DNA from: Muriicola jejuensis | GTDB lineage: Bacteria; Bacteroidota; Bacteroidia; Flavobacteriales; Flavobacteriaceae | Direction: 5' to 3' | Length of the DNA stretch: 64,000 nt | Assembly: GCF_010671595.1 (NCBI RefSeq) | Contig: NZ_JAABOP010000001.1 | Location: 372,001 to 436,000 of the forward strand | Part shown: positions 1-64,000 of the stretch, one piece after another | How positions within the stretch are numbered: position 1 is the stretch's first letter | Layout of the letters: each line of letters starts with the position of its first letter | The notes under the pieces: generated by a model | Databases searched by the model: none | Told to the model about the DNA's origin: nothing | Seen by the model: only the letters and a program-made list of their open reading frames with translations | Made by a program: the position numbers and the translations under genes

Positions 1-5
1 TAAAA

Positions 6-1289
6 TTAGTATTTTCCATACAATAAATAGCGGCCCCACCTGCATTGGAGACATTTATTTTTGCAGCAGTAGTTATTGTGGAGTTCGAGGAGTGCCTGGG
101 ATCCTACGGCGTTTCTAACAGGAATCCCTTCCTTATTAAAAAGGCGGGTAACCCGGTTATTCTCCGCCCTGATCGCTCCTATCCATTTCCAGACCGGAGG
201 ACATCCGGTCTTGCCAGTCTTCCTTCGATACGCCCAAAGTAAAGGGGCTACCGTGTTGAGGATGAGCAGATCCGTAAAGCGGGCCGAGGTCTCCCTCAAA
301 GTAAATACGCAACCCCTCCCAAAGGAATAATGCGTTTTCCAATACGAACTGGTGTTTGTTTTCATAAGAACTCTCAGATCCGCAAGGGATTCCACCCTCG
401 TGATCCGGTCGAATAAATTCGGGCTTCTGTGAAGTAAAACAGCGATTTGTGAGAGTCTTACCGTAGGGAAATTAGCCGGTCTAAGGGCAAAAAAGACAGG
501 GGTCTGGCAGGCGTCCGAACTGAGTTTAAATTTTGTTTTCAGGAAAGCGTATTCCCTAATCAGGGCCTGGGAATATTCATCCGGGAACCGGATCCTTTCC
601 AGGAGTCCGCTGAGGCCAAAGAACAGGCTCTCGAGTGCAAGGAGGTCTGTCCTGACTTTTAAAAGGACCTGAAAAGGCAAGGCAGTGGCCAGACTCGCAA
701 AGGCCTCACCATTTCGGTTGAGTCCGAAACCCCTCAGAAGGGCCCTGTAAAAAACCTCATCCCAATGATCCGAAGTATCTTCCGCCCAGTGAAGAAATTC
801 GTTTGACCTTCCGTTTAGTCTCTCTTCGAACAGATCTTCCATCCAGGAATGCTTAAGGTGTTCCGGTATCTTATTCAGGTGAGTACTGCAAAGCAAACGG
901 TTATCTGCACTTTGCCCAAGTGCTGCGGCTATTTTAAAGACCTCTTGTTCGGAGACGTAATCTGAGAGTGCCAGGGTGGGAATGAACGTCCCATCTTCCC
1001 GTCTTGCCTCGGCATCGGCCTTCCAGACCACGTGGAGGATCACGGCGTTGTAGGCCTTATCGAGATGGTGTTTATGGAGGTACCAATCCGAAGCATGCAA
1101 GTGTATTTCCACATGCCCAGACCAGAGATGATCCGCTATGCGTAACTTAGAGAAATGAAAATCGGGTCCTGAACCGGAATTGGGCTTTCCGGCTGCCAAT
1201 ACCTGAAGGGTCTCACCAGATGTGGTAAACAATGGGATACACAACAGATACTGCTCCTCCCAAAGGCGATGAAGTACGGTTTCTCGCAT
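6..1289 (-). CDS. DUF2851 family protein
   Basis: A 427-residue soluble protein of the DUF2851 family, which is widespread in Bacteroidota and has no established function. Recognition rests on the overall sequence: the amino-terminal METV-like opening (here MRETVLHRLW), the GSGPDF segment near residue 38, the HVEIHLHASDW motif near 60 and a carboxy-terminal cysteine-containing tail (NNYCCKNKCLQC). I place the start at the ATG at 1289; an in-frame TTG 27 bases upstream exists but family members begin close to the MRE position. The tail cysteines suggest metal binding, which is inference. It reads toward the window edge and its stop lies at bases 6-8, so the gene is complete. It follows the rhodanese gene on the same strand and may share its transcript. 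Confidence 0.85.
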   Translation of the reverse strand: MRETVLHRLWEEQYLLCIPLFTTSGETLQVLAAGKPNSGSGPDFHFSKLRIADHLWSGHVEIHLHASDWYLHKHHLDKAYNAVILHVVWKADAEARREDGTFIPTLALSDYVSEQEVFKIAAALGQSADNRLLCSTHLNKIPEHLKHSWMEDLFEERLNGRSNEFLHWAEDTSDHWDEVFYRALLRGFGLNRNGEAFASLATALPFQVLLKVRTDLLALESLFFGLSGLLERIRFPDEYSQALIREYAFLKTKFKLSSDACQTPVFFALRPANFPTVRLSQIAVLLHRSPNLFDRITRVESLADLRVLMKTNTSSYWKTHYSFGRGCVFTLRETSARFTDLLILNTVAPLLWAYRRKTGKTGCPPVWKWIGAIRAENNRVTRLFNKEGIPVRNAVGSQALLELHNNYCCKNKCLQCRWGRYLLYGKY

Positions 1290-1345
1290 CCTGAAAGATA
1301 GGCTTCCAGGCTGCAATCAACATTCAAAAAAGTGTCCTTACCGGT

Positions 1346-1654
1346 TTATTGAAGTTCACCTTCCCATTCCAAAATACCCCCTTTTAGGTTGTAGGCATTT
1401 GGAAAGCCGAGGCTGTTCAGGATCGCACAGGCCTGCCCGCTTCGGTTCCCGGAGCGGCAGTAGACATAATAGTTTTTGCTCTTGTCCAGCTTTTCCAGGG
1501 CATCGACAAATGCCTGACCGGTATAAATGTCGATATGTATCGCATCCCCTATCTTTCCATCCTCCACCTCTTCCGGGGTCCTAACGTCCAGGATGACACT
1601 GTTGGGATCCTCGGCCGACATCCGGGCCCATTCTTCCTGTGAGAGATCTGCCAT
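1346..1654 (-). CDS. Single-domain rhodanese-like protein
   Basis: A 102-residue protein made of one rhodanese domain, the length of stand-alone sulfurtransferases of the GlpE/PspE kind. The active-site loop CRSGNRSG starts at Cys66, which would carry the persulfide, and the CH2-like motif VILDVRTPEE lies at residues 20-29. No signal peptide is visible, so it should be cytoplasmic. Sulfur donor and acceptor cannot be told from sequence. It is divergent from the MarR gene and 57 bases upstream of the DUF2851 gene on the same strand. A TAnnTTTG promoter element lies 19 bases before its ATG. Confidence 0.93.
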   Translation of the reverse strand: MADLSQEEWARMSAEDPNSVILDVRTPEEVEDGKIGDAIHIDIYTGQAFVDALEKLDKSKNYYVYCRSGNRSGQACAILNSLGFPNAYNLKGGILEWEGELQ

Positions 1655-1672
1655 AATTCAGATTTTAGTAGG

Positions 1673-1680
1673 CAAAAATA
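1673..1680 (-). promoter_or_regulatory. -7 promoter element for the rhodanese gene
   Basis: Read on the minus strand this is TATTTTTG, a full match to the Bacteroidota TAnnTTTG element, 19 bases before the rhodanese start codon. An upstream TTTT at 17 bp is only a weak -33 candidate. Confidence 0.5.
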
Positions 1681-1802
1681 GGAATACTTCCTTATATAAA
1701 ATACACTCAAACCCAGAGTTTGAAGAATTGGACCTTAGGGAGCTCAAAAAAGATTTAACAGATTTTTACCATCATGAGATCTCGTGGAGAGGAAATTTAT
1801 AT

Positions 1803-1827
1803 TACATTTGTATATACAATTGTTGTA
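1803..1827 (+). promoter_or_regulatory. MarR promoter with overlapping operator palindromes
   Basis: TACATTTG at 1803-1810 is a full TAnnTTTG promoter element. It overlaps a perfect 12-base palindrome (TTGTATATACAA, 1808-1819), and this runs into a second inverted repeat, TACAA-TTG-TTGTA, at 1815-1827. Transcription would begin inside the repeats and the MarR start codon follows at 1833. MarR and OhrR operators are typically TACAA/TTGTA-type palindromes placed on the promoter, so autorepression is the natural reading. Binding itself is inferred. Confidence 0.65.
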
Positions 1828-1832
1828 ACTAC

Positions 1833-2279
1833 ATGAATGTAGAGGAAATCATAAAGACCAAAAAAAAGATGCCCCTGCCCAGCAGGACTCTGATCCATTT
1901 GATGCTGGTCAACAACAAGATCGTGGAACGCATTACCTGGGCGTTGAAACCCTTTGGCGTTTCCCTTCAGCAATTCAACGTACTGAGGATCCTCCGTGGT
2001 CAGGGCGATCAACCCGCGAACCTGTCTACCCTTAATGAGCGCATGGTTTCCAAGATGAGCAATACCACCCGTCTGGTAGACAAGCTTCTCTCCAAAGGTT
2101 TAGTAGACCGGTCTATTTGTGAGGCCAACAGGAGAAAGGTGGAGATCACCATCACAGGGGAAGGCCTGGCCGTGCTCGAGGAAATGGATGCCGTGATGCA
2201 GCGTACCGAAGCAGAACTTGTGGCCGACCTCAGCGAAGAAGAACTAAAAGAATTGAACACCTTATTAAACAAATTTTAA
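1833..2279 (+). CDS. MarR family transcriptional regulator
   Basis: A 148-residue winged-helix regulator of the MarR family. The HTH region runs roughly from residue 45 to 95 (FNVLRILRGQG, then NERMVSKMSNTTRLVDKLLSKGLV), followed by the wing NRRKVEITITGEG near 99-111. Its only cysteine, Cys96, lies just before the wing; the amino-terminal redox cysteine of OhrR is absent, so a peroxide switch of the OhrR type is not supported. The start is the ATG at 1833; reading farther upstream would run through the promoter. The gene is followed after 6 bases by a nitroreductase, a common pairing in which the regulator controls detoxification of quinones or nitroaromatics. The operator over its promoter suggests autoregulation. 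Confidence 0.9.
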   Translation: MNVEEIIKTKKKMPLPSRTLIHLMLVNNKIVERITWALKPFGVSLQQFNVLRILRGQGDQPANLSTLNERMVSKMSNTTRLVDKLLSKGLVDRSICEANRRKVEITITGEGLAVLEEMDAVMQRTEAELVADLSEEELKELNTLLNKF

Positions 2280-2285
2280 GTTGCT

Positions 2286-2918
2286 ATGAAAACGTATTTA
2301 GAAAGTTTGAACTGGCGCTATGCCACGAAAAAATTCGACAGTGAAAAGGTCATTTCCGAAAAAGACCTGAGCCTGCTCGTGGAGGCCACGCGCCTGAGCG
2401 CATCCTCCTTCGGCCTGCAACCCTACCACGTGTTCGTCGTAAAAGACCCGGAAATCAGGACCGAACTGAGAAAAGCCTCCTGGGGACAGTCTCAGATCAC
2501 GGATGCTTCCCACCTCTTTGTGTTTGCCAGCAAAAAAACATTCGGAGCAGAACTCATCGACAGCTATCTCAGCGAGGTGAGCAACGTCCGGGAGATCCCA
2601 CAGGAAGGTCTTAAAGCTTATGGAGATTTTATGAAATCCAAACTGGTCCCCCTCCCTGAGGAAGCCAAGGAAACCTGGGCAGCCAAACAAACCTACCTGG
2701 CCGTAGGAAACCTGCTTTCCGCTGCCGGGGTTATGGAGATCGATTCCTGCCCTATGGAAGGGTTCGAGGCCGAGACCTATGACCGTATCCTCAAATTGGA
2801 GGAACAGGACCTCACCACCTCTGTGGTAGTGGCCCTGGGTTACAGGTCAACCGAGGATGAGACCCAGCATTACAAAAAGGTCAGAAGACCCAAAGAAAGT
2901 TTATTCACACTTATATAA
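2286..2918 (+). CDS. NfsB-like nitroreductase, NAD(P)H-dependent
   Basis: A 210-residue flavoprotein of the nitroreductase family, expected to bind FMN and reduce nitro compounds, quinones or related electrophiles with NAD(P)H. Visible family features are the opening RYATKKFD (residues 11-18), the FMN-binding segment RLSASSFGLQPYHVFVV at 36-52, and the carboxy-terminal VVALGYRS near 182-189. Length matches the NfsB branch. It lies 6 bases behind the MarR gene and is probably co-transcribed with it. The physiological substrate cannot be assigned. The following YceI gene is 37 bases away and may extend the operon. Confidence 0.92.
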   Translation: MKTYLESLNWRYATKKFDSEKVISEKDLSLLVEATRLSASSFGLQPYHVFVVKDPEIRTELRKASWGQSQITDASHLFVFASKKTFGAELIDSYLSEVSNVREIPQEGLKAYGDFMKSKLVPLPEEAKETWAAKQTYLAVGNLLSAAGVMEIDSCPMEGFEAETYDRILKLEEQDLTTSVVVALGYRSTEDETQHYKKVRRPKESLFTLI

Positions 2919-2955
2919 ACCCTTAACTAGAATCTAATCTTAAAATTTGAACAAC

Positions 2956-3537
2956 ATGAAAAAAACAATTCTCAGTATTACCATGGCAGTGGTTTTCGGA
3001 ACTTTTGCTTCCGCAGCCACCGAACCCACAGAAGTAGTTACCAAAGCCGTTAAAACCGAAGAGAGTTCCGTTATGTGGAAGGCCTATAAGGTAACCGGAT
3101 CTCATACAGGTCTGGTCAATCTCACCGAAGGGAATCTCCTTTTTGACGGATCTACCCTGGTAGGCGGAAACTTCTCCGTAGACATGACCAGCCTGATCTC
3201 CACAGATCTTGAGGGCGACTCAAAAGGCAAGCTTGAAGGGCACCTGAAATCTGACGACTTCTTCAGTGTCGAGAAACACCCGACCTCCACCCTGGTCTTT
3301 ACCAATGTGAAGTCGATCGGAAAAAATTCCTATGAAGTGACCGGCGATCTGACCATCAAAGGGATCACCAAACCCATCACTTTTGACGTCTCCATCTATG
3401 GAAACAAAGCTACTGCTACCGCTAAGATAGACAGGGCCGAGTACAACGTACGTTATGGCTCCGGAAGCTTTTTTGAGAATCTGGGAGACACGACCATCTA
3501 CGACGAATTTGACCTTGTAGTGGATCTGCAGTTCTAA
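2956..3537 (+). CDS. YceI family periplasmic protein
   Basis: A 193-residue secreted protein of the YceI family, whose members form a lipocalin-like barrel that binds isoprenoid quinones or similar lipids. A signal peptide covers about residues 1-20 (MKKTILSI, hydrophobic core, ASA then cleavage). The mature part shows the family segments VMWKAYKVTGSHTG, LEGHLKSDDFF and YEVTGDLTIKGITKPI. I use the ATG at 2956, since the upstream TTG would only add three residues before the signal peptide. It ends in an intrinsic terminator at 3559-3590. Proximity to a quinone-type reductase and a MarR regulator suggests a role in envelope redox or lipid stress, which is inference. Confidence 0.92.
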   Translation: MKKTILSITMAVVFGTFASAATEPTEVVTKAVKTEESSVMWKAYKVTGSHTGLVNLTEGNLLFDGSTLVGGNFSVDMTSLISTDLEGDSKGKLEGHLKSDDFFSVEKHPTSTLVFTNVKSIGKNSYEVTGDLTIKGITKPITFDVSIYGNKATATAKIDRAEYNVRYGSGSFFENLGDTTIYDEFDLVVDLQF

Positions 3538-3558
3538 GAAATCCATTCTTTACAAGAG

Positions 3559-3590
3559 AATCCTGTACAGTTACTGTGCAGGATTTTTTT
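3559..3590 (+). terminator. Intrinsic terminator after the YceI gene
   Basis: A 12-bp stem (AATCCTGTACAG with CTGTGCAGGATT, one G-U pair), a TTA loop and a run of T bases. It closes the MarR-nitroreductase-YceI unit. Confidence 0.85.
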
Positions 3591-3629
3591 GTTTCCGGGC
3601 AGCTGGTCGCAAAATTGTTCCTAAAATTC

Positions 3630-3637
3630 TATTTTTG
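3630..3637 (+). promoter_or_regulatory. Possible -7 element for the arylsulfotransferase-like gene
   Basis: TATTTTTG matches TAnnTTTG and lies 16 bases before the ATG at 3654, after the preceding terminator. No TTTG is found at the expected -33 distance. Confidence 0.4.
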
Positions 3638-3653
3638 GGCAAACTTCTCTGAC

Positions 3654-5195
3654 ATGACCAGAATCCAAAGCATCCCGGTGGCTTGTTTCGTCTCTTTATG
3701 TATATGGCTCCTGAACAGTTGCAGTTCAGGATTTGATTATTCTATCGAACCTGAGCTCAACCCTAATAAAATTGCTCCCCTGACAGCCCTTCTCCGTATA
3801 GAAGCTGAGCAACCCGTGAAAGCAACAGTTAAAGTACTGGGGAGCATCCCGGTAGAACAGGAGTTCGAAGAGGTGGCCAAGGTTCTGGAGATCCCGGTAG
3901 TGGGTCTCTATCCCGACCGGGAGAACCGCGTGGCTGTTACCCTGAGCTACGCCGGAGGAGAAGTGAGGGATACTGTAAACATCCTGACTGATAAAGTGCC
4001 TTCGCATTTCCCACACATCGTGGTGGATATCCTGGACCGTGATAAAATGGCCGGGGGAATGCATGGGTGCGACCTCCATCTTGCCAACAGGGGCACCTTT
4101 AGTTCTACACCTCTCATTTTCGATGATGAAGGGAATATCCGATGGTATCTCGATCTCAGCTTTGCCGAAAAAATGGTAAGCCCCTTCCAGCGGCTCAGCG
4201 ATGGGACCCTGCTGATGGTCAGCAGGCACGTGATCTACGAGTTCGATATGCTGGGTAAGATTATTGGTGAGACCTCCATCAACAACAACTACGGGATGCA
4301 CCACGATGTGGTGGAACTCCCGGATGGCAACCTGCTGATCGCCGTGGGCAAGCGAAACAATTTTATCAAACTCGACGGAAATTTCGTGGAATCCGACAGC
4401 GATTTCATCATCCTCTACGACCGAAAAAACGCTCGGATTGCAAGGGAATGGGATATGGCAAATGTAATGGACGTCAGCCGGAAAGATCTGAATTTCTTCA
4501 GGCCGGGGGATTGGTTACATATGAACGGTCTCGCCTTTGATCCACGGGACAACTCCATCATCGTTTCGGGGAAAAACCAGGGACTGTTTAAAATATCCTG
4601 GAACAACGAACTCGAATGGATCCTGGCTCCAAAAAAGAACTGGGGGCCTTCCGGAAGGAATGGGGACGGATTTGAGACGGCTCCTTTCCTGCTCACCGCC
4701 GTGGACGGGGAAGGAAAGCCATTTCCAAACTCTGTACAGATAGGTACGGAGAGCGCCGATGAATTCGACTTCACATGGGGACCCCATGCTCCCAAAATAA
4801 GCCCTGATGGCACCTTGCTCGTATTCGACAACGGCACCTATCGGAACTACGATTCCCAGATACAGTATTCCCGGGCCGTGGAATACAGGATCGATGAAGA
4901 AAACAAGACCGTGGAACAACTATGGCAATACGGCAAAGAAAGGGGAAGCAGCTTCTTTTCCACCATTGTGAGTGACGTGGACTACCTGCCGGAGACCCAG
5001 ACCATCCTGGTCACTTCTGGCTATACCAAGCAAGGAGGCAGGTTGGCAGGAAAGATCGTCGAGGTAGACCGTGAGAGCGGAAAGGAAGTCTTTGAAGCGA
5101 CCGTGTACATGAAGAGTGTGAACGGGAATAAAACACCTTCCTGGGGACAGACGGATATCCTCTACAGGTCCCAGCGTATGCCACTTAAATACTGA
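3654..5195 (+). CDS. Arylsulfotransferase (ASST)-like lipoprotein
   Basis: A 513-residue protein with a lipoprotein signal (LLNSC lipobox, Cys near residue 23). It resembles the arylsulfotransferase family: an amino-terminal beta-sandwich part (about 40-130) followed by a propeller-like region with repeated D-x-x-G-N/T-hydrophobic segments (FDDEGNIRWYLDL, LPDGNLLIAVG, SPDGTLLVFDNGTYR). HHDV (MHHDVVELPDGN) and a second His in WGPHAPKISPDG sit where the family carries catalytic or pocket histidines. Known ASST enzymes move sulfate between phenolic compounds in the periplasm; whether this one does so or hydrolyses or binds another ligand is unclear. The start is the ATG at 3654, giving a normal signal; the longer reading frame upstream runs through a terminator. 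It is a stand-alone gene between two terminators or promoters. Confidence 0.8.
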   Translation: MTRIQSIPVACFVSLCIWLLNSCSSGFDYSIEPELNPNKIAPLTALLRIEAEQPVKATVKVLGSIPVEQEFEEVAKVLEIPVVGLYPDRENRVAVTLSYAGGEVRDTVNILTDKVPSHFPHIVVDILDRDKMAGGMHGCDLHLANRGTFSSTPLIFDDEGNIRWYLDLSFAEKMVSPFQRLSDGTLLMVSRHVIYEFDMLGKIIGETSINNNYGMHHDVVELPDGNLLIAVGKRNNFIKLDGNFVESDSDFIILYDRKNARIAREWDMANVMDVSRKDLNFFRPGDWLHMNGLAFDPRDNSIIVSGKNQGLFKISWNNELEWILAPKKNWGPSGRNGDGFETAPFLLTAVDGEGKPFPNSVQIGTESADEFDFTWGPHAPKISPDGTLLVFDNGTYRNYDSQIQYSRAVEYRIDEENKTVEQLWQYGKERGSSFFSTIVSDVDYLPETQTILVTSGYTKQGGRLAGKIVEVDRESGKEVFEATVYMKSVNGNKTPSWGQTDILYRSQRMPLKY

Positions 5196-5241
5196 CAGAC
5201 CGTAACCAGGAGATCAAATTGAATAAGTTTCACAGCCCGGC

Positions 5242-5272
5242 TTTGAATATATCGGAATCCTTTCTATCTTTG
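5242..5272 (+). promoter_or_regulatory. trp operon promoter
   Basis: TTTG at 5242-5245, a spacer of 19 bases, and TATCTTTG at 5265-5272 form a perfect Bacteroidota housekeeping promoter. The expected transcription start is at about 5276-5278, directly at the leader-peptide start codon. No TrpR-type operator is obvious. Confidence 0.85.
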
Positions 5273-5277
5273 GAATC

Positions 5278-5334
5278 GTGAATAGAATTACAGTACATAC
5301 TTGGTGGTGGAAGAACTTACGTCCTATGTCGTGA
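5278..5334 (+). CDS. trpL: trp operon leader peptide (WWW)
   Basis: An 18-codon frame reading (V/M)NRITVHTWWWKNLRPMS, too short for routine gene calling. Three consecutive TGG codons lie at 5302-5310. The start is GTG at 5278, only a base or two after the predicted transcription start, so the peptide would be translated from an almost leaderless message. Its stop codon (5332-5334) sits inside the 5' arm of the predicted antiterminator. Scarcity of charged tRNA-Trp would stall the ribosome on the TGG codons. No ATG is available in frame, so the GTG is the only credible start. The call rests on position, codon content and the neighbouring hairpins; expression is untested. Confidence 0.85.
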   Translation: MNRITVHTWWWKNLRPMS

Positions 5335-5384
5335 GCGAAGCACATTGAAGTACTACTGTACAAAAAGGCTTGTCTGTCACGACA
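5289..5384 (+). promoter_or_regulatory. trp attenuator: alternative leader hairpins
   Basis: Two alternative pairings can be traced. Hairpin A: 5289-5295 (TACAGTA) and 5298-5302 pair with 5354-5360 and 5348-5352; it includes the first base of the Trp codons. Antiterminator B: 5327-5334 (TGTCGTGA) pairs with 5377-5384 (TCACGACA), extended by AAGC 5338-5341 with GCTT 5368-5371. B uses bases of the terminator stem, and A and B cross each other. A ribosome stalled on TGG covers the 5' arm of A and leaves B free, so transcription continues; a ribosome at the stop codon covers the 5' arm of B, so the terminator forms. Confidence 0.75.
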
Positions 5385-5393
5385 AGCCTTTTT
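5362..5393 (+). terminator. trp attenuator terminator
   Basis: A perfect 13-bp stem (AAAAAGGCTTGTC at 5362-5374, GACAAGCCTTTTT at 5381-5393) with a 6-base loop and a T run, ending 45 bases before trpE. Its 3' stem arm and loop overlap the predicted antiterminator pairing. Confidence 0.9.
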
Positions 5394-5438
5394 GCTTTCC
5401 TGGAGAACCTGAAGTAGATCTTTAAACGAATTGAAAAA

Positions 5439-6836
5439 ATGCCTTACAAACTGCGGACCCACTACAAGAAGATCCTTGCTGACACCATCACCCCGGTAAG
5501 CGTCTACCTGAAGATACGTGATACCTTCCCCAACAGCATCCTGTTGGAGAGTAGCGACTACAGGGCCAATGACAATATGTTTTCCTATATCTGCTGCAAT
5601 CCCATCGCTTCCATCACAGTAGAGAATGAATGTATTACCGAAAACTTCCCGGATGGGAACATAGAGGAAACCCCTATCGGCCCCAACACAGATGTGGCTG
5701 GGGCTATACATCACTTTGCATCACGATTTGAGGTATCTGAGCAGGACTTCAAATTCATCAACAATGGCCTCTTTGGATATCTGGCCTACGATGCAGTCCG
5801 GTATTTCGAGGACGTGGATATCCAGAGAAAGGAGGGTTACATTCCCATTCCCGACGCCTACTATGCGGTCTACCAGAATATCATTGCGATCAACCACTTT
5901 AAGAATGAGGCCTATATTTTTGCTCATTGCTACGAGCAGGTAAACAACATAGACCGGATAGAGCAATTGCTGAATGCCCGTAATTTCGCCTCCTATACCT
6001 TTGCCAAGTCTGGCGCCCGTGAGACGAACCTGAAAGACGAGGCTTACAGGGAATTCGTGGGCAAGGCCAAGGAACACTGTCACCGGGGGGACGTCTTCCA
6101 ACTCGTCCTTTCTCGCAGGTTCTCCCAGAGGTTCAAAGGTGATGATTTTAACGTCTACCGGGCTCTGCGGTCCATCAACCCCTCTCCCTACCTCTTCTAT
6201 TTCGATTATGGGGATTTCAAAATATTCGGAAGTTCCCCGGAGGCACAACTGATCGTGAAGGACGGGAAGGCCGAGATCCATCCTATCGCCGGGACCTTCA
6301 AAAGGACGGGAAATGACGAAGAGGATGCGGTACTCGCCAAAAAACTCTCAGAGGATGCGAAGGAGAACAGTGAGCATGTGATGCTGGTCGACCTGGCGCG
6401 GAACGACCTCAGCAGGAACGGAACCCGGGTTAAGGTAGAAAACTACAGGGAAGTACAGTACTTCTCCCACGTGATCCACCTGGTCTCAAAGGTCAGCGCT
6501 ATGAAAAAGAAGGACATAGACACCCTGAAAGTGGTTGCCGATACCTTTCCGGCCGGCACCCTCAGCGGAGCTCCCAAACACCGGGCCATGCAATTGATAG
6601 AAGAATACGAACCGACCAACAGGGGGTATTACGGAGGGGCGATCGGCTTCATGGATTTCCACGGGAACTTCAACCACGCTATTATGATACGGACCTTCCT
6701 CAGCAAAGACCATACCCTGTATTACCAGGCAGGAGCCGGTCTTGTGGCCGCCTCCGACCCGGAAGCGGAACTGCAGGAGACATACAACAAACTGGGTGCA
6801 CTGAACAAAGCGCTTGAAATCGCTGAAGACCTCTAG
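5439..6836 (+). CDS. trpE: Anthranilate synthase component I
   Basis: A 465-residue chorismate-utilising enzyme that converts chorismate and ammonia (from TrpG) to anthranilate, the first committed step of tryptophan synthesis. The amino-terminal LLESSDY at residues 35-41 is the conserved tryptophan feedback site. The carboxy-terminal chorismate-binding half shows FGSSPEAQL, HPIAGTFKRTG, LVDLARNDLSR and PAGTLSGAPKHRAM in the expected order. It could in principle be a PabB, but the feedback motif and the operon settle it as TrpE. First structural gene after the attenuator; trpG begins one base after its stop. Confidence 0.97.
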   Translation: MPYKLRTHYKKILADTITPVSVYLKIRDTFPNSILLESSDYRANDNMFSYICCNPIASITVENECITENFPDGNIEETPIGPNTDVAGAIHHFASRFEVSEQDFKFINNGLFGYLAYDAVRYFEDVDIQRKEGYIPIPDAYYAVYQNIIAINHFKNEAYIFAHCYEQVNNIDRIEQLLNARNFASYTFAKSGARETNLKDEAYREFVGKAKEHCHRGDVFQLVLSRRFSQRFKGDDFNVYRALRSINPSPYLFYFDYGDFKIFGSSPEAQLIVKDGKAEIHPIAGTFKRTGNDEEDAVLAKKLSEDAKENSEHVMLVDLARNDLSRNGTRVKVENYREVQYFSHVIHLVSKVSAMKKKDIDTLKVVADTFPAGTLSGAPKHRAMQLIEEYEPTNRGYYGGAIGFMDFHGNFNHAIMIRTFLSKDHTLYYQAGAGLVAASDPEAELQETYNKLGALNKALEIAEDL

Positions 6837-6837
6837 G

Positions 6838-7407
6838 ATGATGAAGGTATTGATGATCGACAACTACGACAGTTTCACCTATAATCTGGTGCACTACCTG
6901 GAAGACCTGGGATGCGAGGTGACGGTTAAAAGAAACGACAAATTATCCCTGCAGGACGTGGAACCCTTTCAAAAGATCATTTTGAGCCCCGGTCCGGGCA
7001 TCCCGGATGAGGCGGGATTGCTCAAGGAGATCATAGCGACCTTTTCCCCCAGCAGGAGTATCTTTGGGGTATGCCTGGGGCAACAGGCCATAGGAGAGGT
7101 ATTTGGGGGTCGATTGATCAACCTGCCCGAGGTGTATCACGGAGTGGCGACCGAAGTAGATATCGTAAAAAACGACCCTTTATTCATTGGCCTGCCTTCG
7201 AGGATCTCGGTAGGTCGGTATCATTCCTGGGTGGTAGACCCTGACCTCCCCCCTGATCTCATAGGGACCTCCTTTGATGCCAATGGTCAGCTTATGTCTC
7301 TCAGGCACAGAGAATACGATGTGAGCGGGGTACAATTCCACCCTGAATCCGTCCTCACCCCTGAGGGCAAGAAGATATTAGCGAACTGGATAGAGCAAAA
7401 ACCATGA
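6838..7407 (+). CDS. trpG: Anthranilate synthase glutamine amidotransferase
   Basis: A 189-residue class I glutamine amidotransferase that supplies ammonia to TrpE. The oxyanion strand segment SPGPG (50-54), nucleophile Cys79 in GVCLGQQA and the catalytic VQFHPES histidine are all present. Start at ATG 6838, with an equally plausible second ATG at 6841, both directly after the trpE stop. It overlaps trpD by four bases (ATGA), indicating translational coupling. In some bacteria the same subunit also serves PabB; nothing here decides that. Confidence 0.96.
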   Translation: MMKVLMIDNYDSFTYNLVHYLEDLGCEVTVKRNDKLSLQDVEPFQKIILSPGPGIPDEAGLLKEIIATFSPSRSIFGVCLGQQAIGEVFGGRLINLPEVYHGVATEVDIVKNDPLFIGLPSRISVGRYHSWVVDPDLPPDLIGTSFDANGQLMSLRHREYDVSGVQFHPESVLTPEGKKILANWIEQKP

Positions 7408-8393
7408 AAGAAACATTGAACCGGTTGATCAACCACGAGGTCCTGAGCAGGGAAGACGCCCGCTCCATCCTGATCAGGATGGCCAGGGGGGAATACAACC
7501 CTTCACAGACCGCGGCCTTTCTCACGGTGTATATGATGCGTAGCGTGACCATAGGAGAACTCGAAGGTTTCAGGGATGCCCTGCTGGAACTTTGCCTGGC
7601 GGTAGACCTGTCGGCCTATGACCCTGTCGACCTATGCGGTACAGGGGGAGACGGGAAGGACACCTTCAATATTTCAACCCTTGCATCCTTCGTAACGGCG
7701 GGAGCGGGAATACCGGTGACCAAACACGGGAATTACGGCGTATCCTCTACCTGTGGCAGCAGCAACGTGCTCGAATTCCTGGGTATCCGCTTCAGCAATG
7801 AGGAAGACTTTCTCAGAAAATGCATGGATACTGCCGGGATCTGCGTCCTGCACGCGCCTCTGTTCCATCCGGCCATGAAGAACGTCGCCCCCATCCGAAG
7901 GGAACTGGGTGTCAAGACGTTTTTCAACATGCTCGGCCCCATGGTAAATCCGGCCTTCCCAAAAAACCAGATCGTGGGGGTTTTCAATCTTGAGCTCGCC
8001 CGGATGTACGGCTACCTTTACCAGAACACCGACAAGAAATACACCATCCTCCACGCCCTCGACGGTTATGATGAGATCTCCCTGACCGGACGTACCAAGA
8101 CCATTTCCCATACGACCGAGGCTATGTTACTGCCTGAAGATTTTGGCATAGGTCAGATACAGGGAGGCGATATCGCCGGAGGAGATTCTATAGAGGCCTC
8201 CGCGCAGATCTTTATGGACGTGCTCCAGGGGAAGGGTACCGAAGCCCAGAAACATGTGGTCTGCGCCAATGCGGGCATTGCTATCGCCACCGTAAAGGAT
8301 CTCAGCCCGAAAGAAGGATTTGAGATCGCCATGGAATCCCTGAACAGCGGTGCTGGACTAAAAACCTTCAAAACCCTCCAAGAAATCAGCTGA
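7404..8393 (+). CDS. trpD: Anthranilate phosphoribosyltransferase
   Basis: A 329-residue enzyme that transfers the phosphoribosyl group of PRPP to anthranilate. The glycine-rich PRPP loop GTGGDGKDTFNIST (near residues 74-87) and the anthranilate-site segment KHGNYGVSSTCGSSNVLE are diagnostic. Length is normal for the family. It overlaps trpG (ATGA) at its start, and trpC begins 2 bases after its stop, so it is the third gene of the tightly packed trp operon. Confidence 0.97.
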   Translation: MKETLNRLINHEVLSREDARSILIRMARGEYNPSQTAAFLTVYMMRSVTIGELEGFRDALLELCLAVDLSAYDPVDLCGTGGDGKDTFNISTLASFVTAGAGIPVTKHGNYGVSSTCGSSNVLEFLGIRFSNEEDFLRKCMDTAGICVLHAPLFHPAMKNVAPIRRELGVKTFFNMLGPMVNPAFPKNQIVGVFNLELARMYGYLYQNTDKKYTILHALDGYDEISLTGRTKTISHTTEAMLLPEDFGIGQIQGGDIAGGDSIEASAQIFMDVLQGKGTEAQKHVVCANAGIAIATVKDLSPKEGFEIAMESLNSGAGLKTFKTLQEIS

Positions 8394-8395
8394 CC

Positions 8396-9181
8396 ATGGA
8401 TATCCTTCAAAAAATAGTACAGCAGAAATCGAGGGAAATCGCCCTTAAAAAATCCCTTGTACCCCCTCGTTATCTCGAACATAGCCCCCTATTTGAAAGG
8501 CAGGGGAACTCGCTTTCACAGGCACTTCAAAAGAGTGGTTCCGGGATCATTGCGGAATTCAAACGGAGATCGCCTTCCCGCCCAAAGATCAACCAGCACA
8601 GCCCGGTGCAAGAGGTGGCTGCCGGATACGAAAGTGCGGGCGCTTGCGGGATGTCTGTCCTTACTGACGTACACTTCTTCGGGGGCAGCCTGGAGGACCT
8701 CCTCATAGCCCGTTCCACCACCCGATTCCCTCTCCTGCGCAAGGAATTCATCATAGACGAGTACCAGATCCTGGAGGCGAAGGCCCATGGAGCCGATGTG
8801 ATCCTGCTCATAGCCGCCATCCTGGAGACCCGACAAATAAAAGATTTCACCGAGCTGGCAGGTAGCCTCGGTCTTGAGATCCTCCTCGAGGTACACGACG
8901 AGGCCGAACTAAAAAGAGCATTCATACCTGGGATACAGATGGTTGGGGTCAACAACCGCAACCTGAAGACCTTTGAAGTTTCCCTGGAAACCAGCAAGAG
9001 GATCGCACCCCTTATCCCCGAGGCGGTGATCAAAGTTTCCGAAAGCGGCATTTCCCGGCCCGAAGCCATTAAGGACCTGAGGAAAGCGGGATTCAGGGGC
9101 TTTTTGATAGGGGAGCATTTTATGGCTGCCGACGAGCCCGGGATCAAGGCCATGGAATTCATCAAAGCAATGGAACCATGA
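8396..9181 (+). CDS. trpC: Indole-3-glycerol phosphate synthase
   Basis: A 261-residue TIM-barrel enzyme that closes the indole ring from CdRP. Signature segments are IIAEFKRRSPSRP (catalytic Glu and Lys), LLRKEFIID (catalytic Lys), VGVNNRNLKTF and the phosphate-binding SESGIS. It is a separate polypeptide, not fused to TrpF as in enteric bacteria. Its last codons overlap the start of trpF by four bases (ATGA). Confidence 0.97.
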   Translation: MDILQKIVQQKSREIALKKSLVPPRYLEHSPLFERQGNSLSQALQKSGSGIIAEFKRRSPSRPKINQHSPVQEVAAGYESAGACGMSVLTDVHFFGGSLEDLLIARSTTRFPLLRKEFIIDEYQILEAKAHGADVILLIAAILETRQIKDFTELAGSLGLEILLEVHDEAELKRAFIPGIQMVGVNNRNLKTFEVSLETSKRIAPLIPEAVIKVSESGISRPEAIKDLRKAGFRGFLIGEHFMAADEPGIKAMEFIKAMEP

Positions 9182-9834
9182 AGATCAAGGTTTGTGGCAT
9201 GAAATTCCCGGAGAATATGCAGGAAGTGGCCTCACTCCGGCCCGATTACCTCGGCTTTATCTTCTGGGAACCCTCCCCCAGATATTTTTCAGGCTCCCTG
9301 CCCGAACTCCCTGACCATATCAGGAAGGTAGGGGTCTTTGTGGATGCCCCCATCCCTTATATCCTGGAAAAGACCAGGGATCACTCCCTGGATATGATAC
9401 AATTGCACGGGGATGAATCCCCCGATTTTTGCATCTCCCTAAAGGAAGAACTATCCACCGTGATAGAACACGAAAAAGGCCGCAAGGGGCCGACGGGTGT
9501 GGTCAAGGCATTTGCCGTAGATAAAAGCTTTTCCTTCGACTCCCTGAGATCCTACGAGCCCGGGGTCGATTATTTCCTCTTTGACAGCAAGGGACCACTG
9601 CCCGGGGGGAATGGATTTGCATTCGACTGGAGTCTCCTGGAGGGCTATACCCTCAACACCCCCTTCTTCCTCAGCGGGGGTATCGGAATGGCAGAAACGG
9701 AAAATCTGCGGCATTTCCTCAAGACCCCCCTGGCGGAGAAATGCCACGCCATCGATGTGAACAGCGGCTTTGAGGTACGGCCGGGCCTGAAGGATCCCAG
9801 CCGGCTACAAACCTTTATAAAAAAAATAATGTGA
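9178..9834 (+). CDS. trpF: Phosphoribosylanthranilate isomerase
   Basis: A 218-residue TIM-barrel isomerase converting PRA to CdRP. The general base Cys6 in KVCGMK, the FLFDSKG segment carrying the catalytic Asp, and the phosphate-binding LSGGIG are visible. Slightly longer than the usual 200-210 residues because of a charged insert around residues 95-105. It overlaps trpC (ATGA) and trpB (TGATG), consistent with a coupled operon. Confidence 0.96.
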
Positions 9835-11024
9835 TGAAAATGAATCGGTATCAAGCAGACGAAAGAGGGTATTACGGGGAGTTCGGCGGAGCCTTTATCC
9901 CTGAGATGCTCTATCCCAATACGGAGGAACTCAGGCAAAACTACCTGAGAATCATGGGTGAACCGGATTTCCAGGAAGAATTCCGGCAACTTCTTAGGGA
10001 CTACGTGGGAAGGCCCACCCCCCTCTATTTCGCCAAGAGGCTCTCTGAAAAATTCAAGGCCAGGATCTACCTGAAGCGGGAAGACCTCTGCCATACAGGG
10101 GCCCATAAGGTGAACAACACCATAGGTCAGATCCTGATGGCAAAGAAACTGGGTAAGAGCCGGATCATCGCTGAGACCGGGGCCGGCCAGCACGGAGTGG
10201 CCACAGCTACGGTCTGTGCCCTTATGGGGATGGAATGCATCGTCTACATGGGGGAGGTGGATATCGCCCGACAGGCTCCCAACGTGGCCCGGATGAAAAT
10301 GCTCGGAGCTGAGGTGAGACCTGCAAGATCCGGGAGCCGTACCCTGAAGGACGCCACCAACGAGGCCATACGGGACTGGATCAACAACCCCGTGAATACC
10401 CACTACATCATAGGTTCCGTCGTAGGACCCCATCCCTACCCGGATATGGTTGCCAGATTTCAGGCTGTGATCTCTGAAGAAATTAAATGGCAACTGAAGG
10501 AAAAAGAAGGAAAGGAAGATCCCGATTACGTGGTTGCCTGCGTGGGTGGCGGGAGCAATGCAGCCGGCACCTATTATCACTACCTGGATAATGAACAGGT
10601 AGGCATCATCGCCGTCGAAGCGGCAGGGAAAGGGGTGGACTCCGGGGAGAGTGCCGCCACTTCCGCCCTTGGGAAGGTAGGGATCATACACGGCAGTAAG
10701 ACCCTGCTTATGCAGACCGGGGATGGGCAGATCACGGAACCCTATTCCATTTCGGCCGGACTCGACTATCCCGGGGTAGGTCCCATGCATGCCCATCTCT
10801 ACAAATCGGGGCGGGCAGATTTTATCGCTATTACGGATGATGAGGCCATGGCGGCCGGACTCATGGTTTCCCAGCTCGAAGGGATCATCCCTGCCATTGA
10901 AACCTCCCATGCCTTTGCCATTTTCGATCACAGGACATTCAAACCGGACGATATCATCGTCATCAACCTCTCCGGACGGGGCGATAAGGACCTGCAGACC
11001 TATATCGATTATTTTAAACTGTAA
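9834..11024 (+). CDS. trpB: Tryptophan synthase beta subunit
   Basis: A 396-residue PLP enzyme that joins indole and serine to give tryptophan. The PLP lysine is Lys92 in HTGAHKVNN; the phosphate loop GGGSNA and the substrate loop ETGAGQHG are intact. This is the TrpB1 type that works with TrpA. The start is ATG 9834, overlapping the trpF stop (TGATG); an ATG six bases later is possible. A 33-base gap separates it from trpA. Confidence 0.98.
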
Positions 11025-11057
11025 AGGAGAGCATTTTCGACTAAAGAAATAGAGTTT

Positions 11058-11828
11058 ATGAACAGGATTCAAGAGAAAATGAGATCGGGTCACAAGTTGC
11101 TGTCCATCTATTTTACAGCCGGGTACCCAAAGTTGGAAGACACCGTCCCCGTCATCGAAGCCCTGGATGAAGCGGGGGTCGACATGATAGAAATAGGCCT
11201 CCCTTTTAGCGACCCCCTGGCAGACGGACCCACCATTCAGGCCAGTTCCACGGCTGCACTGAAAAATGGAATGCATACCGAACTTTTATTCCGGCAACTG
11301 AAAGGCATAAGGGAGAAGACAGACATCCCGTTGATCATCATGGGGTACTTCAACCCCGTGTTGCAATACGGCGTGGAAGCCTTTTGCAAAAAATGTCGGG
11401 AAGTGGGCATTGACGGCCTCATCCTACCGGACCTCCCGCTGGATGTGTATCAGGAGGAATACGAGCCACTCTTTAAGGCGAACGGCCTCCTCAATGTCTT
11501 TCTGATCACCCCCCAGACCCCAAATGAACGCATACGGAAGATAGACGAAGGATCCGATGGATTTATCTATATGGTGAGTTCGGCCAGTACCACAGGTGCC
11601 AGGGACGGGTTCGGGCCGGAACAGCGGGCGTATTTTGAAAGGATCCATTCCATGGGCCTGAAGAATCCCCAGATCGTTGGTTTCGGGATCAGCAATGCCG
11701 ATACTTTTGCGCAGGCCACCACCCATGCCCATGGGGCTATCATAGGATCGGCCTTTATCAAAATGCTGACTGAAGACGGAAAAACCGGCATTGCACCCTT
11801 TATCCGTTCTATCAGAAAGAGTCCCTGA
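11058..11828 (+). CDS. trpA: Tryptophan synthase alpha subunit
   Basis: A 256-residue TIM-barrel subunit that cleaves indole-3-glycerol phosphate and channels indole to TrpB. The catalytic Glu45 and Asp56 lie in the segment EIGLPFSDPLADGP, matching the family pair Glu49/Asp60 of Salmonella. The phosphate loop GFGISNADTF and the GAIIGSAFIK segment are also intact. Last gene of the trp operon; no clear intrinsic terminator is visible before the following peptidase gene, 66 bases away. Confidence 0.97.
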   Translation: MNRIQEKMRSGHKLLSIYFTAGYPKLEDTVPVIEALDEAGVDMIEIGLPFSDPLADGPTIQASSTAALKNGMHTELLFRQLKGIREKTDIPLIIMGYFNPVLQYGVEAFCKKCREVGIDGLILPDLPLDVYQEEYEPLFKANGLLNVFLITPQTPNERIRKIDEGSDGFIYMVSSASTTGARDGFGPEQRAYFERIHSMGLKNPQIVGFGISNADTFAQATTHAHGAIIGSAFIKMLTEDGKTGIAPFIRSIRKSP

Positions 11829-11894
11829 AAATTGCGTGGAATTTCTTTCAGAGATAGAGAAAAATGTACATTTAGGCACCAAAACCGCTGAACC

Positions 11895-13391
11895 ATGAAA
11901 CGATCACTTGGAATCCTTTCTTTCTTTTTCCTGGGGATATTCTCCCATGCGCAGGATGAGATGACACTGAAGTCGCAGGTACGCCACGCCATCGATGAAC
12001 TCGTGCAATTCGTGGCCATTCCCAACGACGCCCTGGACGAGGCAGACATCAACAGGAACATCAGCTGGCTTACCCGACAGTTCAATGACAGGGGTTTTAA
12101 CACCACCGTGCTGCCCACGGAAGGCAGGCCTTTGTTCTTTGCCGCCCTGCCGATGGAAGATGGCAAACCCACGGTACTCCTCTATATGCATTTTGACGGA
12201 CAATCCGTGGATACTTCCAAATGGGACCAGGCCAACCCCTACAAGGTGGTTTTAAAGGCTCCTGAAAATGGGAGTTTCACCGAGGTGTCCTTCGATCAAT
12301 TGCAGGACGATATCAATTACGACTGGCGTCTTTTCGGGAGGTCGACTTCAGATGACAAGGGACCCATCGTCATGTTCCTCAACGCCATCGACCTCCTGAG
12401 AAAGGAAAACAGGTCTCTGCCCTTCAACATAAAAGTGATCCTGGACGGGGAAGAAGAAAAGAGCAGCAAGCCCCTACCAAAAGCGGTAAAAAATTACAGG
12501 GACCTGCTGGCGGCTGATTTCCTCCTTATCAATGATGGGCCGGTACACGCCTCTGGCCTGCCTACCGTGGTCTACGGCTGTCGCGGGATCACTTCCCTGA
12601 GCATCACCACTTACGGGCCGGAATTTCCTCAGCACAGCGGTCACTATGGCAATTATGCCCCAAACCCCGGATTCCGACTGGCCCGATTATTAGCGGGCAT
12701 GAAGGATGAAGAGGGAAGAGTAACCATTCCGGGATTCTATCAGGGGATAAGTCTTGACGATGCTTCTATGAAGGTGCTGAAAAGCGTACCGGAAGATAAT
12801 CGGAAGATCAATGAGTATCTTGGAATCAACACGCCGGACCTGGTGGGACAGTTCTATCAGGAATCCCTGCAGTACCCGTCATTGAACGTCAGGGGCCTGG
12901 GTTCAGCCTGGATAGGAGAAAAAGCGAGGACCATCGTCCCCGCTACAGCAACTGCCGAAATAGATATCAGGCTGGTGCCCGAATCCGATGGCACCCGCCT
13001 TAAAAAACTGGTCAGGACCTATATCGAAAAACAGGGGTATTTCGTGACCGATTCCATCCCAACCCGGGAGGAAAGATTACAACATCCCAGGATAGTAACC
13101 CTCAATGAGGGTTCGGTCACCGATGCCTTCAGGACGGACCTGGACAATGCGTACGGGAATTTTATTGTGAAAACGCTGGGCGATGCCTTTGGCCAGCCCG
13201 TGGTACAGATCAGGATCATGGGCGGAACGGTCCCTATCGCTCCTTTTGTCAACGAGCTGAAGATCCCCGCCTTTATTGTCCCCATGGTCAACCCCGACAA
13301 CAATCAGCACAGCCCCAACGAAAACCTTAGGATCGGGCAGATCGAGTACGGGATCAAAACATTTTATTCCCTGCTTAGCAGTCGGATGTAA
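11895..13391 (+). CDS. Secreted M20 family metallopeptidase
   Basis: A 498-residue dinuclear-zinc hydrolase of family M20 with a signal peptide (about 1-19, ending SHAQ). Metal ligands can be placed: HFDGQ (His and catalytic Asp), GRSTSDDKG (bridging Asp), LDGEEEKSS (catalytic Glu and ligand Glu), and a late His in NPDNNQHSPNEN. A dimerisation insert lies between. Substrate is likely peptides or dipeptides in the periplasm; a more exact assignment is not possible. It follows trpA, with a weak promoter-like TACATTTA 21 bases before the ATG, so it may have its own transcript or be read from the trp operon. It converges on ppc. Confidence 0.92.
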   Translation: MKRSLGILSFFFLGIFSHAQDEMTLKSQVRHAIDELVQFVAIPNDALDEADINRNISWLTRQFNDRGFNTTVLPTEGRPLFFAALPMEDGKPTVLLYMHFDGQSVDTSKWDQANPYKVVLKAPENGSFTEVSFDQLQDDINYDWRLFGRSTSDDKGPIVMFLNAIDLLRKENRSLPFNIKVILDGEEEKSSKPLPKAVKNYRDLLAADFLLINDGPVHASGLPTVVYGCRGITSLSITTYGPEFPQHSGHYGNYAPNPGFRLARLLAGMKDEEGRVTIPGFYQGISLDDASMKVLKSVPEDNRKINEYLGINTPDLVGQFYQESLQYPSLNVRGLGSAWIGEKARTIVPATATAEIDIRLVPESDGTRLKKLVRTYIEKQGYFVTDSIPTREERLQHPRIVTLNEGSVTDAFRTDLDNAYGNFIVKTLGDAFGQPVVQIRIMGGTVPIAPFVNELKIPAFIVPMVNPDNNQHSPNENLRIGQIEYGIKTFYSLLSSRM

Positions 13392-13457
13392 CCTCCTCTG
13401 CGCTAGGCATGAAAAACGGTGAAAAAACTTCTTCCTTAAGATGCGGTACGGTAGGGC

Positions 13458-16007
13458 CTAGGCTGAATTCCTGCTCGCATTGATATTTCCATAGAGGGAA
13501 CGGGTCACGATCTTTTCGTATACCTCCTTGTGAGGGTTGTCCTCGTCTGCTATCCTAGCCAGGGCATATTGCTGGATGACAAGCAGGGGCAGTACGATGT
13601 TCTCACGGATCTTTATGGATTCCCGGGAGATGGACTCGTTCTGCATCAGGATCTTGAACCCGCTGATCTTCAACAACATGCTCTTGGAAAGCTCGTATTC
13701 CTCATGCAGCAGCTCCCAGAATTCCCCGAATTCCGGATCTTCCTTCATATAGGCGGTGAGCTCAAAATACGACTTGGAAAGGGCCATCATACTGTTGAGC
13801 ATAAGGGCTTCAAAGAAGGGCACTTCCCGGTACAGTTTCCTGAGATCCCTGAGTTTTCCTTTTTCCACCAGGGTATGGAGGGCCGTCCCTATCCCGTAAT
13901 ATCCAGGAACATTTTGTTTGAGCTGGCTCCAGGAGCCAACAAAGGAGATGGCCCTTAGATCCGAGAGCTCCAGTTTGGCTTTTTGCCCCCTTTTTCCCGG
14001 CCGGCTTCCGATATTGGCGCGGGTGTAGTATTTCAGGGTACTCTTGTGCTCCAGGTAAGGAATGAACTTGGGGTGTTGTTTCAGAGCATCGTATTTATCA
14101 AAACTCAACTGGGAAAGTTGCTCTATCAGCCTGCGTGATGAAGCGGATATCTTATGTTCCTTTCCGAACAGGTTATTAGACAGGCCGGCTGTGAGGAGTT
14201 GCTCGGAGTTGTGGATGAACTGTTCCTTAGTGCCATAGGTGCTCGTGATGGTCTGTCCCTGTATGGTGAGTTGTATCTCGTTGTTGGCGATATCCCGGGT
14301 CTGGGCCGCGTAAAACCTGTGGGTCTTGCCCCCTCCCCTGGCGGGTGGCCCACCCCTTCCATCGAAAAAGATTGCCTTGTACCCGTGTTTAGAGCAAACT
14401 TTCGATAGCGTCTCTTTGGTCTTAAAGATAGACCAGTTGGCCCGCAGGTAACCCCCGTCTTTCGTTCCGTCGGAAAAGCCCAGCATCATGGTCTGTTTCA
14501 GCTCCCTTCTCTCCAGGTGGGCCTTGTATTCCGGCAGGGCGAACAAGGTGGTCATGATCTTTTCGGACCGGTCCATTCCTTTCATGGTTTCGAATAGGGG
14601 TACGATGTCGAAGGCGATCTCGTCAGGGCGGTATCCGCACCATCGAAAGAGGGCATAGACAAAGAGGACGGAAAAAATGTCTTCGGAATTGCTGATGATA
14701 TACCGGTTGCACCCTTCATCCCCGTTCTTGGCCTTGATGGACCTGAGTTGTTTGATATTGCGGATGGTATCCTTGTGGATCTCGTCTTCAAAGTCGGATT
14801 CCTTTAAGGCGAGCTGTTCCTTAAGCAGGATGCGGGTGAGTTCCTTCTCCTTCAGTTCGGAAAGGGAGCTATTGATCATTCCGGCTTTTAAAAGAACTTC
14901 CTCCACGAGCTGGTAGTGCTTGCTGTGGTCCTGCCTGATATCGAGGATGGCGAAATGGGTCCTGAAAATATTGACCTTGTCCATGAGCTTCTCAAGGTCG
15001 CCTTTGTAGAGTCCCTGGTACTGTTGATCCACGACCTCCCGGATCTCCTCCAGGGGAGTGATGATCTCCTGGTAACTCAGCGGCTTCTCCACGTCGAACA
15101 TGGAAACGTAGAGCTTGTCGAGCAGGGAATTGAGGGGGTCCTGCACCCCTTTGAAGGTCAGTTTTTTCCTGAGCCCTTTCAGTTCGTTGTAGTAACACTT
15201 CATCAGGGTGATCCGGAGCTCGTCTGCCACATTCATGGTGATATCCGCGGTGACAAAGGGATTGCCGTCCCGGTCGCCCCCAGGCCAGAACCCCAGTTTC
15301 AGGATGTTGTAATTCTCAAATTTTTCATTTCGGATATGACTCTTAATATAGGAATACAGTTCGCCCACGGCATCGTAATAAATATGCCTGAGGATGTAAA
15401 TGATGTTCCGGGCCTCCTCCAGGGGGGTGGGTTTTTTGGCGTTTATCAGGGAGGTGAGTCCCAACTGTTGCAGGACAAGGTCGATGTCGTTGATCCTGTC
15501 ATCGAGAATCAGTTTCCTCAGCTCTTCTATGATGTCCAGGACCGAGGGGGTATAGAATTGGGTCGGATGGGCGGTTAGGACGATACGGGCACTGAAGTTC
15601 TCCAGCTGCCTGGAAATGGCGTTCCAGTTGCTGGATTTATTCGCCATCTGGAAGTAATCCCGGATAGACCTGGAAGTACTGTATTCGTGCAACCTGGGAA
15701 ATGCGGCGTCCTCCACGCTGTCATACAATACCACCTGCCGCTCCACGTATTGAATGATCTTGAACATGAAATCGATCCGTTCCTGTTCTGTAGACAGTTG
15801 GGCGTAGTATTCGAAGAAATGATCCATGATCTCCCGGGGGTTCTGGCCAGACTGCAATCCCTTTTCGCACTGCTGAAAGAGAAGGGGGATCATCACCCCT
15901 ATGTTTTCAATGTTCTGGTAAGGAAGGTTCAGGAACAGGCTGTTGTAGACATAGAACTTGTTGGTGACCAGTTTCTTGAATTCTTCTAATCGCTTGGTAT
16001 TTGGCAT
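13458..16007 (-). CDS. ppc: Phosphoenolpyruvate carboxylase
   Basis: An 849-residue PEP carboxylase, which forms oxaloacetate from PEP and bicarbonate to refill the TCA cycle. The catalytic His147 is in VLTAHPTQ, followed by FWPGGDRDGNPFV and the FDGRGGPPARGGGKTH glycine loop. The family segment around TAHPT continues QFYTP rather than EAVRRT, and the protein ends in NASRNSA instead of the near-invariant NTG terminus, a variant I believe is shared by Bacteroidota enzymes. It stands alone between convergent M20 peptidase and an upstream 269-base intergenic region. Confidence 0.95.
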   Translation of the reverse strand: MPNTKRLEEFKKLVTNKFYVYNSLFLNLPYQNIENIGVMIPLLFQQCEKGLQSGQNPREIMDHFFEYYAQLSTEQERIDFMFKIIQYVERQVVLYDSVEDAAFPRLHEYSTSRSIRDYFQMANKSSNWNAISRQLENFSARIVLTAHPTQFYTPSVLDIIEELRKLILDDRINDIDLVLQQLGLTSLINAKKPTPLEEARNIIYILRHIYYDAVGELYSYIKSHIRNEKFENYNILKLGFWPGGDRDGNPFVTADITMNVADELRITLMKCYYNELKGLRKKLTFKGVQDPLNSLLDKLYVSMFDVEKPLSYQEIITPLEEIREVVDQQYQGLYKGDLEKLMDKVNIFRTHFAILDIRQDHSKHYQLVEEVLLKAGMINSSLSELKEKELTRILLKEQLALKESDFEDEIHKDTIRNIKQLRSIKAKNGDEGCNRYIISNSEDIFSVLFVYALFRWCGYRPDEIAFDIVPLFETMKGMDRSEKIMTTLFALPEYKAHLERRELKQTMMLGFSDGTKDGGYLRANWSIFKTKETLSKVCSKHGYKAIFFDGRGGPPARGGGKTHRFYAAQTRDIANNEIQLTIQGQTITSTYGTKEQFIHNSEQLLTAGLSNNLFGKEHKISASSRRLIEQLSQLSFDKYDALKQHPKFIPYLEHKSTLKYYTRANIGSRPGKRGQKAKLELSDLRAISFVGSWSQLKQNVPGYYGIGTALHTLVEKGKLRDLRKLYREVPFFEALMLNSMMALSKSYFELTAYMKEDPEFGEFWELLHEEYELSKSMLLKISGFKILMQNESISRESIKIRENIVLPLLVIQQYALARIADEDNPHKEVYEKIVTRSLYGNINASRNSA

Positions 16008-16117
16008 AATGCTGTGCTAGTTTTGGATGGCCCCCAGGTTTGCCTGAGGTTAAACCCGGGTAAAGGTCTGCAATAATCTGTTTTTGACGGTCAGTTCCGG
16101 CCCTAAATAACAAAATA

Positions 16118-16273
16118 ATGCATCCTGACAACAAAACCAACAGCCTTCACAACACAAATTATTTTTCTCCTCAAACCTGTCCTACATTGCAGGAGTAAAT
16201 CAAGAAAACAATTTTTCATTTTCACATAGTGTTCTCGTGAAAGGGCCCTGTTCATAAGCAGGGCTCTTTTTTT
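16118..16273 (+). ncRNA. Candidate small RNA or leader transcript with terminator
   Basis: The 269-base gap between ppc and the glycosylase-like gene ends, on the plus strand, in an intrinsic terminator (16240-16273), although no plus-strand gene precedes it. A second stem (TTTCAC 16220-16225 with GTGAAA 16237-16242) lies just upstream. A near-consensus promoter (TTTT, 16 bp, TACATTG at about 16186) would yield a 75-base RNA. A 26-codon frame (16118-16198) also lies here and shows no known features. No further functional assignment can be made. Confidence 0.35.
16240..16273 (+). terminator. Orphan plus-strand intrinsic terminator
   Basis: An 11-bp stem (AAAGGGCCCTG with CAGGGCTCTTT, one G-T pair), 8-base loop and a run of T bases. 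On the minus strand the hairpin follows the glycosylase-like gene but is not followed by a T run, so any minus-strand use is weaker. Confidence 0.75.
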
Positions 16274-16276
16274 GTT

Positions 16277-16936
16277 TCAGAAATAGGGTCTGTATTGCAT
16301 GACCCTGAAATCTAGGGTAGTGAATGATTGGTCTTGTTCTTTCTTAAGCTTAAACTCCCTCATGCTCCCCACGGCCCGGTTTGCAGACCCCGAAGGCGCC
16401 GTCAAAGAAACCGTCCGGATGGTTCTGCCTTTTACACCCAGATCGAATTCGTGGATCCGTGGCACCTCCTTCTCTACAGGGCGCAGCGATATCGCATGGC
16501 CTTTTAACAACCTGCGGAAGAGATACTCCGGCCCGTTGAGGCTATTCCCCCCTGTGAACAGGAGAGTATGGATTTTCTGGAATTCTTCCAGGTACCCGAG
16601 CAGATCACGCAGTTCGATATCCTTCATCCCCAGGTCGGAGGCATCCATTTTATCCCGCCACGCACAGGCCACCACATCGCAGATGGCTATCTTCCGGTCC
16701 CTTAAAAATTGCTTCCGTTCTTCCACCGCGGCTTCCGTGGTCTCATAGTTGAGGCCGAGCTGAAAGATCTTGTCGAGGATTGGCCAGAGCTGCCCGTCCC
16801 TGCTGCCATAGCAGAAATCCACGTCTCCCGGTAAAAGTTCACCCGTTGTGAACCTGGGTGGGGGAAGTGTCCCAACGATCATTTTCGTGGCCCCGGGAAA
16901 GAGAAATGGCGGATAGGGATGAGTATGCCTGAACAA
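16277..16936 (-). CDS. Uracil-DNA glycosylase superfamily protein
   Basis: A 219-residue protein that appears to belong to the uracil-DNA glycosylase superfamily: the early motif KMIVGTLPPPRF (near 18-29) corresponds to the first active-site loop, ICDVVACAWRDKMDASD lies where the central fold is expected, and LTAPSGSANRAV matches the late S/T-P-S loop. The catalytic Asp/Asn of family 1 is not clearly present in the first loop, so substrate and activity are uncertain. The only sensible start is TTG at 16936; the next ATG is inside the first motif. It is a single minus-strand gene with an orphan hairpin just past its stop. Confidence 0.7.
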   Translation of the reverse strand: MFRHTHPYPPFLFPGATKMIVGTLPPPRFTTGELLPGDVDFCYGSRDGQLWPILDKIFQLGLNYETTEAAVEERKQFLRDRKIAICDVVACAWRDKMDASDLGMKDIELRDLLGYLEEFQKIHTLLFTGGNSLNGPEYLFRRLLKGHAISLRPVEKEVPRIHEFDLGVKGRTIRTVSLTAPSGSANRAVGSMREFKLKKEQDQSFTTLDFRVMQYRPYF

Positions 16937-17053
16937 ACCTGTTTTATTTGAAGGTGAAAGATACTCTTAATCCTATTTCATTTCAAGGGTTGACTGCCTG
17001 GCCCACTTGACCTTTTGGGCAACTTTGATTACCTTAAGGAAAACTTTCATAAA

Positions 17054-17182
17054 ATGGGAAAAGGAGATAAAGGCAGCAAGCGCGGTAAGATCGCAAACAA
17101 GTCCTATGGCGTAAGAAGGCGCAGGAAGATCAAAAAACGACCCACCGTCGAGGAAAAGATCAGCATCAAAGGGAAGACCTAG
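17054..17182 (+). CDS. 30S ribosomal protein THX (bTHX)
   Basis: A 42-residue, highly basic peptide starting MGKGDKGSKRGKI and continuing SYGVRRRRKIKK. This is the THX signature (MGKGD, K-R-G-K-I, then Y-G-x-R-P/R-R-K), a small protein that sits in the head of the 30S subunit and is common in Bacteroidota. The usual protein ends near residue 26-30; here about 12 further residues (TVEEKISIKGKT) follow. It is below the size used by routine ORF listings. Its stop overlaps the end of the opposing lipoprotein gene by four bases. Confidence 0.85.
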   Translation: MGKGDKGSKRGKIANKSYGVRRRRKIKKRPTVEEKISIKGKT

Positions 17183-17544
17183 TCGATCACGAATTCAAGG
17201 ACGACCTCCCCCTCTTCCGTAATGCTGAGGTCGTAGGTATAAAGGCCGATGGGGAGTTCTTCCTCTCCCACAAAGTCGATGGGCTGGAGCACAAAGGTCT
17301 CCTCCCCGGAGGTGATCTGAATGTAATTGTACCGGTAAGCCGATTCGTATTCCTGGTAATCAGAAAAGGCATCGGACCCCACGTTCTCATAGATGTGCTC
17401 TTCATTCTCCACCAGGACCCGGTCAAAAGTGAGGGAACTGGAGTTCTTGATGCGGAGTTGGACCGATGTGAGATCGTCATCCCTGTCTGAACAGGATACA
17501 GATAGCACGATCAGGGAAACCAGTATGAAAAGTGACTTTCTCAT
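17179..17544 (-). CDS. Small putative lipoprotein
   Basis: A 121-residue protein with a lipoprotein signal: MRKSLFILV hydrophobic core and VSCSD lipobox with Cys18. The acidic DRDDD just after the cysteine fits surface-exposed lipoproteins of Bacteroidota. The rest is beta-rich with acidic and tyrosine-rich stretches and no recognised domain. Function unknown. It is convergent with the THX gene, with a four-base overlap at the ends, and lies 49 bases downstream of yaaA on the same strand. Confidence 0.8.
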   Translation of the reverse strand: MRKSLFILVSLIVLSVSCSDRDDDLTSVQLRIKNSSSLTFDRVLVENEEHIYENVGSDAFSDYQEYESAYRYNYIQITSGEETFVLQPIDFVGEEELPIGLYTYDLSITEEGEVVLEFVID

Positions 17545-17593
17545 TTTGGAAAAATGAAGGGTTTATAGGTAAAACGCTGACTTCCCCGAAATA

Positions 17594-18355
17594 TTACCGC
17601 ACAAAGACCGGTTGGTTCTCCCTGAGGGTGTGTTCTCTGCTGTACTGGTACCCGTCTTCAGCGAATCCCCTTATCTCTTCCAGGGAGTTTGCTCCCGTCT
17701 CTATAAGGTATCGCACCATGGAACCCCTTGCCTTTTTAGCAAAGAAACTTAAGACCTTCAGTTTGTCATTCTTCCAGTCCTTGAAGATCGGGGTGATTAC
17801 CTCCGCCTTGAGTTTCTTTTCCTCCAGGGCCGAATAATATTCATTGCTCGCCAGGTTCACCAGGATCTCCCCTTCATCCATCTCCTCGTTCAGGGCTGAG
17901 GTAAGGGTAGTTTTCCAGAAGTCGTACAGGTTCTTTTTCCTGCCTATCTTCAGGGATGTACCCATCTCCAGGCGATAGGGCTGGATAAGGTCGAGAGGCC
18001 TGAGCATGCCGTAAAGTCCGGAGAGGATACGCAGCTTTTCCTGAATGGCCGGCAGCTTATCCTCTGAGAGGGAGTAGGCATCCAATCCGGTATAGACATC
18101 CCCGTTAAAAGCGTACAGGGCAGGCCTGGCATTATCCGGAGTAAAGGGCAGACTGAAGCTTTGATTTCGTTCCCAGTTGAGTTCTGCGAGTTGGGAGGAG
18201 ATATCCATGAGGTTCATAAGGGCTTTGGGTTTCTTCCTGGCCAATACCTTGTGGATCTTCTGAGTTTCCTCCAAAAAATCGGGCATTGTATATTGATCCG
18301 TAGGCAGTTTGGAATCGAAGTCGAGCGACTTAGCCGGGGAAATTACGATCTTCAT
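17594..18355 (-). CDS. yaaA: YaaA family peroxide-stress protein
   Basis: A 253-residue DUF328/YaaA protein. The opening MKIVISPAKSLDF and the later segments NWERNQSF, FNGDVYTGLDA, ILSGLYGMLRPLDLIQPYRLEMG and VNLASNEYY are family signatures. In Escherichia coli YaaA limits free iron and DNA damage during hydrogen peroxide stress, and the fold binds DNA. Length is normal. No operator for a peroxide regulator is visible in the 93 bases upstream. Confidence 0.95.
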   Translation of the reverse strand: MKIVISPAKSLDFDSKLPTDQYTMPDFLEETQKIHKVLARKKPKALMNLMDISSQLAELNWERNQSFSLPFTPDNARPALYAFNGDVYTGLDAYSLSEDKLPAIQEKLRILSGLYGMLRPLDLIQPYRLEMGTSLKIGRKKNLYDFWKTTLTSALNEEMDEGEILVNLASNEYYSALEEKKLKAEVITPIFKDWKNDKLKVLSFFAKKARGSMVRYLIETGANSLEEIRGFAEDGYQYSREHTLRENQPVFVR

Positions 18356-18448
18356 AACGCGCAGTTTTAGGCGAAAATAGGGAGGATTATCCCAAAAAGG
18401 GAATCTGCGGATTAATTGTTATCAATAGGGATATCGAAAGGGCTTATA

Positions 18449-19489
18449 CTATTGGCTGTGCCTTGCGTACTGCCTCCATTTGTCGATACAGGCTGCCATG
18501 TCTTCAGGGATCTCGGAGTCGAACTGCATCCGCTTACCTGTCCTTGGGTGATCGAAACCGAGTGTCTTGGCATGCAGGGCCTGCCTGGGTAGGATCTTGA
18601 AGCAATTTTCTACGAATTGCTTGTATTTGGTAAAGGTGGTGCCTTTCAGGATCTTATCCCCCCCGTATCTGTCATCGTTGAACAGGGTGTGACCTATGTG
18701 CTTCATATGCACCCTGATCTGGTGGGTACGGCCGGTCTCCAGTTCACAATTCACCAGAGTGACATAGCCCAGGCGTTCCAGGACGCGGTAATGGGTGATG
18801 GCCTCCTTCCCCTGCTCTCCCTCCGGAAATACCTGCATTTGCAATCTGTTCTTGGGATTGCGGCCAATAGCACCTTCTACAGTGCCTTCCTCTTCCTCCA
18901 TATTGCCCCAGACCAGGGCCACATACTGGCGGTCACTGGTCTTTTCGAAGAACTGCCTGGCCAGGTGTGCCATGGCCTCGTCGGTCTTCGCGATCACCAG
19001 GAGGCCGGAAGTGTCCTTGTCTATCCGGTGTACCAGTCCGGGCCTGCCACTAGAATTTTCAGGAAGGTCCTTGATGTGATAGGCCAGCGCGTTAACCAGC
19101 GTGCCCGAATAATTTCCGTGGCCAGGGTGCACCACCATGCCGGCGGGTTTGTTCACCACGAGCAAGGTTTCATCCTCGTAAACGATATCCAGGGGGATGT
19201 CCTCAGGGGTGAGAAGGAGTTCGTAAGGAGGATGTTCGAAAAGGACGCGAACTTCGTCCCCTGCCTTCACCCGGTAATTCTGCTTGACCACCTTGTTGTT
19301 GACCCAGATATTTCCCCCTCTGGCAGCCTGCTGAATCTTGTTGCGGGTGGCATTCTCTATAAAATTCATCAGGAATTTATCTACCCTGAGCGGTTCCTGT
19401 CCTTTGCCCGCCACAAAGCGAAAATGTTCAAAGAGGTCGTCTTCCCCGGGATCTGAGACCGGGTTCGGGTCTGGAAGCTTACTGGGCAT
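18449..19489 (-). CDS. RluA family pseudouridine synthase (RluD-like)
   Basis: A 346-residue rRNA pseudouridine synthase with an amino-terminal S4 RNA-binding domain (about 33-90) and the RluA catalytic domain. The catalytic Asp157 lies in HRIDKDTSG; GRTHQIRVHMKHIGHTLFNDDRYGG is the second signature. Domain arrangement fits RluD, which modifies helix 69 of 23S rRNA, but the exact target cannot be proven. I take ATG 19489 as start, overlapping the end of the PASTA gene by 11 bases; starting farther upstream would add an unlikely extension inside that gene. The pairing with PASTA protein, ddl and coaD is a recurring Bacteroidota neighbourhood. Confidence 0.93.
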   Translation of the reverse strand: MPSKLPDPNPVSDPGEDDLFEHFRFVAGKGQEPLRVDKFLMNFIENATRNKIQQAARGGNIWVNNKVVKQNYRVKAGDEVRVLFEHPPYELLLTPEDIPLDIVYEDETLLVVNKPAGMVVHPGHGNYSGTLVNALAYHIKDLPENSSGRPGLVHRIDKDTSGLLVIAKTDEAMAHLARQFFEKTSDRQYVALVWGNMEEEEGTVEGAIGRNPKNRLQMQVFPEGEQGKEAITHYRVLERLGYVTLVNCELETGRTHQIRVHMKHIGHTLFNDDRYGGDKILKGTTFTKYKQFVENCFKILPRQALHAKTLGFDHPRTGKRMQFDSEIPEDMAACIDKWRQYARHSQ

Positions 19490-20066
19490 CGGCCTTGATC
19501 CTTGCCTGCCCGGGAATGGTACCATTCCCACAGATCAATTCTATCTTTGAGGTCTTCGGAAGTTTGTCCCCCGGTTGGATATTCTTGCCCTTGAACCGAA
19601 CGTAATAGACCATATCCTTTCCCAGTTCGTCTATGTAGGTGATCCTCTCTACATCGAGACCAACCGCCCTGAGCATAGAGGTGGCATTGCGCTGGGTCAC
19701 CTGTACGATGTTGGGGACGGTGACCTTTTTGTATCCCGAAGGGTTAATCGTCACGTAGATCTTCCTGTTCTCCTTCACGAAATTCCCGGCGGGCGGGTTT
19801 TGTTCGATCACTGAGAATCGAGGGTAATCCGGGTCATAGTTGGCAGAATCGAGTACTTCATACCTGAGATTGGCCTCTTCGATGGCCTCGCGCATTTCCA
19901 TCACGGACATCTTGGACACATTGGGCACCTCGACAAGCTCCCCGTGGTGGGTCGACGTTTTGAGCCACTGCAGGGTGAGCCAGGAGATCACCAAAATGGC
20001 GACCAGACCCAGCCCGAGGTTGATCAGGAAGGTCTTGCTGCGGAGAAAATTGATAAAATTCCTCAT
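19479..20066 (-). CDS. Membrane-anchored PASTA domain protein
   Basis: A 195-residue protein with one amino-terminal transmembrane helix (about residues 13-35) and two PASTA repeats outside the membrane (about 43-112 and 113-183), each with the VPN-V/I opening and E/P-G-D/N-x-V style ends. PASTA domains bind muropeptides or beta-lactams in kinases and penicillin-binding proteins; here there is no kinase domain. Location next to ddl on the opposite strand and overlap with the RluA gene suggest a cell-wall-linked role, but the function is not known. Confidence 0.9.
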   Translation of the reverse strand: MRNFINFLRSKTFLINLGLGLVAILVISWLTLQWLKTSTHHGELVEVPNVSKMSVMEMREAIEEANLRYEVLDSANYDPDYPRFSVIEQNPPAGNFVKENRKIYVTINPSGYKKVTVPNIVQVTQRNATSMLRAVGLDVERITYIDELGKDMVYYVRFKGKNIQPGDKLPKTSKIELICGNGTIPGQARIKADAQ

Positions 20067-20177
20067 AAAGTTTTCAGGTATCGCCAGGCAAAGATAGGAA
20101 ACGGAATGCTTTTTTCTTTACTTTGAACCCGTTATAAAAACGGTTCCCGCCATGTTTACAAACCAATCCCGCTGCCT

Positions 20178-21158
20178 ATGAAAGCGAATATCGCCATCAT
20201 CATGGGGGGTTATTCCAGCGAGTACCATATCTCCATACTCAGCGGTCAGAATGTCTACAAACACCTCGACCGAACCAGGTATATTCCCTACCGGGTCATC
20301 ATATCTACGGAAAAATGGGTTTGCCTGGATGACCAGGACAGGGAATATGCGGTAGACAGGTCCGACTTTTCGGTCCTGCTCAACGGTGAGCGGATCGCAT
20401 TTCAATGCGTTTTCAACGCTGTACACGGAACCCCCGGGGAGGACGGACTCATGCAGGCTTATTTTGAGCTGCTGAATATCCCGCAGACCTCTTGTGACTA
20501 TTACCAGGCTGCCCTAACCTTCAACAAACGGGACCTGCTCAGCGTCCTTAAGCCCTACGGAATTAAGTCGGCTGTATCCTATTACCTGAACTCCGGGGAT
20601 CCGATACATGAGGATAAGATCCTGGAAAAAGTGGGTCTTCCCTGTTTTGTAAAAGCCAACAGGGCCGGCAGTAGTTTCGGTATCACGAAGGTCAAAAAAG
20701 CGGAGGATCTCAGAATGGGAATAGAACACGCCTTCAAGGAGGATGATCAGATCATCATTGAATCCTTCCTGGACGGAACGGAGGTGTCCGTGGGTGTGAT
20801 CACCTACCGGGGAGAGACCAGGGTCCTCCCGATCACCGAGATCGTGAGCGAAAACGATTTTTTCGACTACGAGGCCAAGTATCAGGGAAAATCCCAGGAG
20901 ATCACCCCTGCCAGGATCTCTTCGGAGGAAAGGTCCAGGGTTGAGGAGGTAGCCAGGTTGGCATACGATGTCCTTCACATGAAGGGGTATTCGCGCAGCG
21001 AGTTCATCCTTATCGACGGTATTCCCCATATGCTGGAAATGAATACCACCCCCGGACTTACCGAACAGAGCATCCTTCCCCAGCAGGCCAAAGCCGCCGG
21101 TATCACGCTGACGGAGTTGTTCTCAAGCGCGGTGGAAGAGGCTTTAAAACAAATTTGA
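20178..21158 (+). CDS. ddl: D-alanine--D-alanine ligase
   Basis: A 326-residue ATP-grasp ligase that forms the D-Ala-D-Ala end of the peptidoglycan stem. Visible features are the opening IAIIMGGYSSEYHISILSG, the ATP-grasp core segment FVKANRAGSSFGITKV, the SRSEFILIDG and LEMNTTPGLTEQSILPQQ metal and substrate loop. Length is typical. It is divergent from the PASTA gene (111 bases between starts) and 31 bases upstream of coaD. Confidence 0.97.
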   Translation: MKANIAIIMGGYSSEYHISILSGQNVYKHLDRTRYIPYRVIISTEKWVCLDDQDREYAVDRSDFSVLLNGERIAFQCVFNAVHGTPGEDGLMQAYFELLNIPQTSCDYYQAALTFNKRDLLSVLKPYGIKSAVSYYLNSGDPIHEDKILEKVGLPCFVKANRAGSSFGITKVKKAEDLRMGIEHAFKEDDQIIIESFLDGTEVSVGVITYRGETRVLPITEIVSENDFFDYEAKYQGKSQEITPARISSEERSRVEEVARLAYDVLHMKGYSRSEFILIDGIPHMLEMNTTPGLTEQSILPQQAKAAGITLTELFSSAVEEALKQI

Positions 21159-21159
21159 G

Positions 21160-21167
21160 TACCTTTG
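21160..21167 (+). promoter_or_regulatory. Possible internal -7 element before coaD
   Basis: TACCTTTG matches TAnnTTTG and starts two bases after the ddl stop, 22 bases before the coaD ATG. No -33 TTTG lies at the right distance, so it may be a weak secondary promoter. Confidence 0.35.
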
Positions 21168-21189
21168 AAAGAGCATAAGCGATCGGCCT

Positions 21190-21642
21190 ATGAAACGCGC
21201 TATTTTTCCCGGTTCCTTTGACCCCATCACCCTGGGACATTTCGACATCATAGAAAGGGGGATCCACCTCTTTGACGAGATCATCATTGCCATCGGGACC
21301 AATGCCGAAAAGGCCTATATGTTCTCAGAGGATCAGAGAAGGACCTTTATTGAAAACGCCTTTGCAGGACATTCAAATGTGAAGGTGGATACCTATGAAG
21401 GGCTTACTATCGATTTTTGCAAGAAGGTAAATGCGCAGTTCATCCTGAGAGGTTTGCGCAACCCGGCGGATTTCGAATTCGAAAAGGCCATAGCGCATAC
21501 GAACAGGAAACTTTCGGGTATAGAAACCGTCTTTTTACTCACCTCCTCAGGAAAATCCTATATCAGTTCTTCCATCGTCAGGGACGTAATCCGCAATGGA
21601 GGGGATTATACTTCCCTGGTGCCTGACACTGTAAGGTTCTGA
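21190..21642 (+). CDS. coaD: Pantetheine-phosphate adenylyltransferase
   Basis: A 150-residue nucleotidyltransferase that makes dephospho-CoA, the fourth step of coenzyme A synthesis. The T/HxGH-type motif appears as FPGSFDPITLGHFDII at residues 5-20, and the late ISSSIVRD segment is also present. Length is slightly under the usual 155-160. It follows ddl on the same strand, part of a recurrent Bacteroidota gene group. Confidence 0.97.
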   Translation: MKRAIFPGSFDPITLGHFDIIERGIHLFDEIIIAIGTNAEKAYMFSEDQRRTFIENAFAGHSNVKVDTYEGLTIDFCKKVNAQFILRGLRNPADFEFEKAIAHTNRKLSGIETVFLLTSSGKSYISSSIVRDVIRNGGDYTSLVPDTVRF

Positions 21643-21726
21643 TCTCGCGCCAATCTTCTTCAACCGTCTTCAATTCTTATCTTCCAACCGGAGACTCCGC
21701 ATAAGGCAAAAAGAGAATCAGTATAT

Positions 21727-21761
21727 GTAAGATTTTTCTTACTTTAGCCAGGTATTTACCT
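21727..21761 (+). promoter_or_regulatory. Two inverted repeats upstream of the PAS kinase
   Basis: GTAAG-ATTTTT-CTTAC (21727-21742) and AGGTA-TT-TACCT (21750-21761) lie about 65-100 bases before the kinase start in an otherwise plain 182-base gap. They may be protein-binding sites; the first could also be a weak terminator after coaD. Confidence 0.35.
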
Positions 21762-21824
21762 ACTTTCATTGGAAAAGTGGGAACACACAACGAGTTTAGG
21801 CGGATTCACAACAATCATTGAGGA

Positions 21825-24479
21825 ATGTTGAATTATACGAATACTTTAGTAGGAAATTACGACAGAATGTTGCGTGGAACCCCTACAGTGACCTTTGACT
21901 ACCTCGTAAAACAGTTGCCGACGGCAACTGCTTTCATTAATAAAAAATACGAAGTGGTCTATGTCTCTGACAAATGGATCAATGATTTTGATTTTGTCCG
22001 AAAAGATGCGATCGGAGCCAGTCTGAAAGACCTTTTCGGCACGATTTCCAAGGATTGGGAGAAGGTTCTCAAACAATGCCTGAAGGGAAACCCCAGCCAG
22101 CAAAGCCTGCATCACACCCTCGATCAAGAGGGAAACCTCCGTTGGTTCGAATGGCAGAATATTCCCTGGTATGACGAAAAGGAAAACATCATAGGCGTTA
22201 TCCTTCATACCGAGGATGTCTCTGAACGCATCCTGGCAGAAATACAGAGCAGTAAAATCGAAACACTGCTGGAGGCCAAATCAGAGATCACTAACATCGG
22301 TAGCTGGGAGTTTGACGTGGAAAGGAACCGGTTGTCCTGGTGCGAAATCACAAAAAAACTCCACGAGGTGGTCCCTACCTACGAACCCAACATCGATACA
22401 GCCATCAGTTTCTACAAGGAAGGTTACAGCCGTAATGCCATGGCCATGGCAGTAGACAGGGCCATACAGAATGGGGAGCCCTACGAATTGACCTGCGAGC
22501 TGATCACGGCCAAGAACCATGAGATCACGGTGATCGCCACGGGTAAACCGATCTTCAAAAAAGGCAAGCTTATTGGCCTGGTAGGTACTTTCCGGGACAT
22601 TACCCCGACCCTGGAAAACGAAAAACAGGTAAAACGTCAGGAACGGCACTTTAAAGGCATCTTTAATTCCTCATACCAGTTCACTGGCATTCTGGATACC
22701 CAGGGAACCTTCCTGGAGGTCAATGAAACAGCACTCACCTTTTCAGGCCTGAAAGAGGAAGAGGTCATCGGCAAGAAATTCTGGGACGCCTACTGGTGGC
22801 CCATCCCCGATTATATCAAAGACGGCCTCAAACAAGTGGTGAAGACCGCTGCGGCTGGCGAGTTCATGAGAAGTGAGATCGTGGTACTCGACAAGGATAA
22901 GAACCCCATCCCGGTGGATTTCAGTATAAAACCCATATACGACGAAAACCAGAAAATCATATCCCTGCTTGCAGAAGGGAGGATGATCAAGGAGATGGTC
23001 GCTGCCCGTCGCAAGCTCAAAGAAAGTGAACAAAAGTTCAGGGCGCTTTATGAACTCTCCCCATCGAGCTACATTCTCAGCGATTTTGACACCGGCGAGA
23101 TCCTCGACTTCAATACCTCTTTCGAACAAACCACCGGATACACCCGGGATCACCTGGGACAACTCAAGGTACAGGATATCCTCGTAACGGGATCCAGGAC
23201 CCAGTTGCTGAGGATCAAGAAAGAAATTGAGAACAACCAGGCCTTTGGACCGGAAGAACAGGAATACGTAAAAAAGGATGGTACCAAATTTCCCGTGCTG
23301 GTCAGCGGTTCCCTGGTGGGCAATAAAAAAGGTCGAAAACTGCTTTGGTCGACAGCCCAGGATATTTCCGAAAGCAAGGGCATAGAGGCACAGCTCAGAG
23401 AAGAGAAAAAATTGCTGAGGACCCTGATAGACAACCTGCCCCTCAATGTATTCATCAAGGATCTCGATTCGAAAAAGGTCCTTGTAAACAAGTCCGAGCT
23501 GGACTATGTCGGCCTGAATGAAAAAGACGTGATCGGAAAGAACGATTTCGATTTTTACGACAAGGAATCTGCCGAGATCTCCCGGAAAGAAGACCTGGAA
23601 GTGATCCAAAACCTGAAACCCATGTTGAGAAAGGAGACTATCAGCGTGAAAAAGGACGGAACCGTGACATCTTTCCTCACTTCCAAGATCCCCCTTCTAG
23701 GTGAGGATAAAAAGGTGAAAGGCCTAATTGGTATCAGTCTCGATATCTCTGATCTCAAAAGAAAGGAGGAGGAGTTGCACGATCTGATCAACGTCACTTC
23801 GGTCCAGAACAAGAAACTCGTCAATTTCGCCCATATCGTCTCCCACAACCTGAGGTCGCACACCGCCAATTTTTCCATGCTGCTCGACTTCCTGGTGAGC
23901 GAGACCGATGTAGAAGAAAAGAACAAGATCATCAAGATGCTGATGGAAGCCTCTGACAACCTCCTGGAGACCCTTGAAAACCTCAACGAGGTAGTGGCGA
24001 TCAGCACGAATATCAACCTAGACAAAAAACCGGTCAACCTCTGCGAAAAGATCAAGGCCGTGGAGCAAAACCTTACGGCCTACCTGAAAAACAACAACGC
24101 CCTGATCATCAATGATGTACAGGAAGACCTTGAAATCAAGGCCGTACCCGCCTATGCCGAAAGTATCCTGATGAACTTTATCACCAATGCCATCAAATAC
24201 AGGGACCCCATGCGCAAACCCGTGATCCGGTTGAGTGCAGAATCCCAGGGGGAATATACCGTCCTTTTGATCAAAGACAACGGACTGGGCATAGACCTGG
24301 ATGAACACGGGGACAAACTTTTCGGGATGTATAAGACCTTTCACAAAAACCCGGAAGCAAGGGGAATAGGGCTGTATATTACAAAAAATCAAATTGAGGC
24401 CATGAACGGTAAGATCAAAGTAGAGAGCGTCGTCGGGAAAGGAACAACCTTCAAAATCTTCTTCAATGAGCAAAATTAA
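21825..24479 (+). CDS. Multi-PAS sensor histidine kinase
   Basis: An 884-residue cytoplasmic kinase without signal peptide or membrane helices. Five PAS-like domains can be outlined (about 25-138, 145-262, 273-392, 402-518, 528-645). The phosphoacceptor is His674 in HIVSHNLRSH, followed by an HATPase domain with FITNAIKYRD, DNGLGIDLDEHG and RGIGLYITKNQIEAMNG. The third PAS has a Trp-rich WDAYWWPIPDY stretch. No chromophore cysteine of LOV type (GRNCRFLQ) or phytochrome GAF is seen, so the signal is unknown; a haem or flavin is possible but not shown. Its last 14 bases overlap the receiver gene, indicating a coupled pair. Confidence 0.93.
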   Translation: MLNYTNTLVGNYDRMLRGTPTVTFDYLVKQLPTATAFINKKYEVVYVSDKWINDFDFVRKDAIGASLKDLFGTISKDWEKVLKQCLKGNPSQQSLHHTLDQEGNLRWFEWQNIPWYDEKENIIGVILHTEDVSERILAEIQSSKIETLLEAKSEITNIGSWEFDVERNRLSWCEITKKLHEVVPTYEPNIDTAISFYKEGYSRNAMAMAVDRAIQNGEPYELTCELITAKNHEITVIATGKPIFKKGKLIGLVGTFRDITPTLENEKQVKRQERHFKGIFNSSYQFTGILDTQGTFLEVNETALTFSGLKEEEVIGKKFWDAYWWPIPDYIKDGLKQVVKTAAAGEFMRSEIVVLDKDKNPIPVDFSIKPIYDENQKIISLLAEGRMIKEMVAARRKLKESEQKFRALYELSPSSYILSDFDTGEILDFNTSFEQTTGYTRDHLGQLKVQDILVTGSRTQLLRIKKEIENNQAFGPEEQEYVKKDGTKFPVLVSGSLVGNKKGRKLLWSTAQDISESKGIEAQLREEKKLLRTLIDNLPLNVFIKDLDSKKVLVNKSELDYVGLNEKDVIGKNDFDFYDKESAEISRKEDLEVIQNLKPMLRKETISVKKDGTVTSFLTSKIPLLGEDKKVKGLIGISLDISDLKRKEEELHDLINVTSVQNKKLVNFAHIVSHNLRSHTANFSMLLDFLVSETDVEEKNKIIKMLMEASDNLLETLENLNEVVAISTNINLDKKPVNLCEKIKAVEQNLTAYLKNNNALIINDVQEDLEIKAVPAYAESILMNFITNAIKYRDPMRKPVIRLSAESQGEYTVLLIKDNGLGIDLDEHGDKLFGMYKTFHKNPEARGIGLYITKNQIEAMNGKIKVESVVGKGTTFKIFFNEQN

Positions 24480-24870
24480 CAGTGTATGTATCATTGACGA
24501 CGATCCCATCACGGTATTTGGGATCAAAAAGATGCTGAACATGCTCGATCTGGCCGACGAGATCAAGACCTACGTAAATGGGAAAGAAGCCATAGATGAT
24601 ATTAGCGGGATGGTCCAAAAAGGGGAAACGATCCCCCAGGTGATCTTCCTGGATATCAATATGCCTATCATGGACGGCTGGCAATTCCTGGAAAAATTCC
24701 TCGATCTGCAGGTGGAGAACAAGATCAGGATCAATATCGTAACCTCATCCATCGACGCCTATGACAGGCAACAATGGGAACGTTTCAAGGGTCTGACCAG
24801 CCATGTGATCGACTTCAAGAATAAACCGATCAGAAAAAATGACATCCTGGAGATCACCAGGGTGGCCTAG
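24466..24870 (+). CDS. Single-domain response regulator
   Basis: A 134-residue receiver-only protein. The acidic cluster IIDDDP (residues 9-14), phosphoacceptor Asp63 in FLDINMPIMDG, the Ser/Thr in VTSS and the Lys in FKNKPI are in place. There is no output domain, so it must act by protein contact or hand the phosphate on. It overlaps the PAS kinase gene by 14 bases, so that kinase is the likely partner. Convergent with the NUDIX gene, with a four-base overlap. Confidence 0.95.
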   Translation: MSKINSVCIIDDDPITVFGIKKMLNMLDLADEIKTYVNGKEAIDDISGMVQKGETIPQVIFLDINMPIMDGWQFLEKFLDLQVENKIRINIVTSSIDAYDRQQWERFKGLTSHVIDFKNKPIRKNDILEITRVA

Positions 24871-25466
24871 TGGAAATTATCTATCTCAAAGAGGCTGCGG
24901 ATATTTGTATAGGAGTTTTCCAGTGCTTTTTTGATCTTTTTCGGCCCTTTCCACTTCACCTTCTCTATATTCTCGCTTTTTTGTCCGACGAGTTTTCCCT
25001 TATAGGAGGTTTTCATGGCATACCAGTGGACTTCCTTGAGCATGTATTTCCCCTTTCTTTTGAAGACGTGGTAGGTGGTCTTGAGGTAGTTCTCTATCTT
25101 CAGCCCTTCTACCCCCGTCTCCTCTGCCACCTCGCGTATGGCACATTCCTCCAGGGTCTCACCCTTGTCTAAACGGCCCTTGGGGAGGTCCCATTTGTCA
25201 TTGCGGTATATAAAGAGAACCTTCCCTTCCTTATTGGTGACCACACCTCCGGCCGCCACATCGAGGGGGATCTTCTTGGTGAACTTTTTCAGGATCTCTT
25301 CGTGGTTGGGGTGGTAGATATAGGCCGTCTCCAGCTTTTTCTTGGCCAGGGCATCAATGGCCGTAAGGATCGCTGTCCCATTGAGGGGAAAATATTCCCC
25401 GTTGACGGTCTCCGAGAGTTTGTTTGTTAAAACAAGAGGAGCGTCATTTACAAAAACTTTATACAT
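24867..25466 (-). CDS. NUDIX hydrolase
   Basis: A 199-residue protein with a complete NUDIX box from Gly97 to Val119 (G-x5-E-x7-REVAEETGV), which binds magnesium and cleaves nucleoside diphosphate-type pyrophosphates. About 70 residues precede the NUDIX domain, ending VAAGGVV, and have no recognised motif. The start is ATG 25466, seven bases from the divergent pyrE start; a longer frame would run into pyrE. Substrate unknown; nearness to pyrE hints at nucleotide metabolism or pool cleaning. Confidence 0.92.
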   Translation of the reverse strand: MYKVFVNDAPLVLTNKLSETVNGEYFPLNGTAILTAIDALAKKKLETAYIYHPNHEEILKKFTKKIPLDVAAGGVVTNKEGKVLFIYRNDKWDLPKGRLDKGETLEECAIREVAEETGVEGLKIENYLKTTYHVFKRKGKYMLKEVHWYAMKTSYKGKLVGQKSENIEKVKWKGPKKIKKALENSYTNIRSLFEIDNFH

Positions 25467-25469
25467 TTG
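25462..25469 (+). promoter_or_regulatory. -7 element of pyrE overlapping the NUDIX start codon
   Basis: TACATTTG matches TAnnTTTG and lies four bases before the pyrE ATG at 25474, so the message would be leaderless or nearly so. The same bases carry the start codon of the divergent NUDIX gene (25464-25466 on the minus strand). No good -33 TTTG is visible. Confidence 0.55.
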
Positions 25470-25473
25470 TGCA

Positions 25474-26115
25474 ATGATTTTGGACAAGCATACAGCCAGT
25501 AAAACGGCTGAACTCCTTTTGCAAATTAATGCAATTAAGTTGAGACCCGAAAATCCTTTCAAATGGGCTTCGGGCTGGAATTCTCCCATCTATTGTGACA
25601 ACCGTATCCTCCTCTCATTCCCGGTCATCCGAAACTTCATCAAGGAAGAGATCGCGAAACAGGTGGAAGAGCTCTACGGCAAACCCGATATCATTGCCGG
25701 AGTGGCTACAGGAGCGATAGGGGTCGGGGTACTGGTCGCGGAATATCTCGGTCTCCCCTTTATCTATGTGAGACCCGAAGCCAAGTCACATGGAAGGCAA
25801 AACCAGATCGAAGGCCTGCTCGAACCAGACCAGACCGTTGTGGTCATCGAGGACCTGATCAGTACCGGCAAAAGCAGTCTGAATGCTGTGGACGCCCTAC
25901 TCAAAGGGGGTGCCAGGGTAAAAGGCATGGTCGCCATCTTCACTTACGGCTTTGACCTTGCCCGAAAGAATTTCGAAAAGAAAGGGGTGGAACTCCATAC
26001 CCTGAGTGATTACCAGACCCTTGTGGAACTGGCTTCAGAATCCCATTATATCAAAGAAGAACAACTCCAAACCCTGATGGAATGGAGAAAAGACCCCGCC
26101 CAGTGGAAACCTTGA
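25474..26115 (+). CDS. pyrE: Orotate phosphoribosyltransferase
   Basis: A 213-residue type I phosphoribosyltransferase that makes OMP from orotate and PRPP in pyrimidine synthesis. The PRPP loop VVVIEDLISTGKSS and the flexible-loop segment RPEAKSHGRQNQIEG are diagnostic. Start at ATG 25474, just behind a promoter element and seven bases from the divergent NUDIX start. The SRPBCC gene follows after four bases. Confidence 0.97.
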   Translation: MILDKHTASKTAELLLQINAIKLRPENPFKWASGWNSPIYCDNRILLSFPVIRNFIKEEIAKQVEELYGKPDIIAGVATGAIGVGVLVAEYLGLPFIYVRPEAKSHGRQNQIEGLLEPDQTVVVIEDLISTGKSSLNAVDALLKGGARVKGMVAIFTYGFDLARKNFEKKGVELHTLSDYQTLVELASESHYIKEEQLQTLMEWRKDPAQWKP

Positions 26116-26119
26116 TCCC

Positions 26120-26512
26120 ATGCATATAGAGACCCCAAAAAAGACCGTAGCCAAGAACAAGGAGGAAGTGTACAACTTCCTTACAGACCTGCAGAATTTC
26201 GAAAAACTGATGCCCGAATCCATTGACAAATTCGAGATCCTTGACGAGGACACCTTCCTCTTCGCCCTGAGTGGAATGCCCCAGATAGTGCTGAAGAGAA
26301 AAGAGCAGGTCCCCCACGAAAAGGTGGTCCTGGGAGCGGCCAGTGATAAACTTCCCTTCACCCTCAGTGCTTTTATAGAGGAGAAGGATGCAGACAGCAG
26401 TGAGGTCACCCTGAGTTTCAAAGGGGAGTTCAATGCGATGATGGCGATGATGATCAAAAGCCCCATCACCAATTTCATAGGCACACTTTCAGAAAACCTG
26501 ACCAAGATATAG
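26120..26512 (+). CDS. SRPBCC (START-like) family protein
   Basis: A 130-residue protein with the START/Bet v1-like fold, as judged from the opening pattern (VAKNKEEVYNFLTDLQNFEKLMP), alternating strands and a long amphipathic last helix (NAMMAMMIKSPITNFIGTLSENL). Such proteins bind hydrophobic ligands in a deep cavity. The ligand is unknown. Four bases behind pyrE, so probably in its transcript. Convergent with the biotin ligase gene. Confidence 0.85.
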   Translation: MHIETPKKTVAKNKEEVYNFLTDLQNFEKLMPESIDKFEILDEDTFLFALSGMPQIVLKRKEQVPHEKVVLGAASDKLPFTLSAFIEEKDADSSEVTLSFKGEFNAMMAMMIKSPITNFIGTLSENLTKI

Positions 26513-26526
26513 GTCTGTTCAGGGCC

Positions 26527-27252
26527 TTATAACCGAAAGGCGATCTCCTTAAGGGCATAGGATTCCAGCCTTCCCTCCCTATCCAGAAGGAGTGTTCCAT
26601 CGGGTGATACCCCGCGGATAATTCCGGGAACGATCTTCCCCCCGATCTCAAATTCCGCCAGGCTGTCTCTTCGGAAAAGCAGGTGGTCATAGCTACGGTG
26701 GATCCCCTCGCCCAAAGCCTTATCCAACTTTTGCAGGTTTTTCTCGAGACTATTCAATACGCGGTCGAGCAACGCATCCAGATCGTGCTGGACACCTGTG
26801 ATCTGAGACAGAGAGGCCGCATGTGGCAGGTTTTTGAAATCGGACTGATTCACATTGATCCCGATGCCGATCACAGAATGGATAAGAGCCTGTCCCTTCA
26901 GTGTATTTTCAATCAGGATTCCACAGATCTTTTGATTACCTGACATTATGTCGTTAGGCCATTTTATGGAAAGTTCGGGAATCTCCAGAGCATGCAAGAC
27001 CTCCACCAGGGCCAGGGAAACCACTTTTGAAATCAGGAATCCGCCGGAAGCCTCCTGTCCTTCGAAATATTTCAACACACTAAAGGTCAGGTTCTTACCG
27101 GGTTCAGATATCCAATGTGTTCCCGCTTGCCCCCTCCCCTTGTGCTGGGCATTTGCAGTCAGAACGGTAAAGTCCGGCAGTTCGGTTTCAGCCATCATCC
27201 TCTTTAAATGGAGATTGGTGGAATCCGTGGCACCGACTTTGATGATAAGCAT
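26527..27252 (-). CDS. birA: Biotin--[acetyl-CoA-carboxylase] ligase
   Basis: A 241-residue class I biotin protein ligase which attaches biotin to the carrier domain of acetyl-CoA carboxylase. The biotinyl-AMP loop GRGQAGTHW (the E. coli GRGRRGR equivalent), KWPNDIM with the catalytic lysine, and GIGINVNQ are present, followed by a short carboxy-terminal domain. There is no amino-terminal HTH, so it is not a repressor. Divergent from rsfS with a 96-base gap. Confidence 0.95.
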   Translation of the reverse strand: MLIIKVGATDSTNLHLKRMMAETELPDFTVLTANAQHKGRGQAGTHWISEPGKNLTFSVLKYFEGQEASGGFLISKVVSLALVEVLHALEIPELSIKWPNDIMSGNQKICGILIENTLKGQALIHSVIGIGINVNQSDFKNLPHAASLSQITGVQHDLDALLDRVLNSLEKNLQKLDKALGEGIHRSYDHLLFRRDSLAEFEIGGKIVPGIIRGVSPDGTLLLDREGRLESYALKEIAFRL

Positions 27253-27321
27253 AGTAAATATCGTCCCTTTTGGCTGTACAATGTTATGTTAAAAACTAGG
27301 GTCGAAAAAATAAAAAAATAA

Positions 27322-27329
27322 TAACTTTG
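27322..27329 (+). promoter_or_regulatory. -7 element for rsfS-ftsH
   Basis: TAACTTTG matches TAnnTTTG, 19 bases before the rsfS ATG, in an A/T-rich stretch. A -33 TTTG at the usual spacing is missing. Confidence 0.55.
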
Positions 27330-27348
27330 TATAAACTAAAACTTTTGG

Positions 27349-27726
27349 ATGCAGAAAGGAAAGGCTAGCGCAGATGAGTTAATCGCTTTTATACTACAAG
27401 GAATTGAAGAAGTTAAAGGGCTAGAAATCAATCTACTCGACCTTAGAGACATAGAAAATACTGTTTGCGACTACTTTGTTTTATGCAATGGCACCTCCAA
27501 TACGCATGTAAATGCGATCGTAAATTCAATCCAAAAAACGGTTAGTAAAGGAATTCAGGATAAACCCTGGCATGTGGAAGGTTCTGACAATGCCGAGTGG
27601 GTACTATTGGACTACGTCAATGTAGTGGTCCACGTCTTCCAGAAACAGGTACGCGAATTTTACGACATAGAAGGACTATGGGGCGATGCGAAGGTGACCA
27701 TGGTGGAAAGTAGTTTTAATCAATAA
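27349..27726 (+). CDS. rsfS: Ribosome silencing factor RsfS
   Basis: A 125-residue protein of the RsfS/Iojap family, which binds uL14 on the 50S subunit and blocks joining of subunits when nutrients are low. Typical segments are DLRDIENTVCDYFVLCNGTSNTHV, PWHVEG and WVLLDYVNVVVHVF. Length is normal. It heads the conserved rsfS-ftsH-LUD-cdsA-psd string, with ftsH starting 4 bases after its stop. Confidence 0.96.
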   Translation: MQKGKASADELIAFILQGIEEVKGLEINLLDLRDIENTVCDYFVLCNGTSNTHVNAIVNSIQKTVSKGIQDKPWHVEGSDNAEWVLLDYVNVVVHVFQKQVREFYDIEGLWGDAKVTMVESSFNQ

Positions 27727-27730
27727 AAAA

Positions 27731-29794
27731 ATGGCTAAAGAAAATAACAATAATACCCCTCAGAAAAGACCGAAATTCAGTTCGTGGTGGATCTATGGGC
27801 TGGTCGCGGTGCTTTTGATAGGGTTTAATTTTTTTGGTGGCGGCAGCCTGGCGACCACCAAGAAGATCACTACCTCCGAGTTGCAGGAATACCTGAGGGC
27901 GGGAGATATTGCCAAGATCCTGATCATTACCAATACCGATCAGGCCAAGGTCTTTCTGACCGAAGATGCCCTGGCAAAGGATGTCCACAAGGATGTAGCG
28001 AACAAACCATTCTTCCCTACGACTTCGGAGATTCCGCAATACGTACTGGACTTTGGAGACCTTCAGATCTTCCAGAATGAGATCACGGAGATCAGGAAGG
28101 AGAATTCCCTCAGTACCATCGTGGAGTTCGACAAAGAGTCGAATTTATTTTTTGACCTGCTCATCACAATTCTTCCTTTTGTCCTGATCATCGGTCTCTG
28201 GATCTACCTTATGAGGAGGATGTCAGGAGGAGGTGCCGGGGGTGCCGGAGGACAGATCTTCAACATCGGTAAATCCAAGGCAAAACTTTTCGACGAGAAA
28301 ACAGATACCCGTACTTCTTTCAAGGATGTGGCCGGACTGGAAGGAGCTAAAGAAGAGATAGAGGAGATCGTGGAGTTCCTGAAAAATCCAGATAAATACA
28401 CTTCCCTGGGAGGTAAGATCCCCAAGGGGGCCCTTCTGGTAGGACCACCCGGGACAGGAAAGACCCTCCTGGCTAAGGCCGTTGCAGGGGAAGCCAAAGT
28501 ACCCTTCTTCTCCCTTTCGGGTTCCGATTTTGTGGAAATGTTCGTGGGTGTGGGGGCCTCCCGTGTGAGGGACCTCTTTAAGCAGGCCAAGGACAAGGCT
28601 CCGGCCATCATCTTTATCGATGAGATCGATGCCATCGGTCGGGCAAGGGGTAAAAATAATTTTACGGGTTCTAATGACGAAAGGGAAAATACCCTGAACC
28701 AGTTGCTGACAGAAATGGACGGTTTCGGTACCAATACCAACGTAATAGTCCTCGCAGCGACCAACCGAGCAGACGTGCTGGATAAAGCCCTGATGCGTGC
28801 GGGTAGGTTCGACAGGCAGATCTATGTGGATCTCCCAGATATACGCGAAAGGAAAGAGATCTTTGAGGTCCACTTGAGGCCCATCAAAACGGCTGAGACA
28901 CTCGACCTGGATTTCCTTGCCAGGCAAACCCCGGGGTTCTCGGGAGCCGATATAGCCAATGTTTGTAACGAGGCAGCACTGATCGCCGCGAGAAAAGAGA
29001 AGAAAGCCGTCACAAAACAGGATTTCCTGGACGCTGTAGACCGGATCGTGGGTGGGCTCGAAAAAAAGAACAAGATCATCACCAAGGAGGAAAAAAGGAC
29101 CATTGCCTACCACGAGGCGGGCCACGCCACGGTGAGTTGGATGTTGGAACACGCTGCGCCCCTGGTCAAGGTAACCATCGTCCCAAGGGGTCAGTCCCTG
29201 GGCTCTGCGTGGTACCTTCCCGAGGAACGCCTGATCGTTAGGCCCGAGCAGATGAAGGATGAAATGTGTGCCACCCTGGGAGGCCGCGCGGCCGAGAAGG
29301 TCATCTTTAACAAGATCTCCACAGGAGCCCTGAGCGACCTGGAGAAAGTGACCAAACAGGCCAGGGCCATGGTGACCATCTACGGCCTCAATGAAACCAT
29401 AGGGAACCTGACCTATTACGATTCCTCAGGCCAGAACGAATACGGCTTTACAAAACCCTACAGCGAGGAGACCGCCCAGAAAATTGACGAGGAGATCTCC
29501 AAACTGATCGAGGAACAGTACGCCAGGGCGATAGAGGTGCTTGAGAAGAACAAGGATAAACTGACGGAACTCGCCGAGCGATTGCTGGACAAGGAAGTCA
29601 TATTCAAGGAAGACCTGGAAAAGATCTTCGGAAAAAGGCCATTCGAAAAGAATTTTGACAAGAAAGGACAGGAGATCGCAAAGACCGAAGAGGAACTAGA
29701 GGAAAAGGAACCAACGGTTAAGGGGGAAATTAAGGCGAAGGCCGAGAAACCAGTTGAAGAAAAACCGGAAGAACTGACGAAGGATAATAAATAA
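27731..29794 (+). CDS. ftsH: ATP-dependent zinc metalloprotease FtsH
   Basis: A 687-residue membrane AAA+ protease that degrades misfolded and regulatory membrane proteins. Two membrane helices (about 19-36 and 141-161) enclose a periplasmic domain. The AAA core has Walker A GPPGTGKT (238-245), Walker [10 protein letters not shown] (near 293-301), the pore motif MFVG and the arginine fingers RAGRFDRQ. The zinc site is HEAGH at 461-465. The tail after about residue 640 is a charged Glu/Lys-rich extension, probably disordered. Confidence 0.98.
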
Positions 29795-29847
29795 TTATCG
29801 CGTTTCGTTCTATAAATGAGTACATTAGATAAGTATTGAAACAGCCT

Positions 29848-30462
29848 ATGGGTATTTTTTCCAGTTTATTTGGGGGAGGTAAGAAAAAGAAGGTTTCCAA
29901 GGAAACCGTCGAGACCCGTGGCGTGCATATGCCGGACCTCAATCTCCCGATAGACGAGAAATTCACCATTCACTTCAAGAAGAACGGCGGAAAGTTCCTT
30001 TATTGCGATTCCCTCGATGAGGTCTCGGAAGCCTTGAAGAACATCATGGAGGAAAATCACTGGGAAGAAACTCCTTTTTTCGTCATGGACAAAAGGCTGG
30101 AAGAAAAGTTCGCAAAGGAGAGTATCTCCTTTACCCATAAGCTGAACGATAGCGCGGTCTTCTTCACTACCTGTGAACACCTGATCGCCCAGAATGGTTC
30201 TATCCTGGTATGCTCCAACCAGCTGAAGGAAAAAAAACTAAGCGAACTCCCCGAAAATGTCATCGTGTTCGCCACTACGAGTCAGCTTGTGGAAAGCATC
30301 GGTGAAGGCCTCAAGGCCATCAAGAAAAAATACCGGCAGGGGATTCCCGCAAATATCACGACCATTAAGCATTTTCAGGCTACCAATGAGAATGCAGACG
30401 ATTTTCTAACCTACGGAAGCAGTTCCAAACACTTGTACCTCATACTTCTGGAAGACTTGTAG
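29848..30462 (+). CDS. LUD domain protein
   Basis: A 204-residue protein with an LUD (LutB/LutC, YkgG-like) domain, seen in the pattern AVFFTTCEHLIAQNGSILVCSNQ and LPENVIVFATTSQLV. LutC relatives take part in lactate use, but those lie with the iron-sulfur subunits LutA and LutB, absent here. The start is ATG 29848 (MGIFSSLFGGGKKKK), where a short hydrophobic piece and four lysines could touch the membrane. Between ftsH and cdsA, one base before the latter, it is more likely linked to envelope or membrane quality control. That is inference. Confidence 0.85.
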   Translation: MGIFSSLFGGGKKKKVSKETVETRGVHMPDLNLPIDEKFTIHFKKNGGKFLYCDSLDEVSEALKNIMEENHWEETPFFVMDKRLEEKFAKESISFTHKLNDSAVFFTTCEHLIAQNGSILVCSNQLKEKKLSELPENVIVFATTSQLVESIGEGLKAIKKKYRQGIPANITTIKHFQATNENADDFLTYGSSSKHLYLILLEDL

Positions 30463-30463
30463 G

Positions 30464-31264
30464 ATGAAGGAACTTCTCAGGCGCTTACTTACGGGGGTGG
30501 TTTATGTAATTCTGTTACTCTCTGCCGTCTTCCTTAGCTCTGATGCCTTCGACTTCCTTTTCATGGTCTTCGGACTTGCTTGCCTCTACGAATACAAAAA
30601 GCTTGTCGGCCTGAGGGGGTACCACATTTTTGCCGCCTATCTTGGGATCTGGTGGCTCTTTATCTATATCATCAGGGACGCAGTACTGATCAACATCCTG
30701 ATGTTCCTCTCCATTACCGTAAACATCGTACTGATCTATTTCCTTTTTTCGAAAAAAAAGTTTTACAGGGCCTATGAAAAATTTATCATCGGCCTTTTCT
30801 ATATAGGAGGTGGCTGTATCTTCCTTACCATGATCCCCTACAAGGACGACGACTTTGCCAAAATGCTCATCATGGGCATCTTTATCCTGATCTGGGTGAA
30901 CGATTCCTTTGCCTATCTGGTGGGTAAATCCATCGGCCGTACCAAACTCTATCCCGCGGTTTCCCCGAAAAAAACAGTCGAAGGCACACTAGGGGGCTTC
31001 GTCTTTACCCTGGTTGCAGCCTATATCCTGTCACAGTACGAACCCATAATAAAACCCGTAGAATGGGTCATCCTGGCATCGGTCATCGTCCTTACAGGAA
31101 GCCTTGGAGACCTCGTCGAATCCAAGCTCAAAAGGCTGGCACATGTGAAAGACAGCGGAGCCATCCTTCCGGGACATGGGGGTATGCTCGATAGGCTGGA
31201 TAGTCTTATATTTGCAGCACCATTTGCCTATTTGGTTCTAAATATTTTTACCTATGTTTCATAA
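30464..31264 (+). CDS. cdsA: Phosphatidate cytidylyltransferase
   Basis: A 266-residue integral membrane enzyme making CDP-diacylglycerol from phosphatidic acid and CTP. The signature near the carboxy end is intact: SLGDLVESKLKRLAHVKDSG followed by LPGHGGMLDRLDS. About seven membrane helices are visible. It begins one base after the LUD gene and overlaps psd by 11 bases. Confidence 0.97.
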   Translation: MKELLRRLLTGVVYVILLLSAVFLSSDAFDFLFMVFGLACLYEYKKLVGLRGYHIFAAYLGIWWLFIYIIRDAVLINILMFLSITVNIVLIYFLFSKKKFYRAYEKFIIGLFYIGGGCIFLTMIPYKDDDFAKMLIMGIFILIWVNDSFAYLVGKSIGRTKLYPAVSPKKTVEGTLGGFVFTLVAAYILSQYEPIIKPVEWVILASVIVLTGSLGDLVESKLKRLAHVKDSGAILPGHGGMLDRLDSLIFAAPFAYLVLNIFTYVS

Positions 31265-31925
31265 AGAGGGGCAGAAGATCATCCTGTTTACTTTTTTCAT
31301 CATCGCAATCCTTGTCTTTCTGGCTGACCGGTTTATCTCGGCAGATTGGGTAAGGATAACGGTACAGATAGTCGCTATACTCATCCTGGTATCCATCCTT
31401 CAGTTCTTCAGGAACCCCAGAAGGGTCTCAAACAAGAATTTCAACGAGATCCATGCCCCGGTGGATGGCAAAGTGGTGGTCATAGAACGGGTAATGGAAA
31501 CGGAATACTTCCAGGAAGAAAGGCTGCAGATCTCCATTTTCATGTCGCCGGTGAACGTGCATGTAACTCGATACCCGGCCAGTGGTGTCATCAAATACTC
31601 CAAGTACCACCCCGGCAAATACCTGGTGGCATGGCATCCTAAATCAAGTGAAGAGAACGAGAGGACCACAGTCGTGATCAGAACCCCGAAATTCGGTGAT
31701 ATTCTCTACCGCCAGATCGCAGGTGCCATGGCAAGGCGCATCGTAAATTACGCCGAAGAAGGAGAAAGTGTGCAGCAGGGGGAAGAAAGTGGTTTTATTA
31801 AATTTGGTTCTCGTGTGGATGTATTTTTACCTTTGAACGCCATGGTGTCTGTAAAGCTTAACCAAAAAGTCAAAGGTGCGGTCACCTGCCTGGCGTCATT
31901 AAACACTGATGATGGAGAAGGATAA
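31254..31925 (+). CDS. psd: Phosphatidylserine decarboxylase family protein
   Basis: A 223-residue, short-type PSD precursor that makes phosphatidylethanolamine. Two amino-terminal membrane segments (about 8-26 and 31-50) precede the catalytic part with APVDGKVVVIE, FMSPVNVHVTRYP and the self-cleavage site in KFGSRVD, where Ser becomes the pyruvoyl group. The classical LGST is replaced by FGS as in the archaeal-type group common in Bacteroidota. Overlaps cdsA by 11 bases and the acyl-CoA-binding gene by 17, so strongly coupled. PssA is not in the window. Confidence 0.94.
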   Translation: MFHKEGQKIILFTFFIIAILVFLADRFISADWVRITVQIVAILILVSILQFFRNPRRVSNKNFNEIHAPVDGKVVVIERVMETEYFQEERLQISIFMSPVNVHVTRYPASGVIKYSKYHPGKYLVAWHPKSSEENERTTVVIRTPKFGDILYRQIAGAMARRIVNYAEEGESVQQGEESGFIKFGSRVDVFLPLNAMVSVKLNQKVKGAVTCLASLNTDDGEG

Positions 31926-32181
31926 TCTGCAAGCCGAATTCCAGAAAGCCGTTGCCTTTATCAGCAACTATACGGATCCGCTGGCTCCTGACCTGTTGCT
32001 GAAACTCTACGCCTATTACAAGATCGCCCACCAGAATTTCGACAATCCTGGCAGTAAGACTCCCCTGATCAATGCGTTCAAGGCAAATGCCCTGATCCAG
32101 GCCAAGAACTTGCAGCCCGAAGAGGCCATGGAAAAATACATCATTCTGGTAAAGAAGGAATTCGGGATCAATTCCTTTTAA
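31909..32181 (+). CDS. Acyl-CoA-binding protein
   Basis: A 90-residue acyl-CoA-binding protein (ACBP family), a four-helix bundle that carries long-chain acyl-CoA. The opening LQAEFQKAVAFISNY, the LKLYAYYKIAHQ tyrosine-lysine pair and the final AMEKYIILV fit the family. ACBPs are mostly eukaryotic; in Bacteroidota they are recurrent next to phospholipid genes. Overlap with psd by 17 bases suggests a role in supplying acyl chains to membrane lipid synthesis. Confidence 0.93.
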   Translation: MMEKDNLQAEFQKAVAFISNYTDPLAPDLLLKLYAYYKIAHQNFDNPGSKTPLINAFKANALIQAKNLQPEEAMEKYIILVKKEFGINSF

Positions 32182-32183
32182 GT

Positions 32184-32951
32184 TCAGGCATAGAGGTCGT
32201 CCGTATCTGCCTTGCAGAGCTCATAGACCAGTTCCCCCATCTTGGCGCTCACTTCCCTGAAAAGCCTCTCTCCCTTTTCCACAGTCGACTTATACGGGTC
32301 CCCTACCCCGGTGTCCTCTGAGATTTCGGACCACCTTCTTTCCGCCCAGGCCCAACCCTCAGAAAATGCCTTTATCCTGAAGTTTTTCGATTTTCCTTTG
32401 CCCCAGGTATTCCGATCGAGCACAAGGTCCGGTCTGAAGTATAGCATCAGGCTGGTCTCCCTTTCATCGGCGTGGTCCCCTTTCTCCTCGATGTACTCAG
32501 GATCATGGAGTACCTTGAACCAGTGCGACACACAAAGGAACATCTCAGGAAACTCCAGGCCCAATTCCCTGACAAGGGCTTTAAAGTTATTGCCCCCATG
32601 GCTGTTAAAGATCAGTAATTTACGGAGTCCCTGCCGGTTCAGAACGGTGATCACATCCCTGAGGATAGCCATCTGCGTACTGGGATTCAGGTTGATGTCG
32701 AGGTAGATATCAGACTGACCCGTATTCACCCCAAAGGGAATGGTGGGAAGGACGATGGGTTTTGCGCCCCGGTCCCAGGCCTGTTTGGCTGCCTCCGCCG
32801 CCAGGAAATCCGCCTCAAAAATATCCGTGCCGTAGGGCAGGTGGTAGTTGTGCGCCTCTGTGGCACCCCAGGGCAAGATGGCCAGGTCGAATATGGCATC
32901 CTTGAGGCAAAGCCAGTGGGTCTCAGTAAGTATATAAGGTCTTGAAGCCAT
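32184..32951 (-). CDS. Creatininase family amidohydrolase
   Basis: A 255-residue protein of the creatininase family, zinc-dependent hydrolases of cyclic or linear amides. Metal ligands are visible in GATEAHNYHLPYGTD (Glu, His, Asp), NSHGGNN (His) and ADERETSLM (Glu). Family members include creatininase, mycofactocin protease MftE and FAPy deformylase; without neighbours of those pathways the substrate is open. Five bases downstream of the sterol-desaturase gene on the same strand, so co-transcribed. Confidence 0.9.
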   Translation of the reverse strand: MASRPYILTETHWLCLKDAIFDLAILPWGATEAHNYHLPYGTDIFEADFLAAEAAKQAWDRGAKPIVLPTIPFGVNTGQSDIYLDINLNPSTQMAILRDVITVLNRQGLRKLLIFNSHGGNNFKALVRELGLEFPEMFLCVSHWFKVLHDPEYIEEKGDHADERETSLMLYFRPDLVLDRNTWGKGKSKNFRIKAFSEGWAWAERRWSEISEDTGVGDPYKSTVEKGERLFREVSAKMGELVYELCKADTDDLYA

Positions 32952-32956
32952 AAAGT

Positions 32957-34225
32957 TCAGATAGCGATTTGTTGTTCCGTTTCATTTCTCTCCACAAAGG
33001 TAAAGTAGAATCCCCCCAAAGCGGTGATCCCAAAATACGCGCCTACCAGGAGACTCCCATAATTCCAGTAGGTATCTATCCCGAACCAGTCGCCCGTGAT
33101 CGCGATAAAGGCCCATCCGGCCACACTCCTGATCAACTCAACAGGGAATGCGAAGTTCCGTCGGTCCATAAGGCTCGTATATCCGAAAATACCCAGAAAG
33201 ATAAAGGCCCCAAAGAGCAGAAGTCCGTCAAAACCAATGTCCGTGTAATTGTAGAACATAAAAAGGGTGAGGGCCAGGGTACTTGTCATCTGGAAAATAG
33301 AATATCCCTTCAGTAAGGGAGAGGCCGCTGTCTCATATCGCCGAAAGGAATACACGTCTTCTATGATCTCTGTCGGATATTTCTCCTTTACATCGGCTGG
33401 GCGCCATCCCGTGGGCATGAACCAGATCCGCAATTTATCCTTTAAGCTCCGGGTCCTCCACGCATCGAGTATGAGCCTCCAAAGGTGCTGAAAATTGATC
33501 AGGATAGGGTTCCAGGTATGGGCGGGTTTCAATACGCCGTACTGGGGTGGAACCTCCTCCAATTCCTCCTGAAAGGTACCGAACCAGCGGTCCCAGATAC
33601 AGAGTATCTGCCCGAGGTTCTTATCGATGTATTCAGGGTTAATGGCATGGTGCACCCGGTGCTGAGAAGGGGTTACGATGATATATTCCAGCCATCCCAT
33701 TTTGCCTATGTGTTGAGTGTGGTACCAAAACTGGGCAAAAAGGTGTACGGGTGCTATCACCGCGATCACCTCTGCCGGCACCCCAACCAGGGCCGCAGGG
33801 ATCAAAAAAAGTGGAAAATACCCCAGAAGGTTGGAAATGGACTGCCTCAGGGCACAGGCCAGGTTGAACTCCTCACTGCTGTGGTGGATGACGTGCTGGT
33901 TCCAGAAAAAGTTGACGTGATGACTCAGGCGATGGTTCCAGTACCCGGCAAAATCGATCGCGAGGAAGGCCGTCAGCCAAACCAGCCAGGTCGCCTTCAC
34001 CTCGGTGAACGACAAGTATTCAAGAAGGAAGGGATAACTCACGAGGATCACTCCGAGTCCCAGGGAGTCCTTGACGATGTTCGTAAGGCCAGAACTTATA
34101 CTGCTGACGGTATCCAGAACCTTGTGCTGCTGATCCTTTGCGAAATGCCCGTACAGGATCTCAATCAACAGGAGAAGAATAAAAAAGGGAATGGCGTATA
34201 AGAGCGCGTTGGCATAGGTTTCCAT
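32957..34225 (-). CDS. Sterol desaturase / fatty acid hydroxylase family protein
   Basis: A 422-residue membrane di-iron oxygenase. The histidine clusters are HRLSHH, then HVIHHSS and HRVHHAIN, with WNQH between, as in the fatty-acid hydroxylase superfamily; the arrangement and length are close to alkylglycerol monooxygenase-like proteins. The amino-terminal half contains the di-iron domain; the second half has four or five extra membrane helices. Substrate likely a lipid or carotenoid, not assignable. Forms a two-gene unit with the creatininase family gene. Confidence 0.9.
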   Translation of the reverse strand: METYANALLYAIPFFILLLLIEILYGHFAKDQQHKVLDTVSSISSGLTNIVKDSLGLGVILVSYPFLLEYLSFTEVKATWLVWLTAFLAIDFAGYWNHRLSHHVNFFWNQHVIHHSSEEFNLACALRQSISNLLGYFPLFLIPAALVGVPAEVIAVIAPVHLFAQFWYHTQHIGKMGWLEYIIVTPSQHRVHHAINPEYIDKNLGQILCIWDRWFGTFQEELEEVPPQYGVLKPAHTWNPILINFQHLWRLILDAWRTRSLKDKLRIWFMPTGWRPADVKEKYPTEIIEDVYSFRRYETAASPLLKGYSIFQMTSTLALTLFMFYNYTDIGFDGLLLFGAFIFLGIFGYTSLMDRRNFAFPVELIRSVAGWAFIAITGDWFGIDTYWNYGSLLVGAYFGITALGGFYFTFVERNETEQQIAI

Positions 34226-34286
34226 GGCAGTGGTAACAGCTGTGTTCCGAGATTAAATATACTTCATTTAACTGAAATACCGGAGA

Positions 34287-35003
34287 TCAGTTACCTGCCT
34301 GCCGTACCCTGAGGATAAAGCCCTGGCCGTGTACATTTTCGATCCGGATATCCTCATCCTTTTCCAGGTATTTGCGAAGATGTGTGATAAATACATTCAG
34401 GCTTTTCTGTTTGAAATAGTCATGGCTCCCCCACAGGGCCATCAGGATATCCTTGTGGGCAGACAGTTTGTTGATGCGGGATGAAAGAAAGGTCAGCAAT
34501 TCGTTCTCCCTTGAAGTGAGGTGTATAACCTCATCCTTGAAGTGCAATTCCTGGTTGAGGGGATTAAAGGTGTACTTCCCCAGTTGGCGAATATCATTGG
34601 GCTTTTCCTCTTCTGCCGGGTCTGCCCCCTTGATATGAGACAGCAATGCCTTTATCCGCACCACCAGCTCCTCTTCATCTATGGGTTTTTTAAGGTAGTC
34701 CACCGCTCCCAGGGAAAAGGCCTTTAACACGTCAACCTTAAGGGATTTAGCGGTAAGGAAAATGAACGGCAGGTCCGGATACCGACTTTTGATGGTACTT
34801 GCAAGAGTAAATCCATCCATTTCGGGCATCATGATATCGAGGATCACCAGGTCGTACTCTTCCTGCTCCAGTTTTTCGATAGCCTTCTTGCCTCCCGATG
34901 CCCAGAATACTTTGAATCCCTTCAATTGCAAGTATTCCGTCAGGAGATACCCCAAGGAAGTATCGTCTTCAACCAGCATTATTTTGGGAAGGTTGTCAGC
35001 CAT
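34287..35003 (-). CDS. OmpR-type response regulator
   Basis: A 238-residue regulator: receiver domain (about 1-120) with VEDD acidic pair, phosphoacceptor Asp in LVILDIMMPEMDG and Lys in YLKKPID, then a winged-helix DNA-binding domain (about 138-235) with HLTSRENELLTFLSSR and SLNVFITHLRKYLEKD. It overlaps its kinase gene by eight bases. Targets unknown; the divergently placed barrel-protein operon at 36.5 kb is the nearest candidate. Confidence 0.96.
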   Translation of the reverse strand: MADNLPKIMLVEDDTSLGYLLTEYLQLKGFKVFWASGGKKAIEKLEQEEYDLVILDIMMPEMDGFTLASTIKSRYPDLPFIFLTAKSLKVDVLKAFSLGAVDYLKKPIDEEELVVRIKALLSHIKGADPAEEEKPNDIRQLGKYTFNPLNQELHFKDEVIHLTSRENELLTFLSSRINKLSAHKDILMALWGSHDYFKQKSLNVFITHLRKYLEKDEDIRIENVHGQGFILRVRQAGN

Positions 35004-36264
35004 GGATCAGGGGTATTTGGATGGAAATCGCCGTACCTTCCCCAAGCTTGCTTTCCAGATTGATTTTTCCTTTCATCGCATCAATGACTTTCTTGACATA
35101 ACTCAGACCGAGGCCATATCCCTTCACCTTGTGGAGGTCACCCTCGCCCACACGGAAATATTTCTGAAAGATACGTTTTTGATCTTCAGGACCAATACCC
35201 CTGCCGTTATCTCTTATCCTGATGACAAGATGGCCTTTTTCAAGCGTTGCCCGAAGCTCGATAATCGGATCATCTGAATATTTTTTTGCGTTGTCCAGGA
35301 GGTTGTTGATGGCATTTTCCAGGTGGAAGATCTCGGCCCGTATAGGATAATGCCCTGCCTGCAGCTTAAAGGTAAAGCGTACATCTTCCAGAGCTACCAG
35401 CGTACTGAAATCCTCGCAGAGTTTCTGCAGGACGGGACGGAAATCGACCTCGACGAGGTGAAAGATATCCTTTCTGGATTCCATCCGGGCCAGATCCAGT
35501 ACGCGGTCTATATGTCCTGAAAGTCGGTCTGTCTGCTGGCGGATGATTTCGAGAACGGGTTTCTGCTGTTCCGTGGCGTTCTGGTCTAATAGTTTACTGG
35601 CGAGCCCGATAGAGAATACCGGGGTCTTCAGTTCATGAGTCAGGTTATTGATGAATTCATTGGTATGGGTGATCAGGTTCCTTTGCCAGTAATAGGTCCT
35701 CAGGATCCAGATGATCACGGCCACGATCCCTATCAAAAAAAGCAGACTCGGCAGGATGAGTCCGTTGAGCTGGAACAGAAAATACGATCGCAGGTCCCTG
35801 AATTTCAATTCCAGGATAAGCCGTTCCCCGAGCAATTCAGGCAAATATCCCTCAAGCAAAATAGGATATTTCACCTCCCTGTCCCGGTCTGTGAATGATT
35901 TGGGGGACTGGAGGTAATAAGTAGTATCCTTGGAGAAGAGATCATAGCTGAATTCAGCTTCTATTCCGGCCCTCAGCAAACGTTCCGAGATGAAATCGTT
36001 GAGGAAGAATCTGGAGGCGTCCTGCACGCTGTCAATACTGAGCCTGAAATAGGTCGAGTCTCGCTGCAGGGCCTTCCCCAGCAGGAAGGTCATCTGATCC
36101 CTGGCGGTAAGGTCGTTCCTGATCTCATCTCCAGCGGTGACCAGGTTTTTGCTGAACTGAACCCTGGCGAGGCTAAGTCCGATCTCGAGATACCTGTATT
36201 GCACTATGGCAAGGCCGATGACCGAGACCACGAAGACGGCTATATAGATATTCTTTTTGCTCAA
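34996..36264 (-). CDS. Sensor histidine kinase
   Basis: A 422-residue membrane kinase with two transmembrane helices (about 4-22 and 170-193) flanking an extracytoplasmic sensor of about 145 residues with no recognised fold. The kinase core has the H-box FINNLTHELKTPVFSIG, the N-box INNLLDNAKKYSDD and DNGRGIGPEDQKRIFQKYF plus KGYGLGLSYVKKV. Translationally coupled to the response regulator. Divergent from the barrel-protein gene with a 246-base region between. Confidence 0.95.
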   Translation of the reverse strand: MSKKNIYIAVFVVSVIGLAIVQYRYLEIGLSLARVQFSKNLVTAGDEIRNDLTARDQMTFLLGKALQRDSTYFRLSIDSVQDASRFFLNDFISERLLRAGIEAEFSYDLFSKDTTYYLQSPKSFTDRDREVKYPILLEGYLPELLGERLILELKFRDLRSYFLFQLNGLILPSLLFLIGIVAVIIWILRTYYWQRNLITHTNEFINNLTHELKTPVFSIGLASKLLDQNATEQQKPVLEIIRQQTDRLSGHIDRVLDLARMESRKDIFHLVEVDFRPVLQKLCEDFSTLVALEDVRFTFKLQAGHYPIRAEIFHLENAINNLLDNAKKYSDDPIIELRATLEKGHLVIRIRDNGRGIGPEDQKRIFQKYFRVGEGDLHKVKGYGLGLSYVKKVIDAMKGKINLESKLGEGTAISIQIPLIHG

Positions 36265-36450
36265 ACCTTCCCCAATTAAGTAAAAATATTGTTTCTGTCT
36301 GAAGACTTATTCTTTTCTTAATGCCCTTAACCTTTCCTTAATTTTTTTTGCCCAACCCTTAATCCGTATCCTTTTCCAAACCCAGTATCTTGGTCTAAAG
36401 TTATTAAGTTAATTCGAACAGTTTAGTTAGTTACCATTCAAGTCTCTATA

Positions 36451-36479
36451 AAAAGCTAACCTTCCCGGTTAGCTTTTTT
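36451..36479 (+). terminator. Leader terminator before the barrel-protein gene
   Basis: An 11-bp perfect stem (AAAAGCTAACC with GGTTAGCTTTT), loop TTCCC and a T run, ending 31 bases before the ATG at 36511. No promoter element lies between it and the gene, so the gene would be reached by read-through, as in attenuation. GTTAG at 36426-36430 could pair with CTAAC of the stem as an alternative fold. Confidence 0.75.
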
Positions 36480-36510
36480 ATGAGGGACCCTTTCACGGCA
36501 GTCAACTACG

Positions 36511-37659
36511 ATGAAAATACAACTTTCAAAGCCAGTTTTCCTTTTATTTTTCCTGGTCTTCGCCAGGCAACACGGGGTATCTGCCCAGGGCTGTGTGGCC
36601 ATCCGGCATTTCTCATCCTGTGTAGGGAACAACCTGGAGAACAACATCCTGAACACAGGGGATCTGCAATTTGGAGTGAATTACCGCTACTTCAAATCCT
36701 TCAGGCATTTCCGGGGTACGGAGGAAGAGCCGGACCGGGTCGCCAACGGCACCGAGGTGATCAACCACTCCCATGCGTGGGATTTCTTCCTTACCTACGG
36801 ACTGAGCAGCAGGTGGTATGCAGCCATCACACTGCCCACCGTGATCAATACGAGATCCTCTCTTTACGAACACGGCAGGAATGAACGCAACACCACATTC
36901 TCCAGAGGGCTGGCCGATATCCGCCTCGGTGTTGGGTACTGGATTTTTGATCCGGCCTCACATCTCAAGGGGAATCTCGCCCTGGGGGCAGGGTTAAAAT
37001 TACCCACCGGGAACTACAATGCCACTGACATTTTTTACAATGTCGGTCCGGAGGGCAGCCCGGAGGTCCGGCCTGTAGACCAGTCCATACAACCGGGGGA
37101 TGGGGGTTTTGGGATCACGCTGGATTACCAGTGGTATCAGCAGCTCAGCACCAGCCTCTTTCTGTACTCCGGAGGATTTTATCTGATCAACCCCAGGGAA
37201 ACCAATGAAATCAGGACTTTTCGGGAAACGCTGAGCCCAATCCTTGAAAACGAGGCCATCATGTCCGTACCGGATCAGTATTCGGTCCGACTCGGTTCGA
37301 GTTATTCCTTTTCAGACCGGTTTTCCGCTTCTCTGGGAGGTCGCTTTGACGCCGTTCCGGTAAAGGACCTCATCGGGGGAAGCGATGGATTCAGAAGGCC
37401 GGGGAATGTGTTGTCTATCGACCCCGGTATCGGCTATATGTTCCAGGGGTTCTCCCTGAACGTCAACGTCCCTTTTGCGGTGCGAAGGGAAAGACCTCAA
37501 AGTGTCACAGACAGGGAAACGGAGATCAATACCGGCAATCCCAGGAACGGGGATGCCGCTTTTGCGGATTATGTGATCAATCTATCGGTGGCGTATCGAC
37601 TGGGAAACAACAAGGTCAGACTGGATCCCGCACTCCAGGATCCTTTTAACAATCAATAA
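36511..37659 (+). CDS. Outer-membrane beta-barrel protein
   Basis: A 382-residue secreted protein with signal peptide (about 1-25, ending VSAQG). Alternating aromatic/polar strands (LQFGVNYRYFKSF, WDFFLTYGLSSRWYAAITLPT, LRLGVGYWIF-like ADIRLGVGYW, VINLSVAYRLG) suggest a barrel similar to the phenol-degradation meta-pathway/transporter barrels. The exact family is uncertain. Two early cysteines (near 27 and 37) may form a disulfide. Fourteen bases before the DoxX-like gene. A terminator hairpin in its leader suggests regulated read-through. Confidence 0.75.
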   Translation: MKIQLSKPVFLLFFLVFARQHGVSAQGCVAIRHFSSCVGNNLENNILNTGDLQFGVNYRYFKSFRHFRGTEEEPDRVANGTEVINHSHAWDFFLTYGLSSRWYAAITLPTVINTRSSLYEHGRNERNTTFSRGLADIRLGVGYWIFDPASHLKGNLALGAGLKLPTGNYNATDIFYNVGPEGSPEVRPVDQSIQPGDGGFGITLDYQWYQQLSTSLFLYSGGFYLINPRETNEIRTFRETLSPILENEAIMSVPDQYSVRLGSSYSFSDRFSASLGGRFDAVPVKDLIGGSDGFRRPGNVLSIDPGIGYMFQGFSLNVNVPFAVRRERPQSVTDRETEINTGNPRNGDAAFADYVINLSVAYRLGNNKVRLDPALQDPFNNQ

Positions 37660-37673
37660 AAAACTGAAATATC

Positions 37674-38120
37674 ATGAGCAGAGCCCTTTTGGTTAACAAG
37701 ATCTCGAAACGATTCTCTTATCTCTCCTGCTCCCTGGGTATCGTCTACCTTTGGTTTGGGGCCCTGAAATTCTTTCCGGGAATGAGTCCGGCTGAAGGCC
37801 TGGCCTCAGAGACCATTGTCAAACTGACCTTCCATATGCTGGATGCCCGCCTGTCTCTGATCCTCCTCGCGATCTGGGAATGTAGCTTGGGATGCATGCT
37901 CCTGCTCAACGTATTTCGCAGATTTACCATTTCCATGGCTCTGCTCCATATCCTTCTCACCTTCTCCCCTATATTCTTATTGCCTGAAGAGGTTTTTGGT
38001 ACAGGTCCGCTTGTGCTGACCCTCACCGGGCAGTACATCGTGAAAAATCTCGTGATCGTGGCGGTCCTGCTGGCCTTGTGGAACCAAAGCGAGGTGAAAA
38101 CACCCTTGATTTCTAATTGA
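37674..38120 (+). CDS. DoxX/DUF417-like membrane protein
   Basis: A 148-residue protein with four membrane helices (about 15-32, 55-75, 82-100, 118-137). The segment YLWFGALKFFPGMSPAEGL resembles the DoxX/DUF417 (YkgB) group of small quinone-related or stress membrane proteins. No catalytic residues can be named. It follows the barrel-protein gene by 14 bases and overlaps the opposing secreted-protein gene at the 3' ends by eight bases. Confidence 0.75.
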   Translation: MSRALLVNKISKRFSYLSCSLGIVYLWFGALKFFPGMSPAEGLASETIVKLTFHMLDARLSLILLAIWECSLGCMLLLNVFRRFTISMALLHILLTFSPIFLLPEEVFGTGPLVLTLTGQYIVKNLVIVAVLLALWNQSEVKTPLISN

Positions 38121-38703
38121 ACGGCCCTACCATGATATGGGCCCTGTGGGTCCCCGGGTCCATAAGCCAGGGCATGCCCGGTGCATGGGGCTTATCCGGT
38201 AAGCCTGTGGATTCAGTGGTCGCAAATGGAGTATAGATCACATAGCGGAATTTTCCATTGGCCAATGCTCCCGTAGCCGGGTCGTAATCCTCCTCCTTTC
38301 CGAAAAAAACATAGAGCATGCTGGGTTCCTTGGGCATCTGTAATTTTCCCGAAGCGATCTCCTCCCCCCGGATGGCATTGCGCTCATCCTGAGATTTTCC
38401 TTCGGCGTTGAGCTCTCTCCCCCTGGCCATAAAAGGTTCGAGTCTCTTGCTGTAACAGCTGACACTGATCCCTTCCCTGTTCGGATCATCAGCGATACAG
38501 ACCATGTTATTAGACCCTTTCCTCAACACGATGAGTCTACCTTCAGCATTAAAACCATAAACCATTGCGCCCTCCCGTTCTTTTTCAGGAAGGGGCAGAG
38601 TGGCCGTGCTTATCTGTATCTCTGCGGGCAAGACCTTCGAATTGCCCTTTTGAGCTGGCAGCAGAAAGGGAGAAAGGGCGATGAGTAAAAAGAGTTGCTT
38701 CAT
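38113..38703 (-). CDS. Secreted protein of unknown function
   Basis: A 196-residue protein with a signal peptide (about 1-17, ending LPAQKG). The mature part includes VYGFNAEGRLIVLRKGSNNMVCIADDPN and a carboxy-terminal GMPWLMDPGTHRAHIMV with two histidines. I do not recognise a family with confidence. Cys residues in VCIAD and SVSCYS could pair. Isolated on the minus strand between the DoxX-like gene and the LRR lipoprotein gene. Confidence 0.75.
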   Translation of the reverse strand: MKQLFLLIALSPFLLPAQKGNSKVLPAEIQISTATLPLPEKEREGAMVYGFNAEGRLIVLRKGSNNMVCIADDPNREGISVSCYSKRLEPFMARGRELNAEGKSQDERNAIRGEEIASGKLQMPKEPSMLYVFFGKEEDYDPATGALANGKFRYVIYTPFATTESTGLPDKPHAPGMPWLMDPGTHRAHIMVGPFN

Positions 38704-38775
38704 GGCATTCGATGTTTCCTTAAAGATAAGAAACTGCCTCGAATTCAGTGGGTTTTGGCCTGCGTAATCAGTGGA

Positions 38776-39435
38776 TCAATTACAGGTTAGGGCATAATTG
38801 TCCTCGGGGTCCTTGGTCCATTGGGACGGAATGTCGTTCAGGATCTCACTGTTCACCCGAATACAGGTGAGGGGGTTATTCTCCACAGCAAAAGTGTTCA
38901 GCTGCAGACTATTGGGGATGTTAGACAGGTCTATGGCACCCAGGGTATTGTCTTTGATGTCCAGCAATTGCAGGGCAGTATTGCCTGAAATATTGAGGAG
39001 GGTAACATTATTTCCGGGGATCGAAAGCTTTTCCAGAATAGCCAACCCTGTTACGTTGATGCTCGTGAGATCATTGTTGTTGACGAAAACAAATTTCAGG
39101 GCGGTATTTGCGGAGAGATCCAGACTGCTGATCTGGTTGTTATTCGCGGAGAGATTTTCGAGCATGGTAAAATCCGAAATCCCCTGCAGGCTGGTTATTC
39201 CTTTGTTGTCCATGACCAGGGAGGTGACCATTTCAGCGTTCTCTGTCAGTACAGATCCGTCCACAACATCGTCAATTCCCAGATCTACCAGAGCCTGCTC
39301 AAAAGCGGCGTCCGCAATAGCGGTACGGGGCTTGATGATAATATTTGGCTGGTTGGAACCCGAATCCCCATCGTTGGAACAAGAAAGGGCGAAGAGGCCG
39401 ATCACAGCAAGTGAGAACGCGATGTACTTTTTCAT
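38776..39435 (-). CDS. Leucine-rich-repeat lipoprotein
   Basis: A 219-residue lipoprotein (ALSCSNDGDSGSN: lipobox cysteine near residue 19 followed by acidic residues, as in surface-exposed Bacteroidota lipoproteins). About six leucine-rich repeats of 21-23 residues follow (LVMDNKGITSLQGI, LSANNNQISSLDLS, VFVNNNDLTSINVT, LSIPGNNVTLLNIS, LDIKDNTLGAIDLS, FAVENNPLTCIRV). The end holds a Cys pair (LTCI and ALTCN) that could close the repeat. Likely a protein- or glycan-binding surface factor; ligand unknown. Confidence 0.88.
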   Translation of the reverse strand: MKKYIAFSLAVIGLFALSCSNDGDSGSNQPNIIIKPRTAIADAAFEQALVDLGIDDVVDGSVLTENAEMVTSLVMDNKGITSLQGISDFTMLENLSANNNQISSLDLSANTALKFVFVNNNDLTSINVTGLAILEKLSIPGNNVTLLNISGNTALQLLDIKDNTLGAIDLSNIPNSLQLNTFAVENNPLTCIRVNSEILNDIPSQWTKDPEDNYALTCN

Positions 39436-39508
39436 TTTGTCTTTTGGGCTAAATATATCACAAGGGATTGAAAATGGGGTCCTTATTAGCTTTTTCTTAG
39501 GAAAAATC

Positions 39509-42145
39509 TCAGGATGATGAGAGGCTTGCCAGACTTTTCTCGAGCGTCTCTATCTTTTCCCTTGCATCAGACGCTTTTTTCCTTTCCATGGCGACCACGG
39601 ATTCTGGGGCGTTGTTCACGAAGCGTTCATTGGACAGTTTTTTCTCGACGGACTTCAGGAATCCTCTGGTATAGGTCAATTCCTCATTGATCTTTACGAT
39701 CTCGGCCTGCAGGTCCACAGCGCCGGATACCGGTATAAAATATTCATTGCTCTTCACCCTGAAGGACAGGGCTCCTTCGGGAGCTTCTTCTACCGTCCCG
39801 ATATTGCTTATGTTCCCGAGTTTCTCAATGACGGGATCCCAGGAAGAGGTATCCTGCTGCCCGCTTATCTGAAGGAGGGTAAGGGCTTCCTTCTGGGCGA
39901 TGTTCTTTTCCTTTCTGATCGTGCGTATCCCCGAGATCACCTCTGCGGCAAAGGCAAAGCCCTCCAGGATTTCCTTATCGGGATCACCGGTTTCAGGCCA
40001 GGACGAAATGACCAGGGCCTCCTCCGGTGAACGCTCGGCCATACATTGCCATATCTCCTCGGTCAGGAAAGGCATAAAGGGATGGAGAAGCTTTAGATTG
40101 TCTTCAAAGAAACCGATCACCGAAGCGTAGGTCTCACGATCTATGGGTTGTTGGTAGGCGGGTTTGACGATTTCCAGAAGCCAGGAACAGAAATCATCCC
40201 AGATCAGTTTGTAGATGGCCATCAGGGCATCCGAAATGCGGTATTTGGAAAAGTGATCATTCACCTCCACCAGGGTTTCGTTGAGCTTGGCCCCGTACCA
40301 TTCAATCCCCATTGCCGCAGCTTCTGGCTGGGGAAGTTCTTTAACCTCCCAGCCCTTGACAAGCCTGAAGGCGTTCCAGATCTTGTTCGCAAAGTTCTTA
40401 CCCTGCTGACAGAGGGATTCATCGAAAAGGAGGTCATTACCTGCAGGGGCACTCAGCAGAAGCCCTACTCTGACTCCGTCTGCCCCATAGTGCTCGATCA
40501 GTTTCAGGGCATCCGGCGAATTACCCAGTTGCTTGGACATCTTTCGTCTTTCCTTGTCCCTGACCAGCCCTGTGAAATAAACATTCTCAAAGGGTCGCGT
40601 GTTCCTGAATTCATATCCTGCTACGATCATGCGGGCTACCCAGAAAAAGATGATGTCCGGGGCAGTGACCAGGTCATTAGTAGGGTAATAATAATTTACT
40701 TCCTCGTTATCCGGGTCCAGTATTCCCCCGAAAACGCTTATCGGCCATAACCAGGACGAAAACCAAGTATCCAGGACGTCCGCATCCTGCCGAAGGTCTT
40801 CGGCCTTCAGCCCGGGGTTGCCGCTTTTTTGTCTGGCCTCCTTCAATGCTTCTTCGGCCGTCTCCGCCACCACCATCTCATCGGATCCGTCTCCGTAGTA
40901 ATACGCAGGGACCTGCTGTCCCCACCACAACTGGCGGGAAATATTCCAGTCGCGTATATTCTCCATCCAGACCCGGTAAATATTCTCGAATTTTTTGGGG
41001 AAAAACCGGACTTCCCTGGTGTCGACCACCGCTTTCAGCGCGGGTTTGACCAATTCTTCCATGCTGAGGAACCACTGGTCGAGCAGACGGGGTTCAATGA
41101 CCGCCTTGGTGCGTTCAGATGTACCCACCTTGTTGGTATAGGTCTCTACCTTGTTCAGTACCCCCAGGTCTTTGAGTTCCCTGACGATCTCCTTCCGAAC
41201 CTCAAAGCGATCTTTGCCCTGGTAATGGAGGCCATAGGCATTCAGCGTGGCGTCCTCGTTAAAGATGTCAATGGTCTCGAGGCCGTGTTTTTCTCCCAGT
41301 TTCCAGTCGTTCTCATCATGGGCCGGGGTCACCTTCAGACATCCCGTACCGAATTCCATATCCACGTATTCGTCCTGTATGATGGGGATGACCCTGTTGC
41401 AAACGGGGACGATGGCTTTCTTTCCTCTCAGGTGTGCAAAGCGTTCGTCCTCGGGGTGTATGCAAATGGCCGTATCGCCCAGAATGGTCTCAGGCCTGGT
41501 AGTTGCGATGGTCAGGGTTTCCGAACTCCCTTCAACCGCGTAATTGATAAAAAATAACTGGCCCTGTTTCTCTTCGTAGATCACCTCTTCGTCAGAAAGG
41601 GTGGTCTTTGCTTCGGGATCCCAGTTAACCATGCGGTAACCCTTGTAAATGAGTCCTTTCCTGTACAGGTCGACAAAGACGCGGATCACAGAAGCAGACA
41701 TGTCCTCGTCCATGGTGAATTTGGTCCTGTCCCAATCACAGGAGCAACCCAGCTTTTTCAATTGCTCCAGGATTACCCCTCCGTAGTTATGGGTCCACTC
41801 CCAGGCGTGCTCCAGGAACTCTTCCCTGGAAAGGTCTGCCTTGCGGATGCCTTCTTCCTTCAGTTTGGCAACCACCTTTGCCTCGGTGGCAATGGAGGCG
41901 TGGTCCATCCCAGGTACCCAGCAGGCGTTCTTACCTTCAAGGCGGGCCTTGCGTATGAGAACATCCTGGAGGGTGTTGTTCAACATGTGACCCATATGCA
42001 ATACCCCTGTGACATTGGGTGGGGGGATCACGATGGTAAAAGGCACCCTTTCATCCGGAACAGAATGGAAGTATTTGTGCTCCAGCCAGTAGGCATACCA
42101 TTTGTCCTCAATGGTAACGGGATCATATTTTGAAGGGATATTCAT
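39509..42145 (-). CDS. valS: Valine--tRNA ligase
   Basis: An 878-residue class I aminoacyl-tRNA synthetase. The HIGH motif appears as [13 protein letters not shown], the KMSKS motif as [12 protein letters not shown], and the editing domain shows [13 protein letters not shown] carboxy-terminal coiled coil (about 815-875) completes the ValRS layout. Start at ATG 42145 (MNIPSKYDP); the in-frame TTG seven codons upstream is less likely. Confidence 0.98.
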
Positions 42146-42283
42146 GTTTGGTACGATTCTTGACAAATAGGGGTAAAAGCAACGGATTTATGCGGTATTT
42201 GCGGCATTGGACGTTAAAACGATTAAAATCCGTGAATGAAATACGAAACAAAAATAAGTAACGTTAGTAGATAACAAAAGAAT

Positions 42284-42314
42284 TTTGGATGTTGTTGCAA
42301 ATATGCTACATTTG
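42284..42314 (+). promoter_or_regulatory. Promoter of the DUF1573 gene
   Basis: TTTG at 42284-42287, 19 bases, TACATTTG at 42307-42314: a perfect Bacteroidota housekeeping promoter, 24 bases before the ATG at 42338. Same spacing as the trp promoter. Confidence 0.85.
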
Positions 42315-42337
42315 AGATTCACTCAAAAAATTAAGTG

Positions 42338-42724
42338 ATGAAAAAAATAGTTTTATTATTGTTTGTTGGCCTGATGGCCTTAAGCGTTCACGCTCAGGAA
42401 AAAAAGGCCAAAATACAGTTCAAAACTGAGACCGTAGATTACGGTGAGATCGAGAAAGGGAGTGACGGAATACGGGTATTTGAATTCACCAACACAGGGG
42501 AGGCTCCGCTTATCATTTCTAAAGTGAGTTCGAGCTGTGGATGCACCATCCCTAAAAAGCCGGAAGAGCCAATTATGCCTGGTAAAACCGGAGAAATTCA
42601 AGTGAAATATGACACTAACAGGGTGGGGCCTATCAGAAAGGCCATTACCGTGATATCCAACGCTGACACCCCTACCAAAGTATTGAAGATAAAAGGCGAA
42701 GTAAAACCAATTGATGGGAAATAA
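42338..42724 (+). CDS. DUF1573 secreted protein
   Basis: A 128-residue protein with a signal peptide (about 1-18, ending HAQE) and one DUF1573 domain, an Ig-like fold abundant in Bacteroidota. Typical segments are ETVDYGEIEKGSDGIRVFEFTNTG, SSSCGCTIPKKPEEPIMPGKTGEI and VISNADTPTKVLKIKGEV. The CGC pair is conserved in the family. Role unknown. Its promoter is very good and it ends in a strong terminator, so it is likely well expressed as a single gene. Confidence 0.92.
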   Translation: MKKIVLLLFVGLMALSVHAQEKKAKIQFKTETVDYGEIEKGSDGIRVFEFTNTGEAPLIISKVSSSCGCTIPKKPEEPIMPGKTGEIQVKYDTNRVGPIRKAITVISNADTPTKVLKIKGEVKPIDGK

Positions 42725-42750
42725 GCCTTCATAATCCTATATGAATTCGG

Positions 42751-42781
42751 AAAACCCTGGCAACTTGTCAGGGTTTTTTTT
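42751..42781 (+). terminator. Terminator between DUF1573 and aspartyl protease genes
   Basis: AAAACCCTG pairs with CAGGGTTTT (9 bp, inner CA/TG pairs) and a T run follows on the plus strand. Its 3' arm covers the stop codon of the opposing protease gene; on the minus strand TTTTCC follows, so it may serve both. Confidence 0.8.
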
Positions 42782-44111
42782 CGAACACATCCCTGAGGGT
42801 GAAGGAAAAAAGCAGGTCAGAATTGTATCTCTCGATAAGAAGGCGGACCTTCTTACCTTCTTTCTCATTGATCATGTTCAGGATCTCCTGCAACTTGTAT
42901 TTGTGCACGCGCTTCCCGTTAACGGCCAGGATGATGTCCCCTTCCCTCAGGCCGGCTTCATCTGCCGGACTTCCTGCCCGAATACCGGACACGATGATTT
43001 CCGGAACCAGGCTCAGACGGGTCCTGTTCTCCATCAGGATCTGTACATCCCCGAATGCGCGTTCATCGCTCCTGACCACCCCTCGGCTGTCGTTGATTCG
43101 TTCCGCTATGTAACGGACGCCGTTATGCTGTAACTCAAGGCCGGCCAGGTTGAACTTGAACGGTTCGTGGAAGTAGGTGTTCTTGCGGAGGCTCACCTCT
43201 CCTTCCCGGTAATTGAAAATGATGTTAAAGCGCCTGAGGATCTCACCTCCCACCGTTCCATTCCTGTCTCCGTGGTCCTTGATGCTGCTGAAGGAGAACA
43301 TATCGGGAAAGGCCGCCTTGGCATCGTTCAGGACAAAATCTCCGAGCTGTACCTTGCTCACCAGTGTCCTTTTGCCGAAGATACTTCCGTTCAGACCCTT
43401 GCCCAGGTAATCTACATAGTGTTTTTCGGGTATGCTGATTCCTTTATCCAAATCCTGAAACAACCATACCGCATCGCTGCTGCCGGTATCCATCAGTAGT
43501 TTTACGGGTACATTTTGCATGTGGTCAAAGCTCACAAGCCCCTCTATATAGGCCTTGCGGTCCTCGATAGTAATGGGAATGGACTGCATTTTACCCTTGT
43601 TCCCTTCACTGTAGTGATCGGGATCGTGAAACCGAATGGATTTCTTGCCGTAATTTACCTCCACAACAAAGTCGCGGAACAGGTCGAATCCTATGATCCC
43701 GTGCACAGGGATGCCGAGGGTTGGGGAGAAGTTGATATCCTTGTCGAGCACTACGAACAGCTGTTGGTTTTCATTGCTGATCTTCTTGATCCTAAAGCTG
43801 TTTCCCTCCGAATTTAAGGCTTTGATGGGTTCTCCAGCTCCCAGTCCGTTGATGGTGATCTCAGATACGTTTCTCAGTTCGATGGAATCCTGGTCGGAAA
43901 GGTTGAAGAGGATGGGTTTGCTCACCCCAGAATCCAAAATAAAATTCAACTTAGCCCCATTGACCTCCAGGGGCATGACAATCAGGTTGTTGATAAGCTG
44001 AAATTTGATTTTTTGAGATTTGGTTCCTTCAGGCAATTGGAATTTCTGTGCATTTCCACTGAAGGAAATGCACCACAGGAAGAGGATCCCTATCCAGATT
44101 CGAGGTTTCAC
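42768..44111 (-). CDS. Secreted retropepsin-like aspartyl protease with PDZ domain
   Basis: A 447-residue protein with signal peptide (about 1-21, FSGNAQ) and two retropepsin-like repeats, each with an active-site-like motif: FILDSGVSKP (near residue 57) and LLMDTGSSDAV (near 207). In a single chain the two lobes would form one protease. The first has DSG, the second the classical DTGS. A PDZ domain fills the last 90 residues (GIRAGSPADEAGLREGDIILAVNGK). Probably a periplasmic or outer-membrane-associated protease; targets unknown. Confidence 0.9.
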   Translation of the reverse strand: MKPRIWIGILFLWCISFSGNAQKFQLPEGTKSQKIKFQLINNLIVMPLEVNGAKLNFILDSGVSKPILFNLSDQDSIELRNVSEITINGLGAGEPIKALNSEGNSFRIKKISNENQQLFVVLDKDINFSPTLGIPVHGIIGFDLFRDFVVEVNYGKKSIRFHDPDHYSEGNKGKMQSIPITIEDRKAYIEGLVSFDHMQNVPVKLLMDTGSSDAVWLFQDLDKGISIPEKHYVDYLGKGLNGSIFGKRTLVSKVQLGDFVLNDAKAAFPDMFSFSSIKDHGDRNGTVGGEILRRFNIIFNYREGEVSLRKNTYFHEPFKFNLAGLELQHNGVRYIAERINDSRGVVRSDERAFGDVQILMENRTRLSLVPEIIVSGIRAGSPADEAGLREGDIILAVNGKRVHKYKLQEILNMINEKEGKKVRLLIERYNSDLLFSFTLRDVFEKKP

Positions 44112-44260
44112 TTATCTCACTTACTAATGATTTCTCTCCATAAGGTACGAAATATTGCCTTTGGTTGCTTTGTCTTTAACATTCTTTAAAATCCGGAAGA
44201 TTCGTATGGATCTGTTGTTTTCTCCATCAGTATTTCCCATTTTTGCGGAAAATTAGGTAC

Positions 44261-45454
44261 ATGCCAGTGATCTCCAGAAAAGGGCAGGCCATGCCGGAAT
44301 CTCCTATTCGCAAACTGGTTCCATTTGCGGAAGAAGCCAAAGAACGAGGGGTGGACGTCATCCACCTCAACATCGGACAACCCGATATTAAAACTCCCCA
44401 GGTAGCACTCGATGCGGTCAGGAACAACGATATCGAAGTCCTCTCCTACAGTCGGACCGAAGGTACAGACCTCTACAGGAAAAAGGTGGCTGCATACTAC
44501 GCCGGGCACCAGGTGAACATCACTCACAAGGATATCATCGTCACCACGGGAGGATCAGAAGCCCTTTCCTTTGTGATGGGGAGCATTGCGGATGCAGGGG
44601 ACGAGGTAATCATTCCGGAGCCTTTTTACGCCAATTACAACGGTTTTGCAGTCGCGGCCGGAATAAAGGTGGTTCCCATTGTCTCCAGGATAGAGGACAA
44701 TTTCGCCCTACCCCCTATCGAGGAATTCGAAAAGTGCATCGGTCCCAGGACCAGGGCCATTCTGATCTGCAATCCGGGCAACCCCACGGGTTACCTGTAC
44801 AAAAAGGAGGAAATCCAAAAACTGGCAGCCCTGGTGAAGAAACACGATCTCTTCCTGGTAGCAGACGAGGTTTACAGGGAATTTGCCTATGACGGACTAC
44901 GGCATTATTCCATCCTGCAGGAACCGGGGTTGGAGGAGCACAGCATCGTCGTCGACTCCGTCTCAAAACGATACAGTATGTGTGGAGCCCGTATCGGGTT
45001 CCTGGTAACGAGGAACCGTTCCGTGATCAACACGGCCATGAAATTTGCCCAGGCCAGGCTCTCCCCTCCCACCTACGCCCAGATAGCGAGCGAAGCAGCC
45101 CTGGAAACCCCTCAGAGTTACTTTGATGAGGTCATTGAGGAATACACCGAAAGGAGGAACGTTCTGGTTAAGGAACTCTCAAAGATTGAAGGGATACGGG
45201 TTGCGAGACCTCAGGGAGCCTTCTATTGCATGGTGGAACTACCCGTGGAGGATGCGGATGACTTTGCCCAATGGTTGCTGGAAAAGTTTGAGCTCGATGG
45301 GCAGACCGTCATGGTGGCTCCGGCCGGTGGATTTTACGCCACCGAAGGTTTGGGCAGGAACCAGATCCGGATCGCCTATGTCCTGGAAAAAAACAGGCTC
45401 ATCAGGGCCGTAGCCATTCTCAAGGAAGCCCTTAAACGATATCCCTCGGCGTGA
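44261..45454 (+). CDS. PLP-dependent aminotransferase (class I/II)
   Basis: A 397-residue fold-type I aminotransferase near aspartate aminotransferase. The PLP lysine is in VVDSVSKRYSMCGARIGF, and NPGNPTGYLYKKEE and ADEVYREFAYDG are the ring-stacking and Asp segments. The opening SRKGQAMPESPIRKLVPFAEEAK is typical of a Bacteroidota subgroup. Substrates (Asp, aromatic or other) cannot be fixed. I use ATG 44261, not the upstream TTG. It overlaps the GTG of murB by four bases (GTGA). Confidence 0.94.
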   Translation: MPVISRKGQAMPESPIRKLVPFAEEAKERGVDVIHLNIGQPDIKTPQVALDAVRNNDIEVLSYSRTEGTDLYRKKVAAYYAGHQVNITHKDIIVTTGGSEALSFVMGSIADAGDEVIIPEPFYANYNGFAVAAGIKVVPIVSRIEDNFALPPIEEFEKCIGPRTRAILICNPGNPTGYLYKKEEIQKLAALVKKHDLFLVADEVYREFAYDGLRHYSILQEPGLEEHSIVVDSVSKRYSMCGARIGFLVTRNRSVINTAMKFAQARLSPPTYAQIASEAALETPQSYFDEVIEEYTERRNVLVKELSKIEGIRVARPQGAFYCMVELPVEDADDFAQWLLEKFELDGQTVMVAPAGGFYATEGLGRNQIRIAYVLEKNRLIRAVAILKEALKRYPSA

Positions 45455-46464
45455 AGATACAGGAAAACGTTTCCCTTGAACCTTATAACACTTTTGGCAT
45501 AGAAGCCCGTGCGCGCTATTTTGCCCACGTCACTACCCCTGAGGAACTGGACTGGGTACTTAGGCAACAGAACTATCCTCCCAAACTGATCCTCGGTGGG
45601 GGCAGCAATATGCTGCTGACCGGAGACCTGGATGCCCTCGTCATTCATATCGGTCTGTTGGGAAAAGAGATCCTGGAAGAAGAAGGCACCCACAGCACCA
45701 TCCGGGTAATGGCGGGAGAGAACTGGCACGAATTGGTACTCTGGACCCTGGAGAGGGATCTGGGCGGACTGGAGAATCTGTCCCTCATTCCGGGCAGTGT
45801 GGGAAGCGCCCCCATACAAAATATAGGGGCTTATGGGGTAGAGTTAAAGGATAGTTTCGTCAGTTGTGAGGCCGTGGAGATAGCTACGTGCGAAAAGCGC
45901 ACATTTTCCCTGGAAGACTGCCGTTTCGGATACCGGGATTCCTTCTTCAAAAAGGAAGGTAAGAACAAATACGCTATCACCTCCGTAACACTGCGGCTGA
46001 CCTCCCGAGATCACGTGCTCAGGACAGAGTACGGAACCATTGCTGAAGAATTGAGGGCAGCAGAAGTACTCCACCCTGGTATACAGGACATTTCGCGGGC
46101 CGTGATCAGGATCAGGCAGCGGAAATTGCCGGACCCCGCGTTATTGGGGAACAGCGGCAGTTTCTTCAAGAACCCCGTGGTGGGGGTCGCCAAACTTTCG
46201 GAAATACAGCAGAAGTACGAGCAGGTCCCATTCTTCCGGATCTCAGAGAAGGAAGTGAAGATCCCGGCTGCCTGGCTTATAGATACTTGCGGGTTTAAAG
46301 GTATGCGCGTTGGCGATGCGGGCGTTCACCAGCACCAGGCCCTGGTCCTGGTCAATTACGGAAAGGCAAGCGGAAAAGAGATCCTCGATCTGGCTACCAG
46401 AATTCGCCAGCAGGTCCTCGATACATTTGGGATCGCGATAGAGCCCGAGGTCAATATCCTCTAG
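45451..46464 (+). CDS. murB: UDP-N-acetylenolpyruvoylglucosamine reductase
   Basis: A 337-residue FAD enzyme that reduces UDP-GlcNAc-enolpyruvate to UDP-MurNAc. FAD-binding segments are NTFGIEARARYF and ILGGGSNMLLTGD; GSVGSAPIQNIGAYGVE and the catalytic Ser in NSGSFFKNP and Glu in IEPEVNIL complete the set, matching type I MurB. The start is GTG 45451 overlapping the aminotransferase stop. A strong hairpin follows at 46488-46525. Confidence 0.97.
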   Translation: MKIQENVSLEPYNTFGIEARARYFAHVTTPEELDWVLRQQNYPPKLILGGGSNMLLTGDLDALVIHIGLLGKEILEEEGTHSTIRVMAGENWHELVLWTLERDLGGLENLSLIPGSVGSAPIQNIGAYGVELKDSFVSCEAVEIATCEKRTFSLEDCRFGYRDSFFKKEGKNKYAITSVTLRLTSRDHVLRTEYGTIAEELRAAEVLHPGIQDISRAVIRIRQRKLPDPALLGNSGSFFKNPVVGVAKLSEIQQKYEQVPFFRISEKEVKIPAAWLIDTCGFKGMRVGDAGVHQHQALVLVNYGKASGKEILDLATRIRQQVLDTFGIAIEPEVNIL

Positions 46465-46487
46465 GGATCAGTACTGCAATACAGAAT

Positions 46488-46525
46488 AAAATAACCCCCG
46501 GACCAAAGGTGCCGGGGGCTATTTC
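46488..46525 (+). terminator. G/C-rich hairpin after murB
   Basis: CCCCCGG (46495-46501) pairs with CCGGGGG (46512-46518), continued inside by ACC/GGT and outside by AAATA/TATTT. It can end transcription in either direction although the T tract is short. It also immediately precedes an AACCAAA-rich stretch and a short reading frame. Confidence 0.65.
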
Positions 46526-46548
46526 AAACCAAACTAACCAAAAACCAA

Positions 46549-46605
46549 ATGCGCAATAACCAGTTGCACATTTGTCTAATTAAATGCCAGATTCCATCGA
46601 GTTAA
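46549..46605 (+). CDS. Putative 18-codon reading frame after hairpin
   Basis: An ATG-started frame reading MRNNQLHICLIKCQIPSS, preceded by an A/C-rich leader (repeated AACCAAA-type words) that resembles translated 5' regions of Flavobacteriaceae genes. It contains no run of any one codon, so amino-acid attenuation is not indicated. It could be a small protein, a leader peptide for the sigma factor gene 92 bases downstream, a remnant of a deleted gene, or chance. Confidence 0.3.
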   Translation: MRNNQLHICLIKCQIPSS

Positions 46606-46697
46606 GAATCAATTTTATAATTTAGCATTCCCATTATATACGCGACAAGTGATAGTTTTGGACGTTCCGGAAGTCGTTTTTTTGATCTCACCTGACC

Positions 46698-47264
46698 ATG
46701 AGCATACTGCTTGAGAAACACATTGTAGAGTTACTCCAGGAGAGGGATGAAAAGGCCATTTCCCTTTTGTACGACCACTACGGGGATACACTTTACGGCG
46801 TTGCTTTCAAGGTGGTGAAGGACGAAGAACTCGCCCAGGATGTGGTACAGGAGAGTTTTGTGAAAATCTGGAAAAAGTCCGATTCCTACGATCCGGCCAA
46901 AGCCAAGCTCTTCACCTGGCTATTCAGGATCATCCGAAACACGGCCATCGACAAGCTCCGGAGTATACAGACAAAATCCGATAAGGAAATCCAACTGGAT
47001 GTTTCAAACGTATATAAATTAGGAATTGAAGATATCAGGCCCGAATTCATGGATGTGAAAGAGAACCTCGGGAAGATAGAACACAAGTACCAGGAAGTAT
47101 TGGACGCGTTGTTCTTTCAGGGGATGACCCAGCAGGAAGCGAGTGACGAACTGAACATTCCGCTGGGAACCATAAAATCGAGGCTTAAAATCGGCCTGAG
47201 GGAACTCGGGAAGATTTACGGGACTTCCATGGTGATGTTGATTCTTCTAATACTGAAGTTATGA
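46698..47264 (+). CDS. ECF sigma factor
   Basis: A 188-residue sigma-70 family factor with only regions 2 and 4. Region 2 is seen in LYDHYGDTLYGVAFKVVKDEELAQDVVQESFVKIWK and WLFRIIRNTAIDKLRS; region 4 in GMTQQEASDELNIPLGTIKSRLKIGLREL. It overlaps the anti-sigma gene by four bases, the standard arrangement. Regulon unknown. The upstream 92 bases contain only A/T-rich sequence after a short reading frame. Confidence 0.95.
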   Translation: MSILLEKHIVELLQERDEKAISLLYDHYGDTLYGVAFKVVKDEELAQDVVQESFVKIWKKSDSYDPAKAKLFTWLFRIIRNTAIDKLRSIQTKSDKEIQLDVSNVYKLGIEDIRPEFMDVKENLGKIEHKYQEVLDALFFQGMTQQEASDELNIPLGTIKSRLKIGLRELGKIYGTSMVMLILLILKL

Positions 47265-48019
47265 AAGAGAAAATAAAGATCTTTTTGGAATCCGATCTCC
47301 TGGAGAAATACCTACTGGGAGCCACCTCCAGGGAGGAAGCGGCCAGGGTTGAACGCTATATCGTGATGTACCCCGAAGTGCGAAAACAGTTCGAGGAATT
47401 ACAGGAAAACCTGGAGGCTTACGCCAAATTGCACTCCCGACCTTCCCCTGAAGGATTAAAAGCCAGGATCCTTCAAAGGATCAGGAAAGAGGACCGGGGG
47501 AGAAGGAAGATCAGGAGATATGCGATCGCTGCCAGTGTTGCGGCCTTCCTCTTTGCAGGGTCTTCTTATTTCTTCTGGAACCAGAATCAGAACCTGCAGG
47601 ACGAGAATACGCTGGTGAACAACCGTATCCAGAACCTGGAAGCAGACATGAAGCAGCAGCTGGAGGACGTGCGTAACCAGTTCATCGTCCTTAACAACCC
47701 CCAGACCAAGAAATTCTACGTGAACGGCAATGAGAAAGCGCGTGATCTGAAGGCGGTGGCCTATGTGAACCCGGTCAAGAAGCTGTCTTACATAAACGTG
47801 AGGAATCTCCCTAATCTGCCTGAAGATCAGTGTTATCAGATGTGGGCAGAGGTAAACGGCGAAATGGTCAACCTCGGTATCATAAAGAAGATAGAGGACA
47901 AGGATAAGCTATTGGCCCTGCCGTACGGGGAAAATGCGATCAGCTACATCACTATAGAACCCGATGGCGGCAATGTGAGTCCGACGGTTCAGAATATCGT
48001 AGCCAATATTTCGTATTAG
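47261..48019 (+). CDS. Anti-sigma factor, RskA type
   Basis: A 252-residue single-pass membrane protein: cytoplasmic sigma-binding part (about 1-85, with EKYLLGATSREEAARVERYI), one helix (about 88-107), a short coiled coil (110-145), and an RskA-like extracytoplasmic domain (about 150-250, PEDQCYQMWAEVNGEMVNLGII, AISYITIEPDGG). Expected to hold the ECF factor encoded just upstream and release it on an envelope signal. Ends in a terminator. Confidence 0.93.
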   Translation: MKEKIKIFLESDLLEKYLLGATSREEAARVERYIVMYPEVRKQFEELQENLEAYAKLHSRPSPEGLKARILQRIRKEDRGRRKIRRYAIAASVAAFLFAGSSYFFWNQNQNLQDENTLVNNRIQNLEADMKQQLEDVRNQFIVLNNPQTKKFYVNGNEKARDLKAVAYVNPVKKLSYINVRNLPNLPEDQCYQMWAEVNGEMVNLGIIKKIEDKDKLLALPYGENAISYITIEPDGGNVSPTVQNIVANISY

Positions 48020-48042
48020 GCACAAAGATCTTCCCCCCTGAC

Positions 48043-48069
48043 AGACCCCTTTTCGGGGTCTTATTTTTT
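48043..48069 (+). terminator. Terminator after the anti-sigma gene
   Basis: AGACCCC pairs with GGGGTCT around a TTTTC loop, followed by TATTTTTT. The next promoter begins two bases later. Confidence 0.85.
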
Positions 48070-48070
48070 G

Positions 48071-48078
48071 TATCTTTG
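48071..48078 (+). promoter_or_regulatory. -7 element of the small cysteine-protein gene
   Basis: TATCTTTG matches TAnnTTTG, 14 bases before the ATG at 48093. Any -33 contact would fall on the T-rich loop of the preceding terminator (TTTT at 17 bp). Confidence 0.6.
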
Positions 48079-48092
48079 CACAAAGCAGCATC

Positions 48093-48296
48093 ATGAAGCT
48101 ATTATTACTGACCATAGGCCTTCTGGCCCTTGCTTTTGCCGGCATCGCCATTAAGATCTGGACACAGAAAGACGGGAAATTCGCGGGGACCTGTGCCAGC
48201 CAGAGTCCGTTTCTCAACAAGAGTGGGGAACCTTGCGGAATGTGCGGCAAATTACCCGAAGAACAGGAATGCAGAAATGAGGCCTCCCAGGCATAA
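48093..48296 (+). CDS. Small membrane-anchored cysteine protein
   Basis: A 67-residue protein with one amino-terminal membrane helix or uncleaved signal (about 2-22) and a short exported domain with four cysteines (CASQSP, then PCGMCGK and QECRN). The C-x2-C motif and spacing suggest a metal site or redox pair. Similar short proteins seem common in Flavobacteriaceae without assigned function. It sits between an ECF sigma/anti-sigma pair and a second ECF sigma gene, 43 bases before the latter. Confidence 0.8.
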   Translation: MKLLLLTIGLLALAFAGIAIKIWTQKDGKFAGTCASQSPFLNKSGEPCGMCGKLPEEQECRNEASQA

Positions 48297-48339
48297 GTCC
48301 GCTTCCTTCAGTTTACCCCCCCTGCGCTAACGTAAAATT

Positions 48340-48903
48340 TTGGACATCTCCTCTCAACCACTTCAGGATATCATCGAAAAAGCCAAAGAGGGCAACCAAA
48401 TGGCTTTCAGCACCCTCCTGGATCGTTTCTGGAACGAGGTGTACAACTTCCAACTGGGCAGAACTAAGAATGAGAACGACGCAGAGGATATAACCATACA
48501 GACCTTTTCAAAGGCATTCGACAAGATACATACCTACGACCCCACCTATGAATTCAAGACCTGGCTATTTACCATCTCCAAGAATATCCACGTAGACCTC
48601 CTCAGAAAAAGGAAGAGGAATATCCTTGAGCACAACAGTTTCGGGAACCAGGAAGTGATCAAAAAGGTTTTGGATGACGCCCCCACAGCAGAGGACCAGC
48701 TCATCAAAGAACAGAACCTCGCCAGTTTGCTGAGGCATATCAAAAACCTCAAACCCCATTACCGGGAAGTGATCAACCTGAGGTATTTTCAGGAATTGAG
48801 CTATGCAGCTATCGCCGAGCAATTGGGCGAGCCCATCAACAACGTAAAGGTTAAACTACTCCGGGCAAAAAAGTTGCTGGCTGAGATGATCACAGGGCAA
48901 TAA
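48340..48903 (+). CDS. RNA polymerase sigma-70 family (ECF) factor
   Basis: A 187-residue two-domain sigma factor: region 2 (FWNEVYNFQLGRTKNENDAEDITIQTFSKAF, WLFTISKNIHVDLLRKRKR) and region 4 (YREVINLRYFQELSYAAIAEQLGEPINNVKVKLLRAKKLL). The only usable start is TTG 48340, since a stop codon lies four codons upstream and the next ATG is already inside region 2. No anti-sigma gene is adjacent; lipA follows with its own -7 element. Regulon unknown. Confidence 0.93.
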   Translation: MDISSQPLQDIIEKAKEGNQMAFSTLLDRFWNEVYNFQLGRTKNENDAEDITIQTFSKAFDKIHTYDPTYEFKTWLFTISKNIHVDLLRKRKRNILEHNSFGNQEVIKKVLDDAPTAEDQLIKEQNLASLLRHIKNLKPHYREVINLRYFQELSYAAIAEQLGEPINNVKVKLLRAKKLLAEMITGQ

Positions 48904-48944
48904 ACCTCTTGCCTCAGGGCCTAATTCACGTAAGTTTTTGTTCG

Positions 48945-48952
48945 TATATTTG
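48945..48952 (+). promoter_or_regulatory. -7 element of lipA
   Basis: TATATTTG matches TAnnTTTG, 14 bases before the lipA ATG. No TTTG at the expected -33 distance. Confidence 0.55.
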
Positions 48953-48966
48953 CACAAATTGCGCAT

Positions 48967-49842
48967 ATGAAGGAGGAAGGAACCACTACACTGGCCCCGC
49001 CAAAAGGCAAACCGAAATGGCTGAGGGTAAAACTGCCCACCGGCAAGAAATACACTCAACTCAGAGGCCTTGTAGACAAATACAACCTGCACACCATCTG
49101 CACCTCGGGCAGTTGCCCCAATATGGGGGAATGCTGGGGTGAAGGTACCGCAACTTTTATGATCCTGGGAAATATCTGTACCCGATCCTGCGGCTTCTGC
49201 GGGGTGAAGACCGGCAGGCCTGAACAGGTAGACTGGGAAGAACCTGAGAAAGTAGCCAGGTCCATCAAGATCATGGGAATCAGGCACGCGGTCATCACTT
49301 CCGTAGACCGGGATGATCTAAAGGATATGGGTTCTATCATCTGGGCGGAGACCGTAAAGGCCATACGCCGAATGAACCCCGAGACGACCCTCGAAACGCT
49401 GATCCCTGATTTCCAGGGGATAGAACGTCACCTCGACCGTATCGTGGCCGTGGCTCCAGAGGTTGTATCCCACAATATGGAAACGGTAAAAAGGCTTACC
49501 CGGGAAGTGAGGATACAGGCTAAATACGAGCGCAGTCTGTCCGTGTTGAAATACCTTAAGGATCAAGGGGTGAACAGGACAAAATCGGGTATCATGCTCG
49601 GTCTGGGGGAATTGGAAGAGGAAGTGATCGAGACCCTGAAAGACCTGCGAGGGGCGGGGGTGGATGTAGTGACCATCGGGCAATATCTGCAACCTTCGAA
49701 AAAACACCTCCCGGTCAAGGAATTCATCACTCCCGATCAATTTGAGAAATACCAGACCCTGGGATTGGAAATGGGTTTCAGGCATGTAGAGAGTGGCGCC
49801 CTGGTACGTTCCTCCTATAAGGCCCACAAGCATGTGCTTTAG
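48967..49842 (+). CDS. lipA: Lipoyl synthase
   Basis: A 291-residue radical SAM enzyme inserting two sulfurs into octanoyl groups to form lipoyl cofactors. The auxiliary cluster cysteines are Cys45, Cys50 and Cys56; the radical SAM cysteines are Cys71, Cys75 and Cys78 in CTRSCGFC; the auxiliary-cluster serine is in the late RSSY motif. All are intact. It feeds pyruvate and 2-oxoglutarate dehydrogenases. Upstream of gap by 54 bases on the same strand. Confidence 0.98.
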
Positions 49843-49896
49843 GTCCCCGCACCAACACAGCCATTCCCACTTCGGAAATTCTTCCAGTCTAAACCT

Positions 49897-50907
49897 ATGA
49901 AAACAATCCGTGTAGGTATCAACGGCTTTGGCCGTATCGGCAGGACCTTCCTCCGCCTCCTTCAGGACCATCCACAGATCCGGGTAACCGCCATCAATGA
50001 CCTTTCAGATCCCGTAACCCTGGGACATCTGCTGAAGTACGACAGTATTCACGGCCCTTTTAAGGGCACGGTTGAAGCGTCTGACCATTTCCTGAAAGTC
50101 GATGGGAAGGAGATCGCCATGACCCGGAAAGAAAGGCCTGAAGATATCCCATGGGCCGAATCCGGGGTGGACCTGGTCCTGGAAGCTACCGGGAAGTTCA
50201 AGACCCGCAAGGCCCTGGCGGGGCATTTAGAGAATGGGGTCCGCAAGGTGATCTTATCCGTACCTCCCGATGACCAGGAGATCAGGATGATCGTCTACGG
50301 GGTGAACCATCATTTGATCACTGAAAAAGACGATATCATCTCCAATGCCTCCTGTACCACCAACAATGCCGCACCCATGATCAAGGTGCTGAACGACCAC
50401 TGGGGTGTTGAACAGGCGTATATCACCACGGTGCATTCCTATACCTCTGACCAAAGCCTGCACGACAAACCTCACAAGGACCTGAGAAGGGCTCGTGCTG
50501 CCGGTCAGTCCATCATCCCCACTACTACCGGAGCCGCCAAGGCACTCACCCGTATTTTTCCCGAACTTGCCCACGCCATAGGAGGCTGCGGCATACGAGT
50601 TCCGGTGCCGAACGGCTCCCTTACGGATATCACACTAAACGTTAAAAAAGACACTTCCATTCAGGAAATTAATGATACATTTGAGAAGGTTGCCGAAAAT
50701 GAGCTAAAAAACGTACTTTTTTATACGAAAGACCCTATAGTTTCTATCGATATAAACAATAGTTGTTATTCCTGTACGTTTGATTCTATGATGACTTCCG
50801 TGCTCGGTAAAATGGTAAAAGTCATTGGATGGTATGACAATGAGACAGGTTACAGCAGCAGGATCATCGACGTGATAGAATTAATGGAACGCAAAGGATA
50901 TATTTGA
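49897..50907 (+). CDS. gap: Glyceraldehyde-3-phosphate dehydrogenase
   Basis: A 336-residue GAPDH for glycolysis or gluconeogenesis. The NAD fold opening is GINGFGRIGRTFLR, the catalytic Cys is in SNASCTTNN, and an Asp in INDLSD at the nucleotide ribose position points to NAD rather than NADP. The last codons overlap by four bases the TTG start of a histidine kinase gene (TTGA). Confidence 0.96.
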   Translation: MKTIRVGINGFGRIGRTFLRLLQDHPQIRVTAINDLSDPVTLGHLLKYDSIHGPFKGTVEASDHFLKVDGKEIAMTRKERPEDIPWAESGVDLVLEATGKFKTRKALAGHLENGVRKVILSVPPDDQEIRMIVYGVNHHLITEKDDIISNASCTTNNAAPMIKVLNDHWGVEQAYITTVHSYTSDQSLHDKPHKDLRRARAAGQSIIPTTTGAAKALTRIFPELAHAIGGCGIRVPVPNGSLTDITLNVKKDTSIQEINDTFEKVAENELKNVLFYTKDPIVSIDINNSCYSCTFDSMMTSVLGKMVKVIGWYDNETGYSSRIIDVIELMERKGYI

Positions 50908-53129
50908 CAGTTCTCAGGCCAAATAAAAAAACTTTCGCACTACTGATACTGCTGGTATCAGTTTTGGTGTTTGTGCCTGTGCAATCCCAGGATGCCAATT
51001 CGGTCGAAAAAACCCTGGAGGAGTACTTCAAGCAGGCGGTAACCCTTCGTAACCAGAACGAGATCGATGAGGCTTTTGACGTGCTGGACCAGGCACAGCA
51101 GTTTGCCGAGAGTTCCCTGAACGAAAAGGGCATGATCTCCTGCTATCACCGCTTTGCCCTCCTCAATTTACTGAGAGGAGACCGGGATAAGGCCGAATTT
51201 TACAAAGACCGGGCCAATAAAATGCTGGAAACCTTCAGGTCTTACCCTTCAGGAGAAGGATTCTCAAAATTTGTGGAAGCCAAATTGCTTTTCGATGCCG
51301 ACCTGAACTTCCGGGCATTAAAATCGCTGAATGACGCCAAGGAACTCAGCAATGACCGTAACCTGCTCAACAATATGGTCCTGCTCGAAGGGATGATCTA
51401 TATGCGCATTGAGGATTACGAAAAGGCGGCCGTGAGCTTTAACGCCCTGCTTGTCAATTCTGACCCTGTCGAGAAAGATTACCTCATCACCAAGGCGAAT
51501 CTCGGCCTCGCTGAACTCTACTTCCAGACAGGTAATTATCCGGAGAGCATCAAGAACGGTCTGAATGCACTCAACCTGGCCAGGGACAACAAGTTCCCCA
51601 TTGAGCTCCTGCAGGCCAATGAATTCCTGGCCATGGCCTATGAGAAGGACCAGCAGTTCAAAAACGCCCTTCAATACAAAGAAAGCATTTTAAATGTCAG
51701 GGATTCCTTCTTTACTTTGGACAAACTTAAGGTGGAAACCAATAAGGCTGATAAACTGGCCATGGATGATGCCCAGGCCGAGATTTCAAGGCAAGACCAG
51801 AGAATCGAGGAGTTAAGTGAATCTGCGAACCGCTCAGAGATCACAGCCATCCTAACCTCTGCCTTTCTAACCATCATTTCACTCCTGGCGGTTTCTCTCT
51901 ATCGGAACAATCAGATCAAGCTAAAGACCAATGACCTGCTGCAGACCAAAAACAAGGAACTGCAGGCCGCCAGGGACGCCGCTGTTCAGGCCATGGAGGC
52001 CAAGACCAACTTCCTTTCTACAGTCAGCCATGAATTGAGGACGCCCTTGTACGCCGTAACAGGGCTTACACACCTCCTTTTGGAGGAAAACCCATCCGAT
52101 CACCAGAAGGAACATCTGAAGTCCCTGAAATTTTCAGGGGATTACCTCCTCAACTTCATCAATGACATCCTCCAGATCAACAAGATCGATGCAGACAAAC
52201 TGGAGCCGGCACATATCGAATTCTACCTGAAAAAGATCATCAGTGAGGTAATTGAATCTCTGCAACAGAGTGCCAAGGAAAAGAACACCAGGCTCATCCT
52301 GGAATACGACGATAATATTCCCCAGCACCTGATGAGCGACCCGTTAAAACTCTCACAGATCCTCATCAACCTCATCGGTAACTCCATAAAATTCACGAAG
52401 AATGGAGAGGTGAAGGTGATCACCAAATTGTTGAAGAAGGAGGAGGACGATGTGACGGTGTACTTCGAGGTACGGGATAACGGCATCGGTATCACCCCGG
52501 AACAGCAACAGCATATTTTTGACAGTTTTGAACAGGGATCCATACAGATCAACCGGGAATACGGGGGTACGGGACTCGGACTCACCATTGTTAAAAGCCT
52601 TCTCGGATTGTTTGGCAGTGAGATCCAACTGAGGAGCGAGATCGGAAAAGGCAGTTCGTTCTACTTCGAACTGCTCATGAAATCCAAGGACAGCATAGTG
52701 GATGATGTGCCTTTCGAGCTAGAACAGAAGGAATACGACCTCAACGGCCTGCACGTGCTGGTAGTGGAGGACAATAAGATCAACCAGGTGATCACCAAGA
52801 AAATGCTGGCTAAAAGGGGCATTACCTGCGATATCGCGGAAAACGGAATGGAGGCTATAGACAAGGCCAATAAGAATCAGTATGACGGCATCCTGATGGA
52901 CATCCATATGCCGGGCATCAGCGGGGTTGAGGCGACCATCGAGATACGCAAATTCGACCGTCAGACCCCCATTATCGCCCTTACGGCCATCTCCCTGGAC
53001 GACAGTTTGGAGACCTTCTATGCCGCAGGCTGCAACGACGTGGTCACAAAACCTTTTAAACCCGAGGTCTTCTACCATAAGATCGGGGAAAATTTCCTGG
53101 AACCTAAACAGAAGAAATCTGCCTCATAG
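50904..53129 (+). CDS. TPR-containing hybrid sensor histidine kinase
   Basis: A 741-residue hybrid kinase. A signal-like hydrophobic start (about 10-28) is followed by an extracytoplasmic TPR array (about 35-270), a coiled coil (275-308), a transmembrane helix (313-333), HisKA with His376 in STVSHELRTP, HATPase (about 480-590, DNGIGITPEQQ, GGTGLGLTIV) and a receiver domain (616-735) with Asp666 in GILMDIHMPG. There is no HPt or DNA-binding output, so another protein must finish the relay. The start is TTG 50904, inside the gap stop codon; no other start precedes the hydrophobic segment. Overlap with gap suggests a shared message. Confidence 0.92.
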   Translation: MTVLRPNKKTFALLILLVSVLVFVPVQSQDANSVEKTLEEYFKQAVTLRNQNEIDEAFDVLDQAQQFAESSLNEKGMISCYHRFALLNLLRGDRDKAEFYKDRANKMLETFRSYPSGEGFSKFVEAKLLFDADLNFRALKSLNDAKELSNDRNLLNNMVLLEGMIYMRIEDYEKAAVSFNALLVNSDPVEKDYLITKANLGLAELYFQTGNYPESIKNGLNALNLARDNKFPIELLQANEFLAMAYEKDQQFKNALQYKESILNVRDSFFTLDKLKVETNKADKLAMDDAQAEISRQDQRIEELSESANRSEITAILTSAFLTIISLLAVSLYRNNQIKLKTNDLLQTKNKELQAARDAAVQAMEAKTNFLSTVSHELRTPLYAVTGLTHLLLEENPSDHQKEHLKSLKFSGDYLLNFINDILQINKIDADKLEPAHIEFYLKKIISEVIESLQQSAKEKNTRLILEYDDNIPQHLMSDPLKLSQILINLIGNSIKFTKNGEVKVITKLLKKEEDDVTVYFEVRDNGIGITPEQQQHIFDSFEQGSIQINREYGGTGLGLTIVKSLLGLFGSEIQLRSEIGKGSSFYFELLMKSKDSIVDDVPFELEQKEYDLNGLHVLVVEDNKINQVITKKMLAKRGITCDIAENGMEAIDKANKNQYDGILMDIHMPGISGVEATIEIRKFDRQTPIIALTAISLDDSLETFYAAGCNDVVTKPFKPEVFYHKIGENFLEPKQKKSAS

Positions 53130-54116
53130 AGCCTGAAGGAGTGAGGTCATTTGTGCCCTGCCATCTGCCAGGAATCTGTGTTCCACGGGCAGGAAATAAG
53201 CTTCCGGGACCCTTCCGTCCATTCGTGTAAAATCCTTTTCGGTGGTCAGGAGAAGATCCGCCTCCTTAAAACCTTCTATCTCAGCCTCCGTAAAATAGTG
53301 GTGATCCGGGAAGCGAAGATGCCTGTATCGGATCCCCCTTTGATCCAGATACTCCAGCAGGGGTGAAGGGTCTGCAATCGCCGTAACCAAAACCACTTCC
53401 CGCTTCTCCAGGGAGGAGAACCGCACCCTTCCACTTATGCCTATGAGCTCATCACTGTAAGCCAGCGTACTGAAAAGCAACTTTTGGCGGGATAATGGCC
53501 TTAGCTTCTGAATGATCCTTTCCCGCTCTTCCTTACTGAGTTCGGCAGGACATTTGGTGACGACGATCACATCGGCTCTTTGGGCCTGACCTTTGTGGTC
53601 CCTGAGGTTGCCCGTTGGTAAATACCAGTCATCGGTGTACAACTTTGAATACGATGTGAGCAGCACATTGATACGGGCCTTCACCCTGCGGTGCTGATAG
53701 GCGTCGTCTAACAGGATGAGTTCGGGCGCGACCTCCCTGGTCAGGATCTCTATCCCCTTGAGTCTGTTGGCCTCCACAGCCACGGTCACTCCGGGAAACT
53801 TCCTGGCGATCTGAAGAGGTTCGTCCCCGGAATTTTGTGGGTCCGATTCCGGGTGGACGATAAAGAAGCCTTTGGTGCGTCTTTTGTACCCCCTGCTCAG
53901 CACAGCCAGCCTGCGGTCTGTACCCAATGTCTTCAGCATCCATTCTATCATGGGTGTTTTCCCCGTACCTCCCGTGCTCAGATTCCCCACACAGACGGTT
54001 GGCGTATCCGGGGAAACGGAAGTAAAAATCCCGGCGTCATAGCAGAGGTTTCTCAGGTAGACCCCCAGTCCGTATAGGAGGGAAAAAGGGAAAGCTATTT
54101 TTCTAAGGAGTTGCAT
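53124..54116 (-). CDS. lpxK: Tetraacyldisaccharide 4'-kinase
   Basis: A 330-residue membrane-associated kinase that phosphorylates the lipid A disaccharide. The Walker A loop is VGNLSTGGTGKTP near residues 42-54; an amino-terminal hydrophobic helix (about 8-22) anchors it. Later segments LSRGYKRRTKGF and ILLDDAYQHRRVKA are family signatures. It overlaps the kinase gene end by six bases, tail to tail, and is divergent from the Nif3-like gene. Confidence 0.96.
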   Translation of the reverse strand: MQLLRKIAFPFSLLYGLGVYLRNLCYDAGIFTSVSPDTPTVCVGNLSTGGTGKTPMIEWMLKTLGTDRRLAVLSRGYKRRTKGFFIVHPESDPQNSGDEPLQIARKFPGVTVAVEANRLKGIEILTREVAPELILLDDAYQHRRVKARINVLLTSYSKLYTDDWYLPTGNLRDHKGQAQRADVIVVTKCPAELSKEERERIIQKLRPLSRQKLLFSTLAYSDELIGISGRVRFSSLEKREVVLVTAIADPSPLLEYLDQRGIRYRHLRFPDHHYFTEAEIEGFKEADLLLTTEKDFTRMDGRVPEAYFLPVEHRFLADGRAQMTSLLQAL

Positions 54117-54137
54117 CGGAACGAAAATATAATATTT

Positions 54138-54145
54138 TATCTTTG
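54138..54145 (+). promoter_or_regulatory. -7 element of the Nif3-like gene
   Basis: TATCTTTG matches TAnnTTTG, 19 bases before the ATG at 54165, within the 48-base gap to the divergent lpxK start. Confidence 0.55.
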
Positions 54146-54164
54146 GACTTCTGCCTTTTTAACC

Positions 54165-55259
54165 ATGATTGTACGAGAAGTTGCCGATATACTTGAGGAA
54201 CTATGTCCTCTGGGCCTTGCCGAGGATTTTGACAACGTCGGACTGCTGCTCGGTCACCCCGAAAACGAAGTAACGGGGATCCTGGTAACCCTGGATGCCC
54301 TGGAGGAGGTCGTGGATGAGGCAATCGCCAGGAACCTCAACCTTATCGTCACCTTTCATCCGATCATCTTCAAGGGGCTCAAGAAGATCACGGGCAGGAA
54401 CTATGTAGAGAGGACCGTCATCAAGGCCATCGAGAACAAAATCAACATTTTTAGTGTACACACCGCCCTCGACAATGTGATGCAGGGGGTGAACGGGAGG
54501 ATCTGCGAAGTGCTGGGGATCAGGGATCCCGAGATCCTGATTCCCAAATCCGGGACCATCAAGAAACTCGTCACCTACGTACCTGAGGCGGCGGTTGAAC
54601 AGGTCAGGGAAGCCCTTTTTGAAGCGGGGGGCGGGAACATCGGGAACTACAGCCATTGCAGCTTCACCATACACGGGCAAGGCAGTTTCAGACCTGAAGA
54701 AGGCAGCAAACCCACCCTGGGAATAGAAGGGGAAACGGAAATTACCGAAGAGGTCCAAATCCATTTGACCTTTCCTACCCGCCTTGAAAAAAAACTGATC
54801 AGGGCTCTTTTTGAAAGCCATCCTTATGAGGAGGTGGCCTATGAGATTACCACTCTGGACAATGTCAACCAATTGGAAGGCATGGGAATGATAGGGACCC
54901 TGGAAAAACCGATGAATGAAAAGGATTTTATGGCCCTTGTAAAGGAGCGGATGCAGACGGGGTGTATCCGTCATTCAGAATTCCTGGGTAAACCGGTTCA
55001 GCGCATTGCGGTTCTCGGGGGAAGCGGAGGCTTTGCGATCCCGGCCGCCAAAGCACACGGGGCCGATGTCTTCCTCTCCTCAGACCTGAAGTACCACCAG
55101 TTCTTTGAGGCAGAAAATGAAATCCTGCTGGCAGATATAGGGCACTACGAATCGGAACAATACACAAAAAACCTTCTGGCAGAATATCTTACGAAAAAAA
55201 TCCCTAATTTTGCAATCGCTTTATCGGAAAGCAAAACCAATCCCATTAAGTATTTTTAG
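54165..55259 (+). CDS. Nif3-like dinuclear metal-centre protein
   Basis: A 364-residue Nif3/YbgI/DUF34 family protein of the long type with a central PII-like insert (about 125-230). The metal site is expected in VTFHPIIFKGL and LADIGHYESEQYTKN (His and Glu). In structures of the family these form a hexameric ring with two metals; a GTP cyclohydrolase-like role has been proposed but is not settled. ATG 54165 is preferred over an upstream GTG/ATG frame that would overlap lpxK. Three bases before the coiled-coil gene. Confidence 0.93.
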   Translation: MIVREVADILEELCPLGLAEDFDNVGLLLGHPENEVTGILVTLDALEEVVDEAIARNLNLIVTFHPIIFKGLKKITGRNYVERTVIKAIENKINIFSVHTALDNVMQGVNGRICEVLGIRDPEILIPKSGTIKKLVTYVPEAAVEQVREALFEAGGGNIGNYSHCSFTIHGQGSFRPEEGSKPTLGIEGETEITEEVQIHLTFPTRLEKKLIRALFESHPYEEVAYEITTLDNVNQLEGMGMIGTLEKPMNEKDFMALVKERMQTGCIRHSEFLGKPVQRIAVLGGSGGFAIPAAKAHGADVFLSSDLKYHQFFEAENEILLADIGHYESEQYTKNLLAEYLTKKIPNFAIALSESKTNPIKYF

Positions 55260-55262
55260 TAT

Positions 55263-56042
55263 ATGGCAGCAAAAAAAGAAGCTACGGTTGAAGAGAAATT
55301 AAGGGCCCTTTACGATCTCCAACTGATCGATTCCCGAGTGGATGAGATCCGCAATGTAAGAGGAGAACTCCCCCTTGAAGTGGAAGACCTCGAAGATGAG
55401 GTACTGGGATTAAAGACCAGACTGGACAAACTCAAGACCGACCTGGAAACCATTAATTACGAGATCACTGCAAAGAAGAACCTTATCGATGAGTCGAAGG
55501 TTCTGATCAAAAAATACGCCGAGCAACAGAAAAATGTGAGGAACAGCCGGGAATTCAACTCCCTGGCCAAAGAGGTGGAATACCAGGAACTGGAGATACA
55601 ACTGGCCGAAAAGAACATCAAGGAATTCAAGGCTCAGATAGAACAGAAAAAAGAGGTGATCGCAGAAACCAAAGAAAAGCTCTCTGAGAGGGAAGCCCAC
55701 CTTAAACACAAGAAAAGTGAATTAGACGCGATCCTGGCCGAGACTGAAAAAGAAGAAAAAGCCCTGTTGGAACAATCTGACATTTTTGAACAGCAAATCG
55801 AAGAGCGACTGGTACAGGCCTACAAACGGATTCGTTCCAATGTTAAGAACGGACTTGCTGTAGTCCCTATCGAAAGAGGCGCTTCCGGAGGTTCTTTCTT
55901 TACCATACCCCCACAGGTGCAGGTAGAGATCGCTTCCAGAAAAAAGATCATCACCGACGAGCACAGCGGAAGGATCCTTGTGGATCCGGTGCTGGCCGAG
56001 GAGGAGCAGGAAAAAATGCACAAGATGTTCGACAAGATCTAG
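55263..56042 (+). CDS. CT398-like coiled-coil protein with degenerate zinc ribbon
   Basis: A 259-residue protein with a long antiparallel coiled coil (about 30-190) and a carboxy-terminal domain like the C4 zinc ribbon (DUF164). In the family the end reads C-G-G-C ... C-E-x-C-G-R-I; here it is ASGGSFFTIPPQ and TDEHSGRIL, so all four zinc cysteines are replaced while the surrounding pattern remains. The fold probably persists without metal. Family members have been linked to RNA or secretion factors; the role here is unknown. Next to the Nif3-like gene, a common pairing. Followed by a terminator. Confidence 0.9.
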   Translation: MAAKKEATVEEKLRALYDLQLIDSRVDEIRNVRGELPLEVEDLEDEVLGLKTRLDKLKTDLETINYEITAKKNLIDESKVLIKKYAEQQKNVRNSREFNSLAKEVEYQELEIQLAEKNIKEFKAQIEQKKEVIAETKEKLSEREAHLKHKKSELDAILAETEKEEKALLEQSDIFEQQIEERLVQAYKRIRSNVKNGLAVVPIERGASGGSFFTIPPQVQVEIASRKKIITDEHSGRILVDPVLAEEEQEKMHKMFDKI

Positions 56043-56062
56043 AATATTACAACTGAAACGTT

Positions 56063-56090
56063 AAGCCATCCCAGAAAGATGGCTTTTTTT
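56063..56090 (+). terminator. Terminator after the coiled-coil gene
   Basis: AAGCCATC pairs with GATGGCTT around a CCAGAAA loop, then a T run. The following TACCTTTA (56092-56099) is a near-match promoter for the DUF4174 gene. Confidence 0.85.
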
Positions 56091-56120
56091 ATACCTTTAA
56101 TTTATGACCCTAGACCAGCA

Positions 56121-56540
56121 ATGCGATCGTATCTCCTCCTCACCTTCCTATCTGTACTTATGACCACGGATGCAGCTTCCCAGGAGCTTAAGGACTACCG
56201 GTGGAAGAACCGCATCCTGCTTCTTTGTGAAAAAGATAAGGATCTGGTGCAAAGTGAGAAACAGGTCAGAGCTTTCAAAGCCTTTCCAAAGGAATTGGAG
56301 GAACGAAAGCTGGTGATACTGGTATGCCGGGATGGTATCCTGATGGATAAGGATTTCAAGATCTTAAAAAATAATGCCGATTCCCCGGAAAATAAAGGAT
56401 TTCAGGGGGTGCTGCTCATCGGCTTGGACGGTGGCGTGAAATGGGAAGGCGAATTTCCCGTAAATCCGGGTAAGATCTTTGAGATCATAGACAGCATGCC
56501 GATGAGAAGAGCGGAAATAAAGGGGCCATACGATCCTTAG
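56121..56540 (+). CDS. DUF4174 domain secreted protein
   Basis: A 139-residue protein with a signal peptide (about 1-20) and a DUF4174 domain, recognisable from LKDYRWKNRILLLC and the later GVLLIGLDGGVKWEGEF. The fold is thioredoxin-like but there is no CxxC motif, so no oxidoreductase activity is implied. The start is ATG 56121; an upstream in-frame start would translate the terminator. Overlaps the end of the kmo gene by four bases. Confidence 0.85.
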   Translation: MRSYLLLTFLSVLMTTDAASQELKDYRWKNRILLLCEKDKDLVQSEKQVRAFKAFPKELEERKLVILVCRDGILMDKDFKILKNNADSPENKGFQGVLLIGLDGGVKWEGEFPVNPGKIFEIIDSMPMRRAEIKGPYDP

Positions 56541-57898
56541 ACCGCTTCTTTTTTCTCTTTCAGGAGTTGCAGCATGAGATGCTCCACCTTCTTGCTGTTC
56601 CATTCCTTTTCTATGCCTTCCAGGGCCATAACCTCCTTCATGATCCCTTCCTGGAAATCTCCTATAGCCAGTGCCTCTGCATAGGACCTTTCTGAGAAAG
56701 TGACCCTGGAGTAAGTAGGCTCCCAGAGTTCAGGGTGTTTATCCGCGAACCATTTTTCAATCTTCTTCTGGAGCAGGAAGGCGGGATCTGCCGTTTTGCT
56801 GCTCATCTCGACGAAATTCCGGTAACTGAGTTCTGCGATAGCATCCGCATTGGGTTTGCGTTCCTTCTGGAAGGTCTGGAAAATGGTCTCCCAGTCGTCC
56901 CCGTATTGCTCCATGATGTCATTGAACGAATGGATATCCTCAAAGCCTGCATTCATCCCCTGCCCGTAAAAAGGTACAATAGCGTGGGCCGAATCCCCCA
57001 CAAGGGCGACCTTATCCCAATAGGTCCAGGGATAACATTTCATGGTTACCATGGCACTGGTAGGATTCTTAAAGAAGTCGAATGTCAGGTTTTCGATATC
57101 CTGCATCACGTTGGGAAAATAGGTAGTAAAGAATGCGGTAGCCTCTGCTTTCGTCCTGATATTCTCAAAGGAAACTTCACCTTCGAAAGGAAGAAAAAGC
57201 GTGCAGGTAAAACTTCCGTCCAGGTTGGGCATGGCGATGAACATGAACCTTCCCCTGGGCCAGATGTGGAAAGAATGCTTGTCGAGTTTATGGGTGCCGT
57301 CCTCATTTGGGGGTATGGTGAGTTCCTTGTAACCGACGTCGAGAAAATCCTGGGAGTAATCGAATCGACTCCTGCGCTGCATCTTGTGCCTGACCCTGGA
57401 AAAGGCACCATCACATCCGAAGATGTGATCATACTCATATGCCTTCCACTCACTTTTCTCCGATTCTCCCGTGTAAAGGGTCGCCGTAGGAAGGTCTACA
57501 TCCCAGACCTTTTCCTCAAATCTGAAAAGGGCCCCTGCCTCTTCAGCCAGGTCTATCATTTTCCGGTTCAGTACCCCCCGGGAGATGGACCAGATGGCCT
57601 CTCCTTCCTTCCCGTATTTCTGGTAGTAGAGGGGTTTTCCCAGCACATGCATCGCCCGCTTGTCTAGTGGGATCGCCAGCTTTTTGATCTCCTCTTCCAA
57701 CTCGACCTCCCGCAGGGCCTTCCAGCCCCTGTCGCTCATCGCCAGGTTGATGGACCTTCCGGAAAATTCAACAGTGCGTATATCCGGGCGCCGATCGAAG
57801 ACCGTAATGCTATGCCCCCTTCGACGGAGGTAGATAGCCAGAAGAGATCCTACGAGACCTGATCCAACTATCGCAATGTTCTTGGGGGTTTGAGTCAT
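56537..57898 (-). CDS. kmo: Kynurenine 3-monooxygenase
   Basis: A 453-residue FAD- and NADPH-dependent monooxygenase that hydroxylates kynurenine. The dinucleotide fold opens IAIVGSGLVGSLLAIYLRRRG, followed by FSGRSINLAMSDRGW, GCDGAFSRVR and the second FAD segment VALVGDSAHAIVPFYGQGMNAGFED. Length and motifs fit KMO well. It is a single gene here; kynureninase and tryptophan dioxygenase are not in the window. Divergent from the photolyase operon with a 121-base gap. It may serve tryptophan breakdown or quinolinate-based NAD synthesis. Confidence 0.95.
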   Translation of the reverse strand: MTQTPKNIAIVGSGLVGSLLAIYLRRRGHSITVFDRRPDIRTVEFSGRSINLAMSDRGWKALREVELEEEIKKLAIPLDKRAMHVLGKPLYYQKYGKEGEAIWSISRGVLNRKMIDLAEEAGALFRFEEKVWDVDLPTATLYTGESEKSEWKAYEYDHIFGCDGAFSRVRHKMQRRSRFDYSQDFLDVGYKELTIPPNEDGTHKLDKHSFHIWPRGRFMFIAMPNLDGSFTCTLFLPFEGEVSFENIRTKAEATAFFTTYFPNVMQDIENLTFDFFKNPTSAMVTMKCYPWTYWDKVALVGDSAHAIVPFYGQGMNAGFEDIHSFNDIMEQYGDDWETIFQTFQKERKPNADAIAELSYRNFVEMSSKTADPAFLLQKKIEKWFADKHPELWEPTYSRVTFSERSYAEALAIGDFQEGIMKEVMALEGIEKEWNSKKVEHLMLQLLKEKKEAV

Positions 57899-57977
57899 CT
57901 TTCTCCCTCGGGAATGCTTTTGAAAAGTAAAAGTAAGAAATAATACGTATTGGGCTCCCCGAGATTTTATTATACCC

Positions 57978-58018
57978 TTAACGAAGTTTTGTTTAACTTT
58001 TAATTAATTTCGTTTAAC
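57978..58018 (+). promoter_or_regulatory. Repeated TTAAC elements before the photolyase operon
   Basis: GTTTAAC occurs at 57991-57997 and 58012-58018, 21 bases apart (two helix turns), and a further TTAAC at 57978-57982. The second copy ends two bases before the flavin-reductase ATG. No clean TTTG/TAnnTTTG promoter is present, so an activator or alternative sigma factor is plausible. Inference only. Confidence 0.4.
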
Positions 58019-58019
58019 A

Positions 58020-58673
58020 ATGTCAAGTATGTTGCATTTAGACTCCCAACGGATAGAAGAATTGCCCTCCCGTTACCGGGCCCATATGATCAACAGCATG
58101 TCCGGGTATAAGTCGTGCAATCTCATTGGTACACGGTCTTCCGGGGGAAATGCCAATGTTGCGATCTTCAACTCCGTACTGCACATCGGCAGTTCTCCGG
58201 CCATGCTGGGTTTTTTACTCAGGCCTCTAACAGTACGGAGGGATACCTTTGACAATCTCATACAAACCGGACAGTTTACCGTAAACCAGGTTAGCTCCAA
58301 GATGGTGGAACAGGCGCATCAGACCTCAGCAAAATACGGACAGAATGAATCTGAGTTTAGGGCTGTGGGCTTTACAGAGGAGTACATGGCCCCATTTGAA
58401 GCTCCCTATGTGGCTGAAAGTAATTTAAAAATAGGGTGCCGCTATAAAAATCACTATACGCTGGAGGAGAATGGATGCCTGCTGATCATAGGGACTATAG
58501 AACACATATATCTTCCTGAAGGCATACAGGACCCGGATGGGTTCGTAAGGCTGGATAAGATAGATGCAGTCGCCTCCACCGGTCTGGATGGGTATGCACT
58601 GCCGGAGTTCCTCGGCAGGCTTGACTACGCCAGGCCCGGGCACCCGACAAAGCCGCTGGCCCATGGCACATAA
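58020..58673 (+). CDS. Flavin reductase family protein
   Basis: A 217-residue FMN-binding split-barrel protein of the flavin reductase-like group. The FMN-binding region is [36 protein letters not shown] in parts, with FTVNQV later. Such proteins reduce free flavin or use it for other redox steps. As the first gene of an operon with two FAD photolyases it could supply reduced flavin, or protect against light-generated oxidants; this is inference. The DUF2256 gene overlaps its end by 11 bases. Confidence 0.88.
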
Positions 58674-58809
58674 AAAACCCTTTTTGCCGGAGAAACTGTG
58701 CCGGCAATGCGGCCGACCCTTCAGCTGGAGGAAAAAATGGGAGAAGAACTGGGAGGAGGTGAGATATTGCAGTGAACGATGCCGGAGAGAATCAAAAAAT
58801 AAAACCTGA
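58663..58809 (+). CDS. DUF2256 small zinc-finger-like protein
   Basis: A 48-residue basic protein: [13 protein letters not shown] start, then C-R-Q-C, a WRKKWEKNW stretch and C-S-E-R-C. The four cysteines (13, 16, 36, 40) suggest a zinc site of the DUF2256 family. This family is repeatedly found beside cryptochrome/photolyase genes. It overlaps the flavin reductase by 11 bases and ends two bases before the CRY-DASH start. Function unknown; nucleic-acid binding would fit its charge. Confidence 0.9.
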
Positions 58810-58811
58810 GC

Positions 58812-60128
58812 ATGAGAGAGAATGACATCGAGAAGAAAGCCCTGATCTGGTTCAGGAATGACCTTAGGACCGCAGACAACCTCTCCCTGACAAAGGCCTG
58901 CAGGGAGGCAGGGGTAGTGGCGGTGTACTGTATAGACCCCGGACTTTTTGAACCGGGGGAATACGGGTTTAAGCGAATGGAGAAATTCAGGGCAAGATTC
59001 CTGCTGGAAAGCCTGGGAGACCTGAATAAGAACCTGGCTTCCCTAAATATCAGTCTGCTGGTGTACGTGAAGAAAGCCGAAGAGGTCATCCCAGAGATCG
59101 TTCAAAAATACGGCATCCAAAAGGTATATCTGCAGAAGGAATGGACCCGTGATGAACTGAATGAATTGAACGGGGTCAGGGAAAACACCCTGAAGGGAAT
59201 CGAATTCGAAGAGAGTTACGACCAGTTCCTCTTCCATCCGGAAGATGTCCCCTACCGGGAATTCGCGGAAATACCGGAAGTTTTCACCCAATTCAGGAAA
59301 GCCTGTGAGAAATCGACCCGCGTACGCCAGGTGCTCGCCACTCCCGACCCCAAACCCAAGACAAACCTAATTCCAGATACCAATCCCCTGCCCTCTCTAG
59401 AGGACCTGGGTTTTGAACCGTTTGACACGCACCCCCAATCTGCATTTCCCTTTCGGGGAGGAGAAAATGCCGCTGTGATGCGCATACAGGAATACTTCTG
59501 GGAGACCCGAAAACTGGCCTTCTACAAAAAAACGAGAAACGGCCTGGTTGGGAAGGACTACAGTTCTAAACTTTCCCCCTGGCTTGCGAATGGCAGCCTG
59601 TCAGCAAAAACGGTATACTGGGAAGTCAAAAGATTTGAAAAGGAGATCAGAAAAAACCAGGACACCTACTGGCTCATCTTTGAACTCATCTGGAGGGATT
59701 ACTTTAAATATATCTCCCTGAAATACGGAGACCGCATCTTTCATCTGGGAGGGATATTAAACAAGGACTACACCTGGGTTAATTCCGAAGCAGCAAGGAA
59801 GGAATGGATACATGGTTACACGGCCGAACCCTTTGTGAATGCGAATATGATAGAACTGGCACAGACCGGATGGATGAGCAACAGGGGAAGGCAGAATGTG
59901 GCCTCCTACTGGGCCAAGGAACTGCAACAGGACTGGAGGATAGGGGCTTCGTATTTTGAAGCCATGTTGCTCGATTACGATGTCCACAGCAACTGGGGAA
60001 ACTGGATGTACAACAGCGGAGTGGGCAATGACCCGCGGGACCGGAAATTCAATATCCAACGTCAGGCCAGCCAGTACGACCCCCACGGAACTTTTCAGAA
60101 CAGATGGTTGCAGACCAGCCTCTTTTAA
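58812..60128 (+). CDS. CRY-DASH cryptochrome/photolyase
   Basis: A 438-residue FAD protein of the DASH type with an amino-terminal photolyase alpha/beta domain (KALIWFRNDLRTADN) and the FAD domain. Diagnostic segments are FELIWRDYFKYISLKYG, NANMIELAQTGWMSNRGRQNVASYWAKEL and DYDVHSNWGNWMYNSGVGNDPRD. DASH proteins repair cyclobutane dimers in single-stranded DNA and may bind MTHF. Start at ATG 58812, two bases behind DUF2256. The next photolyase gene follows after 16 bases. Confidence 0.95.
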   Translation: MRENDIEKKALIWFRNDLRTADNLSLTKACREAGVVAVYCIDPGLFEPGEYGFKRMEKFRARFLLESLGDLNKNLASLNISLLVYVKKAEEVIPEIVQKYGIQKVYLQKEWTRDELNELNGVRENTLKGIEFEESYDQFLFHPEDVPYREFAEIPEVFTQFRKACEKSTRVRQVLATPDPKPKTNLIPDTNPLPSLEDLGFEPFDTHPQSAFPFRGGENAAVMRIQEYFWETRKLAFYKKTRNGLVGKDYSSKLSPWLANGSLSAKTVYWEVKRFEKEIRKNQDTYWLIFELIWRDYFKYISLKYGDRIFHLGGILNKDYTWVNSEAARKEWIHGYTAEPFVNANMIELAQTGWMSNRGRQNVASYWAKELQQDWRIGASYFEAMLLDYDVHSNWGNWMYNSGVGNDPRDRKFNIQRQASQYDPHGTFQNRWLQTSLF

Positions 60129-60144
60129 ACGCTATACAAAGCCA

Positions 60145-61677
60145 ATGAGAACACTCCGACTCATCCTGGGCGACCAGTTGAACCTCCAGCACCCCTGGTT
60201 CCAGGAAGTAAATCCCGATTGTATCTATCTCATGGCAGAGATGCGACAGGAAACCGATTATGTGCGCCACCATATCCAAAAGGTGGTCGCGTTTTTCCTC
60301 TCTATGCGGTCCTTTGCCGAATCATTAAAAAACCAGGGGCACCAGGTAGTCTATTTCCGGATTGGCGAGCAGGACAATCCACAGAACCTCAAGGAACTTA
60401 TCCAGGGTCAGATAGAAAAACAGGAGGCAGAGAAGTTCGAGTACCTTCTTCCTGACGAATACCGCCTCGACCTGCAACTGCGTGAGATCACCTCATCCCT
60501 GGAAATAGAGGTAGGTCATCGGGATACCGAACACTTCCTTACAGACCGGAATACGCTCAAGGACTTTTTTGAGGGAAAGAAACAAATGGTCATGGAATCC
60601 TTCTACCGTATGATGCGGAAAAAATACGGTATCCTTATGGACCAGGGTGAACCCGAAGGGGGGCAGTGGAATTACGATAAGAGCAACCGGAAGAAATGGA
60701 AAGGGGACCCTGAGATCCCCGGAATACCCGACCTGAGAAAGGACGTGCGCGAACTTTTGGAGGAGATCCGCCAGGCAGGGGTCTCAACCATTGGTAATAT
60801 CGATGCGCAAGGATTTAACTGGCCGACCTCCAGGGAGGAGAGCCTTCTTCTCCTGGATCATTTCAGCAAAAATCTGCTTCAGCATTTCGGTGACTATCAG
60901 GATGCCCTCCATACAGAACAAAAGTTCCTCTTCCATTCCAGGCTTTCCTTCTCCATGAATTCCAAGATGATCTCCCCCAGGGAGGTCATCGATGCCGTGC
61001 TGAGCAGTTATCGCGAACAGCAGGAGGAGATCGATATCAGTCAGGTCGAAGGTTTCGTGCGCCAAATCCTGGGCTGGAGGGAGTACATGAGGGGTATCTA
61101 CTGGAAGGAAATGCCTGGGTACAAGGAAAAAAATGCCCTGGGGAACCACCATCCGCTGCCAGATTTCTTCTGGACGGGAAAGACCCGGATGAACTGCCTT
61201 AAACACGCGATTGGTCAAAGCCTGGATGAGGCCTATGCCCATCATATACAGCGACTGATGATCACGGGGAATTACGCCTTGCTGACCCAGACCGATCCTG
61301 ACGAAGTAGACGCCTGGTACCTGGGCATTTACATCGACGCCGTAGAATGGGTGGAGATCACCAATACCCGAGGGATGAGTCAGTTTGCAGACGGAGGGAT
61401 CGTCGCCACCAAACCCTATGTGAGCAGTGCCAACTACATCCAGAAGATGGGGGATTATTGTTCTGGCTGTTCCTATGACCACAATGCGAAAACCTCAGAA
61501 GACGCCTGTCCTTTTAACGCTTTATACTGGAATTTCCTGGATGCCAAAAAAGAAGTGTTCAAGGACAATCCTCGGATGGGAATGATGTTGAATTTACTGT
61601 CGAAGAAGGACAAAGGGGAAATGGAGCAGATCCGTGAGAGGGCACGAAAGATAATCCAACATCCGGAAGACTTCTGA
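60145..61677 (+). CDS. Iron-sulfur bacterial photolyase (FeS-BCP, PhrB-like)
   Basis: A 510-residue photolyase of the prokaryotic (6-4) type. The cluster ligands Cys351, Cys439, Cys442 and Cys455 have exactly the spacing of Agrobacterium PhrB (350, 438, 441, 454). FAD-domain segments LGWREYMRGIYW and MITGNYALLTQTDPDEVDAWYLGIYIDAVEWVE in parts are typical. Members repair (6-4) photoproducts and carry a lumazine antenna; both are family knowledge. Start at ATG 60145. Last gene of the operon, followed by a bidirectional terminator. Confidence 0.96.
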   Translation: MRTLRLILGDQLNLQHPWFQEVNPDCIYLMAEMRQETDYVRHHIQKVVAFFLSMRSFAESLKNQGHQVVYFRIGEQDNPQNLKELIQGQIEKQEAEKFEYLLPDEYRLDLQLREITSSLEIEVGHRDTEHFLTDRNTLKDFFEGKKQMVMESFYRMMRKKYGILMDQGEPEGGQWNYDKSNRKKWKGDPEIPGIPDLRKDVRELLEEIRQAGVSTIGNIDAQGFNWPTSREESLLLLDHFSKNLLQHFGDYQDALHTEQKFLFHSRLSFSMNSKMISPREVIDAVLSSYREQQEEIDISQVEGFVRQILGWREYMRGIYWKEMPGYKEKNALGNHHPLPDFFWTGKTRMNCLKHAIGQSLDEAYAHHIQRLMITGNYALLTQTDPDEVDAWYLGIYIDAVEWVEITNTRGMSQFADGGIVATKPYVSSANYIQKMGDYCSGCSYDHNAKTSEDACPFNALYWNFLDAKKEVFKDNPRMGMMLNLLSKKDKGEMEQIRERARKIIQHPEDF

Positions 61678-61756
61678 TACGGTTTCGCCTCCGTCATCCA
61701 TAAGGCATTCCTGAACCGTATATCAAGTACCTTCCGCCTCTGGCGTCTATATATAA

Positions 61757-61785
61757 AAAGTCCGGTGATCATCTCACCGGACTTT
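61757..61785. terminator. Bidirectional terminator between photolyase operon and clpP
   Basis: A perfect 12-bp stem (AAAGTCCGGTGA with TCACCGGACTTT) and a 5-base loop. T-rich tails follow on the plus strand (TTTGTCTTTTT) and A-rich sequence precedes it, so it can serve both convergent genes. Confidence 0.85.
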
Positions 61786-61805
61786 GTCTTTTTATGGGAA
61801 TTACC

Positions 61806-62354
61806 TTATTCCAGGATCCCGTCCACGATGCCGTATTCCACGGATTCTTCGGCACCCATCCAGTAATCGCGGTTAAAGTCCTTCATAATCTTATCAAAGG
61901 ATTGCCCGCAATTTTCCGCGAGGATCTTCGCTCCCAGTTCTTTGGTCTTAATGATCTCCTTGGCCTGGATCTCTATGTTGGAAGCCTGTCCTCGGGCTCC
62001 CCCGCTGGGCTGGTGGATCATGACCCGGGCGTGGGGCTGGATAAACCTCCTCCCCTTTTTCCCTACGGACAAGAGGATGGAACCCATGGAAGCGGCCAGT
62101 CCCGTGCAAATGGTGGAAACCGGGCTTTTCAGGGATTTGATGGTATCGTATATGGCAAAGCCGGAAGTGACATAGCCCCCCGGGCTGTTGATATAGAGCT
62201 GGATCTCTTTGTTGTTCTGCATGTCGAGGTACATGAGTCGGTCGATAACGTGTTTAGCCGAATCATCGTCGACCATCCCCCACAGGAATACTTTTCTCTC
62301 CTGAAGTAACTTCTCGTCTATGGCCTCCTGTACCTTACCTTTCTTTGCACTCAT
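61806..62354 (-). CDS. clpP: ATP-dependent Clp protease proteolytic subunit
   Basis: A 182-residue serine protease subunit. The triad can be placed: Ser89 in GLAASMGSIL, His114 in ARVMIHQPSGG and Asp163 in NRDYWMGAEE. It lacks a long amino-terminal propeptide. The sequence around YINSPGGYVTSGFAIYDTIK is standard. The neighbours clpX and tig, usual partners of the main clpP, are absent, so this may be a second, paralogous ClpP, as many Bacteroidota have; that is inference. Confidence 0.94.
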   Translation of the reverse strand: MSAKKGKVQEAIDEKLLQERKVFLWGMVDDDSAKHVIDRLMYLDMQNNKEIQLYINSPGGYVTSGFAIYDTIKSLKSPVSTICTGLAASMGSILLSVGKKGRRFIQPHARVMIHQPSGGARGQASNIEIQAKEIIKTKELGAKILAENCGQSFDKIMKDFNRDYWMGAEESVEYGIVDGILE

Positions 62355-62374
62355 AATGACTTTTTATTTGCCCT

Positions 62375-62382
62375 CAAAGGTA
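62375..62382 (-). promoter_or_regulatory. -7 element of clpP
   Basis: On the minus strand TACCTTTG matches TAnnTTTG, 20 bases before the clpP ATG. A CTTG 21 bp upstream is a weak -33. The rest of the 292-base gap up to 62646 holds only the promoter of the next gene and otherwise nothing I can name. Confidence 0.55.
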
Positions 62383-62591
62383 CGCATTTACCGCCCATTT
62401 TGACAAGTCGGCCCGCGCCAAAATTGCACATAATCAAGACCCTCTATTTCAGTAGATTATAAAAAACCTGAAAACCGGCTCCACTAGTTTCTGTAAGAAA
62501 AAGAATGTTCCTCAATCCTCGGTCATCTGACTTGAACACTTTGCGATATCCACTTGAACTTACAAAGAATATTTTGGGGAAGCGGAAAATG

Positions 62592-62626
62592 TTTGATAGG
62601 TAACTTATCCAAACCTGTTATCTTTG
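62592..62626 (+). promoter_or_regulatory. Promoter of the 62.6 kb lipoprotein gene
   Basis: TTTG at 62592-62595, a 23-base spacer and TATCTTTG at 62619-62626, 20 bases before the ATG. Both elements match the Bacteroidota consensus; the spacer is at the long end. Confidence 0.7.
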
Positions 62627-62646
62627 GAAAAAATTGAAAAAATCAC

Positions 62647-63312
62647 ATGAAAAAATTCCTGACTCTCTCGGCCTTGCTTTGTCTGCTGTTTGCCTGTAAA
62701 ACAGAAAAAAAGGCCCCTCCAAAAGAAGAAATGAACATTCTGGAACAGGTCGCAAAGGCACATGGGATGGAGAACTGGAATAAGGTTAAGGAGATCCGTT
62801 TCACCTTTAACGTGGACCGGGACACTGTACATTTTGAAAGGGAATGGGTATGGGATACCAAATCCCAGGAGGTCAGGGGCATATCAAGGGGAGACACCAT
62901 ACTGTATAACCGCAGGGCTGTAGACAGCCTTTCGGAGAGGGCAGATGCCGCTTTTATCAATGACAAATACTGGCTGCTGGCCCCCATCAACATCACATGG
63001 GATAAAAACAATCTTACCTACTCCGTTGAGGAAAAAGTTCCGGCCCCCATCAGCAGCGATTCCCTGACCAAACTGACCGTGGTCTACGGGAACGATGGCG
63101 GGTATACCCCGGGTGATGCCTATGATTTTTATTTAGGAGAGGACTTCCTGGTCCGCGAATGGGTATTCCGGAAGGGCAACAGTCCGGAACCTTCCAGTGT
63201 GACCACATGGGAGGGTTATGAAGAGTTGAACGGACTCAATATCTCTACCATGCACAAGAATAAGGAGGGGAATTTTTCTCTTTATTTCACGAACGTGCAG
63301 GTGATCCGGTAG
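62647..63312 (+). CDS. Putative lipoprotein of unknown function
   Basis: A 221-residue lipoprotein (LLFACKTEKKAP, lipobox Cys near residue 17). The mature part reads like a LolA/LolB-type or TlpA-substrate barrel: opening AKAHGMENWNKVKEIRFTFNVDRD, then strands with regular aromatic residues. Bacteroidota carry many such proteins with a first helix followed by a half barrel; the family was not identified securely. Single gene with its own promoter; convergent with an MFS transporter gene. Confidence 0.8.
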   Translation: MKKFLTLSALLCLLFACKTEKKAPPKEEMNILEQVAKAHGMENWNKVKEIRFTFNVDRDTVHFEREWVWDTKSQEVRGISRGDTILYNRRAVDSLSERADAAFINDKYWLLAPINITWDKNNLTYSVEEKVPAPISSDSLTKLTVVYGNDGGYTPGDAYDFYLGEDFLVREWVFRKGNSPEPSSVTTWEGYEELNGLNISTMHKNKEGNFSLYFTNVQVIR

Positions 63313-63314
63313 GT

Positions 63315-64000
63315 TCAGTTTTTCCTGATCCTGTTTTTCCTCATCAACAAGGAAGTAAAGAGCACGACCACTACCCCTGTGAGCAGGACCGAAAAACTCG
63401 TATTGAGGGAGTACTGCTCAGCGAGGAAGCCGAGGATGACAGGGCCCAGCAAAAAGCCAGAATATCCGGAACCGGCGATAAAGGCTACCCCCTGGGATGA
63501 TTCCACTCCTTTCACATTCCCACCAATCCGGAAAAGTTCTGGGATGATCACTGAAAATCCGAGTCCGGTCAGGGCAAATCCCAGGATGGCCATGTAGGTA
63601 TGGCCTGCGAGAACGCAAAGATACCCGGCAATAGCAATAGAAGATCCAAGAGCCACGATCCTTACGGACCCAATTCTGGCACTGATGGCATCTCCCAGAA
63701 ATCGGCCCAGGGTCATGGTGATCTGAAATCCCAGGAACCCGGCTCCCCAAAGGGCCTCAGGGGCAAGGGACACTTCCTTCAGGAACAGACCACTCCAGTC
63801 TACGATAGCGCCCTCGCTGGCCATGACCACAAAAGAGACAACCCCCAGTAACAACAGGGGTTTGAAATTTCTAAAACTGAAGGGTTCCTTCTCTACCGGT
63901 GCCGCCTTGATATGCAGATATCGCTTTGAAAAAATAAGGTTGACCGAAAGAACAAGGATCACCGCCGCAATCATATGTAACATCCTGTTCTCAAAAACGA
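63315..64000 (-). CDS. MFS transporter, YbjJ/FucP-like (5' part beyond window)
   Basis: The visible 228 codons are the second half of a major facilitator transporter with six membrane helices. The segment EGAIVDWSGLFLKEV and GFQITMTLGRFLGDAISARIGS match the YbjJ-type group, and GFALTGLGFSVIIPELFRIGG follows. The reading frame stays open through the window end, so the amino-terminal half lies outside. Possible substrates are sugars or small metabolites; not assignable. Confidence 0.88.
   Translation of the reverse strand, partial: VFENRMLHMIAAVILVLSVNLIFSKRYLHIKAAPVEKEPFSFRNFKPLLLLGVVSFVVMASEGAIVDWSGLFLKEVSLAPEALWGAGFLGFQITMTLGRFLGDAISARIGSVRIVALGSSIAIAGYLCVLAGHTYMAILGFALTGLGFSVIIPELFRIGGNVKGVESSQGVAFIAGSGYSGFLLGPVILGFLAEQYSLNTSFSVLLTGVVVVLFTSLLMRKNRIRKN

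Follow-up and report, generated by a model that had tools for sequence, protein, structure and literature searches.

The trp operon and its leader

The window analyzed here is a stretch of 64,000 nucleotides from Muriicola jejuensis. A leader lies directly upstream of its trpE-G-D-C-F-B-A genes, the location expected for Bacteroid-trp RNAs. The genes of the operon are as follows.

5439–6836, plus strand: trpE, anthranilate synthase component I (TIGR00564 at 428.1 bits, below the cut-off of 517.7; both Pfam domains above cut-off)
6814–7407, plus strand: trpG (passes the curated cut-off; start codon uncertain)
7404–8393, plus strand: trpD (passes the curated cut-off)
8396–9181, plus strand: trpC (passes the curated cut-off)
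9178–9834, plus strand: trpF (best model below its cut-off)
9831–11024, plus strand: trpB (passes the curated cut-off)
11058–11828, plus strand: trpA (passes the curated cut-off)

An earlier reading, made from the letters of the DNA alone (the sequence-only reading), had placed an attenuator before trpE, and the gene order agrees: trpE begins at 5439 and is followed by trpG-D-C-F-B-A. Among the matches listed in named genomes, from which the source genome was possibly excluded, the nearest TrpE is that of Muriicola marianensis (91% identity over the best segment). The gene preceding the trp promoter (window positions 3576–5195) encodes an arylsulfotransferase-like protein (PF05935).

The leader region contains the following features.

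5242–5245, plus strand: −33 promoter element TTTG (match to the Bacteroidetes consensus; weak evidence)
5265–5272, plus strand: −7 promoter element TATCTTTG (match to the Bacteroidetes consensus)
5277–5278, plus strand: predicted transcription start, at or 1 base before the start codon, placed from the box position and a fixed 5-nt spacing
5278–5334, plus strand: leader open reading frame (ORF) of 18 codons, GTG start, encoding VNRITVHTWWWKNLRPMS, stop codon TGA at 5332–5334
5302–5310, plus strand: three tandem Trp codons (TGG), seen in the sequence
5289–5302, plus strand: 5′ arm of outer hairpin A (pairs with 5348–5360), minimum-energy fold
5348–5360, plus strand: 3′ arm of outer hairpin A (pairs with 5289–5302), minimum-energy fold
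5316–5321, plus strand: 5′ strand of the protector hairpin, CUUACG, from the fold; a ribosome halted at the Trp codons is proposed to cover it
5330–5335, plus strand: 3′ strand of the protector hairpin, CGUGAG, from the fold; overlaps the antiterminator 5′ strand
5327–5341, plus strand: antiterminator 5′ strand, with core 5327–5334 (UGUCGUGA) and extension 5337–5341
5368–5384, plus strand: antiterminator 3′ strand, with core 5377–5384 (UCACGACA) and extension within 5368–5374
5361–5394, plus strand: intrinsic terminator hairpin of 14 pairs with loop 5375–5380, minimum-energy fold

Positions 5258–5374 match the full model (1–131) of the Rfam family RF01692, Bacteroid-trp, at 55.6 bits against a gathering score of 49. 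This is the only family that reaches its gathering score in an Rfam search of the window, in which no T-box or riboswitch covariance match was found at that level, and the family is matched only once in the genome, upstream of trpE. In the accessible text of Weinberg 2010 (PMC2864571), Bacteroid-trp is tabulated as a likely RNA and a likely cis-regulator. The accessible part of PMC6414381 names it upstream of the trp genes of Flavobacterium psychrophilum and reads it as an attenuator, and the word Bacteroid is absent from the main text of PMC2965389. The trp leader is therefore a member of a family catalogued since 2010 and is ordinary in kind, a membership that the sequence-only reading had missed. 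The model and the locus share the site upstream of trpE, the UGG run, the nested hairpin and the start of the terminator. However, the model stops within the 5′ arm of the terminator, so that the complete terminator and the antiterminator described here fall outside it.

The leader frame had been described as 18 codons with three consecutive TGG codons, exactly as found: it runs from GTG at 5278 to TGA at 5332–5334, with the TGG codons at 5302–5310. GTG starts are rare in such leaders, being present in 2/129 loci and in 2/80 relatives selected by their TrpE. The consensus promoter claimed in the same reading is also present. Nineteen nucleotides separate TTTG (5242–5245) from TATCTTTG (5265–5272), an arrangement that fits the Bacteroidetes consensus TTTG/TANNTTTG quoted in PMC6847099; the −33 part is weak evidence. 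For Flavobacterium johnsoniae, a −33 part could not be identified, according to the accessible text of PMC7366714. A scan for sigma-70 promoters did not report the TATCTTTG promoter because it is of another type.

Distribution of the leader and spacing of its start codon

Matches to RF01692 occur in 8/9 genomes of the genus, the source genome included. They were found in 71/100 genomes of a family sample (Flavobacteriaceae) and in 42/395 genomes of a phylum sample, both searched with stricter filters, under which weak matches are lost. A trpE match at E ≤ 3.5e-84 is present in 91 of the 100 genomes in the family sample (that of G470 is a fragment), and the nine genomes without such a trpE have no RF01692 match. 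Of the 71 matches, 70 lie upstream of trpE on the same strand, at a distance of 27–425 bases and with a leader ORF carrying tandem Trp codons (WW). The remaining one (G473) is on another contig and is cut by contig ends, and a TGG TGG TGG run ends the contig that carries trpE. Twenty genomes have trpE without an RF01692 match, and 18 of these were examined, leaving out the G470 fragment and G457, in which the contig ends at the start of trpE. Of the 18, 17 have a short ORF in which two or more Trp codons stand in tandem. Altogether, the leader precedes 88 of the 89 trpE genes that could be examined in the family sample, with G473 counted by its Rfam match and its TGG run.

The search model that yielded most loci of the first set itself contains UGG codons, a circularity that the sets chosen by TrpE answer. 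The second set consists of the best 80 of at least 578 TrpE relatives in named genomes, picked by TrpE alone; at least 8 of them occur in the first set as well, and many are closely related. A leader with three tandem Trp codons (WWW) and the motif CGTGA are each present in 80/80, the longer GTCGTGA in 35, and the terminator pattern in 79/80. Conservation of the TGG run in relatives, which the sequence-only reading had put forward as a check, is thus observed both in this set (80/80) and in the family sample (88/89).

The divergent trp leaders at loci L118–L134, which carry two or three Trp codons, go unreported in the stricter-filter Rfam search, and adding them to RF01692 could widen the model. 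The sole examined trpE without a Trp-codon leader is L135, in genome G427 (∼1.6 Mb), whose TrpE is 50% identical to that of the window.

The leader start codon lies 5 nt past the −7 box. According to the accessible text of PMC9723704, the TAnnTTTG box of F. psychrophilum occupies positions −12 to −5, which would place the transcription start in the window at about 5277 or 5278, at the GTG. The box spacing predicts that the leader mRNA is leaderless, or has at most a few bases ahead of the start codon. If the RNA does begin at its start codon, a ribosome could load before any hairpin forms. To our knowledge, the phylum Bacteroidetes is without Shine-Dalgarno sequences, and a leaderless trp leader would be a natural regulated test case for initiation at a 5′-terminal codon in their absence.

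Within the genus, the spacing between box and start codon is 5 nt in 8/8 loci. Among the 80 TrpE-selected relatives it is 5 nt in 54, 7 in 20, 8 in 3, 4 in 1, 6 in 1 and 30 in 1, so that 79/80 fall within 8 nt. The 54 loci with 5-nt spacing have 28 different linkers, most of which end in an A preceded by C; this dinucleotide could be an initiator. We consider it probable, with considerable reservation, that a clade of Flavobacteriaceae around Muriicola, Maribacter and Arenibacter carries its attenuator on a leaderless mRNA, with the 5′ end of the RNA at the start codon (GUG in the window) and with the promoter-to-start spacing selected as part of the switch.

The competing account is that the attenuator is correctly identified but transcription starts further upstream, the fixed spacing having some other explanation. 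We regard this as unlikely, though by no means negligible, given that the 5′ end here is predicted rather than mapped. It draws on relatives in which the leader has the look of an ordinary short 5′ UTR: one genus (coded g2) has 16–20 nt between box and start codon in its 20 loci, and among the 95 genera that have a box, 23 show a spacing of 4–6 nt, 28 of 7–12 and 41 of 13–24, with 3 outside these ranges. A large share of the family probably has a short ordinary 5′ UTR on the leader, judging from these spacings. Leaderless mRNAs are also a minority where they have been counted, at 5.5% of 890 examined in F. psychrophilum (PMC9723704, accessible text) and with ∼3.7% of 5′ UTRs shorter than 10 nt in Bacteroides thetaiotaomicron (PMC7366714, accessible text). 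Against an upstream start, the −7 box is found in 125/129 loci but in only 5.4% of shuffled upstream stretches (in three genera it is absent within 60 nt), and the spacing of exactly 5 nt persists in 54/80 loci despite their 28 different linkers. Moreover, a mechanical ORF call retained 58 genes in the window; a box lies no more than 120 nt away in 12 of them, and always at a spacing of at least 14 nt. A leaderless or nearly leaderless mRNA is consequently the reading that we favor for the window.

There is a parallel in another phylum. The trpL leader of Sinorhizobium meliloti contains Trp codons. Its RNA begins with the ATG of the leader ORF (PMC7298713, accessible text), making it a leaderless Trp-containing leader of the kind predicted here. 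It differs in being alphaproteobacterial, with a leader of 14 residues, and in that its 5′ end is reported in that text, whereas the one here is predicted.

Leaders are also present elsewhere in these genomes. In the M. jejuensis genome, a his leader before hisG (L137:1336–1497, on G000:C20) has the box TACTTTTG, 6 nt, ATG and the sequence MNNQNTHHHSASRPQAG, with a hairpin and a T run, recognized by eye, before hisG. A leader ORF with tandem His codons (HHH) is present in 26/30 of the hisG loci examined (49 were found). Seven hisG leaders have a strict box, and the spacing is 6–7 nt in 3 and 18–19 nt in 4. A box-plus-ORF scan recognized no leader at the prephenate dehydratase, homoserine dehydrogenase and ilvD genes of the same genome, where the flanks may stop short of the starts of two long homoserine dehydrogenase frames. 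For F. psychrophilum, the accessible part of PMC9723704 gives clues to attenuation and leader peptides upstream of amino acid operons and reports structured elements in front of hisG and pheA; that species belongs to the same broader group as M. jejuensis. That text, its supplements aside, contains no description of a trp antiterminator or of where the trp leader starts. Likewise, in the accessible literature, most subscription papers and supplements lying outside it, we found no account of a Bacteroidetes trp leader antiterminator or leaderless start, which is a weak negative.

Competing helices and the proposed switch

The region 5270–5420 (151 bases) folds with a z-score of −2.69, and 1/200 shuffles folds equally well. 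The minimum-energy fold contains outer hairpin A as the sequence-only reading had drawn it (5289–5302 with 5348–5360). It also contains the terminator, pairing 5361–5374 with 5381–5394, and the perfect 13-bp stem proposed earlier at 5362–5393 lies within these 14 pairs. A simple terminator scan did not report the hairpin because the U run sits inside the stem, in its 3′ arm. The best antiterminator duplex (−17.3 kcal/mol) joins 5327–5334 to 5377–5384 in 8 unbroken base pairs and 5337–5341 to parts of 5368–5374. Its 3′ strand, 5368–5384, overlaps both arms and the loop of the terminator, in keeping with the competition that had been claimed between the two.

Two details of the earlier description need correction. 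The antiterminator does not start at the leader stop codon; instead, the stop codon forms the 3′ end of the 8-bp core. Hairpin A and the antiterminator, said to cross each other, have no bases in common, and for this reason hairpin A was rejected as the competing helix. The helix that does share bases with the antiterminator is an inner hairpin, 5316–5321 with 5330–5335, which begins just 3′ of the Trp codons. This protector hairpin fits the competing role better.

These elements suggest the following switch. RNA polymerase would start at or next to the leader GTG, and a ribosome would translate the 18 codons. With enough charged tRNA-Trp, the ribosome would reach the stop codon and cover the antiterminator strand 5327–5341, leaving terminator 5361–5394 to halt transcription upstream of trpE. 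When charged tRNA-Trp is short, the ribosome would presumably stall on the TGG run with its footprint over the protector 5′ strand 5316–5321. With the protector blocked, 5327–5341 would be free to pair with 5368–5384 once the latter is transcribed; the terminator could not then form, and trpEGDCFBA would be transcribed. If there is no translation at all, the protector and hairpin A would form and the terminator would be the default.

Constrained folding is consistent with parts of this scheme. When the RNA before 5323 is hidden, the antiterminator is the best fold of a transcript ending at 5384 (−18.6), and the terminator is the best fold of one ending at 5400 (−24.8). The complete terminator is thus preferred even with the start hidden, and the switch must therefore be kinetic, decided during transcription. 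Hiding the RNA only up to 5316 still lets the protector form, and the decision depends on the ribosome footprint that is assumed.

The trp leader of E. coli has tandem Trp codons, a chain of protector, antiterminator and terminator helices, and a stop codon within the antiterminator strand. All three are common to both systems. The E. coli leader has two Trp codons and the present locus three, and this locus adds the outer hairpin, a Bacteroidetes promoter and the predicted leaderless start. By analogy, the E. coli 1:2 hairpin would correspond to the protector hairpin more than to outer hairpin A.

Pairing preferences among relatives

To compare relatives, duplex energies were calculated for strands paired with their own partners and with swapped partners. 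Pairs were not counted in a MAFFT alignment of same-length leaders (31/62) because of insertions and deletions between the antiterminator and the terminator. L128, whose terminator was miscalled, was left out of the genus-level tests. The permutations treat genera as independent, and relatedness inflates the significance of the values that follow. Antiterminators of 97 genera average −12.61 kcal/mol with native partners against −11.64 with swapped ones, and 0/20,000 permutations are as good. For hairpin A the values are −6.16 and −4.82, again with 0/20,000 permutations as good.

The protector gives the same outcome in the 77 genera with CGTGA (0/20,000 permutations as good). In local folds, at least 3 of the 5 CGUGA bases are paired in 76/77 of these genera; when the 5′ part is shuffled, the mean is 46.3 and the maximum 55 of 77. 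The protector 5′ strand starts 0–6 bases past the last Trp codon, where a stalled ribosome would sit. All three stems therefore prefer their own partners, the result that the sequence-only reading had sought from relatives. The position of CGTGA was recorded in 129 of 136 loci (no record for L028, L043, L070, L089, L131, L135 and L136): it coincides with the leader stop codon in 67, sits out of frame within the ORF in 19, follows the stop in 20 and is missing from 23. These varied positions relative to the ORF point to a constraint on the RNA rather than on coding.

At the level of single loci, the antiterminator was scored in 117/136, the 19 without a record, the window's own among them, being left out. 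The terminator is standard in 88 of the 117 and variant in 29, of which 26 are distinct. Pairs with a standard terminator cannot covary, so that the test rests on the 29 variant loci. The 26 distinct variants average −12.72 kcal/mol with their own spacers and −10.60 kcal/mol with swapped spacers; 1/20,000 permutations is as good. No more than 10/200 shuffled spacers are as good as the native one in 79/117 loci, and the other 38 lie above that. Of the 29 variant loci, 15 have a terminator to which half or more of the 88 standard spacers pair no worse than the native spacer, and the own spacers of L071, L114, L123 and L134 are no better than shuffles. The mutual exclusion of protector, antiterminator and terminator accordingly appears in predicted pairing and in the preference for own over swapped partners, and locus by locus the antiterminator pairing is often undecided.

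Taken with the conserved TGG runs, the partner preferences support the E. coli-like logic that the sequence-only reading had recognized, once the protector replaces hairpin A as the competing helix. It is highly probable that this locus, a member of the Bacteroid-trp family, attenuates transcription of the trp operon by a ribosome-mediated mechanism. All sequence signs point to a trp attenuator, and its action in the cell is what we infer from them. It offers a clean and well-conserved Bacteroidetes example of E. coli-style attenuation in which the competing helices are named and backed by comparison.

Two other explanations are very improbable. In the first, the hairpin would be no more than an ordinary terminator or some 5′ UTR structure, and the Trp codons would be incidental. 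Intergenic terminators are common, and the one here is strong on its own; however, this account leaves aside the WWW of the short leader, kept in 80/80 TrpE-selected relatives, and the fit of protector and antiterminator to their own partners. We give equally little credence to the second, an arrest peptide that senses free tryptophan, as TnaC does, rather than charged tRNA-Trp: the short leader does contain Trp residues, but the residues preceding the Trp run vary by locus while the tandem Trp codons are constant, and induction by Trp, as with TnaC, would have the wrong sign for a biosynthetic operon.

Among the individual loci favoring attenuation, clear own-partner antiterminators are found in L098 (TTGTCGCAAT with ATTGCGACAA), L116, L075, L076 and L132. 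At L071, AAAGTCTT matches, by eye, AAGACTTT in the outer 5′ arm, partly outside the scored target. L132, which lies upstream of trpE in genome G367, has a WWW leader and an antiterminator formed by GGATTCAG with CTGAATCC, unlike the usual GTCGTGA element. This locus suggests that the switch sequence was replaced and its logic retained.
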